Shown here: positions 1-64,000 of the stretch, one piece after another
How positions within the stretch are numbered: position 1 is the stretch's first letter
Layout of the letters: every line of letters begins with the position of its first letter
DNA from: Thiospirochaeta perfilievii
GTDB lineage: Bacteria; Spirochaetota; Spirochaetia; DSM-2461
Assembly: GCF_008329945.1 (NCBI RefSeq)
Contig: NZ_CP035807.1
Location: forward strand, 434,001-498,000
Length of the DNA: 64,000 bases
Direction: 5' to 3'
The notes under the pieces: generated by a model
The model's database searches: none
What the model was told of the DNA's origin: nothing
What the model saw: the letters and a program-made list of their open reading frames with translations, nothing else
Position numbers and translations under genes: made by a program

Positions 1-438
1 CCTAAGGGATAATAAAACACCTTCAACAAAACTTGTTGCTCCATCGTACATTGATGCATTTGAGTAATCCATACCAAGGTATTTTGAGATATATGTCTGA
101 TACTCAAATACAGCCTGAAGTGTTCCCTGGGATATCTCTGGTTGGTAGGGGGTATAAGATGTTAAAAACTCTGATCTAGAAGTTAAATAGTTAATAATAT
201 TTGGTATATAGTGACTATAACTTCCCCCTCCTAAAAATGATTTTCTACTATAATTCTTATCACTTACTTGTGTAAAATAATCAGTTAAATCCCACTCTGT
301 TAAGCCATTGGCTATATTTAACTGATCCTTTAAAATTAGATCTTCTGGTATTGAAGAAAACAGTTCCGATATAGATTCTAACCCCAATGTTTTAAGCATA
401 TCCTCTACATCGTTTTTAGAATGGGGTAGATATCTCAC
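1..438 (-). CDS. gcvPA: Glycine dehydrogenase (decarboxylating) subunit 1, N-terminal part, cut by window edge
   Basis: The 146 codons visible read as the start of the alpha subunit of the split P-protein of the glycine cleavage system, the PLP enzyme that decarboxylates glycine and passes aminomethyl to lipoyl-GcvH. Family-typical stretches are RYLPHS at the N-terminus, the GGGSYSHYIP loop, TPYQPEISQG and the YDGATS segment near the edge. The start is a GTG whose GTGA overlaps the gcvH stop by four bases, so translation is probably coupled. The gene runs off the left edge. A separate gcvPB is expected beyond it but cannot be seen. Confidence 0.93.
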   Translation of the reverse strand, partial: MRYLPHSKNDVEDMLKTLGLESISELFSSIPEDLILKDQLNIANGLTEWDLTDYFTQVSDKNYSRKSFLGGGSYSHYIPNIINYLTSRSEFLTSYTPYQPEISQGTLQAVFEYQTYISKYLGMDYSNASMYDGATSFVEGVLLSLR

Positions 439-821
439 ACACTCCCCTCCGCAAGCTCTTTAGCTTTAGAGGCTGATAAAAGATCATCAAAATCATTAGG
501 ATTTTCAGCTTCAATCTTAACTATCCATGAGTTATACGGGTCACTATTAATAAGTTCTGGATTATCCTCTAATAGGGGATTTATCTCTATAACTTCACCA
601 TCAAAGGGCATATTTATCTCAGATACAGCTTTTGAAGACTCAAGTTCTCCTAAAGCACCATCTTTTTCAATTTTATCCCCAACTTCTGGAAAGTCAACAT
701 ATACAATATCCCCTAATTGATTTTGTGCAAAATCGGAAATACCTACTATAAAAATATCACCCTCTTTTTTAATCCACTCATGACTAATTGCATACTTTAA
801 CTCATCTGGGTAACTACTCAT
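435..821 (-). CDS. gcvH: Glycine cleavage system H protein
   Basis: This is the 128-residue lipoyl carrier protein that shuttles the aminomethyl group between the P, T and L proteins in the cytoplasm. The lipoylation site is in ELESSKAVSEI, with Lys64 as the modified residue. The N-terminal HEWI and GISDFAQ segments are typical of GcvH, and the length is normal for the family. It overlaps the end of gcvT by 8 bases and the start of gcvPA by 4, so gcvT-gcvH-gcvPA is one translationally coupled unit read leftward. Confidence 0.96.
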   Translation of the reverse strand: MSSYPDELKYAISHEWIKKEGDIFIVGISDFAQNQLGDIVYVDFPEVGDKIEKDGALGELESSKAVSEINMPFDGEVIEINPLLEDNPELINSDPYNSWIVKIEAENPNDFDDLLSASKAKELAEGSV

Positions 822-1959
822 ACTCTCTCCTAATTCGATTTATTGACAATCTAGCGGTTCTATTTGGTCTTATATTTTTGACTATTTGAACTTTCAACTC
901 TCTTTTTCCATCATTTAATATAACAATATCCCCATACTCTAAAGGTATATTTACTCTTATAAAACCTGAAACAAGCCCCTTCACACTATAATCCCTAGGT
1001 AAGTTGTCTGAAGTAATAGATAGAATCTCTTCATCAATCCTAGTAATGGAGACCTCTGTAACACATGTCAAAACCCTCCCAATAATACTTTTGTTAAATA
1101 GAACATCACCCTTTGTCGATTCGTGTAATTTTCTAACATCGTACCCGACATAGGAGTAGGTATAAAAAGGTGAGTTTAAAAATCTATTTTCTACACAAAA
1201 ATCCCATGGGGTATTACCAAAAGGCCACGGACCAATATCCTGATGGGAAAGGGGCAACCCAGCTCCTGTTCGTAGAGAGTCTCTAGATGCTAAACCACAG
1301 GGTGTAATACCCAAATCTGAACCAAGTTCTAATAAGGTATCCCAAAGTTTTGGAGCTTTATCACTCTCCACATATAATTCAAACCCAAACTCACCTGTAT
1401 ATCCAGACCTTGAGATAAGGATATTTCCATTATCAAATGAACCTTTAAATGTAAAGTATCCAAAGTTATTAAATAGTTCTTCCCCCATATAATTCTCTAA
1501 TAGTTTAAGGGATTTGGGCCCTTGCACATCAATTTTTGCTAAACGATGGCTATAATTAACTATTTTGCATCTATATAGGTCAAATGATTTTAGATGGTTA
1601 ATTACTATTTCATCCATACCACAATTAACTATTACAAAAAACTTATTTTCTGAGAATTTATATATAACAGAGTCATCTATAACAAAATTTTTATCATCAA
1701 GGAAAAGCCCATAAATTAGGTGATTAACTTTTAAATGATCCAAAACCCTAGAAAATGATAAATCTAATAATTCTGAAACTTCACCACCTTCTATTGTAAA
1801 AAAAGACATGTGGCTAGTATCAAAAATTCCCACATCCTTTAGAACTGATAGATGTTCATTTTTTGCAGATTTGTACCATAAAGGCATGTTATATCCATTA
1901 AAACTAGCCATTTTTCCATTAAGACTCTTATGTTTATTAATTAATACAGTCTCTTTCAT
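814..1959 (-). CDS. gcvT: Aminomethyltransferase (glycine cleavage T protein)
   Basis: This 381-residue protein releases ammonia from aminomethyl-lipoyl-GcvH and transfers the C1 unit to tetrahydrofolate. Supporting motifs are NGYNMPLWY near the N-terminus, the DTSHMSFF segment, the folate-pocket region RSGYTGEFGFELY and the GLASRDSLR segment. A longer reading from 1983 is possible. I prefer the ATG at 1959 because it makes an ATGA overlap with the stop of the upstream regulator and the protein then begins MKETVL as GcvT usually does. The C-terminal barrel domain is complete. It is co-transcribed with gcvH. Confidence 0.95.
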   Translation of the reverse strand: MKETVLINKHKSLNGKMASFNGYNMPLWYKSAKNEHLSVLKDVGIFDTSHMSFFTIEGGEVSELLDLSFSRVLDHLKVNHLIYGLFLDDKNFVIDDSVIYKFSENKFFVIVNCGMDEIVINHLKSFDLYRCKIVNYSHRLAKIDVQGPKSLKLLENYMGEELFNNFGYFTFKGSFDNGNILISRSGYTGEFGFELYVESDKAPKLWDTLLELGSDLGITPCGLASRDSLRTGAGLPLSHQDIGPWPFGNTPWDFCVENRFLNSPFYTYSYVGYDVRKLHESTKGDVLFNKSIIGRVLTCVTEVSITRIDEEILSITSDNLPRDYSVKGLVSGFIRVNIPLEYGDIVILNDGKRELKVQIVKNIRPNRTARLSINRIRREYE

Positions 1960-2414
1960 TTTATTTCCTGTAGTGCTGAACATGGAATTTTAGTATTAAA
2001 CTCTTTATAAACTACAAATGTTTCAACTCCCAAGATATCACTAATTAAATTCATCTCTTTTAAATAAAAATCTGCTAAAGAATAGGAATCACTTAATAAG
2101 ACAGTAGCCATTAGATCAAAACGTCCAGTTACTACTAAAACATTTAAGACACTAGGTAGATTACTAATCTCCTCCCCCTTTCCTACTAAATCCATAGTAG
2201 ATAGCTTAATACCTATTTGAACCATACTATAACCAGGAAGAGCCTCTAGATCTACTTGTCCCCTTATTTCTAATACTCCTGATTCAATAAGTGAGTTAAC
2301 CCTATTTCGAACAGTTCCCTCTGAAAGATTTAAATTATCAGCAATTTTCTGAAAGGACTCTCGACCATCTTTAAGGTTTTGTAATATTTTAAATGAAGTA
2401 TCATCTATATCCAT
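1956..2414 (-). CDS. Lrp/AsnC family transcriptional regulator
   Basis: This 152-residue protein has an N-terminal winged helix-turn-helix (about residues 5-55, with the LNLSEGTVRNRVNSL recognition segment) and a C-terminal ligand-binding RAM domain (about 65-145, with VTGRFDLMATV). Lrp/AsnC proteins sense amino acids. As the first gene of a gcv operon, with its stop overlapping gcvT by four bases, it probably responds to glycine or a related amino acid and controls this operon. That role is inferred from position. The ATG has no clear ribosome binding site but lies 7 bases after a TATAAT box. Confidence 0.9.
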   Translation of the reverse strand: MDIDDTSFKILQNLKDGRESFQKIADNLNLSEGTVRNRVNSLIESGVLEIRGQVDLEALPGYSMVQIGIKLSTMDLVGKGEEISNLPSVLNVLVVTGRFDLMATVLLSDSYSLADFYLKEMNLISDILGVETFVVYKEFNTKIPCSALQEIK

Positions 2415-2531
2415 ATCTTAAATTATACACAATATTTTTAGTAAAACCAGCAAAATAAGCTGTTTAAATCAAAAATATCCTTAAAAACATCAGCTATTCT
2501 AAAAAAAATAGTTAAAGGATATAATTATAAA
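2415..2531. promoter_or_regulatory. Divergent promoter region, lrp-gcv / M20 peptidase, both apparently leaderless
   Basis: On the minus strand a perfect TATAAT (2422-2427) ends 7 bases before the lrp ATG. On the plus strand a perfect TATAAT (2520-2525) ends 6 bases before the M20 peptidase ATG. In that arrangement transcription would start at or next to the ATG. Neither gene has a well-placed Shine-Dalgarno, although AAAGGA lies 12 bases before the second start. No glycine-riboswitch-like structure is evident here. Minus-35 boxes are poor. Confidence 0.5.
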
Positions 2532-3635
2532 ATGAGAGAAAAATTAATTAAGCTGACAAAAGAACTTATAAACACTAACAGTGTAAGTTCTAATTCAAAT
2601 AAGTCTATTATTGAAATATTCACGAGACTATTTAAAATTAACAATTTTGATATAGAAGAGATAAACTATTTAGATGATAATGGTGAAAAAAAATATAACC
2701 TTGTAGCAAGAAAAGGACATAAAAGTGGAGGGCTGGCTTTTTTAATACACTCAGATACTGTACCACTAGCTAATAATTCCCAACTAAACCCCTATATAGA
2801 AGATGGAAAATTATTTGGACGAGGGGCTTGCGATATGAAGGGACCTGCTGCGGCTTCTATCTTAGCAGGAATAGAAGAAGACAATCTAAACTATTCACTT
2901 ACATATATTATTACAGCAGATGAAGAGATTGGCTGTTTTGGTGCTGATTTTGTTGTAAAAAACTCTAAACTATTAAAAGAGTTTCCACCTAAGTGGGGTA
3001 TAGCCACCGAACCTACAGAGTTAGTACCTATATATGCTCATAAAGGATTATGTAGTATATCAGTGGAGGCTGATGGGATTGCAGCACACTCAAGTACTTC
3101 TATGGGAGAGAGTGCCAATTTTAAAATGATTCCATTTTTATATTATATCTCTAAACTTAAAGAAAAGTACAAAAATGATAAATCATATCAAAATATGGAG
3201 TTTAATCCTCCAACAAATACTCTAAACCTTACAATTAGCGATTTAAACTGTGCACCTAATGTTACACCAGCAAAGAGTATATGTAAGATCTGTTTTAGAA
3301 CTATGCCCCAGAGTAAAACTGATGAAATTATAACTGATATTAAAAATAAAGCGGCAGAACTTGGACTAAGTTTTAGTTATCTATTATTAGATTCAATACA
3401 TAGTGACCCAGAGTCAATTTTTGTTAAAACCTGTAAGAAGTTAACGAACAGAGAGCCTAGTACAGTCGCATACTTAACTGACGCTTGTCACTTTTCAAAA
3501 ATTCTAACACCTATTGTTTTAGGTCCTGGTTCTATAAAGAGAGCCCATACAAAGGGTGAGTATATAGAGGTTGATGAACTATATACGGGATATAAATTAT
3601 ACCGAAAAATATTAAGAGAACTAAGCAGGATTTAA
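2532..3635 (+). CDS. M20 family metallopeptidase (ArgE/DapE-like deacylase)
   Basis: This 367-residue protein is of the acetylornithine deacetylase / succinyl-diaminopimelate desuccinylase group, di-zinc hydrolases that cleave N-acyl amino acids or peptides. The metal and catalytic motifs are in order: LIHSDTVP (about residue 75), GRGACDMKG (about 97) and TADEEIGCFGA (about 130). A dimerisation domain follows (about 170-280) and RAHTKGE lies near the end with the last histidine. Which substrate is used cannot be told. It abuts the next permease gene without a gap, and a shared transcript is likely. Confidence 0.88.
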   Translation: MREKLIKLTKELINTNSVSSNSNKSIIEIFTRLFKINNFDIEEINYLDDNGEKKYNLVARKGHKSGGLAFLIHSDTVPLANNSQLNPYIEDGKLFGRGACDMKGPAAASILAGIEEDNLNYSLTYIITADEEIGCFGADFVVKNSKLLKEFPPKWGIATEPTELVPIYAHKGLCSISVEADGIAAHSSTSMGESANFKMIPFLYYISKLKEKYKNDKSYQNMEFNPPTNTLNLTISDLNCAPNVTPAKSICKICFRTMPQSKTDEIITDIKNKAAELGLSFSYLLLDSIHSDPESIFVKTCKKLTNREPSTVAYLTDACHFSKILTPIVLGPGSIKRAHTKGEYIEVDELYTGYKLYRKILRELSRI

Positions 3636-4388
3636 ATGGATTTTTACATAATTTCAATTTTAACAATTGTAGGATTTATAGCGGGCTTTATAGACAGTAT
3701 CGCAGGAGGTGGTGGATTAATAGCTCTTCCAGCATATCTTTTAGCCGGGGTTCCCCCTCAAGTAGCCCTTGGAACAAATAAGTTTCAAGGAACTCTAGGA
3801 ACATCCGTTGCAACAATCAATTTTATTCGTAATGGAAAGGTTTCTGTTAAAATTGTTTTATCTGGTATATTTTTTGCTCTATCTGGAGCCTTTATAGGTT
3901 CTAAATTAATTCTAACCCTTGATGTTGAAGTTGTTGGAAGAGTTATTATTTTTTTACTTCCATTGGGGATTTTTGCGACTCTATACCCTAGACAGGGAGT
4001 TATGCCTTTTAAACAGTTAGGTCCTAGGGATTATCTGTTAACAATTCCTATAATTTGCCTTTCTATAGGTTTTTATGATGGTTTTTTTGGTCCTGGGACC
4101 GGTTCATTTCTAACTTTAGCCTTTTATACCTTCTTAAAACTAAACTTTGTAGAAGCCAATGCTAATGCTAAGGTATTTAATCTAATGTCAAATTTAGGGG
4201 CATTAATTTCTTTTCTTATTGGTGGAAAAGTTCTTTTTATTTTAGCTATACCAATGGCACTATCAAATATGGTTGGGAATTTTGTAGGTTCTCACTTGGT
4301 ATTAAAACAAGGTGAAAAAGTAATTAAGTTTTTTTTAATTATTATACTAATTATATTGATAATTACACTAGCCATTAAGTATTTTTAA
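3636..4388 (+). CDS. TSUP (TauE/SafE) family membrane permease
   Basis: This 250-residue hydrophobic protein has about eight predicted membrane segments and two family repeats, the first starting FIAGFIDSIAGGGGLIALPA and the second around GFYDGFFGPGTGSF. The paired glycine-rich GGG and GPGTG motifs are the hallmark of TauE/SafE anion exporters (sulfite, sulfoacetate and similar small organic or sulfur anions). The start codon follows the M20 stop directly, and the AGGA ribosome site lies inside the end of that gene. The two may handle one acylated metabolite, but this is only inferred from coupling. Confidence 0.9.
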   Translation: MDFYIISILTIVGFIAGFIDSIAGGGGLIALPAYLLAGVPPQVALGTNKFQGTLGTSVATINFIRNGKVSVKIVLSGIFFALSGAFIGSKLILTLDVEVVGRVIIFLLPLGIFATLYPRQGVMPFKQLGPRDYLLTIPIICLSIGFYDGFFGPGTGSFLTLAFYTFLKLNFVEANANAKVFNLMSNLGALISFLIGGKVLFILAIPMALSNMVGNFVGSHLVLKQGEKVIKFFLIIILIILIITLAIKYF

Positions 4389-4495
4389 TTTGTATTTTAT
4401 TTAAGAATTAAATTAAATAACATTTAAATTGAATGATGGAATCTTCATAAATTTATTGGGGTTGAAATTACGGAATATAGATTCTCTAAATAGAA

Positions 4496-4515
4496 ACCTC
4501 CAGTTTCCTGGAGGT
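4496..4515 (-). terminator. Hairpin downstream of the electron-transfer operon
   Basis: An eight-base-pair stem ACCTCCAG/CTGGAGGT with a TTTC loop lies just past the stop of the last minus-strand gene. On the minus strand it is followed by a short T-rich stretch. It probably ends the 9920-4525 operon and may also stop readthrough from the TSUP gene. Confidence 0.6.
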
Positions 4516-4524
4516 ATTAAAAAA

Positions 4525-5058
4525 TTATTTTACAGATTTGTTTCCAACTAATTTAGCTGTTTCATCCATTGTAAATGCATCTAATTGAGCTTGAGTAGAA
4601 AAGTAAATATCACCTTCAACTGTTGAAGATTTATCTAAAGAAAAACCATCAGCCTCTACGTAAATATCACCTTTAAAAGTACCACCTGTGATTCTAAAGT
4701 TAGGACTTTTAACAATCATTTTTGGTGCAGTTACAGTGTACTGCTCAGTAATTACACGATTTTCATCTTGAGTATAAAGTGCTAACTTTCTATCAACTAC
4801 ATCTCTGTTAGTAAATTCACCCTCAACAACTAGAGTTTCGTTAACTACTACATCGTTTAATGTTGCTGCTAACCAAGCTCCATCTGCAGATACAGCTTTT
4901 AATAAAGCTTCGCCATTGTCAACAATAGATGCTGTTGTAACAACATCAGCTTCTTTTACTTCCGCAACAACTTTAGCTTCTTCAGCTTTTTTAGAACAAC
5001 CTGTGAATGCTAATGATACAACTGCAATAGCAACCATTAAAAAAATGTTTTTTTTCAT
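4525..5058 (-). CDS. Lipoprotein with beta-helix-like tail, last gene of the electron-transfer operon
   Basis: This 177-residue protein has a lipoprotein signal ending LAFTGC, so Cys21 would be lipidated. After an alanine/lysine-rich linker come alternating short strands, including TVTAPKMIVKSPNFRITGG, FKGDIYVEADG and VEGDIYFSTQA. This pattern resembles a small right-handed beta-helix. A good ribosome site (AAGGAGAG) precedes it. It sits 43 bases after the prenyltransferase gene. In the comparable Listeria locus the lipoprotein (PplA) carries FMN on a threonine, but I see no obvious S/T-G-A-T flavinylation motif here, so it is not a PplA equivalent by sequence. Function unknown. Confidence 0.8.
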   Translation of the reverse strand: MKKNIFLMVAIAVVSLAFTGCSKKAEEAKVVAEVKEADVVTTASIVDNGEALLKAVSADGAWLAATLNDVVVNETLVVEGEFTNRDVVDRKLALYTQDENRVITEQYTVTAPKMIVKSPNFRITGGTFKGDIYVEADGFSLDKSSTVEGDIYFSTQAQLDAFTMDETAKLVGNKSVK

Positions 5059-5101
5059 TTCTCTCTCCTTAATATAATAAGTATATCTCTATACTAATTT
5101 T

Positions 5102-6046
5102 CTAAACAAAAAAGCTGATAATAAATGAACCAGCCCATAAAACTCCAAAAACTAAGAGGTTTTTAACTGCTACGATAAAGGTTTCAGCCTTGATTTGAAC
5201 ACTTAAAAAAACTTTTATGTTTTTATATATTGGAATTGCTGCAATTAAAACCAGATAATTTTCAACTGGTAATATTTTAAAAACAACCCCTATAATTACA
5301 ACTATAAATGGTAAAATATTTAATAATACATATATCAATAGAGAGTTTTTTTTACCTATATAATATGGTAATGTATATCTCCTATTAATCACATCATCAT
5401 CTAAGTCACAAATATTATTTGCCAACATGATATTAGATATTAAAAATATAAGAGGCAGCGATATAAAAAATATAGATAACATCTCTTCTAAATTTACATT
5501 TAAGCTTAACATTAAACTACTTAAATCAGCGCTAATAATATTAGTATCAAAGACCTGTATATAAACCGTAAGAAAGAGTATTAATCCTCCCATTACAACA
5601 CCAGAGAATAACTCTCCAAAGGGTGTTCTTGAAATAGGGATAGGACCATATGAGTAAGTTACACCTATGGCAAAACTTAAAATCCCTACAAATAGAACAA
5701 CCAGATCAGTAATTAAAAAGAGGATTATCCCTAAAAAAGAACCAAGAATAAGCAGTGTAATTATTGTTACTAACGCTGCTTTTTCACTAATACCATCTCT
5801 AACCATTGCATTGTGGATTTCATAGTTGTAGCCATCCTTCTTAATAGCTTTTTTATAATCCATAAAATTATTTATAGCTGTAGTAGCTAAGTCAATACAT
5901 AACAGACTAACAAAAAATATTAAAAAAACTAAGATATCAAATCTACCGTATCGATGAAGTGTAAACAGCGTTCCAATAAGTAGTGGAAACAGACTTGCTA
6001 CTTTAGTTTGTATCTCTACAAGTTTAAAAAATGATTTTAAATTCAT
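5102..6046 (-). CDS. menA: UbiA/MenA-type prenyltransferase (demethylmenaquinone synthesis)
   Basis: This 314-residue polytopic membrane enzyme would attach a polyprenyl tail to 1,4-dihydroxy-2-naphthoate. The first UbiA motif is NNFMDYKKAIKKDG (about residue 60) and the second Asp-rich motif is NNICDLDDDVINRR (about 210). About eight hydrophobic segments surround them. It lies 8 bases after the polyprenyl synthase gene, in one operon with NDH-2 and ApbE. No other menaquinone genes are nearby, so this may be a dedicated second copy (DmkA-like) making a separate quinone for this pathway. The gene symbol is by family, not by proven function. Confidence 0.86.
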   Translation of the reverse strand: MNLKSFFKLVEIQTKVASLFPLLIGTLFTLHRYGRFDILVFLIFFVSLLCIDLATTAINNFMDYKKAIKKDGYNYEIHNAMVRDGISEKAALVTIITLLILGSFLGIILFLITDLVVLFVGILSFAIGVTYSYGPIPISRTPFGELFSGVVMGGLILFLTVYIQVFDTNIISADLSSLMLSLNVNLEEMLSIFFISLPLIFLISNIMLANNICDLDDDVINRRYTLPYYIGKKNSLLIYVLLNILPFIVVIIGVVFKILPVENYLVLIAAIPIYKNIKVFLSVQIKAETFIVAVKNLLVFGVLWAGSFIISFFV

Positions 6047-6054
6047 TAAAACTC

Positions 6055-7035
6055 CTATTTAACCCTATCTATAAGCCTTGGCAAAAGCTCCATAAGAAGG
6101 TCATAACCACTATTTTTTGGAAGCCTATTAATAACTTGTAATGCTCTATCATGATACCTAATGGCTAAATTTCTACACTTCTCTATAGCACCTGATTTTT
6201 TTATTAGTAAAATTACTTGTTGTATATTATTCTCGTCTATACCACAACTAAATATCTCTCTAATTGAATCTTTATACTCAGATTCATCATTTAGTGCAAA
6301 TATCACAGGAAGACAGTAGTAACCCTTTAAAATATCAGATCTTAAATCCTTACCTACCTCTTCCTCGTCACCTATAAAATCTAGTAAATCATCAACTATT
6401 TGGAAAGCCATCCCTAGTTGATAACCAGCATGTGCTAACCGTTTTATTGTTTTATCATCAGCTTTTGTTATATAAGATCCAGCACTTAAAGAGATAGCAA
6501 AAAGTGCTGCTGTTTTACCAGAAACAACTCTTAAGTATCCAAAAAGAGAGGTATTCATATTATACCTATTTTTAAACTGTAAAATCTCTCCAATACAAAT
6601 TCTACTAACAACTTTTGCTAGGGCAATAGCCAACTCTTTTGGGACGTTAAGCTCTGTTAATAGTAAAAAACATTTACTTAATAGATAGTCCCCCATATAA
6701 ATAGCATACTCCTTAGAGTATTTAGACTGAATAGACTCTTTACCTCTACGCAGTTTTGCTTCATCTATAACATCATCGTGGAGTAGCGTTGCTACATGTA
6801 GGGTTTCAATTGCTGTTGCAATATCAACTAAATCATCACCCTTTTTTTTGTATAATTTACCAAACCTGCTACCTATCAATAATAAAATGGGGCGTAACAT
6901 CTTACCCCCATCCTCTAATAAATAATCCAAAGATTCATTAAAGTAGTTATTACCACTTTTCAAATCTTTTTGTAACTTATCTTTAATAGCATTAAGTTGG
7001 TTATTTAGGGTTTTATCCTCAAACCAATCTAACAT
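6055..7035 (-). CDS. Long-chain trans-polyprenyl diphosphate synthase
   Basis: This 326-residue all-alpha isoprenyl synthase makes the C35-C45 tail for menaquinone from IPP. The first Asp-rich motif is LLHDDVIDEAKLRRG and the second is QIVDDLLDFIGDEEEVGKD. The small residues before the first motif agree with a long-chain enzyme. It lies between ndh and menA with gaps of 12 and 8 bases, giving a tail synthase plus prenyltransferase pair as in the dmkB/dmkA arrangement of Listeria. Equivalent names in other species would be hepT or ispB. I cannot judge the chain length. Confidence 0.92.
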   Translation of the reverse strand: MLDWFEDKTLNNQLNAIKDKLQKDLKSGNNYFNESLDYLLEDGGKMLRPILLLIGSRFGKLYKKKGDDLVDIATAIETLHVATLLHDDVIDEAKLRRGKESIQSKYSKEYAIYMGDYLLSKCFLLLTELNVPKELAIALAKVVSRICIGEILQFKNRYNMNTSLFGYLRVVSGKTAALFAISLSAGSYITKADDKTIKRLAHAGYQLGMAFQIVDDLLDFIGDEEEVGKDLRSDILKGYYCLPVIFALNDESEYKDSIREIFSCGIDENNIQQVILLIKKSGAIEKCRNLAIRYHDRALQVINRLPKNSGYDLLMELLPRLIDRVK

Positions 7036-7047
7036 AGAACCTCATTT

Positions 7048-8883
7048 TTATAAGTCAGTAAATAAATACCATTTTTTAACAAACTTAAGTTTTCTCCATC
7101 TTTTATTTAGGAATGGAAGAACATAATAATCTAAACCAAATGTTGAACCACTACCACCTATCATAGCAATACCACCAGCGATAAACCATAACATCTCAAA
7201 CGGAGCCATTCCTGAAGCCCAAATCATAATTCCCATAACTACCGAAATAATTGATGCTAAAGCTGTAAAAAGTCCACCTAAAAGACATAAACCAACAACA
7301 ATCTCTGCTAGAACCATTCCTGTTTGGAATATAACAGCCATAAATGTAAATTCACCAGTAGAAGTATAGAATATCAAGTTCATTGACCAATCAACAATAC
7401 TAGTAATAAATTCTGGTACAGCTAAGGCTTTTACAGCTTCTGTTGCAGCTTCTGAAGTAGCACCAGTTACATCAACCTTTGAGGCTAACAGAAAAATATA
7501 AGTTGGATCAGCAACTATTTTTATTAACTTCTCAATACCCTCATATAACCACATTCCACCTAAAAACATTCTAAATGGAACTAACCAAAAATTCGGTGAT
7601 CGTTTAGCAAAATGTCCACCAAGAAAGCTTCTTCTATCTTCAACATGGAAAAATTCATACATCCAGTATTTCCACAACTTATGGAATCCAGCAACCTCAA
7701 CAAAGTAGATAAAGTTGACAAAATGTTTAATAAACATAGCTAAGAAACCAGAAAATACAAACTCTCTTTTAGTTGTATTAATCTGAGCAACTCCATATTT
7801 ACCACCAATACTAACCATGGCACCATGAAATGCAGGTTTATATGATTTCAACTCTTTTTCTTTAATTGTTGCTTCAATATTATTTGCAACTGTTGCAGAG
7901 GAGTGTTCTGCATTTTCAACCATCTGTGGAACAGGTTTATCACTACCCTCTGGGATATAAAATATATTATCACCTACAACAAAAACATCTTCTTTGTTTT
8001 TTGCCCGTAAAAACTCATCAGTTTGAACACGATTTCTAGCCAGGATCTCAAGATTATCATCTTCTATAGAACCAATAATATCTGAACCTTCAACACCTGC
8101 TGCCCATATTACAGTATTAGTTTCGATTTTACCCTTTCCGTCTATTTCAATACAGTCTTTAGTAACATCTTTGACACCAGAATTAAGCATGATTTCAACA
8201 TTCATCTTTTCAAGTCGTTTAGTTGTTTTATCAATAAGTTTAGGGTGGAAATTTGGAAGAACTTTTGGAAGTAAATCTGCAACTATCATTCTAACCTCAT
8301 TCTCTGAAATATTAAATGTATGACAAAGTCTCTCTCGCCACTCAGCTAATTCACCAATCATTTCGATTCCAGTAAATCCACAACCAATTACAACAAAAGT
8401 TAATAGTCTTTTCCTAATAAAAGGGTCTGTTTCTACACTAGCTTTTCCAAAAACTTCCCACATATGGTGTTTAATTTTTACAGCATCTTCATAGGACCAT
8501 AGAGGGAAAGCGTGCTCTTCTGCACCTTTATTACCCCAGAAAGTAGGTTTTGAACCAGTACCTAATACTAAATAGTCATATTTTGTACATGTAACACGGC
8601 CCTCAAGAACTTTCTTATCAAAATCAATTGAATGGATATCATCTAAAATTACATCAACGTTTCTACCTGCAAATATCTTATCGAAGTTTATTCTAACCCC
8701 ATCCTCAGGTATTCTTCCTGCTGCAACCTCATGTAGCTCTGTTAGCATAGTATGATAAGTATTTTTATCAATTAAAGTAATTTTAACTTCTTCACTCTTC
8801 TTAAATTTTTTCGCTAGCTTTTTAGCGGTGAGTACACCTCCGTAACCACCACCTAGGACTACAATATGTTTTGCTTTATCCAT
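7048..8883 (-). CDS. ndh: Type II NADH dehydrogenase with C-terminal membrane (DoxX-like) domain
   Basis: This 611-residue protein is a two-domain flavoenzyme. The FAD-binding site GGGYGGVLTAKKLA is at about residues 11-24, the NAD site VIGCGFTGIEMIGELAEW at about 170, and the FAD-closing VFVVGDNIF near 300. After about residue 420 it carries four hydrophobic helices resembling DoxX, where ordinary NDH-2 has only about 400 residues and an amphipathic tail. It would pass electrons from NADH to quinone without pumping protons. The membrane extension, with the quinone genes and ApbE beside it, is the same combination seen in Ndh2 of the Listeria extracellular electron transfer locus. Confidence 0.9.
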   Translation of the reverse strand: MDKAKHIVVLGGGYGGVLTAKKLAKKFKKSEEVKITLIDKNTYHTMLTELHEVAAGRIPEDGVRINFDKIFAGRNVDVILDDIHSIDFDKKVLEGRVTCTKYDYLVLGTGSKPTFWGNKGAEEHAFPLWSYEDAVKIKHHMWEVFGKASVETDPFIRKRLLTFVVIGCGFTGIEMIGELAEWRERLCHTFNISENEVRMIVADLLPKVLPNFHPKLIDKTTKRLEKMNVEIMLNSGVKDVTKDCIEIDGKGKIETNTVIWAAGVEGSDIIGSIEDDNLEILARNRVQTDEFLRAKNKEDVFVVGDNIFYIPEGSDKPVPQMVENAEHSSATVANNIEATIKEKELKSYKPAFHGAMVSIGGKYGVAQINTTKREFVFSGFLAMFIKHFVNFIYFVEVAGFHKLWKYWMYEFFHVEDRRSFLGGHFAKRSPNFWLVPFRMFLGGMWLYEGIEKLIKIVADPTYIFLLASKVDVTGATSEAATEAVKALAVPEFITSIVDWSMNLIFYTSTGEFTFMAVIFQTGMVLAEIVVGLCLLGGLFTALASIISVVMGIMIWASGMAPFEMLWFIAGGIAMIGGSGSTFGLDYYVLPFLNKRWRKLKFVKKWYLFTDL

Positions 8884-8900
8884 TTTGACTTCTCCCTTTA

Positions 8901-9920
8901 CTATTTAAATACTAGACTAAAACTAGTATTTATCAATTTAAAATTCTCTTTCATTTCCTTAGGTAGATAAATTTTAGAATCCTTGGTTATATATATAACA
9001 TATACTCCGCCAATTTTTTTCGCTAATTCTAGACCACTATCTATATCCATCTGAAAAAATATAGTTGACAGAGCATCCCCATCAATCCCCTTATCTGTAA
9101 TAACTGTTACAGAAGATACATCAGTTACAGCTGGAAACCCACTAACTCTATTAATAATATGATGGTATCTCTTACCATCAACTTCAAAATATCTCTCGTA
9201 ATCACCACTTGAAATTATTGATTTATTTTTTAGCTCAATGGTACCTAGATAAGAGTTCCTATTATCAAAAGGATTTTGTATTCCCACAATAAAATCACTA
9301 CCATTTGGTTTATTACCAATTAACTTTACATTACCACCTAAATTAATTATGCCACTATCAACACCATTTTGCACTAAATATTCTGCAACAATATCTGCAG
9401 CATACCCCTTAGCAATACCTCCAAGGTCTATAGACATACCCTTATCCATGGATATGGAGTTTTGATCTATTTTGATATTTTTATAATTAACTAAAGGAAT
9501 TCTCTTATTAATATCCTTAATATCAGGAACTTCAAAACCACCACTTCCTATTTTCCATAATTTAACAAGTGGGCCTATAGAAATATCAAAGAGACCATTT
9601 GATAAGTCTCCATAATATAGTCCTTTTTTTATTACACTTAAAGTTGAATTTGTTAACTCTACTGGAGATATTCCAGCGTTTAAGTTTATTTGGGAGACAT
9701 CACTACTATCGATATTAACTGACATCTTCTTTTCTATATCTAACAATATATCAAATGATCCATCTAATAATTCTCTACTATTATCCGCCCAAATATTAAT
9801 TGTTACAAATGTACCTAAAATAAACTTTGTATCACTTACAGGCTTATTGTTAACATCTTTTTTTTCACAACCAAGGAGTAAAAAAATGGTTATAAATGTA
9901 TATATCTTAATTAATCTCAT
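8901..9920 (-). CDS. apbE: FAD:protein FMN transferase, lipoprotein
   Basis: This 339-residue ApbE-family protein attaches FMN covalently to threonines of exported redox proteins. A lipoprotein signal ends LLLGC (Cys18), placing it outside the inner membrane. Family motifs are DIEKKMS near residue 60, IDLGGIAKGYA (about 164-174), INLGGNV (about 192) and GIDGDALSTIFF (278-289), whose Asp282 and Thr286 match the metal-binding pair of ApbE. The usual HIxDPxTG reads HHIINRVSG (253-261), so the aspartate is Asn and the proline Arg. This is an unusual variant. It is the first gene of the five-gene operon and has a strong promoter upstream. Confidence 0.9.
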   Translation of the reverse strand: MRLIKIYTFITIFLLLGCEKKDVNNKPVSDTKFILGTFVTINIWADNSRELLDGSFDILLDIEKKMSVNIDSSDVSQINLNAGISPVELTNSTLSVIKKGLYYGDLSNGLFDISIGPLVKLWKIGSGGFEVPDIKDINKRIPLVNYKNIKIDQNSISMDKGMSIDLGGIAKGYAADIVAEYLVQNGVDSGIINLGGNVKLIGNKPNGSDFIVGIQNPFDNRNSYLGTIELKNKSIISSGDYERYFEVDGKRYHHIINRVSGFPAVTDVSSVTVITDKGIDGDALSTIFFQMDIDSGLELAKKIGGVYVIYITKDSKIYLPKEMKENFKLINTSFSLVFK

Positions 9921-9944
9921 CGACTACCTAAATCCTACCCAAGG

Positions 9945-9973
9945 AGTATACTATGTTAAGAATCTATTGTCAC
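9945..9973 (-). promoter_or_regulatory. Sigma-70-type promoter of the electron-transfer operon
   Basis: On the minus strand GTGACA (9968-9973) and TATACT (9945-9950) are separated by exactly 17 bases, each one base from consensus. The minus-10 ends 24 bases before the apbE start. It is the best-looking promoter in this part of the window and would drive all five genes to 4525. Confidence 0.65.
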
Positions 9974-10000
9974 TATATATTCTGTCTTTTGAATAAAATA

Positions 10001-11125
10001 TTATCTATCTAGATAGGATATTCTACTAAGCAATCCAGGTTTATTAAGAGTGACCCTATTTCGACCTAGCTCCTTTGATCGGTATAGTGCCTCATCAGCC
10101 TTATTTATTAAATAACTAACATCATGATTTGTTGCCCAATTAAAAACTGTTACCCCAATGCTTATTGTTACTTTCAAGTCATTCTCTTCGTAAGATATAG
10201 ATAAGTCCTGGATAGATTTACGAATTCTTTCTGCAATTATAGTTGCTTCTACGCTTTTAGTCTCTGGCAGAAGAACAGTAAACTCCTCCCCCCCAAACCG
10301 AGAAATGACATCTTCCTCTCTTAAAACCTCTTTTAACTTATTTGCAATAGCACAAATAACTACATCTCCAGCTATATGGCCGTAGGTATCATTAAAGTTT
10401 TTAAATTTATCAATATCCATCATCATAAGCGTAAAACACTCACTTCTTCTTTTTGCTCTAGCAATCTCTTCATTAACTCTTCGAATGAAAAATGTATGAT
10501 TATATAAACCTGTTTTTAAATCTTTTACAGAGTGCTCATAATGAATATTATTTTGTATTCCTATTGAGATAAATTTCATCAATCGATCAATATATGAAAC
10601 CTCTTCGTTAGTGTAATCTTCATCTAAAATTTTAGGCCCAAACAATACTAATCCATATAGTCCTGAGTGACCAATTATTGGAATAATAATCTCGGTATTA
10701 ATCTTCTTAAAACATTTTACTAGTGTAGAATCCTTAATTTCGGACTCAAAAATATAATAACTAATTGTTGAGTTATGATTTTTGAAAAACTCTTCAAAGG
10801 GTTCTAAGCTTTTAAGCTCAATATCCATAGTAACTTTTTTTAAGTTTTTAAAATAAAGAACTTTTAATTTATTATTAATGATTTCTTGATTAATAATTAT
10901 AACAAGATCAGAGGGTATAAATTTTGATGAAAGGCACTCTATTAAATAGTCTACTAACTCTGTAATAGATTTTTTTGTTGATATTGTATATGCATCTTCA
11001 ATTAAGTTTTCTAACTCTTTATTCTCAATTTTCTGTTTTTGAATATAGTCAAAGATCCCTATATCATTTAATAAACTATAATTTTTAATATATAAAGGAT
11101 TAAGTGATATATCTTCAAACTCCAT
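10001..11125 (-). CDS. Diguanylate cyclase (GGDEF) with N-terminal GAF-like domain
   Basis: This 374-residue soluble protein has an N-terminal half (about 20-200) of GAF-like sensor sequence without membrane helices. A GGDEF domain follows from about 205, beginning DLKTGLYNHTFF. The active site is RFGGEEF, which is catalytically competent. The DIDKFKNFNDTYGH segment, typical of GTP and metal binding, is present. No RxxD inhibitory site is seen just before the active site. It would make cyclic di-GMP, and two PilZ-type receptors lie elsewhere in the window. The ATG follows a TATAAT box by 8 bases with no ribosome site. Confidence 0.93.
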   Translation of the reverse strand: MEFEDISLNPLYIKNYSLLNDIGIFDYIQKQKIENKELENLIEDAYTISTKKSITELVDYLIECLSSKFIPSDLVIIINQEIINNKLKVLYFKNLKKVTMDIELKSLEPFEEFFKNHNSTISYYIFESEIKDSTLVKCFKKINTEIIIPIIGHSGLYGLVLFGPKILDEDYTNEEVSYIDRLMKFISIGIQNNIHYEHSVKDLKTGLYNHTFFIRRVNEEIARAKRRSECFTLMMMDIDKFKNFNDTYGHIAGDVVICAIANKLKEVLREEDVISRFGGEEFTVLLPETKSVEATIIAERIRKSIQDLSISYEENDLKVTISIGVTVFNWATNHDVSYLINKADEALYRSKELGRNRVTLNKPGLLSRISYLDR

Positions 11126-11133
11126 AAAGAGAG

Positions 11134-11139
11134 ATTATA
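11134..11139 (-). promoter_or_regulatory. TATAAT box 8 bases before the GGDEF start (leaderless promoter candidate)
   Basis: A perfect TATAAT on the minus strand ends 8 bases before the ATG at 11125. The spacer CTCTCTTT has no Shine-Dalgarno character. A transcript starting at the expected distance would begin at the start codon. Confidence 0.45.
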
Positions 11140-11167
11140 CCATAATTAACTTTTTTTAAATAGAAAT

Positions 11168-11362
11168 TTACTCAATAATCTCCTGAACTCGACCAATTAT
11201 ACCAGATTCTAATCTAACTTTTATCCCATGGGGGTGAAAACTTGATTTAGTTAACAGATCTTTTACAATACCATTAGTTAAAATACCACTTCGTTGATTA
11301 CTCTTTTCTACAATATTTACCTCTATACCAGGCTTTATATCTTCTCTATTTTGTCCATTCAT
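11168..11362 (-). CDS. YwbE family small protein
   Basis: This 64-residue protein matches the YwbE family: it starts MNGQNREDIKPG, then has a central HPHGIKVRLESG and ends GRVQEIIE. It is a small predicted beta-rich protein with an SH3-like appearance. Its function is unknown; the family is widely conserved. A GTG four codons earlier is possible, but it lies inside the AAGGTGG ribosome site, so the ATG at 11362 is the better start. Confidence 0.85.
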   Translation of the reverse strand: MNGQNREDIKPGIEVNIVEKSNQRSGILTNGIVKDLLTKSSFHPHGIKVRLESGIIGRVQEIIE

Positions 11363-11396
11363 TATTTTAACCACCTTTTAATTTTTTTAAGAAAGA

Positions 11397-12461
11397 CTAT
11401 TTAGGAATTAAAACAAATTTCCCAAAATGCTTTCTAAGAGAGAGCTCTTTTTGTGCCTTAGCAATATCCTCTAAGGGATAAGTTCCAGCTATATGTGGGT
11501 GTATTAACCCTTTTTCAATATATTGTATTAACCTGGGAAAACTATCTTCATCCCACGCAGTACATCCATAAAGTGTAATATCCTTTAAATATATCTGTCT
11601 TAAGTCAATATCTACAATTGGTCCTGCTATAGCTCCTGAGGTGACAACTCTTCCACCTGGACGTATAAGGGATATAAGTTTTGAAAAGTTATCTCCTGCA
11701 ACATTATCCACTAGCAGATCAATACTCTTCTCACCAATTTTTTCAACTAAATTTTCAGACCTATCCAGTACAATATCAGCCCCAGCATTTTTAAGAACTT
11801 CCATTTTTGACTTTGAAGTTATTGCTATAACTTTTGCTTTACGTATCTTTGCTAATTCTACTGTAGCAGAACCTATACCCCCTGAAGCTCCTGTAATACA
11901 TACAGTCTCACCTTCCTTTAATTTAGCTCTGCCTAACATGTTCTCCGCAGTACCATAGGCACATGGGATAGCTCCTAACTCTACATCTGTTAAACTACTA
12001 TTAATTGGGAAAACCTCTTTTTTGGGAACAACCACATACTGGGCAAATGCACCATTAAAATCTGAGCCCATCCATATATGGTCCTTAGATTCAAATCCAG
12101 AAGTTCTCATTGATGGTCTAATTAAAACCTTCTTTCCAATAAGCGAGCTACTATCATTTTCATCTATAACAACTAAGCCATAACAATCAGTTCCCTGAAT
12201 AAAAGGAAATGGAGTTTTCTCCCCCCAGCCACCATCGGTAACACTACTCTCTCCAGTAGTACTATTTGTACCTTTATTAACAGAGGATGAATACCAGCCT
12301 AAACGGGTATTAATTTCAGTATTGTTAACTCCACAAGCTAATACTTTAATTAAAACCTCCCCCTTTTTAGGTTTAGGGGTTGGAACTTGACAATAATCTA
12401 ATTTATCATATCCTCCTACTCCAAGAGTTACCACTGCAAACATTTTATCTGGGATTATCAT
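11397..12461 (-). CDS. Zinc-independent MDR-family alcohol dehydrogenase / quinone oxidoreductase
   Basis: This 354-residue medium-chain dehydrogenase/reductase has a GroES-like N-terminal half (about 25-150) and an NAD(P)-binding Rossmann half with ITGASGGIGSATVELAK at about 188-204. The catalytic-zinc ligands of true alcohol dehydrogenases are not evident, so quinone-oxidoreductase-type reduction of carbonyls is more likely. There is an unusual insertion of about 25 residues rich in Ser, Thr and Gly after residue 55. The gene stands alone. A TATACT box lies 11 bases before its ATG, with no ribosome site. Confidence 0.85.
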   Translation of the reverse strand: MIIPDKMFAVVTLGVGGYDKLDYCQVPTPKPKKGEVLIKVLACGVNNTEINTRLGWYSSSVNKGTNSTTGESSVTDGGWGEKTPFPFIQGTDCYGLVVIDENDSSSLIGKKVLIRPSMRTSGFESKDHIWMGSDFNGAFAQYVVVPKKEVFPINSSLTDVELGAIPCAYGTAENMLGRAKLKEGETVCITGASGGIGSATVELAKIRKAKVIAITSKSKMEVLKNAGADIVLDRSENLVEKIGEKSIDLLVDNVAGDNFSKLISLIRPGGRVVTSGAIAGPIVDIDLRQIYLKDITLYGCTAWDEDSFPRLIQYIEKGLIHPHIAGTYPLEDIAKAQKELSLRKHFGKFVLIPK

Positions 12462-12472
12462 AACTTAATAAT

Positions 12473-12478
12473 AGTATA
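12473..12478 (-). promoter_or_regulatory. TATACT box before the MDR dehydrogenase start
   Basis: TATACT on the minus strand ends 11 bases before the ATG at 12461. No purine-rich ribosome site lies between, so the mRNA leader would be only a few bases. Confidence 0.35.
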
Positions 12479-12546
12479 GTTTAGCATCCTATAACAAGAT
12501 GTGAACTAAACAAGACTAATAAGAGTTTAGACAAATTGATATAATA

Positions 12547-12770
12547 ATGATTCAGGGAAAGGATAAATCACTAACAACATATTTTGTTGAGTAATGGCTT
12601 AAGTAATGTTTAAACTAGGGAATTGGCATTTTGCTAATAATTACTTTAAAGATTGTCAGAAACTTCTTGTTAGTGATAAAATTGTTAATATATATTTAGA
12701 GCGCTGTAGGAACTACCTTTATAAACCACCAATAAATTGGACAGGAGCTATAACTTTAGACTTTAAATAG
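12547..12770 (+). pseudogene. Remnant of the C-terminal end of a class III adenylate/guanylate cyclase
   Basis: Two short frames in this 345-base gap read like the tail of a cyclase. The first (12547-12594) gives GKDKSLTTYFVE, the family's KGK...PVxxYEV end of the catalytic domain. The second (12606-12770, 54 codons) gives a TPR-like stretch with FKLGNWHFANNYFKDCQ and then IYLERCRNYLYKPP and NWTGAITLDFK, as at the C-terminus of many bacterial cyclases. They are in different frames and no upstream catalytic domain is present. Nothing else is seen in this gap apart from the ribosome site for the next gene. Confidence 0.55.
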
Positions 12771-12806
12771 TATAATGTTAAATCAATTACAATTTAGAAG
12801 GTAGAT

Positions 12807-13718
12807 ATGAAACAGAGTAAAACAGTATTAATTTACATATTAATTATTTTAACTTTCCCAATATTTGGACAATCCTTTAAAGGTGGGGGGCGTAATAACT
12901 CAGGGGGCTTATTTACTGTGGCAACACCAGGTAAAGCTGGTAGAGTTGTAACTGTAGGTGGTAGATTATCTCCAGTTTTAAAAATAAATCATACAGTTCC
13001 AGTATCTGGTTATATTGAAACTCTACTTGTAAAGGTTGGGGATAGAGTAAAAGAGGGTCAGCCCCTAATTAAAATTACTAGAAATGTAGCTGGAGAAACA
13101 TTCCTTCCTGTTTTTATTGAGTCTAGAATTAGTGGCATTGTTTCAGAGATAAATGTATTAAAAAAACAGGAGGTTAATAGTGGAACATCTGCTATTACAA
13201 TCATTGATAACTCTAGTTTTCTACTGGTTACTAGTTTAAGTGATAGGGACAGCCAAAGTATAAGATATTTAGGAAACATGCCTGTAGTTGGTGTTAATAC
13301 CGAGGAGAAATACTTTAATGGAAGGATTTTATATGTCTCCCAAGAGCCAGACTACAATACAGGGCTTTTTACACTAAATATACAGTTCCCTTATCAAAAA
13401 GGGTTATTTCTTGGTATGGTTCTGTTTGTTGATATAGAAGTACAAAAATCTGAAGGCATCTCTGTTCCCAATAGTGCCATATTTAAAGAAAATGGAAAAA
13501 ATTACCTATGGAAATTAGGCAAGGATAATAAATTAATTTTATCAGAAATAGTTGTAGATAAAGTGACAACTACAACAGTAATTATACAATCGGGACTATC
13601 TATTGGAGAGAGATATATTAATAATATTAGCGGTAACGAAAAGGAAGATATGGACCCAAAGGATCTTATTAAGGCTAATCTAGAAAATAACACTTCCAGG
13701 GTAAAAACTGATGCTTAA
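12807..13718 (+). CDS. RND efflux periplasmic adaptor (membrane fusion protein)
   Basis: This 303-residue protein has a signal sequence (about 1-22). The lipoyl/barrel-sandwich half-motif PVSGYIETLLVKVGDRVKEG is at about 70-90 and its partner ESRISGIVSEINVLKK at about 110. A beta-barrel and membrane-proximal region follow (about 140-290). No long coiled-coil hairpin separates the lipoyl halves, which makes it shorter than typical AcrA (about 390). It would bridge the RND pump and the TolC-like protein. Its end overlaps the pump gene by 8 bases. An AGAAGGTAG ribosome site precedes the ATG. Confidence 0.9.
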   Translation: MKQSKTVLIYILIILTFPIFGQSFKGGGRNNSGGLFTVATPGKAGRVVTVGGRLSPVLKINHTVPVSGYIETLLVKVGDRVKEGQPLIKITRNVAGETFLPVFIESRISGIVSEINVLKKQEVNSGTSAITIIDNSSFLLVTSLSDRDSQSIRYLGNMPVVGVNTEEKYFNGRILYVSQEPDYNTGLFTLNIQFPYQKGLFLGMVLFVDIEVQKSEGISVPNSAIFKENGKNYLWKLGKDNKLILSEIVVDKVTTTTVIIQSGLSIGERYINNISGNEKEDMDPKDLIKANLENNTSRVKTDA

Positions 13719-16700
13719 CTATATTTTAAAAAAGTCTACTGGCATCTTTTTAATTACAATAGTACTTCTACTCTTTGGTATTTATACAGTTTTAAGACTT
13801 CCTGTAATGATGTATCCACAAACAAGACGACCCCAAGTTCAGATAGATTTAAGACACTCGGGTATATCTGCTGTTGATTTTCAGGAACAGTATGCAGGAC
13901 AGATAGAGTCAAGGCTACTATCTATAAAAAATGTAGGTCTAATTGAAACTACATACTCTACTGACTCAAGTAGAATTAACCTAACATTTGATTGGAATAT
14001 TAAAAGTGATGATGCTCGGGTTTCTGTAGAAAATACAATGATAACTATTAACTCCTCGCTACCAAGTGAAATTAGAGACTCCTACAGTGTTAGATTTAGG
14101 GATGGAGAGAATGCAGGATATCTTGTTATAGGTATAACATCGGCTAGTATGCAATCAGAAGAGTTATATCAAATATTAAAAAATAATATTGAATCAAAGC
14201 TTAATCAATTACAGGATTTAGATGAAATTGGATTTTATAATACCCAAAGATTAATTGTAGATGTCTCCTTAGATCAAAAAAAGATGTTATCCTATGGTAT
14301 TACAATTATAGATGTTAACAACGCTCTCCAATCTGGTTTTTTACCCCAACCCCTAGGTTCTCTAAATACTTCCACAGGTAGACTTAGCCTACGTTTAGAA
14401 AGAAATGGAAGAGGTTTAAGGGATTTACCAAGAATTGAGGTTAAAAAAGTAGGAGATTCTAGCATCACTCTAGATGATATTGCGACACTAAATATAGAAT
14501 ATACCCTACCCTCTAGGGTTTTTCTTGTAGATGAAAAACCTGCTGTTCAACTAACAGCTACCCCTGTTGAAGGTGGTAATATAAATTATATGACTAAAGA
14601 GATTGTGGCTATAATGGAAGAGGCTAGAGTAAGTGGTATAATTCCTAGTGACTCAGAATTCTCACTCTACCTTGACCCGGCAAAATACATTAGTAAATCA
14701 ATTAAAAACGTAATTCAGGCTGCTCTAATTGGTGGATTATTAGCAATTATTATAGTTTTTTTAATTTTAGGAGAGTGGAAAAATACATTTTTAATTGCAG
14801 CCTCTCTCCCTGTAACAATAATTTTAAACTTTATTTTAATGGATCTATTTAATGTATCTATAAACTTAATTTCCCTAGGAGGGTTAGCCCTTGCTGTGGG
14901 AATGATTGTTGATTCAACTATTGTTGTTATGGAAAATATACATAGGCATAGAACAGATTCTGGAAATATAAACGCTCCCCTAAAACAAATTATAGTTGAA
15001 TCCGTGGCACAGGTTAGATCCCCTGTTATCGCTTCAACCCTAACTTCAGTTCTTGTTTTTTTACCTATATCTTTTACAGCTCCATTAACAAATGCAATTT
15101 TAGGGGATCAGGCAAGAACTGTTGTTTTTTGTCTATTAGTGTCCCTTGTTGTTTCTTTAACAATTGTGCCCTTAACGTCCTACCATCTTTTTCGATTTCA
15201 TGTAAATAAAAGAAAAAAGATAGGAACTATTCAGATTCATATTGAGGCTGTAATAAATATAATAATTAAAATCTATAATAAGAGTTTAAAATGGATTTTA
15301 GATAAGAAGATACGGGCTTTTTCCTTTTTAATACTAGCTTTTACAGCCTTAGCTATCTCAGTTTTAATGGTATTACCACAAATTCCAAAGGAGATTATTT
15401 CTACACCTACATCTGATAGAGTAGTACTATTTTTTAGAAATTCAACAATTAGTGATACTGAAGAGTTAATGATAGATATACTACCGGAGATGAATAGTAA
15501 AATAGAGGAGTTACTCGGTGATCGCTTAGTAAATAAATATACAAATCTTTCAGGTCGTTTTAATCAGACATTTCTAGATTTAAGAAGTTCTGATGATACA
15601 GAAGATGTTATTACACTACTTCAGAGGGAGTTTATATCTAAAGGAGATTGGTATTACAGTATAATACCATGGGACCCAGCAGCCCTACCCCTTCCTAAAA
15701 GTTACGACTTTCAGATGAGTATATATGGCTCTGATCCTGGGAAAAAGGTAGAATTACTTGTAGCAATACAAGAGCTTCTAGAAAAAGAAGAACTCTATTC
15801 ATGGGTTTTTACCCGTCCTTCATCTTCTGCTATAGAGCAATTAAATATGACGCCACGGGAAGAGAGTATAAATAGGCTGTCTCCATGGTCAGAATCAAGC
15901 CTAATATCCCTTATTAGAAGAGTATTAACAGGAACTTCTTCAATAACTCTAAATGATGGTATAAATGACGTTAATGTTTCAGCCGACTACCCAAAGGAAG
16001 ATTTAGATTCAAGGGAAAAAATTGAAGATTTTCTAATACCCTATAAGCAGAGTTTTATCCCTTTAAAACACTTCTTTAACTTTAGTACCAGTAAAGGGGT
16101 GTCCCAAATTTATAGTCAAAATGGAGAACCTGCATATCAGATATATGGTTCAGCAGGATTTAGAATTAGCGATGCAGAAAGAGTAGAAATTCAAAATAAG
16201 ACAGAGAGCTACTTAAAAGAAGTCTTAACCCTTCCAGATGGGTATAGTTATAGTTTTGATAACCCTAGAATGGAGATGGATAAGTCAATAAAATCCCTCT
16301 TTTTTGCTCTTTTAATATCAATTATTTTAATCTATATTCTTTTAGCCTTTCAATTTAACTCATTATGGGTCCCGATTATAATTCTTGTTACTATTCCTCT
16401 TGGATTTATAGGTGTTATAATCTCTTTAAGAGTATTTAATTCAACACTTAATCTAAACTCTCTACTTGGCACAATTCTTTTAGGAGGGATTGTTGTTAAT
16501 AATGCTATTATGATGATAGATTTTTATAAAGAGACAAGGGATGATTATATAGATTACAAAACAGCCCTTATTTCAACTGCTACAATACGTTTTAAACCAA
16601 TATTAATAACAACTTTAACAACAATATTTGGTATGTTACCTATTGCGATAGGCCTAGGAGAGGGTTCTAATATTCTTCAGCCCTTGGGAATTGCTGTATC

Positions 16701-16815
16701 TGGGGGATTAATTGTTTCTACTTTTTTAACTATTTATGCAATACCTTCTATAATAGTTTTAACCCATAGCAGTAAGTCTAAAAACCAAAACAGTGGAAAA
16801 GGAGTAAACTTTTGA
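13711..16815 (+). CDS. RND family efflux transporter permease
   Basis: This 1034-residue inner-membrane pump shows the usual two-fold repeat. TM1 is at residues 7-27, a first large periplasmic loop (about 35-330) follows, then six helices, then TM7 near 545, a second loop (about 565-850) and the last helices. The TM4 proton-relay motif GLALAVGMIVDSTIVVMENI has the family Asp. GGIVVNNAIMMIDF is the repeat equivalent in TM10. It is probably drug, lipid or other amphiphile export driven by proton motive force. It is the middle gene of an MFP-RND-OMP operon. Confidence 0.95.
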   Translation: MLNYILKKSTGIFLITIVLLLFGIYTVLRLPVMMYPQTRRPQVQIDLRHSGISAVDFQEQYAGQIESRLLSIKNVGLIETTYSTDSSRINLTFDWNIKSDDARVSVENTMITINSSLPSEIRDSYSVRFRDGENAGYLVIGITSASMQSEELYQILKNNIESKLNQLQDLDEIGFYNTQRLIVDVSLDQKKMLSYGITIIDVNNALQSGFLPQPLGSLNTSTGRLSLRLERNGRGLRDLPRIEVKKVGDSSITLDDIATLNIEYTLPSRVFLVDEKPAVQLTATPVEGGNINYMTKEIVAIMEEARVSGIIPSDSEFSLYLDPAKYISKSIKNVIQAALIGGLLAIIIVFLILGEWKNTFLIAASLPVTIILNFILMDLFNVSINLISLGGLALAVGMIVDSTIVVMENIHRHRTDSGNINAPLKQIIVESVAQVRSPVIASTLTSVLVFLPISFTAPLTNAILGDQARTVVFCLLVSLVVSLTIVPLTSYHLFRFHVNKRKKIGTIQIHIEAVINIIIKIYNKSLKWILDKKIRAFSFLILAFTALAISVLMVLPQIPKEIISTPTSDRVVLFFRNSTISDTEELMIDILPEMNSKIEELLGDRLVNKYTNLSGRFNQTFLDLRSSDDTEDVITLLQREFISKGDWYYSIIPWDPAALPLPKSYDFQMSIYGSDPGKKVELLVAIQELLEKEELYSWVFTRPSSSAIEQLNMTPREESINRLSPWSESSLISLIRRVLTGTSSITLNDGINDVNVSADYPKEDLDSREKIEDFLIPYKQSFIPLKHFFNFSTSKGVSQIYSQNGEPAYQIYGSAGFRISDAERVEIQNKTESYLKEVLTLPDGYSYSFDNPRMEMDKSIKSLFFALLISIILIYILLAFQFNSLWVPIIILVTIPLGFIGVIISLRVFNSTLNLNSLLGTILLGGIVVNNAIMMIDFYKETRDDYIDYKTALISTATIRFKPILITTLTTIFGMLPIAIGLGEGSNILQPLGIAVSGGLIVSTFLTIYAIPSIIVLTHSSKSKNQNSGKGVNF

Positions 16816-18116
16816 AAAGATTTTTTGTAACAATAATTTATATTTTACTATTTATCCATTCAATCCCCTTAATTTCTCAAGCTATGAATATAGATGAGGC
16901 ATGGATTAAAATGGAAGAGAATAACCCTACACTACTTAGTCTACTAATAGATGAGGAAGCAGCTTTAAGGGAGATAAAAAGTAGAGAGTATCTTATCCCA
17001 AGTATAGGTATTTCAAGTAATATTTCTAGAACCTCACCGTTAATTAGTGGTTTAACCAATTCTGATAATATTGGAGCTGAGGCAGATAACTGGTCATTAA
17101 GAGGTGGTATAGATCTACGTTTAAACTTAAACAAAACAGTAAAATTAGAAGATAGAATAAAAAGTATAGAGTATAATATTCTTCTCCTAGAAAAGCAGAT
17201 AAAAATTAGGGATCTAAGAGGAAGCCTAAAGAGATTATATTATCAGATTTCCGCAGGTGAGCAGAGTATTAAACTTCAAGAGAGGATTTTAGGTCTATCC
17301 CAAAGTCGGTATAAACAGATAGAGGATCTATATAATAAGGGCTTAAGATCAGAATTTGAACTTTTAAGCTCGCAAATATCAGTTGCTAGGGACAAACCAG
17401 CACTCAAAAAGGCCCAAATAGACCAAGATAAAAGACTAATTCAATTTAGGCAATTAATTGGGGTGGAACCAGAACTTAAAATAACCCTAGTTTTCCCAGA
17501 AGATTATTACAATAGTATAAATTTAGAACCCAATAATATTAATCTAAGTCGAAATGAAGAGTTAAAAATTTCCCTTTTACAATTAGAAAAAACAAAAATA
17601 AATAAAGAAATAATTATTAAAAACCAAAGAACACCTTCCCTTGGTTTTAATCTTGGTTGGTCAACAGGTTTTAATCCACTCTTTAATAAAGAGACCTGGA
17701 GTAGTGAAGATTGGAGGGACAGTTTAGGACTAGGAGTATCATTTGCTCTCCCTTTAGACCCATTCTTAAGGGGATCTAAAGGAGAGTTAGAGAGATTAAA
17801 AATTGATGATAATATTAAAAAGCTTGAAATTAACCTTGAGGATTCTAAAAGAAAATTGTTTGATAATGTACTCTCTTTACTCCTTGATTTAGATCTTAGT
17901 AATTCAAATATAGAAGTAAACAAACTAAATATCAAACTCCAGGAAAATAATTTTGTAAAGGTTCAAAAAAACTATGAGAACGGGAGGACATCTCTACAGG
18001 ATCTAGATAGTACAAGACAGGAACTACAAAAAGTTCTTATATCCCTTGAAAATGAAAAGCTAAATAGGAACCTAATATTTATCGAACTCGAAAAAATATT
18101 AGGAACTACATTTTAA
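16812..18116 (+). CDS. TolC-like outer membrane efflux protein
   Basis: This 434-residue protein has a signal peptide (about 1-24) and two long alpha-helical repeat regions, for instance LEDRIKSIEYNILLLEKQIK and the second repeat around LERLKIDDNIKKLEINLEDS. Beta segments resembling the outer-membrane barrel, such as LGFNLGWSTGFNP, lie between them. It starts with TTG, overlapping the pump's stop as TTGA, which suggests coupling. It supplies the outer-membrane duct of this RND system. It ends one base before the stop of the convergent chemoreceptor gene. Confidence 0.88.
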   Translation: MKRFFVTIIYILLFIHSIPLISQAMNIDEAWIKMEENNPTLLSLLIDEEAALREIKSREYLIPSIGISSNISRTSPLISGLTNSDNIGAEADNWSLRGGIDLRLNLNKTVKLEDRIKSIEYNILLLEKQIKIRDLRGSLKRLYYQISAGEQSIKLQERILGLSQSRYKQIEDLYNKGLRSEFELLSSQISVARDKPALKKAQIDQDKRLIQFRQLIGVEPELKITLVFPEDYYNSINLEPNNINLSRNEELKISLLQLEKTKINKEIIIKNQRTPSLGFNLGWSTGFNPLFNKETWSSEDWRDSLGLGVSFALPLDPFLRGSKGELERLKIDDNIKKLEINLEDSKRKLFDNVLSLLLDLDLSNSNIEVNKLNIKLQENNFVKVQKNYENGRTSLQDLDSTRQELQKVLISLENEKLNRNLIFIELEKILGTTF

Positions 18117-19586
18117 TTATAACTCAAGTTTGTTAGCTATCTCTTGTAAGTTACTTGCAGATCTTTTGTTGTTATTAGTCTCTTCAACTAAACCTTCTAG
18201 GGCATTGGTTATTTGGGTTAATCCAGCAGATTGTTCCTGTAGTGAATCTGTTATCTCATGGGATAATGATTTAAGGTTTTTTGCATTTTCTAAAATTGTA
18301 CTAGTAGCAGAAGCCTGCTCATTTGCAGCTGAATCAATTGAATTTATCATATTATCCACACTCTCAATGATATCTACAATTGTATTAATAGAGTTTAAAG
18401 ACTCATTAATATTAATAATATTAGCTTCAACATCTTTATGGCTCTTATCAGATAAGTCCTTTGTTTGAATAACCTCAAGCTTAATCTCTTTTATAATCTC
18501 CTCAATACTTCTTGATGATATTTGAGCACTATCGGCTAATTTCCCAATCTCATTTGCTACAACACTAAAACCCTTTCCTGATTCCCCAGCGTGGGCTGCT
18601 TCTATAGCTGCATTCATGGATAAAAGGTTAGTTTGAGAGGATATCTTATATATTACCTTAAGGATATCATCAACCTTTTGAGTCTTCTCATCTAAAGAGT
18701 TTATTTTATTAGTTATTAACTCTAAACTCTTATTTATTCCAGACACAATATTTAGTGTGTTTTTAATTTTATTTTCCCCACTTTTTGCAACGTTAACATT
18801 CTCTCTAGACATATTTGATGCTTTTGTTGAATTTTGGGAGACAGACTCTATACTTGCACTCATCTCTTCTAAAGCTGCTACAGTCTCTTCTATAACAGAA
18901 AACTGTTTAGATGTATTATTACTTATACTATTTAAGTTTTGTGAGAATTCTACAGAAGTAGCTGATATCTCTTCTGTTGTTGAAGCTTCTAACTCTATAG
19001 TTTTTAATAGGTTTAGTGATAATTGTTTAATGTGTTCAACCGCTTCATCAAGCCTTGTTTTTGTAGTTATATCCGTTACAATCTCTATATGACCTATCTT
19101 TTTACTTCTATCTTTTCTACTGTATAGATACATTGTATCTACTTGAAAGTTTCTATTAACTCCCTCATTTTTAAAGTATGATATTGGATCTCCATTTCTT
19201 AACATTTTAACACCACATTTAGGTGTATCACAAATATCGGCTCCCCAATTATTACACTGTTTACCCATAACTTCATCTCTTTCAACACCGATAATATCCT
19301 TTACAGGTTTATTTATAAAAGTCCAGTTCATATCAATATCTGTAACAGAGATTGGTTGGGGAATTGCATCTAATAACTGTCCATACCAATCGTCTAAATC
19401 ATTATAGGAGTTTAGTAGTAGATAAAATGCTAAACCGATAAAAACAGCAAATATTGGAAAAGTAAATATAACAAATGATCCCAATAAACCTTTCAAAATA
19501 GTCATAGCAACTATATCAAAGCAGAGAAGAACAAGGGGTATTCCAATAAGTATAATAAGTCTTTTTTTAATTTTTTTATTTATCAT
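18117..19586 (-). CDS. Methyl-accepting chemotaxis protein with a cysteine-rich PAS domain
   Basis: This 489-residue protein has two N-terminal membrane helices (about 9-28 and 34-56), so almost no periplasmic domain. A PAS domain (about 70-180) follows, then the signalling domain with the hairpin tip [21 protein letters not shown] near residue 325. The PAS carries [15 protein letters not shown], three cysteines (about 120-134) that could bind a metal, haem or redox group. Sensing is therefore probably internal or redox related. The gene is convergent with the efflux operon and has a good AGGAG site before the ATG. Confidence 0.92.
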
Positions 19587-19648
19587 AAAAATCTCCTATA
19601 AAAATTATAGATTGATTATTAAGACAAATAAAGCTTTATTTTAGTTTC

Positions 19649-20812
19649 TTATATCTCTTCAAGTTCTTCAAGTTCTTCATTTGCATCAATTTCATTAAAG
19701 TACTCAATTCTTTTAATAGTAGAATTATCAATTCCCTTAACTTTAATCTTTTCAAAATCGTTCTTAGTAATATTTTTCATATCTATAATATTATTATTGT
19801 CACCATCATAAATTTCAAAAATAGAAATCGGCTGGTTCTTACCTTTTATATCTATTAAACCAATAAACCTATAATTATATGATTCTAAACTATTTAATTC
19901 TAAAAAAAGATCATTACTTATCAATATATTACTACCAAACATCTTTGTTAATGATTCAATTCTTGATGCAATATTCACAGTATCAGAAATTACGGGACCT
20001 TCTAATTCATTTTTACCCTCCAAAGGCTTAATGTTAAGTGATTTTTCCCATTCATTTAATGAGATGTTTAATAAGTCCCTTGGTTGATATCCTGAAGGAA
20101 TTGCATTTTTTGCTAATGTTATATAGGGAGCACAAGTTAAGGCACAACCTACTTCATTTTCTAAGACTTCTATAGTATTATGACCTACGTAAATCTCTTT
20201 AAATAACACAGACTGGTTTTCACCACATCTTATTATAGAGTTTACAATATTATCTTCAAGATTATCTAAATCTGAATGATTAAACCCCGCATCCTCAATA
20301 AACATACATGCATTTTTACTCCTATCTTCAGGTATTGCTAAAGCTATAGCACACCATAAAAGTTCAGGGCCTCTCATAGTTATAGATTTATTAGCACACA
20401 CAACCATAGCTCTGATTATGCCTTCCAAAAAGTCTCTCTGCTGCATCTAAAAGTGGTTCAACAGATCGAACAGGGATATTAATACTATCATGCCTTTTAA
20501 TTTCTCTTTTTATATAACTTTCAGACTTAAATTGCTCCTAGGAACAAACATCATACCCCAGATTAATCCATTTAATCCACAAAAAGATGATGCTGTTAAC
20601 ATATTTATTTGCCCCACATAAGCGTCATTTGCTTCTGCAGAATCATATGAAACAATTTTTTCAAGTCAATTATCCATATCAGCGACCACTTTGCCTACTG
20701 ATAATTTTAAAGCGGCTATATAACCATTACCAGAAGCACTAGGATTTAAATATCCTGCGCAATTGTTTTTAAACGAGCCTATAGCTCCATCAATAATTTT
20801 TTTAGAATCCAC
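19649..20812 (-). pseudogene. Decayed pyruvoyl-dependent histidine decarboxylase fused to the end of a class III cyclase
   Basis: From a GTG at 20812 (AAAGGA site upstream) the translation follows pyruvoyl-type HdcA: GYIAALKLSVGKV, DSAEANDAYVGQINM, then the self-cleavage region TASSFCGLNG. It has an in-frame stop after about 48 codons and more stops before 20446. A second frame supplies PVRSVEPLLDAAERLFG in between. From 20446 a 265-codon open frame resumes HdcA (CANKSI, AIPEDR.KNAC, VGCALTCAPYITLAKNAIP) and then switches at about codon 148 to a cyclase catalytic C-terminus (ISDTVNIASRIESL, IKGKNQPISIFEI). It is a deletion chimera and is not expected to decarboxylate histidine. Confidence 0.75.
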
Positions 20813-20925
20813 AAATTTTCCTTTATTAAATATATATATTTTAGTTATGTATAAACTTTATATAAATATTCAACTATAAACAACAATAAAATTTTGTGTT
20901 TCCAGATTAAACTTCTATAATTGAG

Positions 20926-21825
20926 CTAAAAATCTATATTTTCTATTTTGTGGTTATATAACCTAGTTGTTGGATAGGCAAAATCGATATCATTATGCTT
21001 TGCAAACTCTCTTAATATTTTTTCATATATAGTATGTTCACTATTTCTTCTTTTTTTAGGCCTACAAAGATATCTTATGGTTAGAAGTACCCCAGAGTCC
21101 TTAATACTTGTATAAATTATAGGTTTCATATTTGCATACATTATCAAGTTTTTCTTTGTTGCTTTTGTAAGTTCCATTTTTGCTTCTTTATTAAGGGTAT
21201 CACTCTCTACCTCAATAATATCTAAAAGTATCTTTTTTGCCTTCTCCCAGTCACTTTCAAATGTTACAAGTATCTTGATCTCATTCCAAATATAATCAAA
21301 ATTTTTATTAAAGTTGATCTGTTGATTAGTAAAAACAAAACCATTAGGAATATCAATAATTCTACCAGTACTCTGATCAGCATCGACCCAATTTCTTATC
21401 TCTAAAATAGAGAATTGAAATAATTTTATATCAATAACATCCCCTGCACTACCATTGATTTCGATACGATCACCAATTGAAAATGGACGACGAATAAATA
21501 TAAAAAGCCAACCAGCTATATTTAGGAATATATCCTTTAGGGATATGGCTATACCTGCGGTAAACAGACCAAAGACAGTTCCTATTTTACTAAAGTTTAC
21601 TATCCATATTGAACCTATAACAATTAGTGAGATTAGTGTTACTAAATAGTGAACAATTTTTCTAACTGTAAAACGTGCATTTTGCTCGCTCACTTTTTTA
21701 TGGATGATATGACTAATAAAAAATTTTAAAATCCATGAAATAGCTAGGGTTATCAATGTATAAACTACTTTTAATAGTATCTCTTTATCCCCACTCAAAA
21801 ATAAATCATCAATAATTTTATTCAT
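20926..21825 (-). CDS. Small-conductance mechanosensitive channel (MscS family)
   Basis: This 299-residue protein has three N-terminal membrane segments (about 12-40, 58-80 and 85-115). The pore helix and beta domain follow, with the MscS signature FIRRPFSIGDRIEING at about 111-126 and VIDIKLFQFSILEIRN after it. The C-terminal part forms the cytoplasmic alpha/beta cage. Channels of this family open under membrane tension to release solutes on osmotic downshock. It has a TAGGAGAT site before the ATG and is a single-gene unit. Confidence 0.9.
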   Translation of the reverse strand: MNKIIDDLFLSGDKEILLKVVYTLITLAISWILKFFISHIIHKKVSEQNARFTVRKIVHYLVTLISLIVIGSIWIVNFSKIGTVFGLFTAGIAISLKDIFLNIAGWLFIFIRRPFSIGDRIEINGSAGDVIDIKLFQFSILEIRNWVDADQSTGRIIDIPNGFVFTNQQINFNKNFDYIWNEIKILVTFESDWEKAKKILLDIIEVESDTLNKEAKMELTKATKKNLIMYANMKPIIYTSIKDSGVLLTIRYLCRPKKRRNSEHTIYEKILREFAKHNDIDFAYPTTRLYNHKIENIDF

Positions 21826-21965
21826 TATATCTCCTAAATTTATTACTATTTACACTATATCCTATAATATATCTAGGGACTACTTCAATTAGTTTATTAG
21901 TTCTAATCCCACCAAGCTTGATACTATAGATATTTTACATTAAAATGCACTTTTTAAGGAAACAT

Positions 21966-23198
21966 ATGAAAGAGTATTCTAATAATTTTTTACAACTAGG
22001 CTTAGTTAAAGATATCTGTTTTGCTGTGGCAGACAGAGGGTATAAAGAACCAACACAGATCCAAAAAAGTGCTATTCCTTTATTGTTAAATAACAATGAT
22101 TTAATTGGTGTTGCACAAACAGGAACCGGGAAAACAGCTAGTTTTACACTACCCCTTTTAAATAAACTATTTTTGAATAAGGTAAATAGAGATAACGGTA
22201 TTAGGAGTTTAATATTAGTCCCTACCAGAGAGCTGGCAATTCAGGTTGGTGAAAATGTAAAACATTATAATAAATACATTAAACTTAAGATTAATACAGT
22301 ATTAGGTGGGGTTAATATAAACCCACAGATGATCTCTTTAAGGGGAGGTGCTGACATATTAATTGCAACCCCTGGTAGACTTTTAGATCTCTTTGATAAA
22401 AATGCTATAAATTTTAAATGTTTAGAAACCCTAGTATTAGATGAAGCTGATAAGTTATTAGATCTTGGTTTTGAAGACGAATTAAATAGGATTCACTCTT
22501 TATTACCAAATAAAGTACAAACAGTTATGTTCTCTGCTACATTTTCTAATAGTATAAACTTACTTTCAAGTAAATTTTTAAAAGATCCTGTTGAAGTACG
22601 AATAGAAGAGGAAGTTACAACAGCAGAGGGTATAAATGAGTGGTTATACCCTGTTGATAAATCAAAAAAAAATCTTCTTTTACTAGAGTTAATACATACA
22701 AACTCATGGGATAAGGTTCTTGTTTTTGCTAAAAGTCAAAATAGAGTTGATAGACTAGTTAGATTTTTAGAAAACAAGGGAGTTAACGTTGACTCCATAC
22801 ATGGAAAAAAAACACAGTTTGCAAGAACAGAGACTCTAGATAAGTTTAAAGGTGGTAAAACTAGGGTTTTAGTAGCTACTGATATAGCCTCTAGGGGTAT
22901 AGATATAAGTAAATTACCAGTTGTAGTTAACTACGATATGCCCCATGTAGCGGAAAACTATATTCACAGAATTGGTCGAACAGGAAGAGCTGGTAATAGT
23001 GGGTTAGCTATATCATTTTGTTGTGAAGATGAGTTTGATGATCTTATTAAAGTAGAGCATCTTTTACAGACCCATATAACAAGAGAATTAATTGTAGGTT
23101 TTGAGCCAAAGAGTTCTTTAAAAACTTCTCCTAGGATTAAACCATTAAAACCGAAGAAGCCAAAAAAGAAGAAGTCTAAGACTCAAAACATTAGTTAA
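21966..23198 (+). CDS. DEAD-box ATP-dependent RNA helicase (RhlE-like)
   Basis: This 410-residue protein has all helicase motifs in order: Q motif EPTQIQKSAIP, motif I AQTGTGKTA, Ia PTRELA, GG, Ib TPGR, II DEAD, III SAT, IV VFAKSQ, V ATDIASRGIDI and VI HRIGRTGRAG. A short Lys/Pro-rich tail (about 385-410) probably binds RNA. I start at the ATG at 21966, which has AAGGA five bases upstream; an in-frame ATG at 21945 has no such site. The usual role is RNA remodelling in ribosome assembly or mRNA decay. It is convergent with ybjQ. Confidence 0.94.
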   Translation: MKEYSNNFLQLGLVKDICFAVADRGYKEPTQIQKSAIPLLLNNNDLIGVAQTGTGKTASFTLPLLNKLFLNKVNRDNGIRSLILVPTRELAIQVGENVKHYNKYIKLKINTVLGGVNINPQMISLRGGADILIATPGRLLDLFDKNAINFKCLETLVLDEADKLLDLGFEDELNRIHSLLPNKVQTVMFSATFSNSINLLSSKFLKDPVEVRIEEEVTTAEGINEWLYPVDKSKKNLLLLELIHTNSWDKVLVFAKSQNRVDRLVRFLENKGVNVDSIHGKKTQFARTETLDKFKGGKTRVLVATDIASRGIDISKLPVVVNYDMPHVAENYIHRIGRTGRAGNSGLAISFCCEDEFDDLIKVEHLLQTHITRELIVGFEPKSSLKTSPRIKPLKPKKPKKKKSKTQNIS

Positions 23199-23200
23199 AA

Positions 23201-23515
23201 CTATTCAATTACTACAGCAGTACCGTAGGCTAGAAGTTCTGCAGCACCATCCATTACACTTGTTGTTACAAACCTTACAGCAACAATAGCATTTGCCCCT
23301 AAAGCCGTTGCTGACTCCTGCATTCGATCTAGGGCTTGCTCCCTAGATTCTGCCATCATTTTTGTATAGTCTGAGACTTCCCCACCTACAATATTTTTTA
23401 AACCTGCAAGAATATCTCGCCCAATATTTCTTGCTCTTATTGTATTACCTTTTACTAATCCTAAAACCTCTTTAATCTCTCTACCAGGAATTGTATCACT
23501 TGTTACAACTATCAT
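23201..23515 (-). CDS. YbjQ family protein
   Basis: This 104-residue protein matches the YbjQ / UPF0145 heavy-metal-binding-like family. It starts MIVVTSDTIPGREI, has VKGNTIRARNIGRDILAGLKNIVGGE split over residues 22-47, and GANAIVAVRFVTTSVMDGA near the end. It folds as a small alpha/beta pentamer in known structures; its function is unknown. The start overlaps the stop of the anti-sigma gene by 4 bases, making it the third gene of a sigma/anti-sigma operon. It may be part of the same envelope-stress output. Confidence 0.88.
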   Translation of the reverse strand: MIVVTSDTIPGREIKEVLGLVKGNTIRARNIGRDILAGLKNIVGGEVSDYTKMMAESREQALDRMQESATALGANAIVAVRFVTTSVMDGAAELLAYGTAVVIE

Positions 23516-23958
23516 CTAACTATCTCCTTATATCTATCTTTTTTAGACTCTTTAACTCTACCTATAACAGTATATATTAGCAGTAGAACTACTCCAGATA
23601 AAACTCCTACAGTAGAAACCCTCATTAATAGATACTCATCACTATTATTAATAAAATCCCATATTCCAACAAAAATCATGGTTAAATATGGTACTAAAAT
23701 TAATATAAACCCTAATGTTCTAATCACCTTTGAAGATCTTTTTTTCTCAAACTCAATAAAAAGATCTTCTGGAGGTTTAACCTCACCGGTAATACTTATC
23801 CTACGATTAAGCTCTAATAAATCGTAATACTCATTTCTACAACTAGAGCAACTAGATAGATGAAGAAAAAAGTCACTTGTCTCATCATCTCTTAAGTTTA
23901 GCTCTCCATCTGCTAAAGCTCCAATCTTTAATTTGTATTTATCACAAACTCTACCCAT
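23512..23958 (-). CDS. Probable anti-sigma factor with zinc-finger (ZAS-like) domain
   Basis: This 148-residue protein has an N-terminal cytoplasmic domain with HLSSCSSCRN at about residues 31-40, the H-x3-C-x2-C core of zinc anti-sigma domains. Two hydrophobic segments follow (about 78-98 and 108-130). The gene overlaps the ECF sigma gene by 8 bases and the ybjQ homologue by 4. The arrangement says it holds the sigma factor at the membrane until a signal releases it. The periplasmic part is tiny, so the sensor may be a partner protein. Confidence 0.8.
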   Translation of the reverse strand: MGRVCDKYKLKIGALADGELNLRDDETSDFFLHLSSCSSCRNEYYDLLELNRRISITGEVKPPEDLFIEFEKKRSSKVIRTLGFILILVPYLTMIFVGIWDFINNSDEYLLMRVSTVGVLSGVVLLLIYTVIGRVKESKKDRYKEIVR

Positions 23959-24469
23959 TATACTCTCCTTTTAAGTATTCCCCCATTTTTTTTCTTGCAC
24001 TGTAGAGTCTAGACATAACAGTTCCAATAGGAATACCTAGAATCTCAGAAATTTCGGAATATGAACAATCTCTAAAGTGTTTTAAAATCAAAATCTCCCT
24101 ATCCTTTGGAGGTAGTTTATTTAAATATTCTTGAATCTCTTTTTTGAGCTCAAATTCAATATAATCCTCCTCAGGAGTCTTAATTTTAGATTTTAGGTCA
24201 TAATCAACTAAACCCTCACATTTATATCCCCTACTTTTTAATCTATTAAGTGATAGGTTTTTTGCTATAATAAACAGTATTGGGAATTTACTATTAGAAG
24301 TTTTACTAAAATCAATTTTATCAAAGGCTTTAATAAAAACATCTTGGGTAATATCCAAAGCATCATCCCGATTTTTAAGATAGAAAAGTGATGTTTTATA
24401 AACTCTGCTGTAGTAATTAGTAACAAGCCAGTTGAAAACCTCTTTATCCTTTTTAATCATCTCTTTCAT
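23951..24469 (-). CDS. ECF RNA polymerase sigma factor
   Basis: This 172-residue protein has sigma region 2 at about 10-75 (YYSRVYKTSLFYLKNRDDAL, DITQDVFIKAF) and region 4 at about 110-165 (LPPKDREILILKHFRDCSYS, then EISEILGIPIGTVMSRLYSAR). It has no other domain. It leads a tight operon with its presumed anti-sigma factor and ybjQ. The ATG at 24469 lies 7 bases after a TATAAT box. A GGAG is only one base before it, too close to work normally. A start at 24460 is possible. Confidence 0.93.
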   Translation of the reverse strand: MKEMIKKDKEVFNWLVTNYYSRVYKTSLFYLKNRDDALDITQDVFIKAFDKIDFSKTSNSKFPILFIIAKNLSLNRLKSRGYKCEGLVDYDLKSKIKTPEEDYIEFELKKEIQEYLNKLPPKDREILILKHFRDCSYSEISEILGIPIGTVMSRLYSARKKMGEYLKGEYNG

Positions 24470-24476
24470 ACTCCAT

Positions 24477-24482
24477 ATTATA
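24477..24482 (-). promoter_or_regulatory. TATAAT box 7 bases before the ECF sigma start
   Basis: A perfect TATAAT on the minus strand ends 7 bases before the ATG at 24469. If used as a minus-10, the transcript would begin at the ATG. An alternative self-regulated ECF promoter is not obvious. Confidence 0.42.
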
Positions 24483-24564
24483 TATACAACTCATATCTGT
24501 TTTTATTCGTTTTTTTTGTTTTTAATGTATAAATAAATTAAAATTAGAATTAAGAGGGGCTAAA

Positions 24565-24894
24565 GTGGAAAATAGGCGGATAAATAGAAGAGTTAAACTA
24601 CAACAACTTATTGAAATTTCTTACTCTAATCAAGAAAATTTATTAGATGCAAACTTAGAAGATATATCTATTTCAGGGCTACGATTTTCTGTTAATAGCC
24701 CTATAACAACAGGATCAGAGATTTTTTTAATGTTTGAACTGCCACAAGAAAATGAAGGTAAAATAATTAAGTGTTATGGAGAGGTTCTTTGGCAAGAAAA
24801 AAACAACAATACTTATATTATTGGATTAAAATTCAAACATCTATACAGAAGTGATAAAGAAGCATTAGAATCATATCTAAAAAATTCTATATAG
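24565..24894 (+). CDS. PilZ domain protein (cyclic di-GMP receptor)
   Basis: This 109-residue single-domain protein has the c-di-GMP binding residues in NRRINRR (residues 3-9, an R-x3-R pattern) and LEDISISGLRF (about 31-41, the D/N-x-S-x-x-G motif). A beta-barrel end with CYGEVLWQ follows. It starts with GTG after a GAGGGG ribosome site. It may relay c-di-GMP made by cyclases such as the one at 10001-11125 to motility or envelope targets. It is divergent from the sigma operon. Confidence 0.9.
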   Translation: MENRRINRRVKLQQLIEISYSNQENLLDANLEDISISGLRFSVNSPITTGSEIFLMFELPQENEGKIIKCYGEVLWQEKNNNTYIIGLKFKHLYRSDKEALESYLKNSI

Positions 24895-25070
24895 TTTTCA
24901 ACTAATATTCAACTTTTAAACTAATAAGATATTGTACAAACACCACAAAAACTCTATATTAAGGAATATAAAAGAATATAGAGGAATATAAAACTTAATG
25001 AAATAGTTGGTCAAATAGTATCATAAGACCTATAATATCTATAATGATATTATTCAAAAAGGAGAGCTAC

Positions 25071-25961
25071 ATGAAGCTAAGTTCATTGATAGATAAGGAT
25101 TTTATATTAACAGGGAATAATTTTAATAGTGTATTAGATTGTGTAGATGCATTTATTGACCTTTTTGAAAAAAAGAAAATCCTTACAGTGTCATCGAATA
25201 TTGTAAAACAAAAAGTTAGAGATAGAGAGAAGCTTGGTGGAACAGTTTTACCAAATGGTTTAGCCCTACCCCATGGAAGATGTGAAGCAGTAGATGATTT
25301 AATTATCGGGGTTTGGGTACCTAAAAAACCATTAAGTACTGAAGATGGTGAGGTAAAAATACTTTTTTTCCTAATCACTTCAATTTCTGGGTCAGCACTC
25401 TATCTGCCAGTACTTTCTGCAATAGCTAAACACTGCTTAGATGATGAAACAATGCCCAAAATATTAAATGGTTCACGGGATGAGATTCATGATATTTTCG
25501 ACACAATAACTATTAAGACAGAAGTTACAGTAGAGGATATAATGACAGCTAACCCAATTACCTGTACGAAACATACAACTCTAGGTCAATTAAGTGATAT
25601 TTTTTACAAAAATGGTCTTAGCTACCTACCAGTTGTTGATGAAAATAGAAAGCAAATTGGAGAAGTAACAATTAAAGATGTTTTATCTAGAGGGGTTCCT
25701 GATTATATAAAAAGAATTGGCAATATAAAGTTTTTAAAAACCCTTGAACCATTTGAAGCTCTATTAAGGGACGAGGATAAGATTCTTGTTAAAGATATTA
25801 TGAGAGCTAGTAAACGAAATATTTCTAAGGATGCGTCAATAATTGAAGCTGTTGTTATGATGACTGATAAGGGTTATAGACACCTACCAGTTATAGACAA
25901 CAAAGAGGTTATTGGAATCATAAGTGAGACAGATGTACTCAAAAAAGTAATTAGAGGTTAA
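25071..25961 (+). CDS. PTS EIIA-like domain fused to a CBS pair
   Basis: This 296-residue protein has a fructose/nitrogen-type EIIA domain at about 1-145 with the phospho-histidine in LPNGLALPHGRC (His about 66). Two CBS motifs follow (about 160-295), each starting around EDIMTANP and KDIMRAS. No sugar-specific EIIB or EIIC is present, so a regulatory role is likely. It lies 2 bases before a transporter gene, so nucleotide binding by CBS and phosphorylation of EIIA may gate that transporter. I start at 25071, where GGAG lies 7 bases upstream; an in-frame ATG at 25044 lacks a site. Confidence 0.88.
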   Translation: MKLSSLIDKDFILTGNNFNSVLDCVDAFIDLFEKKKILTVSSNIVKQKVRDREKLGGTVLPNGLALPHGRCEAVDDLIIGVWVPKKPLSTEDGEVKILFFLITSISGSALYLPVLSAIAKHCLDDETMPKILNGSRDEIHDIFDTITIKTEVTVEDIMTANPITCTKHTTLGQLSDIFYKNGLSYLPVVDENRKQIGEVTIKDVLSRGVPDYIKRIGNIKFLKTLEPFEALLRDEDKILVKDIMRASKRNISKDASIIEAVVMMTDKGYRHLPVIDNKEVIGIISETDVLKKVIRG

Positions 25962-25963
25962 TT

Positions 25964-27238
25964 ATGCATACAATTATAGGTGTAGTATTTTTTATACTAC
26001 TATTTGTTCTTATCTCATTAGAAGTTGCAAATAAAACAATTTTGTCCCTACTAGGAGCGGTTTTATTTATCTCTATGGGAATTATTCAGCAACATGAAGC
26101 ATTTGAAAGTGTAGACTGGAATGTTATATTCCTTTTAATTGGTATGATGGTAATAGTTGGAATTACAAAAAAGTCTGGGGTATTCCAATATATAGCTATT
26201 AAGTCTGCAAAGGTAGTTAAGGGTGATCCTATTAAAATCCTAATACTTTTTTCAATTATGACTGCTATACTTTCAGCATTATTGGATAACGTGACTACTA
26301 TTTTAATATTAACACCTGTTATTATATTAGTTTCTGTTGAGTTAGGAGTTCGTCCTATACCATATATAATTAGTGCTGCTCTAGCATCTAATATAGGGGG
26401 TATGGCAACTCTTATTGGAGACCCACCAAATATAATGATAGGAAGTGCTGCAGGTTTAGGTTTTACAGACTTCCTTGTAAATATGGGACCACTTGTTTTA
26501 ATATTACTAATTGTATTTTGTGGAATAATATATCTATTTTTTAGAAAAGAGCTAGTTGTAAGTATGGAGAGAAGAGCTAGGATTATGGACTTTGATGAAA
26601 ATGCCTCTATAACCGATGTTCCACTTCTTATTAAAAGCTTATCTGTTTTAGGTGTAGTTCTAATTTTTTTCCTACTACATAGTATTACAGGATTAGAGCC
26701 TTCAACAATAGCTCTAGGTGGTGCAGCTATTTTAATGTTAATAGCTGGAGGAGAGGAGATTGAAGAGTTCTTTAACGAAGTAGAGTGGTCTACAATATTC
26801 TTTTTTATAGGTCTTTTTATGATGGTTGGAGGTTTAGAAGAGTTGGGAGTTATTGAATTCCTTGCTGAAAAATATCTATCTGCAACCAATGGGGATGTAT
26901 TAGTTACTTCCACATCAATTATATGGGTTAGTGGTATTTTATCTGCAATATTAGACAATATACCCTATGTAGCAACAATGATTCCATTAGTTGAGAGACT
27001 TGGCCAAGAGTTAGGTGGTAGTGCTATAATTCCTGTTTGGTGGTCACTAGCTATTGGGGCCTGTTTAGGTGGAAATGGTACATTAATTGGGGCATCTGCT
27101 AATGTTGTAAGTGCTGGAATCTCTTCTAGAAGTGGTTATAAAATCAGTTTTTTAGAGTTCACTAAGTACGGGGTAATAATAATGTTTATCACATTAATAA
27201 TATCCACAGTTTATGTCTATCTTAGATACCTTATCTAA
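25964..27238 (+). CDS. ArsB/NhaD (IT superfamily) membrane transporter
   Basis: This 424-residue protein has about eleven hydrophobic segments and the duplicated ion-transporter layout. Recurrent motifs are LLDNVTTILILTPV in the first half, IGGMATLIGDPPNIMIG after it, and ILDNIPYVATMIPLV with GGNGTLIGASANVV in the second half. These match the P-protein/ArsB/NhaD group, which moves arsenite, sodium/proton or dicarboxylates. No ars genes are nearby. Coupling to the EIIA-CBS gene suggests regulated ion homeostasis, but the substrate cannot be read from sequence. Confidence 0.88.
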   Translation: MHTIIGVVFFILLFVLISLEVANKTILSLLGAVLFISMGIIQQHEAFESVDWNVIFLLIGMMVIVGITKKSGVFQYIAIKSAKVVKGDPIKILILFSIMTAILSALLDNVTTILILTPVIILVSVELGVRPIPYIISAALASNIGGMATLIGDPPNIMIGSAAGLGFTDFLVNMGPLVLILLIVFCGIIYLFFRKELVVSMERRARIMDFDENASITDVPLLIKSLSVLGVVLIFFLLHSITGLEPSTIALGGAAILMLIAGGEEIEEFFNEVEWSTIFFFIGLFMMVGGLEELGVIEFLAEKYLSATNGDVLVTSTSIIWVSGILSAILDNIPYVATMIPLVERLGQELGGSAIIPVWWSLAIGACLGGNGTLIGASANVVSAGISSRSGYKISFLEFTKYGVIIMFITLIISTVYVYLRYLI

Positions 27239-27244
27239 TATATA

Positions 27245-27272
27245 AGAGTAGGATCAAAACTGATCCTACTCT
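27245..27272. terminator. Bidirectional hairpin between the transporter and the recQ fragment
   Basis: A perfect 11-base-pair inverted repeat (AGAGTAGGATC/GATCCTACTCT) with a six-base loop lies 7 bases after the transporter stop and overlaps the last codons of the convergent recQ fragment. Neither side has a strong T tract, so termination strength is uncertain. Confidence 0.55.
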
Positions 27273-28183
27273 AGAAAAGATCTTATCTCACTCATAAATA
27301 TATCACCATACTCTAATAGTTTTTTATTCCCTACTCCATTTACAAGTAAAAAGTCATCAGAAGTTTCAGGTTTTAAATTACTCATATCAGTTAATGTCTT
27401 ATCTGAGAAAACAACATATGGTGGAACGTTTTTCTCCCTAGCAATATCTAATCTTACCCTACGTAATCTTTCAAATAGTTCTTCATCCTTAGTTAAAGTT
27501 ATAGCTTCCCTACTTTTTTTACTCTTCTCAATCACAGGTTTAAACATAGAGGTTTTTATTCGTCCATATAGAAGATCTGTCCCCTTTTCAGATATAACTA
27601 AAGCGTTGTACCTTTCACTATCCTGAATTAGGCACTCTTGACCTAATAACTCATCTATTACTAAGTGCCAAAACTCTTTTGGCTTACTCTTACCTATACC
27701 AAAAGTCTTAATTTTATCATGTTCAAACTTTAAAATTTTACTACTCTTAGAACCTCTTACTACATCAATAGTATGATTTATTCCAAAATTTTGACCTGTT
27801 CTAGCAATAGCAGATAAAATCATCTGGGAGTCTACAGTTATATCAATTAACTCATTTTCGTTGTTACAAACATCACAATTATTACAGTTTCCTGGGTGTT
27901 CCTCTTCAAAATAACTTAAAAGTTGCTTTCTTCTGCAGACATTCCTTGAAGCATATCTAAGTATTTTATTAAGATTATGTCTAGACTTCTCCTGTTCATG
28001 AATATCCTCAATTTTATTAATAAAGTAGTTTATTTTAACACTATCACCTCGACTAAAAAGTAGTATACACTCTGAGTCTGATCCATCTCGACCTGCACGA
28101 CTGGTCTCTTGATAATACCCTTCAATATTTTTTGGTAAGTCTCCATGGATTACATACTTAATATTACTCTTATCAATACCCAT
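27266..28183 (-). pseudogene. Truncated recQ copy (end of helicase core, RQC and HRDC domains only)
   Basis: This 305-codon frame corresponds to the C-terminal half of the full recQ at 36026-37807. It starts at MGIDKSNIKY, so motifs I-IV with the ATP site are missing and it cannot be a helicase. Up to NLKP (about 272 residues) I count five amino-acid differences from the full copy, one of them Gly to Ser in the motif VI arginine-finger segment (ETSRAGRDG). The last 33 residues differ clearly. Zinc-binding cysteines (CNNCDVC) and the HRDC tail are intact. Either a recombination remnant or a separate RQC-HRDC protein; the first is more likely. Confidence 0.8.
27369..28183 (-). repeat. Direct repeat copy A (recQ segment, 815 bp)
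   Basis: This stretch aligns end to end with 36126-36940 in the same orientation, with equal length and only scattered substitutions. Similarity stops sharply at both ends. The pair brackets the 28184-36125 segment. Confidence 0.85.
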
Positions 28184-28286
28184 ATGGAAAGAAGCTCTTA
28201 TATACTACTAAGTATTTACATTTTTAATATATCTAGCATTAATAAACGCCTTTGTTTGAATAAGTTATTTATGTTATTATATTTTT

Positions 28287-28450
28287 ATGATCGAAAATAC
28301 TGATTCATTAAAAAAAGATATTGCACAACGTCTAAATGTTTTAAATCCAGAGAAAATAATACTGATTTAAATTTCTCCTCTCTAGAAAAGCTTATAGAGC
28401 TTACTGATTATGCTGTTGAAGGTAGATATGGTCTAATATATATGGACTGA
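28287..28450 (+). pseudogene. Remnant of a nucleotidyltransferase/HEPN toxin-antitoxin pair
   Basis: A short frame begins with ATG at 28287 and reads like the start of a minimal nucleotidyltransferase (SLKKDIAQRLNVLNPEKIIL), just before where GSxxxG would come, then stops. The following bases in another frame read SSLEKLIELTDYAVEGRYG, typical of a HEPN partner. The NTP-binding motif and the rest of both genes are absent. The identification rests on short matches. The other bases between 28184 and 28481 show nothing I can interpret. Confidence 0.4.
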
Positions 28451-28481
28451 TTCGGATTGTTAGACTATTAGGATAAATTCA

Positions 28482-30224
28482 TTATTCTATTAAGAATTCA
28501 ATTAAGACTTTACCTTTATCAAGTTCTCCTTCAATTATAATCTCCGTTTCATCTGTTGTGGTTACTTGATCAAAACATCTAAAGGAGTAAGGAATTATAA
28601 TAAAAGACTCTTCCAATGAAGCTCTTACAACCCCTTGTAAAGGATATGAGTTTGAATTAATTTGTAGATTACCCCAATAAGGGTTCAGAACCAACTCTTC
28701 ACCAGTATAATCATCAACTACTGATGGAAATGAATCAGCTCCATCTTCATTTAAAAGTTGTATCCATTCCAGTAAGAAATCTTCACTTCTAGAACTCAAA
28801 GCAAAGGATAAATTCTCCCAACCTGTTTTGTCACTAATCAGAAGTTTCTTTAAAAAAATAAGTCCGCTAGAGTTATCCAATACACCAGGCTTTTGGGAGT
28901 TCCATCTAATTCCTCCATGTTTCCAAACTAGATAAGAAAGAAAAGCTGCAACTCCTCCTCTTTTTCCTACGCTATCTAATGATCCGTCTAAATCTGGACC
29001 GTTAAACGAAAAGTGACCGGTATTTTCCAGAAACTTAGAGAGAAAGGCAAGGTTTCCTCCGGATTCTCCAAATCCGCATAAACTCTCTGTTAAGTGTGCA
29101 AGCCCTTCGTCTAAAAAAAGTTCTTCAGGTTTTGTATTCACAATTCCAGCTTGACCTGGTAAATAGACTTTATTTGAGTAGTTTATCATATGGGTCATTT
29201 CGTGGCAAAAGGTGGCAGTTAAAGAGTTTACAGAATACGCAAAATCATCTGGTGAAGCTGATGGATCTCCAAGGTAGATTATATCTATTTGATTACTAAA
29301 GATATTATACTCATCAGAGTCTATATTATCGTTATATTCATAAAAGTCCGCTGTGTTGAAAAAACCTATAGCCACTTCTTCTTCATTTATTTTAGGTGAT
29401 ATTAATACATCCACTTTACTGTTTTTGTTTATATCTGCCCAATATCCCCAGATAGCTTTAACTCTGAGAATGCCTATCTTAGATATATTTAGCCACAATT
29501 CCTCTAATAACTCTTCATTTTTATTAGAGTTTTCATCCAACCAGAAATTCACTTCATCTGATGTAAATTCTAGAGAAGCTCTCACTATATGAGGATCATT
29601 TCCAGGATTTGCGGTATTTGGTAATATAAACTCCTTTACAGTCTCATCTAGAGTTCTTTTTCCCATAGAATTATACAGTAGATTCCCGTATTGTCTCTGA
29701 GGTCTTATATTTGAAGATTTAAGGTTTAAAAAATGATTTCCCTCTAAAGTTTGAGAAGCTCCAGAACTTATCATATTACGTGCAGGTATATTTATATTCA
29801 TATTAGAACTTCCAAATGAATATATTACTGGAGAGTAGATCCCCAGTGGTAGAATATAATGATTAACCTCTTGGTATATAGACCTCGTTATAATATCTCC
29901 TTCTGATAATATTTTAGAAATAATATCTATTGAGATAGTATCTAGGATTTTATCTCTCTTTTGAGCTGTTATTTGATGAGTACCTTTGGACAGTCTGCTG
30001 TACAAAGTATCTCCCTCTCCAAGTTTACCATCAATATTTGAATACCATTCTATTTCATTATCCCATTGGTCAAGTGAAAAGAAAATTAAATCCTCTACTT
30101 CATATATTGACTCTGACGATGGGATTAAGATCATTGAATCTAAAACTTTTGTCCTATTCAGATCAGTAACATTACATGAGAATATTAATAAACAAACAAT
30201 AAAACTAAAAACAAACTTTTTCAA
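28482..30224 (-). CDS. Lipoprotein zinc metallopeptidase (M30-like)
   Basis: This 580-residue protein has a lipoprotein signal (Cys17 in LIFSCNV). A first domain (about 30-130) looks like a beta-sandwich. The catalytic motif is TFCHEMTHMINYSNK (HExxH) and the third ligand lies in LFLDEGLAHLTESL about 35 residues on, as in M30 hyicolysin-type and related surface peptidases. The C-terminal part (about 500-580) may be another beta domain. It is likely exposed on the cell surface or in the periplasm and degrades proteins. It is the last gene of a five-gene run of exported proteins. Confidence 0.75.
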   Translation of the reverse strand: MKKFVFSFIVCLLIFSCNVTDLNRTKVLDSMILIPSSESIYEVEDLIFFSLDQWDNEIEWYSNIDGKLGEGDTLYSRLSKGTHQITAQKRDKILDTISIDIISKILSEGDIITRSIYQEVNHYILPLGIYSPVIYSFGSSNMNINIPARNMISSGASQTLEGNHFLNLKSSNIRPQRQYGNLLYNSMGKRTLDETVKEFILPNTANPGNDPHIVRASLEFTSDEVNFWLDENSNKNEELLEELWLNISKIGILRVKAIWGYWADINKNSKVDVLISPKINEEEVAIGFFNTADFYEYNDNIDSDEYNIFSNQIDIIYLGDPSASPDDFAYSVNSLTATFCHEMTHMINYSNKVYLPGQAGIVNTKPEELFLDEGLAHLTESLCGFGESGGNLAFLSKFLENTGHFSFNGPDLDGSLDSVGKRGGVAAFLSYLVWKHGGIRWNSQKPGVLDNSSGLIFLKKLLISDKTGWENLSFALSSRSEDFLLEWIQLLNEDGADSFPSVVDDYTGEELVLNPYWGNLQINSNSYPLQGVVRASLEESFIIIPYSFRCFDQVTTTDETEIIIEGELDKGKVLIEFLIE

Positions 30225-30229
30225 TTTTT

Positions 30230-30943
30230 TTAATCCAGGTTAAAGTATAAACTAGAGCCAAGGGACTCACTAAATGAGTAATAGAAAGATGACACAAAAA
30301 GAGGATCTCCACTGATATATTGCGCATCAACCTTACAATAATAGTCACTTCCTTCCTGAAGAGTTCCTCCATCTATAATACATGTTAAATCACTAGATGA
30401 TTTTGTATAAATAAGGTTCCCATCTCGATAAACTTTGACTTGGTAGATACTTGCCCCGAGTACTTCAGACCAACCCATATGGATCTTGTCTTCTGAAGAA
30501 AGAGTATTACCCTCTAGAGCCGAAAGGCTGTTATCATCCTGAAGCATATTTATTTCTGCTTTTTTACTAAGCCCGTGATATTGAACATCACTAATAAGGG
30601 TTTCTTCAATTAAAGCACTTTTAACCCGTATCTCATAAGCGCCACTAGCTGATACAGGAATTTCTCCATAATAACTACCTTCTTCAAAATTAAAGGTTAG
30701 AAGAGAAGCTACTCCTGTGTCATTTAGGATAATAACATTACTACCAGTAACTAAATTTCCATCAGATCCTTCTAGAAAAACCTTTGCTTTCGAATTAGAA
30801 CTGCTACTCCCTTCTATTACGATTTTTATATTTAGAACATTATTATTTGAAGAGTTTTGCCTATCAATCATTTCACATGATAATAAAAGAGTTGGGATTA
30901 AAATTATTAACAAATTATTCAAGATTTTTCTCATATTCACCAT
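30230..30943 (-). CDS. Lipoprotein with fibronectin-like repeats, function unknown
   Basis: This 237-residue protein has an N-terminal lipoprotein signal ending TLLLSC (Cys23). The remainder is beta-rich. Residues about 35-125 look like one Ig-like sandwich (YYGEIPVSASGAYEIRVKS) and about 135-225 like a second of fibronectin type III appearance (MGWSEVLGASIYQVKVYRDG). No catalytic motif is seen. It lies between the metallopeptidase (5 bases away) and the propeller lipoprotein (0 bases), and it probably acts as a binding or scaffold partner on the surface. Confidence 0.7.
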   Translation of the reverse strand: MVNMRKILNNLLIILIPTLLLSCEMIDRQNSSNNNVLNIKIVIEGSSSSNSKAKVFLEGSDGNLVTGSNVIILNDTGVASLLTFNFEEGSYYGEIPVSASGAYEIRVKSALIEETLISDVQYHGLSKKAEINMLQDDNSLSALEGNTLSSEDKIHMGWSEVLGASIYQVKVYRDGNLIYTKSSSDLTCIIDGGTLQEGSDYYCKVDAQYISGDPLFVSSFYYSFSESLGSSLYFNLD

Positions 30944-32194
30944 TTAATCCTCCATCCTTATCGAGACTATCTTTTCTGTTTGTAGAATGTGTAAAATATC
31001 ATTATTATATGGCATATATCCTTGCCATCGGTATCCAGGAACACCTAAATCCTCGTTTTTACCAAGTAGTTGTCCTGTTTTTTTGTTATATACTCTTAGA
31101 GCATCTGAATCAACTACATATAATTTATTGCCATACACAACTGGCTTACAATCTCTGGTATACTTTATCTCATCATTCCAGATTATATCTCCTGTAGGAA
31201 TATGAACACATTTTAGAAATCCATAAATCGTTGAGTAACCATATTCTCCATCAATAGTTGTGTAATTAGAGCTATAATTACCAACTCTTTCATAAATTAT
31301 GGTTCCAGTATTTTTATCTATTAAAGCTGCTCCGTCAGATGTTGCTAGATATAGATAATCCTCATCATAAAATTGAAGATGATATGCATTAGCACCAACC
31401 CATCCAGCATACTCAAATCCTCTCTCCCAGAGTTTGTTATATTCATTATCTAAAGCATAGAGCTTTATATCACTTTGATGGTAATCTGAAGTTTCTGTAA
31501 CCTCTTGATCTTCTGGTATACTTGAACCTGCCCCACCGGAAAGTATATACATGCCATCAACATTAAATAGAGGCTGAGTTCTAAATAAAGAGTCCAATCT
31601 CGAACCTTGGAGGATAACTTCTGGAACTATTGCATCTGGTTCTGAGTTTGTAAAATCTAGTTCTGAAATATCCACCATGGATAGTTTAATAGCTTCATCA
31701 GAAAATGAATTAGATGTGTCACAAGTTGAGAAGTACAATTTATTATTATGTATCACAGACCAATAACCATTTAATCCAACTTCAGGATTATCCATCATAT
31801 CCTTGAATCTAAATTTATAAATAATTTCCCCTGTGTTTTGATCTGTAAAATAAAGATTATAGTCCTGTTCCTCTTCATACACTGTGTAGACCAAGGATAC
31901 AATAAATCCTTCCCAAAGAGCAGGGTTTGTTGATGGATCTACTTCGGAATTCCTCCATAACAATTCCCCTGTTGTGAGATTGGTTTTACTTAAACCATTA
32001 TCAAGCACTTCTGAAATATATAATACATCTACTACAAGTAAAGACTCATAGAGATTGGTATTATTATAGTTATTATCCATCTGTTTAACTATTATAGGTT
32101 CAAATGTATTATTGGAGGAACCTTTTATAGGATAGTATGAACACCCGCAAAGGGATGTTCCTAATATAAATATAAGAATATTTTTATAAATCAT
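30944..32194 (-). CDS. PQQ-like beta-propeller lipoprotein
   Basis: This 416-residue protein has a lipoprotein signal (SLCGC, Cys17/18 region). It then has repeated blades of about 40 residues with the pattern of quinoprotein-type propellers, such as LTTGELLWR, TGEIIYKFR, NTGTIIYERVG, TGDIIWNDE and KKTGQLLGK. The recurring xTGxxxW/Y element is visible six or more times. No PQQ-binding residues can be claimed. Such BamB-like propellers usually bind other proteins. Its 3' end is immediately followed by the next lipoprotein gene and its start overlaps the upstream gene by 4 bases. Confidence 0.75.
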   Translation of the reverse strand: MIYKNILIFILGTSLCGCSYYPIKGSSNNTFEPIIVKQMDNNYNNTNLYESLLVVDVLYISEVLDNGLSKTNLTTGELLWRNSEVDPSTNPALWEGFIVSLVYTVYEEEQDYNLYFTDQNTGEIIYKFRFKDMMDNPEVGLNGYWSVIHNNKLYFSTCDTSNSFSDEAIKLSMVDISELDFTNSEPDAIVPEVILQGSRLDSLFRTQPLFNVDGMYILSGGAGSSIPEDQEVTETSDYHQSDIKLYALDNEYNKLWERGFEYAGWVGANAYHLQFYDEDYLYLATSDGAALIDKNTGTIIYERVGNYSSNYTTIDGEYGYSTIYGFLKCVHIPTGDIIWNDEIKYTRDCKPVVYGNKLYVVDSDALRVYNKKTGQLLGKNEDLGVPGYRWQGYMPYNNDILHILQTEKIVSIRMED

Positions 32195-33420
32195 TTAAAC
32201 CCCATACTTTTTTTAATTTTAGTAACTTCTCCATCTTCTAGGTGGTAAATCTTCGCTGTAAGATCATCATTAAACCTATTCGCTTTAATATTTGCACTAG
32301 TTGGAGGTGTTGAACGTGCATGGTCTACTTTTACATAACGTATATAGTCTAAAGGTGTTCCTGGTATTTTTTGTGAACCCTGAGAAATAAAACCATCATT
32401 TGCTCTACCTCCGATTATGTCTCCCCACTCTGTTTTGTAGTTTTTAACCCATTTTTCAGCTGAGAAACACTGGTGTGATTTCGTTACGAAGTATGCAGCT
32501 TTCCAGAACTGAGTAACTGCTTTTCCACCATTTACCCATCCTGCAACACCATAAGCAGTTTGAAGTTTATTCATTCCACTTCTCATGTCTTTCTCACCAT
32601 CCTGTGCCATTCTAAGAGGGTCATTATCCGTTCCAACTATATGACCTATCTTTATATCTTTTGGTAACTTACTACCTCCAGATATATATTTATCTCTGTA
32701 TTTGTAGTGTTTCTTTGTTGCCCAATAAGTTACTGGATATTTAATCCATCCTTTTTTCTTCCATTTTACAGCAAGGTACTTAGTAGTTTTGTAAACATAT
32801 TTTACTTTTTCAATCTTTGTATCCCTAACATATTTTTTTACAAAGGTACTATTTCGTCCCATATCTGTTATCTCTTTGATGGATGAGTCTGCTTTACTTT
32901 TATTAACTACAGTATCAAAGAGTTCTCTCATTGGTACCTCAGATACTTCGTCGGCGATATTCAACACTAAGTTTAGTTGTGCAGTATCATGTAATCCAAT
33001 TAAATCCAAGATAATACTTAAATACTCCCCAAATGGTAAGGCTGATACTATACCAGTTACACCTCTTTGGTGTACTTTTACATCAGTTAATATTCTTGTC
33101 CTTAGTGTAGAGTAACCATAATCAAGGCCTGCAAACCCAACAACAGGTGAATCTACGGAAATAAATGCATCTATATTACTATTTTTAGCAAGTTCCATTT
33201 TTTTTACATAAGCCGCACCTTTTAAACCACCTTGGCTGTGTCCAATTACTACCTGATCTTTAGTGGATTTATTATCATTGTAAATAGTCTGAGACTTACT
33301 TTCCAGTGATGTACTGAAATCATGAGAATCAAAATTAAAACCATAAATAATGACATCTTCACTATAAACATTAACAAATATAAAAATAAATAATAAGAAT
33401 AAAGTTATTTTTTTCATCAC
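32191..33420 (-). CDS. Secreted alpha/beta hydrolase (lipase-like)
   Basis: This 409-residue protein has a cleavable signal peptide (about 1-20, ending VYS). The nucleophile elbow VIGHSQGGLKG is at about residue 58-68, giving Ser62 as the likely nucleophile, with VDSPVVGFAG after it. The C-terminal half holds a candidate Asp/His region ending DGFISQGSQ and VKVDHARS. The order resembles secreted lipases or PGAP1-like esterases. No lid motif can be assigned. It belongs to the five-gene exported cluster, overlapping the propeller lipoprotein gene by 4 bases. Confidence 0.7.
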   Translation of the reverse strand: MMKKITLFLLFIFIFVNVYSEDVIIYGFNFDSHDFSTSLESKSQTIYNDNKSTKDQVVIGHSQGGLKGAAYVKKMELAKNSNIDAFISVDSPVVGFAGLDYGYSTLRTRILTDVKVHQRGVTGIVSALPFGEYLSIILDLIGLHDTAQLNLVLNIADEVSEVPMRELFDTVVNKSKADSSIKEITDMGRNSTFVKKYVRDTKIEKVKYVYKTTKYLAVKWKKKGWIKYPVTYWATKKHYKYRDKYISGGSKLPKDIKIGHIVGTDNDPLRMAQDGEKDMRSGMNKLQTAYGVAGWVNGGKAVTQFWKAAYFVTKSHQCFSAEKWVKNYKTEWGDIIGGRANDGFISQGSQKIPGTPLDYIRYVKVDHARSTPPTSANIKANRFNDDLTAKIYHLEDGEVTKIKKSMGFK

Positions 33421-33427
33421 ACTCTCC

Positions 33428-34447
33428 CTATAGTCCCACTCGGAAGAGACTATCTTCCAATGTATTTAGTTCAACATCTTCGTATAACTCAATAAATATC
33501 TCAGTAAAGTTAGGATCTGTGGGATCTCCTAACCATGGTTCAACATCAGCTTCAGAAATAGAACCTTCTTCTACTAGGGTAGCAATTTCATCTTTAGATA
33601 TCTCAGGAATATCATCAAGTGTTTCGTAAGTTTCAATATCTGCATCATCAATAGAGATTTCCATGTTTAAATTATTATGAACAGCTGTATATCTTCCTGT
33701 TTTTATTAGTTCTCCATTTTCATCTTCATGGAAAAGGTCATAGGTATTAACTGTCATTATAGTTCCGTCAGACTCAGCTACTATCATCTCTGTAGATGCT
33801 AGTGTGTTCTCTTCTGTATCAAAGCTAAGTTTGTAACTTAAAACATCTTGGGTATAATCGTTATATACACCCCCGGTCTGTTCAAAAGCTGATGATGGTA
33901 GAGAGACTGTTAGGATCCCTGGTGTAACATCTTCAACATCAAATGATAATCGTTTTGCTTCAGTTGTTATACTGTTAAGATCCAATCGACCTAATATAGG
34001 AAGCCTATTGTTTATACCTAAGAAATCATTTGATGTTGACTCTATAGGAATTCGTGCTTCCACTTCGTCTGTATCTTCAAAAAAGACAATAGTCTCTGTT
34101 GGAGAAGTTACAATTGAACGATTACGTAAATCTGAGAACTGATTTCCAGGGACATCGATTCTTGTGTATAGTTGACTATCAATTAATTTTAAAGACATTC
34201 TGTACTCTTGAGTTAATTCAGAGTCAATTCCTTTCTTATCATGTGAATAATAAGATTTTACATTTGCTGAATAACTAATAATATCTTCATCTTTATTGTC
34301 TCCATTATAAATAGAGACTTCCTGTTTTTCCAAATCCTCTAGTTTGGACGCACTGTCAATAACCACTCCATTCTCACATGAAAATAGAAACAAAGACAAG
34401 ATTAGAGAAATACTAAATACTCTCTCTTTCAAAAACTTAGTTTTCAT
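33428..34447 (-). CDS. Lipoprotein, function unknown, first gene of the exported cluster
   Basis: This 339-residue protein has a lipoprotein signal ending LFLFSC. The mature part is acidic and beta-rich (VKSYYSHDKKG, YRMSLKLIDSQLYTRID, FFEDTDEVEARI). It is vaguely like LolA/outer-membrane lipoprotein-sorting or LppX-type folds, but this is not secure. The C-terminal 60 residues are very rich in Asp and Glu. I chose the ATG at 34447, seven bases after an AAGGAA site, over the GTG two codons earlier. It is divergent from a membrane-bound LuxR-type regulator. Confidence 0.65.
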   Translation of the reverse strand: MKTKFLKERVFSISLILSLFLFSCENGVVIDSASKLEDLEKQEVSIYNGDNKDEDIISYSANVKSYYSHDKKGIDSELTQEYRMSLKLIDSQLYTRIDVPGNQFSDLRNRSIVTSPTETIVFFEDTDEVEARIPIESTSNDFLGINNRLPILGRLDLNSITTEAKRLSFDVEDVTPGILTVSLPSSAFEQTGGVYNDYTQDVLSYKLSFDTEENTLASTEMIVAESDGTIMTVNTYDLFHEDENGELIKTGRYTAVHNNLNMEISIDDADIETYETLDDIPEISKDEIATLVEEGSISEADVEPWLGDPTDPNFTEIFIELYEDVELNTLEDSLFRVGL

Positions 34448-34647
34448 ATTCACTTCCTTAATTTATTTTTTTTGATGTTCATGTTATACATCCTCTTATG
34501 AAAATACGTCCATCAACCATATAGGTGGATTTTACCAACTAACTCCATCGATAAAATAGGATTACCCGGAGAAAAGTGGGTCAACTTTTTTTATTTACCA
34601 TAGGTTTTAAAGACATAGTAATCACCTTATAGATGGAAGAATTAAAG

Positions 34648-34676
34648 TTGTCCTACTTTTGAAACGATGATATACT
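34648..34676 (+). promoter_or_regulatory. Promoter of the LuxR-type regulator gene
   Basis: TTGTCC (34648-34653) and TATACT (34671-34676) are separated by 17 bases. The minus-10 overlaps the first possible ATG (34667), so the transcript must start after it. This favours the ATG at 34688, 11 bases past the minus-10, with almost no leader. The same region must also hold the promoter for the leftward exported cluster. Confidence 0.55.
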
Positions 34677-34687
34677 TGTTAACAATT

Positions 34688-35593
34688 ATGGAACATATTA
34701 AGTTATTTTATTATTTAGCCGCATTTTTTTTGTCTATTATCTCTTTTTTAGGAATAATAATTTACTACCATTTTCAAAAAAATAAATCCTACAGACAATT
34801 TATTTTCTTACAATTGACTCTAGTGACTCTAGCTGGATCATGGTTACTACACTCCTATGTGGATATTTTACAAGTTAACCAATCTTCCTTACTCAGAGTA
34901 TTATATATGTGTAGTGAGAATATATCACTTAACACATTAGGTTGGTCTCTATCACTTTTTGCTTTAAAGCTGTTTGATATTAATAATTTTAAGATGTTGA
35001 AGTTATATATACTTCCAATAGTCTCAATAACAATGAACATCCTTTTCTTTCTTAATTTCAATAATATAATCAGATTGGGAGATTTCAGTATTCTTGATTA
35101 TTATAGTACAAGTTATTTGATCTTTGGACTTATAACTGGAATGATAATTGGTATTCTTCTCTTTATGAGGGGTAAGGAAGATAAGTCTCCAGCACAAAAT
35201 AAATTTATTTTGTTTATGTTATTTGTTGTTCCAATTCAGATAATAGATATATTATTGTCCTCTATTAGAAAAGATATAATTCTAAGCCCTCTATTATTAT
35301 CAGTGTACAATTTAGTGGTAATTAATATAGGAATTAAAAATCTATTATTACTGCATATAAAGGTAAAACAAAATAGAAATGAAAATATATCATCTAGTTT
35401 ACAGTTTACTCAAAGAGAAGCTCAAGTAGTAGATTTACTACTAGCCGGTCATACATATAAAAAAATCTCAGATTTATTATGTATATCAACTGCAACTGTT
35501 AAAACCCATATTAATCGTATATATAAGAAGGCTGATATACAGAGCCGTCAGGAGCTTAAAGATATCTATTTAGAGAGTTCCATTTATATATAA
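34688..35593 (+). CDS. Membrane-bound LuxR-family regulator (seven-helix sensor with C-terminal HTH)
   Basis: This 301-residue protein has about seven hydrophobic segments (about 5-215) and a GerE/LuxR helix-turn-helix at about 230-295, read from FTQREAQVVDLLLAGHTYKK and the recognition region STATVKTHINRIYKKA. No response-regulator receiver is present, so it seems to sense a signal in the membrane and bind DNA directly. It is divergently placed from the exported cluster, which it probably controls. The start at 34688 is chosen because the promoter covers the earlier ATG. Confidence 0.85.
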   Translation: MEHIKLFYYLAAFFLSIISFLGIIIYYHFQKNKSYRQFIFLQLTLVTLAGSWLLHSYVDILQVNQSSLLRVLYMCSENISLNTLGWSLSLFALKLFDINNFKMLKLYILPIVSITMNILFFLNFNNIIRLGDFSILDYYSTSYLIFGLITGMIIGILLFMRGKEDKSPAQNKFILFMLFVVPIQIIDILLSSIRKDIILSPLLLSVYNLVVINIGIKNLLLLHIKVKQNRNENISSSLQFTQREAQVVDLLLAGHTYKKISDLLCISTATVKTHINRIYKKADIQSRQELKDIYLESSIYI

Positions 35594-36025
35594 AATATTA
35601 AAAATAATAAATGGTTCTCCCTTGATTTATAACTTAAGTGGGATTACGTTATGAATACCCACCGTAGGTATGTGAAGGGTGTGTTATGAAAGAAGAGAGA
35701 GAGATCTGTGAAAAGTTATTGGGTTCATGGTTGTAGTAGATGATAGACATATTGATGATGTTAAGTAAGTAGAGATTTTCGTAAAATTAGGAGTTGACAC
35801 TATAAGCCAGGAGTTAAAAAAAAGAGAAGTATTCAAAATATGTCCCTGATGTTACCGGTTATATGGATATGGATTTTTTAAGTAACAAGTTCTAATTCTA
35901 ACGGGGAAGAAAGCTTGGTATGGTTATTATTGGAAACAAACAATCTGATAGTTTGTTTTGGGTAAGTATTCACAATGACAAAAATATTATCAACTCTTCC
36001 TATCCAACGATAATTAAAGTTACTC
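35594..36025. other. Gene-free stretch with decayed coding sequence
   Basis: No intact gene. Plus-strand fragments read MKEEREICEKLLGSW (from 35685), then in another frame EIFVKLGVDTISQEL and later a 40-codon frame ending IIKVTPTNIL near 36041. They look like pieces of one decayed gene with several frameshifts. I do not recognise the family. Confidence 0.35.
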
Positions 36026-37807
36026 CTACAAATATTTTATAATTATTCCTAGGAATTGATCTCCGTAACTCTCCAGTTTCTTCTCTCCAACACCATTTAC
36101 TAATAAAAATTCTTCTGAGTTCCTAGGTTTTAAATTACTCATATCTGTTAAAGTCTTATCTGAGAAAACAACATATGGTGGAACGTTTTTCTCCTTAGCA
36201 ATATCTAATCTTACCCTTCGTAATCTTTCAAATAGTTCTTCATCCTTAGTTAAAGTTATAGCTTCCCTACTTTTTTTACTCTTCTCAATTACAGGTTTAA
36301 ACATAGTGGTTTTTATTCGTCCATATAGAAGATCTGTCCCCTTTTCAGATATAACTAAAGCGTTGTACCTTTCACTATCCTGAATTAGGCACTCTTGACC
36401 TAATAACTCATCTATTACTAAGTGCCAAAACTCTTTTGTTTTACTTTTACCTATACCAAAAGTCTTAATTTTATCATGTTCAAACTTTAAAATTTTACTA
36501 CTCTTAGAACCTCTTACTACATCAATAGTATGATTTATTCCAAACTTTTGACCTGTTCTAGCAATAGCAGATAAAATCATCTGGGAGTCTACAGTTATAT
36601 CAATTAACTCATTTTCGTTGTTACAAACATCACAATTATTACAGTTTCCTGGGTGTTCCTCTTCAAAATAACTTAAAAGTTGCTTTCTTCTGCAGACATT
36701 CCTTGAAGCATATCTAAGTATTTTATTAAGATTATGTCTAGACTTCTCCTGTTCATGAATATCCTCAATTTTATTAATAAAGTAGTTTATTTTAACACTA
36801 TCACCTCGACTAAAAAGTAGTATACACTCTGAGTCTGATCCATCTCGACCTGCACGACCGGTCTCTTGATAATACCCTTCAATATTTTTTGGTAAGTCTC
36901 CATGGATTACATACTTAATATTACTCTTATCAATGCCCATTCCAAATGCAATTGTTGCAACAATGACATCGGTTTCATCACAGTTAAATTTTTCTTGATT
37001 CCCTGTTCTTACTCTCTCTTCTAAACCGGCATGATATGGAAGTGCTTTTATTCCATTAGCAACAAGGAAAGCTGCGGTTTTCTCTACATCATTTCTTGAT
37101 GTTCTATAAATTATACCAGCTTTGCCGACTCTATCCTTTGTAAGTTTAAGCAGTTGATCTTTTGTTTTTGATTTTCTTACAACCCTATAGGATAACTCAG
37201 GTCTATCAAATGAAGCCCTTGTTATAAAAGGTCTAATTAGATCTAGCTTATAAATAATATCCGATTGAACCTGTTTAGTCGCGGTGGCTGTAAAAGCCGC
37301 AATTACTGTATTTGGGAAAAACTTCCTTATATTAGTAAGGGATAAATAGTCAGGTCGAAAATCATGCCCCCAGTCTGATAAACAATGGGCTTCATCAATT
37401 GCAAAAAGTGATATATTTAACTGACTTAGAGTCTGAATAAATGTTGTTAGAGCAAATCTCTCTGGTGAGATATATAAAAGTTTTATCTTATTTTTTTGTA
37501 AATCCCTATATATCTGAATAGTTTTATCTTTATCAAGGGAACTATTTATATATGCTGCAGATATTCCAATTTGTACAGCAGAATCAACCTGATCCTTCAT
37601 TAAAGCTATTAATGGACTAACAACTACTGTAATCCCTGGTAATAAAATTGAGGGTAGTTGATAACAGAGAGATTTACCTCCCCCTGTTGGCATTGCAGCA
37701 AAAACATCCCTACCATCTAATATAGAAGAGACAATTGCTTCTTGATTTTTTTTAAAGGATGAAAATCCAAATACTGACTGTAATGTATTAAAAACTCTAT
37801 TATTCAC
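36026..37807 (-). CDS. recQ: ATP-dependent DNA helicase RecQ
   Basis: This 593-residue protein is a full superfamily 2 RecQ: motif 0 FKKNQEAIV, Walker A MPTGGGKSLCYQLP, DEAH box IDEAHCLSDWGHDF, motif III AFTATAT and motif VI QETGRAGRDG. The zinc-binding cysteines (CNNCDVC region, about 380-400), the RQC winged helix and a C-terminal HRDC domain (about 515-590) follow. It unwinds DNA in recombination and fork repair. A partial copy lies 8 kb to the left in the same orientation. The last 33 residues differ between the two copies while the middle is almost identical. Confidence 0.95.
   Translation of the reverse strand: MNNRVFNTLQSVFGFSSFKKNQEAIVSSILDGRDVFAAMPTGGGKSLCYQLPSILLPGITVVVSPLIALMKDQVDSAVQIGISAAYINSSLDKDKTIQIYRDLQKNKIKLLYISPERFALTTFIQTLSQLNISLFAIDEAHCLSDWGHDFRPDYLSLTNIRKFFPNTVIAAFTATATKQVQSDIIYKLDLIRPFITRASFDRPELSYRVVRKSKTKDQLLKLTKDRVGKAGIIYRTSRNDVEKTAAFLVANGIKALPYHAGLEERVRTGNQEKFNCDETDVIVATIAFGMGIDKSNIKYVIHGDLPKNIEGYYQETGRAGRDGSDSECILLFSRGDSVKINYFINKIEDIHEQEKSRHNLNKILRYASRNVCRRKQLLSYFEEEHPGNCNNCDVCNNENELIDITVDSQMILSAIARTGQKFGINHTIDVVRGSKSSKILKFEHDKIKTFGIGKSKTKEFWHLVIDELLGQECLIQDSERYNALVISEKGTDLLYGRIKTTMFKPVIEKSKKSREAITLTKDEELFERLRRVRLDIAKEKNVPPYVVFSDKTLTDMSNLKPRNSEEFLLVNGVGEKKLESYGDQFLGIIIKYL
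36126..36940 (-). repeat. Direct repeat copy B (recQ segment, 815 bp)
   Basis: Same length and orientation as 27369-28183, lying inside the intact recQ gene. Recombination between the two would excise the roughly 8.8 kb between them as a circle and leave one recQ. Confidence 0.85.
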
Positions 37808-37821
37808 TCTCTAACATGCTA

Positions 37822-38751
37822 TCAATAGCCCCTCTCTTCATCATAAATTACATGAAAACGTTCAAAAAGGACAGGGATCTCTTCTGAAAATTCTTTTTCA
37901 TCGTTTTCATAATCAATTTTAAAAAACTTTTTATGTCCCTCTCTCCAATATTTTAGTGTTTTATTTCCCTCACCTTCAAGTTTTGCTTCATTTTCACTAA
38001 TTTCATTAAATTTTATAATTTTTATTTCTTTTGTTTCTATAATACATCCAGGTAGACCATTTCCATATGTAATAATTGAGAGATCTCCAACCTGAGGAAC
38101 TTTATCATCCTTACTATATAGATCATATGCTGAACTAGTTGCAGTTTTAATTCCTGTTTTAACTAGTCCCAATAGTCTATTTGGTAGTATCTCCCCATAA
38201 CAAAAATTCCAAACTTCATATTCCCTATCTTTATACTCCTTATTTATAGATATAAATCTCTTCCAGTACTCATCAATTTTTCTAGACAACTCTTCTTGAT
38301 TATATATCTTATATTTAAAAACAATCTGATCTCTACATTTTAAACCATTCTCATAAATTATGGTTTTGTAATTTTTAATAAAGTAGTTTTTATTTATAGA
38401 GTCAATTATAAAACCACAGGACTGATAAAGGTATATCTGTTTAATGCTACTATTACCGGTTTTAATTAAAATTTCCTTATAAGAGTTCTCTTTAGAGTAT
38501 TGAATAGCATACTCTAATAATTCTGATCCAATTTTCCGATCTTGATATTCAATTTCAACTGCAACACAGACAATCTCAACTGACTTATGTATAGTTTCAT
38601 TTAAACCTATTATCCCTACGATTGATCCATTACAAAATGAACCAAAAAACGTAGTAGAGTCTATATATTTTTTTATTTGATCAGCATCTTCATCGGCTAA
38701 GTAGACTAAATTATAGGGTATTTCATTACTCTTTAATTTTTTAATTCCCAT
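37822..38751 (-). CDS. GNAT acetyltransferase fused to an ASCH domain
   Basis: This 309-residue protein has an N-terminal GNAT domain (about 1-135) with the acetyl-CoA loop region EYQDRKIGSELLEYA and the later LYQSCGFII. A C-terminal ASCH domain (about 165-300) starts around VWNFCYGE and includes VKTGIKTATSSAYDLY and VGDLSIITYGNG. ASCH domains bind RNA or modified nucleosides, so the fusion may acetylate or sense nucleoside-type substrates. It lies 14 bases upstream of recQ and is probably co-transcribed. An AGGAGG site precedes the ATG. Confidence 0.85.
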   Translation of the reverse strand: MGIKKLKSNEIPYNLVYLADEDADQIKKYIDSTTFFGSFCNGSIVGIIGLNETIHKSVEIVCVAVEIEYQDRKIGSELLEYAIQYSKENSYKEILIKTGNSSIKQIYLYQSCGFIIDSINKNYFIKNYKTIIYENGLKCRDQIVFKYKIYNQEELSRKIDEYWKRFISINKEYKDREYEVWNFCYGEILPNRLLGLVKTGIKTATSSAYDLYSKDDKVPQVGDLSIITYGNGLPGCIIETKEIKIIKFNEISENEAKLEGEGNKTLKYWREGHKKFFKIDYENDEKEFSEEIPVLFERFHVIYDEERGY

Positions 38752-38892
38752 ACCACCCTCCTAAACCCGTTAATTCTCTCCTATATTTTACAATTATTAA
38801 ATACTTCTTAAGTAGTATAATTATATCAAAGTAAATTTACTTATGAAAATGCATAAAAAAGGCTTGGGGAGATTGAAAATATTTAACAACTT

Positions 38893-39211
38893 TTATTGGT
38901 AGATTTCTAAATTATTAATAAATGAAATATAAGCTGCTTCATTTTCATCAGTTAGTTTTATTATTTTAATACCATAACTATATTTATTATTATCAGATTT
39001 TTTATCCCATATAATATCACCACATATTTTAATTATATCCAGGCTTGGAAATACTAGGGTAAAGGTTATATTTTTATTGTCCTTAAAGGAGTATATTGTC
39101 TCTATATTCATTCATTCCTTCCCTACTTAAATTAAGAACTAGCAGCTCAGCATTAGTACATTCAGCCTTGCAGATTACAGGGAATCTTTTGTGTTTTCTT
39201 TTCTCTCTCAT
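38893..39211 (-). pseudogene. PilZ domain gene broken at a GAAT repeat
   Basis: An ATG at 39211 (GAGG seven bases upstream) opens a frame reading KRKHKRFPVICKAE and LVLNLSREGMNE, the N-terminal half of a PilZ domain with its basic cluster and the x-L-S-x-x-G motif. It stops soon after. The second half continues in another frame from 39111 (GDIIWDKK, YGIKIIKL) as a 72-codon frame. The shift sits at three tandem GAAT units (plus-strand ATTC at 39106-39117). Removing one unit restores a PilZ protein of about 105 residues. It may be a pseudogene or phase variable. Confidence 0.7.
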
Positions 39212-39282
39212 GATATTCCTCAATTTGTTTTTAAATATATATTCAATTTTTTTATCGGTAAATATTTAAGATTAATAAATGA

Positions 39283-39298
39283 CTGCCAATTATGGCAG
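39283..39298 (-). terminator. Short hairpin after rsgA
   Basis: CTGCCA/TGGCAG with an ATTA loop, 7 bases past the rsgA stop. It is followed by an AT-rich but not T-only stretch on the minus strand, so it is a moderate candidate. Confidence 0.4.
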
Positions 39299-39304
39299 CC
39301 TAGA

Positions 39305-40363
39305 CTATTTTTTTAAACTTTTTGCAAACTTGGAAATATCTTTCCACTTTTTTTTCTCATCTAACTTAGCTTTAATTGATGTTTTTCTCTCAAGAAAATT
39401 AAGCTCCTTCTTCATTTTGAGATACCTATTATACCGATCAAGGTTCAACTCACCACTGTCTAATAACTCTTTGATCACGCAACCAGGCTCTCCATTATGA
39501 GTGCAGTTTGAAAATTTACACTCTCTTGATAAATCAATAATATCATTAAATGTACTATCTAAAGTTCTCTCATCACCCCAAAGCTGTAACTCTTTCAAAC
39601 CTGGACTATCTATTAAAATAGAACCATTATCCAATAAAATTAACTCCTTGTGGGTTGTAGTATGTTTACCTTTTTTATCACTCTCTCTAATCGCCCCAGT
39701 TGCCATAACACTCTGACCGCAGAGAGTATTTATTAGGGCTGATTTACCAACACCTGAAAATCCAGTGAATCCTACTGTTTTCCCAGGTTTCAATAACTCT
39801 CTCAGTTCGCTAATACCACTTCCATCAATGGTGCTTGTCAATATAACTGCTGTTCCAGCTGCGATTAACTCAGTCTTATAGAGATATTCATCACAACTTT
39901 CACATAGGTCAGTTTTATTTAATACTATAATTGGTGTGGCACCACTATCCCATGCTCTAGTTAAAAAACGTTCCACAGCACCTTCTGAGTAGTTTCGACC
40001 ACCATCTAGTGCAAAAACCAAAAAGATATAGTCTAAATTAGCTGCAATTATTTGCTCTTGGGTTTCATTCCCAGCTCTCTTTCTAGAGAAAGCAGTAGTT
40101 CTATCTACTAACTTCTCTATTACAGCCATATTTTTATCTATTTTGACAGCTACCCAATCACCAATTGTGGGATAATCTGCCCTATTTATTGCACTATATT
40201 GAAAATGTCCAGAGATTTTTCCAGGGAATCTTCCCTGTTCTGTCTCAATTTCATATAGGTGCCTCGACTCTTTTACAATTCGCCCTATATTTAAACCTTG
40301 TGCTACTAAATTTAATGTTTTATCTTTAAAATAGGATGTTAATCCCCATTTTTCTAAATTCAT
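39305..40363 (-). CDS. rsgA: Ribosome small subunit-dependent GTPase A
   Basis: This 352-residue protein is a circularly permuted GTPase. After an N-terminal OB fold (about 30-100) come G4 LNKTDLC (about 145), then G1 GFSGVGKSALIN (about 198) and G3 LIDSPGL. A C-terminal zinc module with CKFSNCTHNGEPGC (about 290) follows. The order G4-G1-G3 is the signature of RsgA/YjeQ, which checks late maturation of the 30S subunit. It is a single gene with no clear partner nearby. The length is normal. Confidence 0.96.
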   Translation of the reverse strand: MNLEKWGLTSYFKDKTLNLVAQGLNIGRIVKESRHLYEIETEQGRFPGKISGHFQYSAINRADYPTIGDWVAVKIDKNMAVIEKLVDRTTAFSRKRAGNETQEQIIAANLDYIFLVFALDGGRNYSEGAVERFLTRAWDSGATPIIVLNKTDLCESCDEYLYKTELIAAGTAVILTSTIDGSGISELRELLKPGKTVGFTGFSGVGKSALINTLCGQSVMATGAIRESDKKGKHTTTHKELILLDNGSILIDSPGLKELQLWGDERTLDSTFNDIIDLSRECKFSNCTHNGEPGCVIKELLDSGELNLDRYNRYLKMKKELNFLERKTSIKAKLDEKKKWKDISKFAKSLKK

Positions 40364-40517
40364 CGTTATAATCCTATTAGGACTTAAGTCCTAGTCATCA
40401 CTAGAGATTTGATTATATATCTGTCTGTTTTGGACATACCAAACCACTTACACTAAAAATAAAGGTTGATGTCATGTTCGATAATTTAGAATTTTTTAAA
40501 ATTACTGTATAAAGTAA

Positions 40518-40595
40518 TTATTGAACAGAAACACCAAGGATTTGTTGGCAAGGAATAACTCGGTTATTACTAACCATTTTTACAATTACAATCAT
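40518..40595 (-). CDS. Possible 25-residue small protein
   Basis: In the 317-base gap between rsgA and cheX an ATG at 40595 follows a perfect AGGAGG with six bases between. It opens a 25-codon frame beginning MIVIVKMVSNN and ending LGVSVQ. The ribosome site is the strongest reason to consider it. The sequence is moderately hydrophobic and unlike anything I know. It could also be a relic of a longer gene or a leader peptide. The rest of the gap shows nothing else. Confidence 0.3.
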   Translation of the reverse strand: MIVIVKMVSNNRVIPCQQILGVSVQ

Positions 40596-40680
40596 TAAAG
40601 ACCTCCTAGGTTTTTATTAATTATGAAGCATAACTTAAAGTAAAACAAGCTTATGCTCTAAATATATTTTTGATTTATAT

Positions 40681-41145
40681 TTATGAGGTTGAAATATTTA
40701 TCTGCATTTCAAATGAACCAAATGCTGTAGTAAAAGGTAGACCAATAATAGCTCCTTTATTTGGCCAGTTTATTGTATGATTTTTCCCTTGAACAGTAAT
40801 AGGAACTGTAATATCAATTTTTTTTTGTGAAATCTTATTTAAAGCATTTCCTGATATGATATTTGCAAATTCACCAACCATTCCATGTATCATATCATCT
40901 ACATCATTTGATTGAACATTCATTCCAGATTCAATTAATAATCTTACAGCTAAAGATCTAGGTAATCGAATAACAATAACACCCTCTGTGTCACCTACTA
41001 TTCCAATAATTCCGGAGATCTCCCATCTATGGTTACCTGAACCTGTTACGATATAGGGGGCTCCATGTTGAGGAGTTAAATTAAACATCTCTTGAAACAT
41101 ACTGATAGCAGAATTTAAAAATGGATTAATAATTGTTACATTCAT
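40681..41145 (-). CDS. cheX: Chemotaxis protein CheX (CheY-P phosphatase)
   Basis: This 154-residue protein belongs to the CheC/CheX/FliY phosphatase family. The active-site E-x-x-N pattern is in MVGEFANIISGNAL (about 90-103), and there is one such site as in CheX. N-terminal FLNSAISMFQEMF and the central GIVGDTEGVIVI segments fit CheX. It would remove phosphate from CheY and so end chemotactic signalling; spirochaetes use CheX for this. The ATG lies 7 bases after a TATAAT box without a ribosome site. Confidence 0.88.
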   Translation of the reverse strand: MNVTIINPFLNSAISMFQEMFNLTPQHGAPYIVTGSGNHRWEISGIIGIVGDTEGVIVIRLPRSLAVRLLIESGMNVQSNDVDDMIHGMVGEFANIISGNALNKISQKKIDITVPITVQGKNHTINWPNKGAIIGLPFTTAFGSFEMQINISTS

Positions 41146-41152
41146 ACTTACT

Positions 41153-41158
41153 ATTATA
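41153..41158 (-). promoter_or_regulatory. TATAAT box 7 bases before the cheX start
   Basis: A perfect TATAAT on the minus strand is separated from the ATG by AGTAAGT only, so the transcript would be leaderless or nearly so. The remaining bases up to 41361 hold no gene that I can see. Confidence 0.45.
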
Positions 41159-41361
41159 AGTTCATTTATATAAAAAGACTATTGGATATTACAAAAAAAT
41201 GTATCTATCCCCATTAGGGTGGCTAGAACTATCCATCTATTGAATCTTTTAGGGATGTTATAGATAAAAAAGTGTTGGACTATCACAAAACCAAATTGTG
41301 TTGATATTTATGGAGTCCAGACAACTTTTTTTAATTTTTCGTTATGATAAAAATAGGGTAA

Positions 41362-42849
41362 TTATAAAGCGTATTTTAATTGAATACCAAAGGAGATATT
41401 ATCAGTCCACTCTGTTCCACTTAGGATATCTGTATCATATCCTGTTGCAACCTGCTCAGTCATATATGTAGCTGTAGCTGTATCCATTCCAAAGGCTGTT
41501 TCAAAAACTGTCTGTATTTTCGCCTTTTGTTCATCTGTTACTTTATAGTTATCAGGCGCCTTTGCCTTTGTTCCATGTAGGAATATAGATAGAGAAGCTC
41601 GTTTACTTAACTCTATTGATGCTTCTAAATTATACATATAGTCTAATCCAACAACTGAGTATGTAGATGAACCAGCTCCACATATACCAGCAAAAGCTGC
41701 AAGATCTGCATCATAACTCATACCATTAGCTCCTGCAAAAATTTCTATTTGCTCATCTAAATGTCCATCTTCTATACCATCAAGTCCGTTAAAGTCTTGG
41801 GTGCTTACTAGGTTGTATCCACCTGCTATTGTTACCTTTTTACCTAAAGCCTTAGTTTTAATAACACCTCCAGCTGTAATAATATCTAGGTTAGCTGATT
41901 TTGTAGAAAATGCAGCATTATCCTGGTAAGCACTAATTGAAGCTTCATCACCCCAAAGTTTTTGATATCCAACATATGGCATAATACTTACACTAGGTAG
42001 GTTTAGATCATAACTAACTTGTCCATTAATTGTACTTGAGTTATAACCATAGTCGGCAGTAAGATAAGCATTCCCCGCTTTAGTTTCATTCTCATCCTTT
42101 AAGTATCTATTCCCTATTGCATACTGATAAGAAGCATTTAACTGAACTCCGGCAATTCCATATTCAGCATATACAACATTTGTTAATGCGTAGTCATTAT
42201 CTAATACAGCTGAGTTTTGTATAAAGTCCGAGCATCCTTTAGCGAAGGCGTATCCAATCCCACTATTTTCATTAATATGCAGATCAATGTTAATCATTGG
42301 CTTATTAACAAGTGCAGACATTGAGTGTAATACATAATCATTATCTAAGTCTCCACCCCACATATATGAGTAGGCTGTATTTGCTGTAGCTTTAATTGTT
42401 TGATTACCTATAGAGATACCTAATGGTCTACCTCCTCCAACTTCTAGTGGTCTCCACATAATAAAAGCGTTTGTTAAATCAACATCTATCTCTTCAACAT
42501 TATGATTATCACTACCATCAACATTATCTGGAGAATTAGGATCCATGGATAAAGAGAGTACTCCAAACCACTGTGAAACCCCGGGGATACCTGATGAAAC
42601 ATTAATATTCCCCTTTACTCTCATATATTGACTATCTCTGTTACTAGCTCCAGCCCTTTGATTTGCATCCCACGCTGGTGTATCAAAGGGTGACTTATAT
42701 GATTCCTGCATTTTTAATACTGTGGTGATATCTCCACTAACTACAGGGGTATATAGAGTACCCTCATCTACTTTAGATACAGCTTCTTGAGCCTGTATAA
42801 GAGATCCCATTCCTACTAAAACTAAAATGAACATTAGCATTTTTTTCAT
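41362..42849 (-). CDS. Outer-membrane porin-like beta-barrel protein
   Basis: This 495-residue protein has a signal peptide (about 1-20, ending IQAQ). It continues with amphipathic strands of 8-10 residues ending in aromatic residues, with Gly/Asn/Asp-rich turns, such as AFIMWRPLEVG, VVYAEYGIAGVQLNASYQYAIG and SIMPYVGYQKLWG. The C-terminus ISFGIQLKYAL is a typical last strand. No close family can be named. It stands alone with an AGGAG site. A role in solute passage or attachment is inferred only. Confidence 0.7.
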   Translation of the reverse strand: MKKMLMFILVLVGMGSLIQAQEAVSKVDEGTLYTPVVSGDITTVLKMQESYKSPFDTPAWDANQRAGASNRDSQYMRVKGNINVSSGIPGVSQWFGVLSLSMDPNSPDNVDGSDNHNVEEIDVDLTNAFIMWRPLEVGGGRPLGISIGNQTIKATANTAYSYMWGGDLDNDYVLHSMSALVNKPMINIDLHINENSGIGYAFAKGCSDFIQNSAVLDNDYALTNVVYAEYGIAGVQLNASYQYAIGNRYLKDENETKAGNAYLTADYGYNSSTINGQVSYDLNLPSVSIMPYVGYQKLWGDEASISAYQDNAAFSTKSANLDIITAGGVIKTKALGKKVTIAGGYNLVSTQDFNGLDGIEDGHLDEQIEIFAGANGMSYDADLAAFAGICGAGSSTYSVVGLDYMYNLEASIELSKRASLSIFLHGTKAKAPDNYKVTDEQKAKIQTVFETAFGMDTATATYMTEQVATGYDTDILSGTEWTDNISFGIQLKYAL

Positions 42850-42958
42850 TATTATTTTCTCCTTTTATAGTAAGTAGATAAATAATATCACGGAATTCTC
42901 TAACGGTGTTTATAAATTTAACTAAATTAGTAAAATTAATGACGTTAATTATAAAGTC

Positions 42959-42997
42959 AAAAAAAATCTGTTACCTAGATATAATTGAGTAACAGAT
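42959..42997 (-). terminator. Intrinsic terminator of the chemoreceptor gene
   Basis: A nine-base-pair stem ATCTGTTAC/GTAACAGAT with a 14-base loop lies 17 bases past the chemoreceptor stop. On the minus strand it is followed by eight consecutive T, which is a classic Rho-independent layout. Confidence 0.8.
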
Positions 42998-43013
42998 ATT
43001 TAGATTTAAATTA

Positions 43014-44846
43014 TTAGTTAGCTTTAAGCAGTTCTAACCTATTAGAAATACTAAGATCATTGTTATCTATCTTAAAAAAGCTTATGGTTTCATCTAATAT
43101 TATTGCTTGACTATTTAACTCTTCGGCCATAGATGATGACTCCTCTGATACCGATGCATTTTGCTGAATAACCTTATCGAGCTGCATTATAGCTTGATTG
43201 ATCTGTTCTGCTCCTGAATTTTGTTCATGGCTAGATGCACTTATTTCTTGGATTAATTCTGCAGTTCGCTGAATATCAGGGATCATATCAATAATCTTCT
43301 TCCCTGCCTTATCCGCCACATCAACACTATCATTAGCAAGAATATTTATTTCAGCTGATGCTAATTTACTTCTCTCTGCTAACTTGCCCACCTCTGAAGC
43401 AACTACAGCAAAACCCTTCCCATACTCACCTGCTCTAGCAGCTTCTATAGATGCATTTAGTGCTAATAAGTTAGTATTTCTTGCTATCTCTTCAATAATT
43501 GTTATTTTTTCTGCAATTGTTTTCATTGCTGCAACTGTTTGACTAACATATTCTGACCCAACTTTAGCATTTTCTGCTGATTTTTGAGCAATTTTTTCAG
43601 TTTGTGATGCATTATCAGCATTTCTTTTAATATTTGACACCATCTCCTCCATAGAGGATGAGATCTCCTGGATAGAGGAGGCCTGCTCTGAAGCCCCCTG
43701 GGACATCTGATTGGCTGTATCACTTAACTGACTACTTCCTGAAGAGACGTTTTTTGAACTTGAATCAACCTGAATTATAGTATTATGTATTGTTGAGATT
43801 GCTCCTTGAAGATTTTGAGAGATAATTCCTAATTCGTCACTACTATCCAATGATATCTTAGTTGTTAAATCACCAAGGGCATATGACTTAATAAACTTCA
43901 GTATTTTTGCAACTGGACGTGTAATTGATAAAATTATTAACACAACAAATATAATACTAAGAATAACAGCTATAAATCCGGTTATTAAAGCGATATCAAT
44001 ACTCTTTTTAGCCATCATCTCTGTATCTTTTGATATAGAACTCATTTCAATATTTGTTTTAGATACAATCTCTGCAATAATAGGTTCTATCTGATGTACA
44101 GCACTTCTAAGTTCAGCTGTATACCCCTCAATCTCTATATCTTTATCTGTTAAGTTTTTAAATTTCAGACGATATAGTTCTATAAGTGTCTTTAACTCAT
44201 TTTTAATATTGGAATCTAAATTTGAATTTTCTATACTCTTTTTTATTTCTAAAATACTACTATCTACTTTTTTAATATATGACTCTTCCTTCCGGAGAAG
44301 ATAGTCTTTCTCGTTTCTCCTTAGATTAAGATACTCTATTAATATTTTCTCTTCATTATATTTCTCAAGCTCAGCTTCTATATTGTGGGAAGCGGACCTA
44401 AACTCTCCCTGTAGACCTTGATCATAACTTAACCCTTTAACTTTATATGCATCAACAACTTTTATAAATAGGTCCTTGTAAGTTGTAATATATTTGATTA
44501 TATCAGCTGAGGATTCATAGGATACCCCATTGTTTTTATCAATATTTTTTATAAGTTCAGCTTTGGTGATTATCTCTTTTACTGACTGCTCAACATTTGA
44601 TAAATATATAAGTTCCAAGCGTGAAAAAAAGTCTTTCTCCGATCTTCTAGCCTCAAGCATAGATATTTCAATATCCGTTGAAAGACTTTTTTTAACTTCA
44701 ACTTCATCTAATAACTTATTATAACTTCTTTGAATTTCTATAAATGAGCTCTGATATTGAATAATTACAACTATAAATAGTAGAACAACAATTGTAAAAC
44801 TTAACCCAATCTTAAAACCTATTTTCATATTTTTTATAAATGACAT
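43014..44846 (-). CDS. Methyl-accepting chemotaxis protein with long helical periplasmic domain
   Basis: This 610-residue transmembrane receptor has TM1 at about 10-30, an all-helical ligand domain of about 250 residues (rich in Glu/Lys heptads, such as [19 protein letters not shown]), TM2 at about 285-310, a HAMP domain ([10 protein letters not shown]) and the signalling domain with the tip [21 protein letters not shown]. The double R-x-E-K-D repeat in the sensor resembles helical bimodular (HBM) sensors. The ligand is unknown. I start at 44846, where AAGGG lies 7 bases upstream, rather than at an earlier in-frame start. Confidence 0.92.
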
Positions 44847-44929
44847 ATTCATACCCTTTTTATTTACAGCTAACTTTGAATATATGCAGTTATTGATGTA
44901 AGTCAAGAATAAAAAGAGTATATAAATAT

Positions 44930-46075
44930 TTATGGAAGTCCATTAAAATCTCTCTGCCATGAGCCTTTTTTATACTCCCTTGGAGGAACTCCCACAACCC
45001 TATTAAAAACTTTACTAAAATAGTTAACATCTTCAAAACCTAGATTAAGTGCAATATCTGTTATTGATTCATTAGTATTTCCAAGCATCCATCTTGCTTC
45101 CATTACTCTTTTTTCCCTAATATACTCTGTAATATTTTTACCAACCTCTTTTTTAAAAAGCCTTGATAGATATGCTGGGTTTGAACCAATATGAGACGCA
45201 ATAGTGTCAAGTTCCAATTTTGTATGCAGATTTAAAACTATATACTGACATGTTTTAACAATCTTATAACTATGATTTTCAATACCGTAGTTATGTACCG
45301 CATCACAGTAGTGTAATAACATATCAAAAGTTAAATTCTTTATACCATCAACAGATGTTTCTGACTCTATTTTAAAAGCAAAAGACTCTGAAATATTATG
45401 TAGTAAATAATTTGGTAATCCACCCTTCTCTGCACTTAATCTACATATACTATTTAATATAATTGCTAAGTTTTTTTGGGAACGTAGAGGGTTATTTGGA
45501 AATCTATCTTGAAAGGTAGCAATATTGTATAGCCCCTTAGTAAATAGTTTCTTTAAACCTTCCCTATCACCGCTTGAGATTAAATATCTAATACTCCTCT
45601 CTATCTCATATACTTCATCTATCTCAGAAGAATTTAACTTTGATATATCGTCAAAAACTGGATTATGAACTTTTATAGGGTCACTACTAAACTCTAAATC
45701 TAATGTTCCTATATCACCTAGACAGAGAAGCTGAGTGTAAGACTTTATCTTTTCGATACTTTTAATTGGAATCTCAATATTAATGGAGTGTCCTCTACCA
45801 AGCTTAGGTGGAGGATCAGTATCTAAAATAAATGGCCCTAATATAATATATCCCTTCTGTAACGGACTACATAAAAAGCGTAAACCATTATCATCTTTTA
45901 TATTAATATATCGTAATCCATCAGCTTTAGAAGCTAAAAACTCTTCTATTTTTGAGAGATCTAACACAGTGGAATTTATTGGCCCTGTATGGAGCCCAAT
46001 ATTACTTTCTTTAGAAATATAATTTATGTTTAGCTCAGTAATATTATAATAAAAGTTTAAATATCTATTAATCAT
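44930..46075 (-). CDS. AraC family transcriptional regulator
   Basis: This 381-residue protein has a long N-terminal part (about 1-270) without a recognised cupin, probably a PocR-like or other ligand sensor. A C-terminal AraC double helix-turn-helix (about 275-375) follows, with [19 protein letters not shown] and [20 protein letters not shown]. It is divergent from a sugar transporter and a GH2 hydrolase, so it is likely their sugar-dependent activator. A TATAAT box ends 6 bases before the ATG and no ribosome site is seen. Confidence 0.9.
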
Positions 46076-46081
46076 AAGAAT

Positions 46082-46151
46082 ATTATAGTAGATAAATTAC
46101 TTTTTAGGTAAATAAATTACATGTTGAGTTAAAATTTAGGGTGTTTAATAT
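46082..46151. promoter_or_regulatory. Divergent AraC control region with direct repeats
   Basis: Two direct repeats, GTAGATAAATTAC (46088-46100) and GTAAATAAATTAC (46108-46120), match at 12 of 13 bases and start 20 bases apart, about two helix turns, as AraC-type half-sites do. The second ends three bases before TTGAGT (46124-46129), which is 16 bases from TAATAT (46146-46151), the likely promoter of the transporter/GH2 operon. On the other strand TATAAT (46082-46087) serves the regulator itself. Confidence 0.55.
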
Positions 46152-46178
46152 AGAAAGATTAATTTGAGGAGTATTAAA

Positions 46179-47576
46179 TTGAATAAACTCACAAAAAAGA
46201 ATTATATAGGTTACGGGTTTGGTGATCTAGCAAATGGATTAACATTTGGTATGTCAGCAACATTTTTACTCGCATTTTATACAGATGTATTAGGTATTAC
46301 AGCTGCTGCTGCAGGTACACTTTTTTTAGTAGCTCGAATTTGGGATGCTATAAATGACCCAATAATGGGTGGTATTGCGGATAAAGTTTTTAGTAAAAGG
46401 GTAAAAAATGCTAAAGATCAGGGTAAGGTAATTGAGAAGTTTAGACCATACCTTTTAAAAGGAAGTTGGCCTGTAATAATAGCTGCTATACTTATGTTCA
46501 TAGCACCTAAGGGTTTAGATGGAACTCAAAAACTAATTTGGGCATATGCAACTTATATTCTATGGGGTATGACATATACATTTATTAATATACCTTATGG
46601 TGGTTTAGCAGCAGTTATGACTCAGGATACAGCAGAGAGATCAAAACTATCTGTTTCCAGGGGTTTAGGAGGCCTAATTGGGGCTATGGTTACAAGAATT
46701 GTTGTTCCTTTACTACTTGTTCAATTCTCTGATAATGAAGCCAAGGGTTACCTTATTACAATGATTGTTTTTGGAGGTATCACATTTTTATCCTATCTAT
46801 ATAGTTATTTCAATGTTAAAGAGAATATTGTTATACAAGGTGATACAAATGCAAAATTTAAATTCTCAGATATTTTCTCAGTTATTCTTAAAAACAGACC
46901 TTTTTTAGCGGTTTCATTAGCATCGGTTGCAATGTTGACAGGTTTATTAATCCAGGGAAGTATGAATATCTACTACTTTAGAGAGAATTTAGATGCACTG
47001 GAACTTATGGCCCTAACAGGTTTAACTGCTATAATTCCAATGTTATTTGTATCTGTAATAGTTCCAAAATTAGTAAAAAATTATGGTGTAAAAAAGACAA
47101 GCTGGGTATCAAGCTTAATATCTGCATTAATTTTCGCTCTACTTTTCTTTCTACCAACAAGCCCATGGATATATCTAGGTGGAACATTAATAGCTTCTGT
47201 TTTTATGATGATACCTAATATGATTGTTTGGGGTATGGTTTCAGACTGTATAGATTACAACCAATACTTATCTGGGACTAGGCAGGAGGGCTCTATATAT
47301 GGAATTTACTCCTTTGTAAGAAAGATGGGGCAAGCTTTTGCTGGGTTCTTTTCAGGTATAGGATTATCTATTGTTGGATATATAGCTGGAGCTGACATGC
47401 AAACTACAGGGACTTTACTAGGGATTAAATTTCTAACAATAGGTGTACCTGCAATAGCTATGTTTATTGCATTTATAGCCTACTATTTTATTTGGAACTT
47501 AACACCAGAAAAACAAAAAGAAGTAATTGATACAATAAACAACTCAAACAATAATAAAGGAGACTTAAATGATTAA
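46179..47576 (+). CDS. GPH family sugar:cation symporter (MFS)
   Basis: This 465-residue protein has twelve membrane segments of the glycoside-pentoside-hexuronide family (MelB-like), including the family segment GFGDLANGLTFGMSATFLLAFY split over the first helix and ARIWDAINDPIMGGIADK with its cation-site Asp residues. It imports a galactoside, glucuronide or similar glycoside with Na+ or H+. I start at the TTG at 46179 because GAGGAG lies seven bases upstream; the earlier TTG (46164) overlaps that site. The end overlaps the hydrolase gene by 8 bases. Confidence 0.9.
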   Translation: MNKLTKKNYIGYGFGDLANGLTFGMSATFLLAFYTDVLGITAAAAGTLFLVARIWDAINDPIMGGIADKVFSKRVKNAKDQGKVIEKFRPYLLKGSWPVIIAAILMFIAPKGLDGTQKLIWAYATYILWGMTYTFINIPYGGLAAVMTQDTAERSKLSVSRGLGGLIGAMVTRIVVPLLLVQFSDNEAKGYLITMIVFGGITFLSYLYSYFNVKENIVIQGDTNAKFKFSDIFSVILKNRPFLAVSLASVAMLTGLLIQGSMNIYYFRENLDALELMALTGLTAIIPMLFVSVIVPKLVKNYGVKKTSWVSSLISALIFALLFFLPTSPWIYLGGTLIASVFMMIPNMIVWGMVSDCIDYNQYLSGTRQEGSIYGIYSFVRKMGQAFAGFFSGIGLSIVGYIAGADMQTTGTLLGIKFLTIGVPAIAMFIAFIAYYFIWNLTPEKQKEVIDTINNSNNNKGDLND

Positions 47577-49788
47577 AAATAATATAAATAAAAATTGGAT
47601 CTTCAAAAAGCCTGAAGAAAAGAATAAAACCGTAGATCTTCCCCATACATGGAATGGTTTAGATGGACAAAACGGTGGAAATAATTACTTTAGGGGAGAG
47701 TGCCATTATACTAAAGAATTAGTAGTAGATTTTACTCCAGAGAATAGAGTATTTATTGAACTTGAAGGTGCAAATAGTATCTGTAAAGTAAATATTGATG
47801 GTAAAGAGATTGGTTTACATAAGGGTGGTTACTCTACTTTTAGGTTTGAGTTAACAGACCATATAAAGTCTGGTATAAAATCTACACTAGATATATCCGT
47901 GGATAATGCTCACTATGACGATGTATACCCATTAATGGCAGACTTTACATTTATGGGTGGTCTATATAGGGATGTTAATATTTTAATTGTTAATCCTGTT
48001 CACTTTAGCCTAACTGACTTTGGATCATTAGGTGTCTATCTACACCAGGAAGAGGTTACTAGTAAGAGTGCAAAACTTAGAGTTGAGTCACTAGTTACTG
48101 GTGATAAAGAGTATAAAATTGAAGCACGATTATTAGATAAAGCTGGATCTGTTGTGGCTTCAGGAAGTGGAGAAAAAGAGGATATAATTTTAAATGTAGC
48201 TTCACCTAAATTATGGAACGGAGTAGAAAATCCATATATGCATCAGTTAGAAGTTGATCTCTTTGTAGATGGGAAAATATCAGATTTAAGACGAATACCT
48301 GTTGGTTTAAGGAGTATTAAAGCTGCCCCTAATAAGGGAATTATTTTAAACGGAGAAGTTATTAATCTAAATGGTGTTAGTAGACATCAAGATAGAAAGG
48401 ATATTGGTTGGGCTCAGGGTGAAGAAGAGATGGCTGAAGATATACAAATAATAAGAGAGATGGGTGCAAACTCAATTCGTCTTGCCCACTACCAACACAA
48501 TCAGATATTCTACGATCTATGCGATAGAGAAGGTATTATATCATGGGCAGAGATTCCTTATATAACAACATCTTCCGATGATGATACAACAGGTTCTAAT
48601 GCGATAAGTCAGATGACAGAGTTGGTAAAACAAAACATCAACCACCCTTCCATAATTATGTGGGGAGTTCAAAATGAGATTACAATTGCAGGGAAAGAGA
48701 ATAACATAGAAGGTATTGTTACTGAATTAAATGAGTTAACTAAAAAGCTAGATCCTAGTCGGTTAACAGCTCAAGCCCAAGTTGGGCACCACCCTGATGA
48801 TGATTCAATGAACTCTATAACTGATATAATTGGATATAATAAATATTTTGGTTGGTATTACGATGAAACAGAGACTATGGGAACATGGTTAGATAAATTT
48901 CATAGCGAGAACCCTAGTATTCCCCTAGGAATAACAGAATACGGTTGTGAAGCTATCCTAAAATATCATAACTTAAGTCCACAAAAAAGTGATTATAGTG
49001 AGGAGTATCAAACAAAATATCATCATGAGATACTTCAGATATTTAATGCTAGACCATGGCTTTGGGGTACTTATGTTTGGAATATGTTTGATTTTGCATC
49101 TGATCTTAGAAATGAGGGTGGAGTTCAAGGTATGAACAACAAGGGTTTAGTAACCCATGACCGGAAAACTAGAAAGGACTCATTCTATATTTATCAATCA
49201 TATTGGACAGATAAAGAGGTATTACACATAACATCAAAAAGATTTGTTAAACGTCCTAAGGGCAAAACATCTATTTCTGTAATATCTAATTTAAAAGAGG
49301 TTGAATTAATTGTAAATGGAAAATACTTTGGAAAGAAGAAGCCTGTTGAAAATATGGTAACCTTTAATGATGTTAAGTTAAAAAGTGGACAAAATGTTAT
49401 TGTTGCAGTTAGTGGGAACAGTAGTGATACAATCTTAATTGAGGGCGTAAAAAAACCAGATAAGTCTTATAACTGTGTAGCAAAAGAGTTAAATCCTGTT
49501 GGAGATGTAGCAAACTGGTTCTCAGATGAGGATGATGGATTACCTGTTCCTGAGTTAGAGTTTCCAGAAGGATTCTACTCAATAAAAGACAGAATATCAA
49601 AAATTATAAAAAACACTGAGGGTGAAGCAGTTCTAAAAAAACATCTTAGTGAGATGTTTGAACACTCAATGTTTCCTATGGCAAAAAATTTCTCCCTTGA
49701 AAAAATGGCTGAAATGAGCCCTGATCTACTAAGTAGAAGATTTTTACACAAAATAAACTCAGACTTAAATAAAATTCCTAAGAATTAA
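47569..49788 (+). CDS. Glycoside hydrolase family 2 protein (beta-galactosidase/glucuronidase type)
   Basis: This 739-residue protein has an N-terminal jelly-roll sugar-binding domain (about 20-150), an Ig-like domain (about 165-255), then a TIM barrel (about 260-560) with the acid/base in WGVQNEITIAG and the nucleophile in LGITEYGCEA. C-terminal beta-sandwich domains follow. No signal peptide is present, so it acts in the cytoplasm on glycosides brought in by the upstream symporter. Beta-galactosidase and beta-glucuronidase are both possible. The C-terminal 110 residues are a helical extension of unclear role. Confidence 0.92.
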   Translation: MIKNNINKNWIFKKPEEKNKTVDLPHTWNGLDGQNGGNNYFRGECHYTKELVVDFTPENRVFIELEGANSICKVNIDGKEIGLHKGGYSTFRFELTDHIKSGIKSTLDISVDNAHYDDVYPLMADFTFMGGLYRDVNILIVNPVHFSLTDFGSLGVYLHQEEVTSKSAKLRVESLVTGDKEYKIEARLLDKAGSVVASGSGEKEDIILNVASPKLWNGVENPYMHQLEVDLFVDGKISDLRRIPVGLRSIKAAPNKGIILNGEVINLNGVSRHQDRKDIGWAQGEEEMAEDIQIIREMGANSIRLAHYQHNQIFYDLCDREGIISWAEIPYITTSSDDDTTGSNAISQMTELVKQNINHPSIIMWGVQNEITIAGKENNIEGIVTELNELTKKLDPSRLTAQAQVGHHPDDDSMNSITDIIGYNKYFGWYYDETETMGTWLDKFHSENPSIPLGITEYGCEAILKYHNLSPQKSDYSEEYQTKYHHEILQIFNARPWLWGTYVWNMFDFASDLRNEGGVQGMNNKGLVTHDRKTRKDSFYIYQSYWTDKEVLHITSKRFVKRPKGKTSISVISNLKEVELIVNGKYFGKKKPVENMVTFNDVKLKSGQNVIVAVSGNSSDTILIEGVKKPDKSYNCVAKELNPVGDVANWFSDEDDGLPVPELEFPEGFYSIKDRISKIIKNTEGEAVLKKHLSEMFEHSMFPMAKNFSLEKMAEMSPDLLSRRFLHKINSDLNKIPKN

Positions 49789-49805
49789 GAGGAGTTATTA
49801 GAACG

Positions 49806-49841
49806 ACTTTGCATAGGAGGAATCTTCTGTGCAAAGTTTTT
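49806..49841 (+). terminator. Intrinsic terminator after the GH2 gene
   Basis: Stem ACTTTGCA/TGCAAAGT with further pairing in the loop region, followed by TTTTT. It lies 18 bases past the GH2 stop and ends the transporter/hydrolase operon. Confidence 0.75.
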
Positions 49842-50199
49842 AGATATTAATTATTACTCCTGTTAAATATGGAACTAACCATATTAACCAAACAACTATA
49901 CTAAACCTATGAAATTTCATGATCATTTGCTCATTTTTTTTAATTAAAACTATAGTTGCCCAAGCTGCATGAAATAGCATTAAAATTAAGGCTAAGGCTC
50001 CTGTTACAAAGTGTAAAGTAATCCCATCCTGCTTACTTATCAATGACATTAAAAGAGTTCCTGTTGTATCAAAAAATAGCCCAATCCAAAATAAGATTAA
50101 GTTCCAACTTTTTAATCCTCCAGAGAGTTTTTCTCCAAATACACCTATAGTATAAAATACCAAAGCCATAGAAATTGTTACTATTGCAAATATAATCAT
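49840..50199 (-). CDS. HsmA family membrane protein
   Basis: This 119-residue protein has four membrane segments and matches the HsmA (TIGR03987) family, with FYTIGVFGEKLSGGLKSW at about 16-33 and FVTGALALILMLFHAAW at about 70-86. Its function is unknown. Members often lie beside a TetR-type regulator, and here it is divergent from one with palindromes in between. A GGAGGGAG site precedes the ATG. Confidence 0.85.
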   Translation of the reverse strand: MIIFAIVTISMALVFYTIGVFGEKLSGGLKSWNLILFWIGLFFDTTGTLLMSLISKQDGITLHFVTGALALILMLFHAAWATIVLIKKNEQMIMKFHRFSIVVWLIWLVPYLTGVIINI

Positions 50200-50213
50200 T
50201 TCTCCCTCCTAAA

Positions 50214-50252
50214 TTGCACACTAATGTGTAAATTTGCACTGTTGTGTGCATT
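50214..50252. promoter_or_regulatory. Paired palindromic operators between hsmA and tetR
   Basis: Two adjacent imperfect palindromes (TTGCACACTAATGTGTAA and TTGCACTGTTGTGTGCA) share TTGCAC starts about 20 bases apart. Together they form a larger inverted repeat bounded by GCACAC and GTGTGC. The position between divergent genes suits a TetR operator for both. Confidence 0.55.
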
Positions 50253-50292
50253 TTATATTTTTATTATATTAATAGCAATATGGAAAATAATA

Positions 50293-50856
50293 ATGAATAA
50301 AAAGAGCAAAACCCGAAAACTTATCCTAGATATAGCTACTGAACTATTTCTAAAAAAACGCTCATCCCATGTCTCTTTAGAAGAAGTTGCAGATACAGCA
50401 GGTTTAGCAAGAAGAACCCTCTACTACCATTTTAAAAATAAGGAGTGTTTGGTCCTTGCTATTGTAGAGCCAATATTTAAAACAGGACTAGACTATATTG
50501 GAACATTTAATGATATTCAAGGGATTAAAATTAAGGATATTTGTGGTCTTTGTTTAACTCTTTGGAAAAAACACGATAAAAATCTGGACCTATTAAATAT
50601 GTTAGATTTTGAAAATTTTAAAGATGTGATAACTCTACATAATAGATTTAAAGCTGCTTATATAGAACTTTTTAAAAAGGTAAATGATACTAACATTGAT
50701 TTAAGAGGTGATATAATGAGTATAGCGGCAATTATATTTAGGTGTTTTGTACCAATATTGATGAAAATTCACAAGATGCCAGATTATGAGGCAAGATTTA
50801 TAAATTCAATTTATGGATTAATTGAAGGAATATCAAATCCTGCCTTATCTAATTAA
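50293..50856 (+). CDS. TetR/AcrR family transcriptional regulator
   Basis: This 187-residue protein has an N-terminal helix-turn-helix (about 8-55: ILDIATELFLKK, VADTAGLARRTLYYHFKNKE) and an all-helical ligand domain. I start at 50293, whose translation begins at the family-typical position before the HTH. The upstream in-frame extension is hydrophobic, covers the operator and is unlikely to be coding. It probably represses itself and the divergent hsmA gene. The inducer is unknown. Confidence 0.88.
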   Translation: MNKKSKTRKLILDIATELFLKKRSSHVSLEEVADTAGLARRTLYYHFKNKECLVLAIVEPIFKTGLDYIGTFNDIQGIKIKDICGLCLTLWKKHDKNLDLLNMLDFENFKDVITLHNRFKAAYIELFKKVNDTNIDLRGDIMSIAAIIFRCFVPILMKIHKMPDYEARFINSIYGLIEGISNPALSN

Positions 50857-50862
50857 TATTTT

Positions 50863-52464
50863 TTATGAAATACTAATTTTACGGTTCAACTCTTTTGTAT
50901 TTAGATTTAATCTTTTGGACATCTTTGACAAGTCAAACATAGCATTAGTTATCCCTTCTGTACCTAGAAGAATCTCCTGAAGACCAGCAAAAAGATCAGA
51001 TATAAAACTTCCCATATTATTTACATTTGAAGATACAGAACTCTCACTATTTTTCACAGAACTTACAGCTTCATTAACTTGATATGTAAGCTCTATCATT
51101 TGGCTTGTCGCCCTAAGAATCTCTTCACTTCCTGTACTTAGTTCATGTATATTTTTACTAATTTCATCCATGGAGTCTTTTACTTCCTCTATTTCTACAC
51201 TTATAGACTTAAAAGCATCACCACTAGCTATAACATGTTCTCCCATAGAATCTATTGATTCTAAAAGTTGATTTAAACTCGAAGATATTTGCAAGGTACT
51301 ATTAGCACTAGATTCAGCTAATTTTCTTACCTCCCCTGCAACTACAGCAAAACCACGTCCTTGATCCCCAGCATGAGCCGCTTCAATAGCTGCATTCATA
51401 GCTAATAGATTAGTCTGATCACTTATATCTGATATGACTTTAGTCATAACCTTTATACTCTCAATATGTTCTGTAACTCTTTGGAATGAAGAGGATGTTT
51501 TATCTATTACCAAGGCGCCATTTACAGCTCTATCTTTTAAATTATTAACACTACTCTTTTTACTATGTATAATATTTGCAGAGTTTTTTATTGATGAAAC
51601 CATCTGCTCAAGGGAAGCACTTGTTTCTGTAATGTTAGCTGATTGATCCTCTGAAATTGTTTCTAAGGTAACTAGACTTCTGTTTATCTGTTCAAGTGAC
51701 TCTTTAGATATAAAAAATTGATCATTAAGGGTTCCTGCTTTTACAGAGATACTATTTATATTACTCTCTATCTCTGAAATAGAGTCGGCAGTTAATTTTG
51801 ATTTCTCCATCATTCCATCAGCCTCATCAAGTTGCGAGGTTGAAGCTGATACTAGTTGTACCATTCTTCGGGTCTGTTCATCACTCTCTTTAATCTTTGT
51901 AATTGCATCAATAGAGACACGGTCCAATATAATTCTAATTGAAATAAACATAAATAGTATCATTATTATCAAAACACTTGGTATAAATATCTGGTCACTA
52001 AATTTAACGGCAACCTCAGTAATACTACCATTATTTACCTTGATAACAATAAATGTAACATAGGTGAGAATTAAGTATGAGTATTGGAAAACCAAGTGTT
52101 TTAAATTAGGTACAAAGATAAGGGATATTGACATACTCATTAATACTATAATAGTGAATCTATAATATGCTAATTCTGTATAGGGCATAGTGTAAGCACT
52201 ATAGGATGAGGTAATAGCAAGAATATATGTAAAGATTAGAGAGACAGATGTATATTTCCCCCTATATATTCTAATATTTTGGTATATAAAAAAAAGGCAA
52301 AAAACTAACATAATAATTACTGAATCAAACTCCCCTCTAACTAGGGACCTTGAACCTAAAAGTATCATTAAAGTAAGAAAAACTTTAATAACTATACTAA
52401 GCATTGGTGCTTTAAGACGAACTTCATAAGCTGAATCTTTATATTCTTCTGTAATCTTTATCAT
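50863..52464 (-). CDS. Methyl-accepting chemotaxis protein with multi-helix membrane domain
   Basis: This 533-residue protein has about six membrane segments (about 20-185) instead of a periplasmic ligand domain. A coiled signalling domain with [21 protein letters not shown] at about 350-370 follows, and there is no HAMP domain. Such receptors sense within the membrane, for example energy state or lipophilic compounds. It ends 6 bases past the stop of the convergent TetR gene. No cheB/cheR partner lies close by. Confidence 0.9.
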
Positions 52465-52604
52465 AATAAATCTAAACCTCTTAATATTATTTTTAATTTT
52501 ATAAGCTACTAGAAATATAAAAATATACCTTTAAAGGTCTCTTCACATGTAATATTTTTACTTAAAAAGTAATTATTTTACAAATATTAAAGATTAATTA
52601 GAAT

Positions 52605-54443
52605 TTAACACTTAGAAATTTTTAATTTGCTATTTGTTCTCCTTTTTTTACTATTTTTTGAAGGTGGTGGTATTAAAGCCTTTGGGCCAAATCCAACTAA
52701 ATCCTGTCTCCCTGCCTTACCTAATGTTTTTAAAACTGTTACATAATTCTCTGGTCTATTAAACTGTAAAAGAGCCCTTTGTGCCTGTTTATCACTATGA
52801 TCCGTTGCAACAAATATTTTTTTACCACTTGTTGGGTTGTATCCTGAGTAGTACATAGCTGTAGAGAGAGTTCCAGGTGTTGGATAAAAATCCTGGACCT
52901 GATCCGGTGTAAAACCCAACTTCTTTAAATATTCTGCTAATTTAATTGCATCTTCAACAGTTGAACCAGGGTGACTTGATATAAAGTATGGAACAAAAAA
53001 CTGTTTTTTCCCTAAACTGGTATTAAACTGCTGATACTTGGATATAAAACTTTCAAACACCTCGTGTTTAGGTTTACCCATTACCTGTAAAACCCTATTT
53101 GATATGTGTTCAGGAGCTATTTTTAGTTGACCACTAATATGATGCTCTACTAATTCCTTAAAAAATGTCTCATCACTATCCTTTAGTAGATAATCGAATC
53201 TTATTCCTGACCTTATAAAAACCTTTTTAATACCAGGTAAATTTCTTAATTTTCTTAGTAGTTTCAAATATGAAGAGTGGTCTACTTTTACATTTTTACA
53301 CATATTGTGACCAAGGCAGCTTCTATCTTTACACGAGCCACTTTTAGCCTGTTTATCACATGCGGGTCCACTAAAGTTTGCAGTAGGTCCACCTACATCA
53401 TGGATATAACCTTTAAATCCTGGTTTATTTATAAGATCTTTAGCCTCTTTCATTACAGAGTCTTCACTTCTTGATGTTACAATTCGTCCCTGATGAAATG
53501 TTAGGGCACAAAAACTACAACTTCCAAAACAACCCCGATTGTTAATTATTGAAAATTCAACTTCATTTAGAGCAGGGACGCCTCCACTCTTTTTATATAT
53601 AGGATGGTAAGTTTTTGTAAAAGGAAGTTCATATACTGAGTCAAAGTCCTCTTTACTTATTGGGAAACTAGGCTTGTTCTGAACAACCCACCTGCTTCCA
53701 TCTCTTTCAGCTAGAACTTCTCCCGTATAGGGATCAGTATTTGAGTGCTGAATATTAAAGCTCCTAGAAAAGAGCTCTTTATCTCCTGTGATCTCTTCAA
53801 AAGATGGGAGCTCTACAACATCCTTAGGAAGTTTAGATGTCGCGTATACTGTTCCCCGAACATCTGTTATCTCTCTAATGCCCTTTCCCTGTTTTAATTT
53901 ATTTGCAATTTGAACAATAGGATACTCTCCCATTCCATAAATCAAAAGATCTGCCTTTGAGTCTAATAATATTGAGTGGCGAACCTTATTACTCCAGTAA
54001 TCATAGTGGGCTAATCGTCTTAAAGAACTCTCTATCCCTCCGACTATAACTGGTATACCTTTATATGCCTGTTTTATTTTAGATGTATATACAATAGTTG
54101 CCCTATCAGGTCTTTTTCCAGCTTCACCACCTGGGGAGTAGCTGTCCTGTCTTCTCTTCTTCTTATTTACTGTATAGTGATTAACCATACTATCAATATT
54201 TCCAGGTGCAACTAAAAAACCATACTTAGGTTGCCCTAAAACTTTAAAACTCTCAACATTAGTCCAGTCAGGTTGAGCTATTATTCCAACTTTAAATCCC
54301 TCTTTTTCTAATACTCTAGATATAATTGCATGACCAAATGAGGGATGATCCACATAGGCATCCCCTGATACAAGGACAAAGTCTAACTCATCCCACCCTC
54401 TTTTTTTCATATCATTTTGGTTAATAGGTAAAAAATCACTCAT
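52605..54443 (-). CDS. YgiQ family radical SAM protein
   Basis: This 612-residue protein has a B12-binding-like N-terminal domain (about 20-130) and a radical SAM core with [11 protein letters not shown] (C-x3-C-x2-C, about 303-313). A second Cys-rich stretch (about 355-380, with [13 protein letters not shown]) may hold another cluster. The DUF3362-type C-terminal tail with [17 protein letters not shown] follows. The reaction of YgiQ proteins is not known. The length and order are typical. It is a single gene with the stop at 52605 and no obvious operon partner. Confidence 0.93.
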
Positions 54444-54523
54444 GGTGCAACTCTATCACTTTTTATATGCCTCTTTCCATAGATAGATAGTACAATTATA
54501 GTGAATTAGTTAAAGTAGATTTA

Positions 54524-54551
54524 AGCGGAGTTGAATGATAAATCCTCCGCT
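54524..54551 (-). terminator. Hairpin downstream of the 54575-55312 lipoprotein gene
   Basis: A seven-base-pair stem AGCGGAG/CTCCGCT with a 14-base loop lies 24 bases past the lipoprotein gene stop. The T tract is weak on the minus strand, so it is a moderate candidate. Confidence 0.35.
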
Positions 54552-54574
54552 ATTTAAGTTTATAGTATTTACTT

Positions 54575-55312
54575 TTAGAAAGCACGTATAGGTCTAACTC
54601 TGTACTCCCTATATTTACGCCTAGTATCTACCCCAAATTTATCCTCACCAAAGTATACAATCCATCTTAGGTTATTAAACATACTTTCTGAGGAAGATGA
54701 ATAATCATCATATTCAAGGCCCTTAACATCATTCATCATACTATGCAAAAGTACTAACTCCCCTACAGAAGGAAGAAACCAATCGGATAGACCTCCACCA
54801 TTGTAATTTCTACAAAGATGGGCTGCTGTACCCTCTTCCTGGGTATTTTCTTTAAGATAGGATATTATAATTTCTGTGTTCCGACGTCCATTACCTACAG
54901 TATCACGAATATTATCACTCTCTGGAGTAAGTAAATTGAGATCTAAGTCTGATATTTCATCTATATTTGAACTATCTCCACCCCATTGAGATACAGGGTC
55001 ATCCCTTGTATCAGGTAAATTCCATCCCCTAGGAGCAACTTCAAGGAAACGACTCTTTGTAAGATATGAATACTGAAGTATATTTTTTTCATCTTCAGAT
55101 ATAGTGCCATCATAGTTAAAATCAAATCCAATTAAATCATCATAAAAAATAATTCCTCCACCTGGGCCTTTCCCTCCTAGTTTGTACTCTTTAGGTATCA
55201 TCTGGTTGGTATTTGAATCAAGACGTTCTGTTTCATTAGATTTAGTAGTAGTACAACCTAAAATAGAAATTACGCTAACTAAAATAATTATTATATTAAC
55301 TTTGTTTTTCAT
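54575..55312 (-). CDS. Lipoprotein with DUF1566-like domain
   Basis: This 245-residue protein has a lipoprotein signal (SILGCTT, Cys20). The segment KGPGGGIIFYDD (about 50-60) and the later GLSDWFLPSVGELVLLH (about 175-191) match DUF1566/Lcl-type domains, common in spirochaete and other diderm surface lipoproteins. It includes a DFNYDGTISEDEKN stretch like an EF-hand/dockerin Ca2+ loop. Its function is unknown; adhesion or cell-wall binding is possible. The 226 bases from 55313 to 55538 hold no gene. Confidence 0.75.
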   Translation of the reverse strand: MKNKVNIIIILVSVISILGCTTTKSNETERLDSNTNQMIPKEYKLGGKGPGGGIIFYDDLIGFDFNYDGTISEDEKNILQYSYLTKSRFLEVAPRGWNLPDTRDDPVSQWGGDSSNIDEISDLDLNLLTPESDNIRDTVGNGRRNTEIIISYLKENTQEEGTAAHLCRNYNGGGLSDWFLPSVGELVLLHSMMNDVKGLEYDDYSSSSESMFNNLRWIVYFGEDKFGVDTRRKYREYRVRPIRAF

Positions 55313-55538
55313 AACAAAACTCCTCCTATTAATTATTATAATACAAACCTGTATGATTTTTGGAATAATTAAGCAGATATCTCATTGTTTGCAGGATTAG
55401 AAAACAATGTACAATTAGAGATAGAATGTACCCATTTAAAATAAAACGAATCCCCAGTTAAGAAGATTGGTAGTTACATCAAAATTTATTCTCATGTGTA
55501 ATCAATTCTGTAAACACCATATTTTATAATTTTGTTAC

Positions 55539-56972
55539 CTATTTGAGTAATATCATTAAATCATAACCTTTACTTGCTATCATTTTAAGATTTAAAAGAT
55601 ATAAATCATTCTCTATGTTTTTTAAATCATTTTTCCTTGATTCATAATTAAATTTAGCCTGCTGGACTAACAGAGGTGTGGTTCTACCAATACCCAAAAG
55701 TTTTTTTTCACCATCAAAAAGAGTTTTAGCGTAATTTATACTGCTAAAAAGCCTCTCCTTTCTATCCTTTAATATTTTATAATTATCAGATAATAACTGT
55801 AATTCTAATTTCTCAGTTCTATCAGTATCCTCATATTCTTTTTTAGCTGTATCATAATCTAATTCCACAATTTTACCCTGGGTATTTTGTTCTCTTATAT
55901 TTTTACTGGATAACTTAAAGGTTACTGATAAAGAGTAATCGATATAACTATCTTCTGTACCAAAGTTTAATGAATCTGAGAATGATGATGGATCATTTCT
56001 AATTCCATATTTAGGTGCTATAGAGAATGATGTTGTTAAATAGGATGCATTCTGTTTTCTATAAACTGTTGATTGTAATTCAGCCTTTTCCAATTTAATC
56101 TTTTGTAACATCATTAACAACGAAGGTGTAGGATTATCATTAAGTGGAATAGTTGGTAGTTCTGGGAATTCAGGCATGTTTAAACTATCTTTTTTAGAAC
56201 TATACCCATAGTTATTTAGAAATCTACTAACAATTAATTCTAAGTTGGATTTCTTTTCCCATAATGAATCCTGAATAGTATCTCTTTCCAGTTGTTTTTT
56301 CCAATAGTCCGTACCAGAAACCAACCCTTTATCTCTATTTGATTTAAAGACTTCAAGTTCATCATCGGCTATTTTAAAATTCATCTCCAGAAGTTGTACT
56401 TCCCTCTTTTTATTATCAATATCCAAAAGATCTTTAATAAGATCATAAATTAAATTGTTTCTATCTATTAAATATTTAATTCTATCTTCGTTTAGGGGTA
56501 TATCCAGTTGAAGTCTATGGATTTTAGAATATAGTGATGGTTCAATAAACTTTCCACTAAGCCATGTAGGTTGTGTATAACTAAATGATAAAACAGGTGA
56601 CTGACTTATTACATTATCATCATCTGTCTGGGCATAACTTATAGTATCTAAAGCAGAAATAGATAGAGTCCCATCTGTTGGTAACCACCAATTCATTTGG
56701 GTTATTAGGGATATGTTATGATAATATTTTTCACTTTGGGAACCATAGGTATATATAGGTGTTTGTCCATCGCCAAATGAAAAATCAGGTAAAAAGCTCT
56801 CTTTTAACAGTACAGTATTTAATTTTACATTTTCCCTATTTTTTTCTAAATTAATCCAACTACTATGATTTTTTGATGCATTATTTAAAATATCTACTAT
56901 TGATATGATATCCTTAGAGAATAAAAATGGAGAGATACAAAGAACAAAGGCTATCAGAGAAATAATTTTCAT
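55539..56972 (-). CDS. TolC-like outer membrane exporter of the peptide secretion system
   Basis: This 477-residue protein has a signal peptide (about 1-20) and long helical stretches on either side of beta segments, for example RNNLIYDLIKDLLDIDNKKR and KLELQLLSDNYKILKDRKER. It overlaps the HlyD-like gene by four bases (ATGA). It should form the outer-membrane channel of a type I system together with the HlyD adaptor and the C39-ABC transporter. It is a separate protein from the RND-linked TolC at 16812. It is the last gene of the operon. Confidence 0.82.
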   Translation of the reverse strand: MKIISLIAFVLCISPFLFSKDIISIVDILNNASKNHSSWINLEKNRENVKLNTVLLKESFLPDFSFGDGQTPIYTYGSQSEKYYHNISLITQMNWWLPTDGTLSISALDTISYAQTDDDNVISQSPVLSFSYTQPTWLSGKFIEPSLYSKIHRLQLDIPLNEDRIKYLIDRNNLIYDLIKDLLDIDNKKREVQLLEMNFKIADDELEVFKSNRDKGLVSGTDYWKKQLERDTIQDSLWEKKSNLELIVSRFLNNYGYSSKKDSLNMPEFPELPTIPLNDNPTPSLLMMLQKIKLEKAELQSTVYRKQNASYLTTSFSIAPKYGIRNDPSSFSDSLNFGTEDSYIDYSLSVTFKLSSKNIREQNTQGKIVELDYDTAKKEYEDTDRTEKLELQLLSDNYKILKDRKERLFSSINYAKTLFDGEKKLLGIGRTTPLLVQQAKFNYESRKNDLKNIENDLYLLNLKMIASKGYDLMILLK

Positions 56973-58117
56973 GATTTAAAGTCCAATTTTTCCAATAAGT
57001 AGCCTAGTATTTTTTGTTCCCTGGTTATAATTCTAACATCACAAAACATTCCACTTTTTAAAAAGACAGGAATTCCATCTTTATTATCAAGTTTATTTGA
57101 ATTAACACTTCCTTCAAGGACATAAACATTTCCATTGGCACCATTTGATGTGATATCCCCAGGAATAGAGAGGACTTTGCCTTCTAAAACACCATACTCA
57201 CTTTGAGGAAGCGCTGAGAATCTGTAGGTAACAACATTTCCAACTGTTATTCCAGCTATATCCTTATTGGAAACCATAATGTCAACTTTTATTGATTCAC
57301 TCTCTATTGGAAGAACCCTTAATACTTCAGAACCAACTCCTAAAAAATCCCCGGTATTAAGATCCTGTATCTTCTGAATCCTTCCGGATATTGAAGCATT
57401 TACCTGACTCATTTTAATATTTTCTTCGAGGGCCATTTTATTTCTATTTAAGGTTATTAACTCTTCATTAATTGTGGTTATTTCATTTTCAATATCAATA
57501 AAATTTCTACTAACAAAGGTCTCGACATTAAGGAAATTATATCGAACGTTGGCTTCTAATTCATCGAGTTTTCTTTGGGTTTTCATATTATCTAAAAGTG
57601 AATTTTCGTCATCATACTCTCTTAATGCCTTAAGGTATGTCATATTCAACTTCTCTTTTTCCAGCTGATAAGTTAGAAATCTGTTGTAAAATTTAATGTT
57701 ATCCGATGAAAATAAATTTTTGTTTTCACTTATAGACTTTTGTAGTTTAATTACATCTTCCTTAGTTTTATTTGATCTGGATAATTTAGATAAAACTTCG
57801 TTATAATCTATATCCAGGGATGTAGTATCAATTTTATATAATGGTTCATCTTTAGTAACATAATCCCCATCTTTAAACCATATATTTTCCAGGGTTCCTG
57901 AAACCACATTTCTTACAATACTTATATCATCTATTGGTCTTATTATTCCTGGAGATTTTGTCGTAATTTCAATTGATGATACAGATATCCAGATAAATCC
58001 AGTTACTAACATAAATAGAAGGAAATATATAAATATTTTAATTACCTTTGGTGGTTTTGACTCTAAAAGTTCTCTACTATCAGAAAGATCTTTCATATCA
58101 ATTATATATTCATGCAT
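56969..58117 (-). CDS. HlyD-type secretion adaptor
   Basis: This 382-residue protein has one N-terminal membrane helix (about 35-52) and the lipoyl half-motif ISIVRNVVSGTLENIWFKDG at about 75-94. A coiled-coil hairpin (about 115-245) follows, then the second lipoyl half with ISGRIQKIQDLNTGDFLG and a C-terminal beta-barrel. It links the ABC transporter in the inner membrane to TolC. I start at the ATG at 58117 (AGGA six bases upstream), which overlaps the ABC gene by 16 bases. A start at 58096 is also possible. Confidence 0.87.
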   Translation of the reverse strand: MHEYIIDMKDLSDSRELLESKPPKVIKIFIYFLLFMLVTGFIWISVSSIEITTKSPGIIRPIDDISIVRNVVSGTLENIWFKDGDYVTKDEPLYKIDTTSLDIDYNEVLSKLSRSNKTKEDVIKLQKSISENKNLFSSDNIKFYNRFLTYQLEKEKLNMTYLKALREYDDENSLLDNMKTQRKLDELEANVRYNFLNVETFVSRNFIDIENEITTINEELITLNRNKMALEENIKMSQVNASISGRIQKIQDLNTGDFLGVGSEVLRVLPIESESIKVDIMVSNKDIAGITVGNVVTYRFSALPQSEYGVLEGKVLSIPGDITSNGANGNVYVLEGSVNSNKLDNKDGIPVFLKSGMFCDVRIITREQKILGYLLEKLDFKS

Positions 58118-60264
58118 ACACTTTCCTTTTGTCCCTGCCATAAATCAGTATAAAATCCACCATTAGATATAAGATCAGAATGTGTACCAACTTCTACAAT
58201 TTTCCCTTTATCCATCACAACTATTCTGTCACAACGCATAATAGTTGAGAGTCTATGGGCAATAATTATTGTTGTTGTATCCCTGTTTATCTTCTCAATG
58301 GTTTCATGTATTGCCCTCTCTGCAATACTATCTAAATTACTTGTTGCCTCGTCAAATATTAATACATCTGGAGTTCCAAGTATTGCTCTTGCCAGGGCGA
58401 TTCTCTGTTTTTGTCCACCAGATAAAGTTGCACCCCTCTCCCCGACCATTGTCTGGTAACGGTTTGGCATCTCGTTAATAAAATCGTGGGCTTTTGCTTT
58501 TTTTGCAGCTTCAACTATCTCTTCAAAAGTTGAGTTTTTTTGACCAAAGGATATATTATCAATTATAGTTCCTGAAAAAAGCAGTATATCCTGGGGAACA
58601 TAACCTATTTTATGTCTTAAATTTGATGTCTGTAGATCCTTTATATTGTTGTTATCATATAAGATCTCACCTTCTTCCGGGAGGTAATACTTCATTAGTA
58701 ATTTAATAAGTGTAGTTTTACCTGAACCACTCTCACCAACAAAAGCAATCTTCTCTCCAGGTGTTATAAAAAGATTTATATCTTCTAGTACATATTTTCT
58801 GGTTCCATATCTAAACCGAAGGTTTTTAATGTCAATTCCACCATATATTTTAGAAGGAGTTAGTAGTTTTTCATCATTTGGAGCTTCCACTTCCAGATCC
58901 AGAATCTCACCTAATCTATCAGCAGCTACATAGGCTTCCTGGAGTGCAGGCTGTAGTCCAATAAGATTTTTAATAGGATCATAAAAGTATACTAATAAAG
59001 AGTTAAATGTTATTAGTTGTCCAATACTAAGGTTCCCTGCAAGTACCTGAACTCCACCAACCCATAAAATAACTATTCCACCAATTAGTGTTAAAAATCC
59101 CTGGAGTGATCCCTGAATATTCTGCATCCATCCGATTTTGAAACCAGAATTAATTGTTTTAATAAACTTCTTCTCGGTCTCCCATACAGCCTCTTCTTCA
59201 CCATTTACAGCTTTAATTGTTGCAATACCACCTAAAGATTCAACTAAATATGATTCAGTTTCTGCGGCCTGAGCCATTAAAGTTCTATGTCCTTTCTGGA
59301 ATGGTTTAGTAAAAGCCCATACAACTATTATTGAAAATGGAATAAAAATAAGTGCAACTAAAAAGAGTCTCCAACTTTGCATATAGAGGACAATACCACC
59401 ACCTAAAACCATTAAAGTATCTATCATAACAGAAAGAGTAGCCCCGGAAACTGCAGCTCTAATTTTAGATGCATCGTTTAACCGGGATAATATTTCCCCT
59501 ACTTTCCTTGTATCAAAAAAAGACATAGGTAATTTTAATACATGCCTATAGTATTCAAAGATAAGTGCCACATCAATTTTCTGACTGAGATGTAATAAAA
59601 GATGTTGCCTAAAAGAACTTAACAAGACTTTAAAAAGTGTTAAAATAACCATACTAATGGAAATAACATGTAAAGATTTTTTTAGTCCACTTGCAAAGAC
59701 TTCATCTATTAGATATTTAAAATAAAATGCACCTAAAATCCCAAGAAGGGTAAAAATTATTGATGATAAAAATATCTCAAACACAAGTTTTTTATGGGGA
59801 AATATCAAAGATAAAAACCGGCTAAAAAGCCCCTTTGTCTCATCCTTCTTCTCAAAAGATTTATCAGGTATCATTAAAATAAGAACACCTGACCAAATCT
59901 TACAAAAATCCTCTATGGTATAAGTAACTAATCCCTCTCCAGGATCTGCAACTAATAAAGAACCTTTCTTGATCCTATGAATTACAACATAGTGTAATAA
60001 ATTATCTTTAATGACATGGGCAATTGCAGGAAGAGGAAAATCTCCAGATAAACTAGATTGATCCCCCTTAACACCTTTAGCAATAAAACCAAGCTTTTCA
60101 GCAGCCTTCACCAATCCTAAAGCATTAGTTCCCATTTTATCAGTGCCAGCAATCTCCCTAATCTGAGAAATAGGCTTCTTATACCCATATTGCCTACAAA
60201 TAGTAGCCAAACAAGCTGCACCACAGTTTGTTATGTCGTGTTGTTTTATACAGTTATACTTCAC
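58102..60264 (-). CDS. Bacteriocin-type C39 peptidase-containing ABC transporter
   Basis: This 720-residue protein has an N-terminal C39 domain (1-140) with the triad Cys14, His91 and Asp107 and Gln8 as oxyanion residue. The six-helix membrane domain is at about 160-440, and the ABC domain has GESGSGKTT, LSGGQKQRIALARA and FDEATSNLD. It cleaves double-glycine leaders and exports the peptides through HlyD and TolC. The usual Asp before the cysteine is Asn13. The closest style is clostridial PCAT-type transporters. It overlaps the CPBP gene by 11 bases. Confidence 0.94.
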   Translation of the reverse strand: MKYNCIKQHDITNCGAACLATICRQYGYKKPISQIREIAGTDKMGTNALGLVKAAEKLGFIAKGVKGDQSSLSGDFPLPAIAHVIKDNLLHYVVIHRIKKGSLLVADPGEGLVTYTIEDFCKIWSGVLILMIPDKSFEKKDETKGLFSRFLSLIFPHKKLVFEIFLSSIIFTLLGILGAFYFKYLIDEVFASGLKKSLHVISISMVILTLFKVLLSSFRQHLLLHLSQKIDVALIFEYYRHVLKLPMSFFDTRKVGEILSRLNDASKIRAAVSGATLSVMIDTLMVLGGGIVLYMQSWRLFLVALIFIPFSIIVVWAFTKPFQKGHRTLMAQAAETESYLVESLGGIATIKAVNGEEEAVWETEKKFIKTINSGFKIGWMQNIQGSLQGFLTLIGGIVILWVGGVQVLAGNLSIGQLITFNSLLVYFYDPIKNLIGLQPALQEAYVAADRLGEILDLEVEAPNDEKLLTPSKIYGGIDIKNLRFRYGTRKYVLEDINLFITPGEKIAFVGESGSGKTTLIKLLMKYYLPEEGEILYDNNNIKDLQTSNLRHKIGYVPQDILLFSGTIIDNISFGQKNSTFEEIVEAAKKAKAHDFINEMPNRYQTMVGERGATLSGGQKQRIALARAILGTPDVLIFDEATSNLDSIAERAIHETIEKINRDTTTIIIAHRLSTIMRCDRIVVMDKGKIVEVGTHSDLISNGGFYTDLWQGQKESVCMNI

Positions 60265-60862
60265 GTCTAGACCTCAACGTAGATTTAGAAATGATTCGAA
60301 ATAAGAAGAACAAACCAAGCGATAAACACACTATACCCAAAATATCAAGATACCATACTTGAAATGAAACTGAATTATCTCTCGTATAACCGTTAATATT
60401 ATGAATAATTTTAGAACTAATAAAACCCCATAAATTACTAAAAAAATGAATTACTACGCAATAAACAATTGAAGAACTGTAAACAAAAATAATAGCCAGA
60501 AGAATTCCTATTGGTAAAGCATATATAAATCTTAACACACCACTATGAAATAGTGAAAAAACTATAGAAGAAATAAGTATTGATTTAAAAACTGTTAAAT
60601 ATCGACAAAGGTAAGTCAAAAAAAGAAATCTAAATATCCACTCTTCCAACACAGAAGGGATAATACATAACTTAATGACACTTAGAATACTTATTTCATT
60701 ATCATCAAAAAAAGAATTACTATTTTCGATTTTAAAAAAAAATACAAATATATTATTTATTTCAGAGCTTACAATATCATAGCCAAAAACAATAAGTAGT
60801 ATTGGTATCAAAGATAGTAGGTTGAATCCTAGATGCTGCTTTTTAATTTCAAATAATTCCAT
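60254..60862 (-). CDS. CPBP family intramembrane metalloprotease
   Basis: This 202-residue polytopic protein has CPBP (Abi) motifs: SVLEEWIFRF (EExxxR) in the middle, FSLFH in the next helix, and VIHFFSNLWG near the end. CPBP proteins next to bacteriocin genes often give self-immunity or process peptides. Immunity is therefore a plausible role here. It lies between the peptide genes and the transporter and overlaps the transporter by 11 bases. A hairpin lies just before its ribosome site. Confidence 0.85.
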   Translation of the reverse strand: MELFEIKKQHLGFNLLSLIPILLIVFGYDIVSSEINNIFVFFFKIENSNSFFDDNEISILSVIKLCIIPSVLEEWIFRFLFLTYLCRYLTVFKSILISSIVFSLFHSGVLRFIYALPIGILLAIIFVYSSSIVYCVVIHFFSNLWGFISSKIIHNINGYTRDNSVSFQVWYLDILGIVCLSLGLFFLFRIISKSTLRSRREV

Positions 60863-60883
60863 AATTATTTTTGACTCCTTAAA

Positions 60884-60903
60884 CCTCCCAATTAATTGAG
60901 AGG
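60884..60903 (-). promoter_or_regulatory. Hairpin between the peptide genes and the CPBP-transporter genes
   Basis: A ten-base-pair self-complementary stretch (CCTCCCAATT/AATTGAGAGG, one mismatch) lies between the stop of the second peptide and the AAGGAG of the CPBP gene, with no strong T tract. It may lower downstream expression or protect the peptide mRNA, so that peptides outnumber transporters. Confidence 0.45.
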
Positions 60904-60916
60904 CTTTTGCTATTTG

Positions 60917-61099
60917 TTATCTATTATGTGTATTGATTCCTTCTCTACCATCTTTATACCCTGCAACAAATGACTTCCCTGCATCATATATTGCAGCAGC
61001 TGTTAATATTAAGCCGATAACTGCTAAGGGTGCAATTCCACCATTTACTCTTTGAGAATCTTCTTCAGTTAATTCTGTAAAACCTTTAAAATTTTTCAT
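60917..61099 (-). CDS. Double-glycine leader peptide (bacteriocin-like precursor) 2
   Basis: This 60-residue precursor has a 21-residue leader ending EEDSQRVNGG, the classic pattern for C39 cleavage. The core has 39 residues: a hydrophobic stretch from IAPLAVIGLILTAAAIY and a charged tail ending INTHNR. There is no cysteine, so no disulfide or lanthionine rings. The core could form one membrane helix as in class II bacteriocins or two-peptide partners. An AGGATGG site precedes the ATG. It lies 14 bases after the other peptide gene. Confidence 0.8.
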   Translation of the reverse strand: MKNFKGFTELTEEDSQRVNGGIAPLAVIGLILTAAAIYDAGKSFVAGYKDGREGINTHNR

Positions 61100-61113
61100 T
61101 ATATACCATCCTA

Positions 61114-61338
61114 TTAATATCTAGAATAACCAGGTAACTGGCTAACCGTTTTATTTACTACATATGTAGCTGCTTTTACTACTAAACTTTTAGCTGTATT
61201 GATAGTCGAAGTAACTGCCGAACCCACTTTATTACCTAACTCATACAGAGAGTCATTGATAATACTGCCTCCTGTACGTCCTCCATCAATCATTAACATT
61301 TCAGATTCATCAAGATTGTTAAAACTTATTGATTTCAT
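61114..61338 (-). CDS. Double-glycine leader peptide (bacteriocin-like precursor) 1
   Basis: This 74-residue precursor has a 20-residue leader ending SEMLMIDGG. The 54-residue core starts RTGGSIINDSLYEL and has an amphipathic, Ala/Val/Thr-rich middle, ending SQLPGYSRY. There is no cysteine. It is the first peptide of the leftward operon and lies just after the shared inverted-repeat block. It is unrelated in its core to the other two peptides, so the pair may act together or on different targets. The ribosome site is weak. Confidence 0.78.
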   Translation of the reverse strand: MKSISFNNLDESEMLMIDGGRTGGSIINDSLYELGNKVGSAVTSTINTAKSLVVKAATYVVNKTVSQLPGYSRY

Positions 61339-61415
61339 TTTTTGTTCTTTTTTACTGGCCAGTTTTTATAGAACTTTTTTATCTAAACCTACATCAACGA
61401 TGTATTAGTTTTTAA

Positions 61416-61886
61416 TTATAACTTGTTAGGATTAACTCCTATATAAACATCAATCTCCATTTCATCAACAGAAATACCATGAGTCTGATCTTTTACACTT
61501 ATATTGTAACCAGATGTTATAGGTTGTAGTCCATTTACTTGAATGTAAGTATTCATTTCATTATATGTATTTTGAATTAAATTAGGATTACCTACATGTT
61601 TCTTAAATATTGCATTTGTTAAATGGAATTCTTTTTTTAATAAATATGTATTATCAATTTTTACACTATGTTTTATAGGTATTAATATTTCCATATCTAC
61701 AATTTGTTCATTAAGTATCTGTTCAACTGAAAATGTTGTAGTAACTATAGGACCATTTTTTTCAATATTGTTTTCTTTTAAATATTACTCTAGATTTAAC
61801 ATCTCTTCCTGAATCTGTTTCATTGTCATCTTTTTTCTTACCGATAAAAGATTCTCAAGTTTTAATTCTCTTGCTGTTTGTATCAT
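61416..61886 (-). pseudogene. GyrI/DUF5085-like gene with one in-frame stop
   Basis: From the ATG at 61886 (GAGG nine bases upstream) one frame runs to 61416. It has a single TAA after 33 codons (61785-61787). The rest reads on from KENNIEKNGPIV to a 92-codon frame starting MEILIPIKHS and ending EIDVYIGVNPN. The complete product would be about 156 residues. It resembles small GyrI-like/DUF5085 proteins of Firmicutes, but I hold this lightly. The 33-codon front part (MIQTARELKLENLL...) is almost the same in the other arm. The other arm has Leu where this copy has the stop. Confidence 0.5.
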
Positions 61887-61916
61887 TTTTAATAACCTCA
61901 ACTTACATTACGAAGC

Positions 61917-62003
61917 AATATAAAAATTAGCAATCGCTCGTAAGAGTGAGTTCTAAAAGTACTCTAAAGTTCAACTAGAGTAAGATATTCATCCTTAAGA
62001 GTG
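61917..62003 (-). promoter_or_regulatory. Shared promoter block, left arm
   Basis: On the minus strand TATATT (61917-61922) follows GAGCGATTGCTAA. Distal to it lies CACTCTTAAGGATGAA (plus-strand 61988-62003), with a related CACTCTTAC element in between. No good minus-35 is seen, which suggests activation by a regulator bound to the CACTCTTA elements. The regulator gene is not in this window. Confidence 0.45.
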
Positions 62004-62087
62004 ATATAATTTACTCTATATTTTTATTTTTAAAGAGTGAAATATTTATGTTTGTTACAAAATATTTCACATCCTAAAGTTTGGATG

Positions 62088-62753
62088 TCTACAATATTCA
62101 AAAATAAGTGCTATATCTATTTTTTGACTAAGATGTAGTGTTTAGATTTGGCCTATGGATATAACGTGTAGTGATTTTTTTAATCAACTTACAAATACTT
62201 CATCGATTAAAAATAGAATGCTCCTAAAATTCCTAAAAATGTGAATATTATGGATGATAAAAATATCTCAAACACAAGTTTTTTATGGGGAAATATCAAT
62301 GACAAAAAAAGGCTATAGAGTCCTTTAGTTTCATCCTTCTTCTCAAAGGACTTATCATGGATCATTAAAATAAGAACTCCTGACCAAATCTTACAAAAGT
62401 CCTCTACGGTATAAGTAACAATACCTTCTCCGGGATCTGCAACTAATAAAGAACCTTTCTTGATCCTATGAATAACAACATAGTATAATAAGTTATCTTT
62501 AATTACATGGGCAATAGCAGGCAGAGGGAAATCTCCAATAAGACTAGATTGATCCCCTTTAACCCCCTTAGCAATAAAACATAGCTTATCTGCAGCTTAC
62601 CAATCCTAAAGCATTGGTACCCATCTTGTCAGTACCAGCTATCTCCCGAATCTGGGAAATAGGTTTTTTATACCCATACTGTCTACAAATTGTCGCCAAA
62701 CATGCGGCACCACAGTCTGTTATGTCGTGTTGTTTTATACAGTTATACTTCAT
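62088..62753 (-). pseudogene. Decayed second C39-ABC transporter gene, N-terminal part only
   Basis: From an ATG at 62753 the translation repeats the transporter's start (MKYNCIKQHDIT, CGAACLATICRQYGYKK) and breaks after codon 52 at a small deletion near 62595. The alignment goes on in another frame (GDFPLPAIAHVIKDNLL, LLVADPGEGIVTY) down to the first membrane helices with more deletions. The catalytic His is replaced by Tyr (LLYYVV), while the residue before the cysteine is the canonical Asp that the intact copy has lost. The ABC domain is gone. Confidence 0.8.
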
Positions 62754-62754
62754 T

Positions 62755-63060
62755 AAAAATCTTATATTTTCTGTTAATTATATTTACAACATGAAAGATA
62801 GTAAATGCAATTGCATAAGCAAATAAAAAACCTAATGATACCATCGAATTATCATAAAAGGATTTTGAAATGTGGCTTAGTATTAGTAACTATAGGCGAA
62901 AAATCCTAAATTAACTCGATTATTTATAAAATTCTTTAAATGTAAAACAATTGCTGTTGATATAAAACCACAGTAAGGATCAAAAGAATTATTTAGGGTT
63001 TAATTCAATATTTTATGGCATAAAAGAGCCTAAATCTATATTGTCACCCTTATCTGCTAT
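62755..63060 (-). pseudogene. Decayed CPBP-like membrane protein gene
   Basis: Upstream of the transporter remnant, where the CPBP gene lies in the intact operon, minus-strand fragments include CGFISTAIVLHLKNFINN and NSMVSLGFLFAYAIAFTIFH in two frames. They look like the final helices of a CPBP protein. Stops and frameshifts are frequent. The identification rests mainly on position and hydrophobic pattern. Confidence 0.4.
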
Positions 63061-63248
63061 TTCTGAAAAGATAGAATTTAAGTATTTATAAGGTTCAATA
63101 TTATTAATCAAGCACTCTCTATTTATGAGTATAAAATAGCTCTTGAATACACACCATCAGGATAGTTATTTGCTGTTAGTACTGAAGAAGTTAATAGAAT
63201 CACGCTACCCGCATAAGAAATTAAGACAAAAAATATACATAAATCTAT

Positions 63249-63335
63249 CACTCTTAAGGATGAAAAAATACTTCTAACCTCATTGTAAAGCACTTTAATT
63301 ATTCATCCCTAAGAGCGATTGCTAATTTTTATATT
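63249..63335 (+). promoter_or_regulatory. Shared promoter block, right arm
   Basis: CACTCTTAAGGATGAA (63249-63264) and TTCATCCCTAAGAGCG (63302-63317) form an inverted pair matching at 14 of 16 bases, 37 bases apart. TATATT (63330-63335) follows 12 bases after the second element and 30 bases before the ATG. This is a symmetric operator for a dimer, or two sites of an activator. The left arm keeps the same outer element exactly. Confidence 0.5.
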
Positions 63336-63365
63336 GATTCGTAATATACGTTGAGGTTCATAAAA

Positions 63366-63646
63366 ATGATACAAACAGCAAGAGAATTAAAGCTTGAAAA
63401 TCTTTTATCATTAAGAAAAAAGATGACAATGAGGCAAATTCAGGTAGAGATGAAAAATATTGAGTTATATTAATAAATGAATTAATATAAGAAAAATCTA
63501 ATGAAATGAATACATATATTCAAGTCAATGGGATACAACCATTAACATCTGGTTATAATATAAGTGTAAAAGATCAACCACATAGTATATCTGTTGATGA
63601 AATGGAGATTGATGTTTGTATAGGTGTTAATCCTAATAAAATATAG
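63366..63646 (+). pseudogene. Second copy of the GyrI/DUF5085-like gene, internally deleted
   Basis: The ATG at 63366 opens a 35-codon frame (MIQTARELKLENLLSLRKKM, stop at 63471-63473). A 46-codon frame from 63506 matches the C-terminal end of the left copy (QPLTSGYNISVKDQ, EIDVCIGVNPN). About 60 codons between them are missing. The N- and C-terminal parts remain close to the left copy, so the duplication is recent. Confidence 0.55.
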
Positions 63647-63734
63647 TTTAAAACTAATACATCGTTGATGTAGGTTTATATAAAAAAGTCTGTTAAAACT
63701 GGCCAGTTGGGAATAGAACTAAAGTAGGGAATAA

Positions 63735-63965
63735 ATGAAAGTTATTAGTAAAAAAGAATTAGAGAGTATTAATGGTGGAATGCTTCCTCAAGATTTTTAT
63801 GAAACAGGTAAAGATATGAGTATGTTAACAGAAAAACAATGGGCCTCAGCACGTAAAATGCAAAAAGCTGTTGTAAGAGAACTCGTTGATACTGTTGAAG
63901 CAGCAAGAAGTTTTCTGGATCCTATATCACTTATTGGTAAAGGTATAAAGTATCTAGCTAGATAG
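63735..63965 (+). CDS. Double-glycine leader peptide (bacteriocin-like precursor) 3
   Basis: This 76-residue precursor has a short 15-residue leader ending LESINGG and a 61-residue core starting MLPQDFYETGKDM. The core is helical and basic at the end (GKGIKYLAR), with no cysteine. An AGGGAA site precedes the ATG. It lies at the outside of the right inverted-repeat arm, in the place of peptide 1 in the left operon. It probably uses the intact transporter at 58102, unless a second one lies beyond the window. A hairpin follows at once. Confidence 0.78.
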   Translation: MKVISKKELESINGGMLPQDFYETGKDMSMLTEKQWASARKMQKAVVRELVDTVEAARSFLDPISLIGKGIKYLAR

Positions 63966-63969
63966 GTTT

Positions 63970-63990
63970 TGGTGGTCTATAGTACCACCA
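63970..63990 (+). promoter_or_regulatory. Hairpin after peptide gene 3
   Basis: A seven-base-pair stem TGGTGGT/ACCACCA with a seven-base loop begins 5 bases past the stop and has no T tract. It mirrors the hairpin after peptide gene 2 and may limit readthrough into whatever lies beyond the window. Confidence 0.45.
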
Positions 63991-64000
63991 TTTGAGGATC

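Follow-up and report, generated by a model that had tools for sequence, protein, structure and literature searches.

A FLEET-like operon with a putative clostridial NADH-to-quinone core in the spirochaete Thiospirochaeta perfilievii

Listeria-type loci for extracellular electron transfer (EET), also termed flavin-based extracellular electron transfer (FLEET), are known in Firmicutes. The locus of Listeria monocytogenes consists of ndh2, dmkA, dmkB, fmnB, pplA, eetA, eetB and fmnA. A comparative study of 2019 lists a Spirochaete with a cad(PplA)-apbE-NDH2-prenyl module (PMC7074142), and a 2024 paper described genes for flavin-based EET in Effluviviacota and claimed them as the first such set outside Gram-positives (PMC11323493). 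A literature search, with most subscription journals outside its scope, found no publication on FLEET-like loci across Spirochaetia. Here we describe a related operon of T. perfilievii P, located in a stretch of 64,000 nucleotides (the window; positions 434,001 to 498,000 of contig NZ_CP035807.1), and compare it across 26 Spirochaetia genomes, that is, T. perfilievii and 25 relatives. The assembly comprises 3,700,583 bases in two contigs (3,667,739 and 32,844), and the genome has been reported as closed, with chromosome CP035807 and plasmid CP035808 (PMC7380536). Absences from this genome are therefore meaningful.

The operon consists of five adjacent, co-oriented genes that run along the minus strand from 9920 to 4525 in the order apbE, ndh2, polyprenyl synthase (pps), menA and lipoprotein, separated by gaps of 17, 12, 8 and 43 nt. 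All five lie at the coordinates given in the original prediction, and family searches agree with its gene names. The features are as follows.

9945..9973, minus strand: promoter-like GTGACA-N17-TATACT upstream of apbE; 10/12 consensus match, weak
8901..9920, minus strand: apbE, exported lipoprotein FAD:protein FMN transferase, FmnB-like (PF02424, 1.2e-82)
7048..8883, minus strand: ndh2, type II NADH:quinone oxidoreductase of 611 aa, probably of clostridial origin (Pyr_redox_2, 6e-36)
7048..7611, minus strand: membrane domain of four helices at the C terminus of NDH-2, DoxX/DoxD-like
6055..7035, minus strand: long-chain polyprenyl diphosphate synthase, DmkB/HepT-like (polyprenyl_synt, 1e-64; HepT model, 4e-78, below its cut-off)
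5102..6046, minus strand: menA/dmkA, 1,4-dihydroxy-2-naphthoate (DHNA) polyprenyltransferase (NF004752, 1.8e-97, over cut-off)
4525..5058, minus strand: lipoprotein with a parallel beta-helix domain, at a position that may be occupied by pplA in relatives
4927..4947, minus strand: conserved DVVTTAS, residues 38-44 of the lipoprotein, similar to the flavinylation motif DxxS/TGAS/T but with Thr at the Gly position
4496..4515, minus strand: intrinsic terminator hairpin 3' of the lipoprotein gene, at the operon end (fold z -3.3)

One operon with a strong promoter had been proposed. The genes are adjacent and co-oriented and a terminator follows the last; the strength of the promoter is not borne out, as the region in which the 10/12 match lies holds 33 promoter-like sites against 30.5 in shuffled sequences, which is no excess. 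Support is better for the terminator hairpin (4515-4496) than for the promoter-like site at 9973-9945. Elsewhere in the window, an open reading frame at 27266-28183 repeats, nearly identically, the C-terminal half of a recQ-like helicase gene (36026-37807) 8 kb away.

For the extra membrane part of NDH-2 (residues about 425-611), helix prediction gave four long helices, in line with the original prediction. This tail weakly matches DoxD in 16/22 and DoxX in 14/22 aligned homologues, and a Foldseek search against the PDB gave no confident match for it. Tail-bearing NDH-2 is common in Spirochaetia, with a polyprenyl synthase gene following it in nearly every case. The T. perfilievii copy has no other close homologue in its genome. 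Leaving aside G001, G004 and G009, its closest matches are in Clostridia, the nearest of which share 64-66% identity with it, against 35-44% for most other Spirochaetia. In a tree of 60 NDH-2 proteins it nested among Clostridia with starred support, and 21 other Spirochaetia formed a clade of their own. A single Spirochaetia clade was rejected (p-AU 2e-11), the group tested being taxonomic but the test made after the similarity was noticed. The polyprenyl synthase tree recovered the same 10-row clade with Clostridia (support 98*), and MenA was placed beside Petrocella (support 82). With ndh2 nested in Clostridia and the polyprenyl synthase tree in accord, the simplest reading would be that ndh2-pps-menA came from Clostridia by horizontal transfer. 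A joint transfer of apbE was considered and not retained: the ApbE tree gave no resolved placement, and apbE need not share this origin. In the nearest Clostridia (L157, L159, L165), a gene for a single-FMN lipoprotein along with sensor-kinase-like and response-regulator-like genes lies between pps and menA.

Among solved structures, the operon ApbE best matched Listeria FmnB (7esa, 2.1e-72), with T. pallidum ApbE at 1.2e-45. EetA corresponds to NusG_II, and EetB to PF07456 as defined in PMC9973259. Both had been predicted to be missing, yet both are encoded at C1:737.7-738.6 kb, outside the operon, and together with a second apbE beside them span C1:736.7-738.6 kb. In Spirochaetia relatives, ndh2-dmkB loci come with apbE, EetA, EetB and FMN_bind lipoproteins of the PplA-like kind. 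Such PplA-like lipoproteins, each with at least two FMN_bind domains, occur in 17/26 Spirochaetia genomes, often adjoining ndh2; their scores against the NCBIfam PplA model stay under its cut-off. One PplA-like protein (L043:3986-4849) has DVLTSAT as its first flavinylation site, with Ser for Gly, a change similar to that in the operon lipoprotein. A genome-wide search found no PplA-type protein in T. perfilievii, and no PplA-like lipoprotein was found in two incomplete genomes of its genus or in G004. The proposed genome search for FMN_bind proteins yielded three only. Two are RnfG; the third, an exported protein of 136 aa, is encoded outside the operon and adjoins the gene of a NapH-like Fe-S membrane protein, a pair also found in G001 and G018. 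The exported flavoprotein that defines FLEET was thus not recovered in its PplA form, and because PplA is absent, the locus, judged by its genes, is FLEET-like and not FLEET proper.

A search of the genome for a second menA returned only a 167-aa, half-length fragment at C1:616.6 kb, leaving the operon menA as the only full-length UbiA-family gene found. The truncated MenA-like UbiA gene (L061:16517-17020) adjoins an ABC transporter whose binding protein is of the SsuA/NMT1 type. None of the 26 genomes (0/26) matched the MenD or MenB model above the cut-off, with positive controls matched; the MenD matches seen across all genomes were to other thiamine-diphosphate enzymes, the best in T. perfilievii scoring 59 bits against a cut-off of 244. 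MqnA was likewise undetected in T. perfilievii, with positive controls found, and searches for the enzymes of a de novo menaquinone route, classical (MenD and MenB) or futalosine (MqnA), were therefore negative for this genome. The original prediction that the cell makes a dedicated quinone accordingly stands for the capacity to prenylate a naphthoate and fails for synthesis of the ring. With MenB, MenD and MqnA undetected, the naphthoquinone ring is probably acquired. Lactiplantibacillus plantarum performs EET with exogenous DHNA, as measured (PMC10746273), and by this analogy T. perfilievii probably takes a naphthoate or naphthoquinone precursor from outside; another, novel route to the ring is conceivable. 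Our most robust results are that ndh2 was acquired horizontally, that PplA is absent and that no DHNA synthesis was detected.

In the lipoprotein, a disordered linker joins the lipobox to a parallel beta-helix, and the pLDDT of the predicted structure exceeds 90 for most of residues 51-177. Structural alignment gave Z 12.1 to the L. reuteri surface protein (SRRP) and Z 8.0 to bactofilin BacA, and Foldseek found no confident match in the PDB. Assignment to the bactofilins was rejected: Pfam and NCBIfam searches returned a sub-threshold match only (PF04519, 16.5 bits versus a cut-off of 27.9), and the beta-helix alone is in common. Pfam, NCBIfam and profile comparison also excluded a PplA/FMN_bind protein, with likeness limited to the signal peptide; as had been stated earlier of an obvious FMN-binding motif, no FMN_bind domain is present. 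Homologues lie beside ndh2 in T. perfilievii, G001, L160, four Acetobacterium-like loci, L218 and L235, and about 3 kb from ndh2 in L199. A search of 80 genomes found about 36 lipoprotein genes in 28 of them, about 10 near ndh2 and the rest mostly solitary, a count biased upward by a sample that took in every locus already known with the lipoprotein. Roughly 0.1 gene near ndh2 was expected under random placement, which makes the family enriched near ndh2; with most copies solitary, it is not specific to ndh2, and an exclusive partnership is discounted. The predominance of solitary homologues also weakens the view of a dedicated EET component, and both PplA and the lipoprotein occur in G005 and G028, so that the two are not mutually exclusive per genome. 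Large proteins in which the beta-helix lipoprotein domain is repeated several times in tandem are encoded at G070:C279:6800-8251 and G073:C5:171302-172609 (open frames of 738 and 621 aa).

By a slight balance of probability, we favor the operon being a FLEET-type NADH-to-quinone module of clostridial origin, without PplA, for which the NapH-like/FMN_bind pair and cytochrome bd would be the probable sinks. A naphthoquinone precursor such as DHNA would be imported from neighbouring cells, and polyprenyl synthase and MenA would add a lipid tail to yield demethylmenaquinone. NDH-2, held at the membrane by its DoxX-like tail, would reduce this quinone with NADH without ion pumping, and the quinol would pass its electrons to any sink at hand. 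PplA would have been lost from T. perfilievii or never acquired, leaving two probable sinks: the NapH-like Fe-S protein paired with the exported FMN_bind protein, and cytochrome bd when oxygen is present. The operon ApbE, using FAD exported by EetB, would flavinylate exported FMN_bind and Rnf proteins, and the cell, a fermentative one, would benefit from quicker NAD+ recycling. Of the local candidates for an outward electron route, the NapH-like/FMN_bind pair is the best, by analogy with flavinylated systems in which a NapH-like Fe-S membrane protein is encoded next to an exported FMN_bind gene (PMC8238504). Electron export is a plausible, predicted function of the T. perfilievii operon.

Cytochrome bd makes ordinary quinol oxidation a serious rival to the predicted delivery of NADH electrons to an exported flavoprotein. 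NDH-2 would then feed cytochrome bd by plain quinone respiration for oxygen removal, with no EET and with ApbE serving Rnf complexes only. The cytochrome bd subunit genes, found in none of the 25 other Spirochaetia genomes searched, lie directly upstream of an rnfD-G-E-A run; T. perfilievii is called oxygen-tolerant in the title of its species description, as cited in PMC7380536; and the lack of PplA points the same way. However, cytochrome bd is not a general partner of ndh2-pps-menA, because G004 and G009 (95% and 99% complete) have the set without it, in G009 with a PplA-like gene adjoining, and T. perfilievii itself has the NapH-like/FMN_bind pair. Plain menaquinone respiration had originally been reserved for a genome with no other menA or ndh and no exported flavinylated protein; menA is indeed the only full-length copy and ndh2 the only close one, but exported flavinylatable proteins exist. 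We consider this explanation rather unlikely, if well short of negligible. Far less probable is a sulfur-linked chain in which the quinol feeds thiosulfate or sulfur reduction and the tail is a docking or quinone site. In its favor are the resemblance of the tail to DoxD/DoxX, a gene for a TauE/SafE-type exporter that adjoins the operon, and the thiosulfate and sulfur reduction reported for T. perfilievii in a title cited in PMC7380536, but many Firmicutes NDH-2 loci with PplA have the same tail, DoxX-type domains are widespread and the operon has no sulfur reductase gene.

The beta-helix lipoprotein might instead be the exported electron acceptor that replaces PplA, with ApbE placing FMN on Ser44 of DVVTTAS despite the change of Gly to Thr. 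D-x-x-[ST]-[ST]-A-S is conserved in nearly all homologues, two copies having Asn in place of Asp, and in T. perfilievii it stands at the end of the disordered linker following the lipobox. The flavinylation motif is D-x-x-[ST]-G-A-[ST]; seven-residue tags near a terminus suffice for flavinylation, and Gly-to-Ala keeps about half of the modification (PMC12052999). The position beside ndh2 in several lineages is also in keeping with an acceptor. Against this, Gly is missing from every copy, the FMN_bind fold is lacking, similarity to the PplA profile stops at the signal peptide and homologues elsewhere are mostly solitary; the Gly-less pattern occurs in about 2% of unrelated proteins (family members taken out) and in about 0.5% within the N-terminal stretch. 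We regard such an acceptor as improbable and this near-flavinylation motif, found post hoc, as a lead. Slightly less probable again is the wider proposal that the lipoprotein represents a novel type of substrate for ApbE, flavinylated at a Gly-less D-x-x-T-T-A-S, and substitutes for PplA as exported electron carrier in a quinone-dependent chain run on scavenged DHNA.

The cytochrome bd genes belong to a single run at L064:8210-13830 (C1 about 36.2-41.8 kb), in which rnfD-rnfG-rnfE-rnfA comes directly after cydA-cydB, along with a short rnfB-like gene of the Fe-S part only. No rnfC was seen in this run, where the bd oxidase is encoded along with a stripped Rnf core.

Collectively, these data suggest that many Spirochaetia, seen mainly as fermenters, hold NADH-quinone electron-export loci although none of the 26 genomes searched had a detected MenB or MenD, which would make these bacteria dependent on neighbours for the quinone precursor. 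T. perfilievii, as a cultured and fully sequenced type strain, is a directly testable case. A relaxed flavinylation motif may also lie hidden in the as yet unnamed family of lipoproteins found repeatedly next to ndh2.

As originally predicted, the operon is made up of Listeria-type EET components, namely NDH-2 with a membrane tail, a DHNA prenyltransferase (DmkA), a polyprenyl synthase (DmkB) and an FmnB-type ApbE, and EetA/EetB are present in the genome. Unlike Listeria, T. perfilievii lacks PplA, has EetA/EetB and the second ApbE about 300 kb from the operon, has a beta-helix lipoprotein in the operon and is a Gram-negative-type cell. L. plantarum similarly has FLEET-type genes without DHNA synthesis of its own, but with PplA and measured EET, whereas T. 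perfilievii lacks PplA and its EET is a prediction. The ndh2-dmkB loci of other Spirochaetia have the core genes in common, often with apbE and EetA/EetB; their NDH-2 is a separate clade, in contrast to the clostridial-type NDH-2 of T. perfilievii, whose genus is without PplA. The Clostridia MAG L160 (JAFGVN010000071.1) differs in its order, lipoprotein-apbE-ndh2-pps-menA, with the lipoprotein first rather than last and its domain duplicated, and its apbE is only 36% identical. Nonetheless, all five gene families are contiguous in L160 as in T. perfilievii, with ndh2 63% and the lipoprotein 57% identical.
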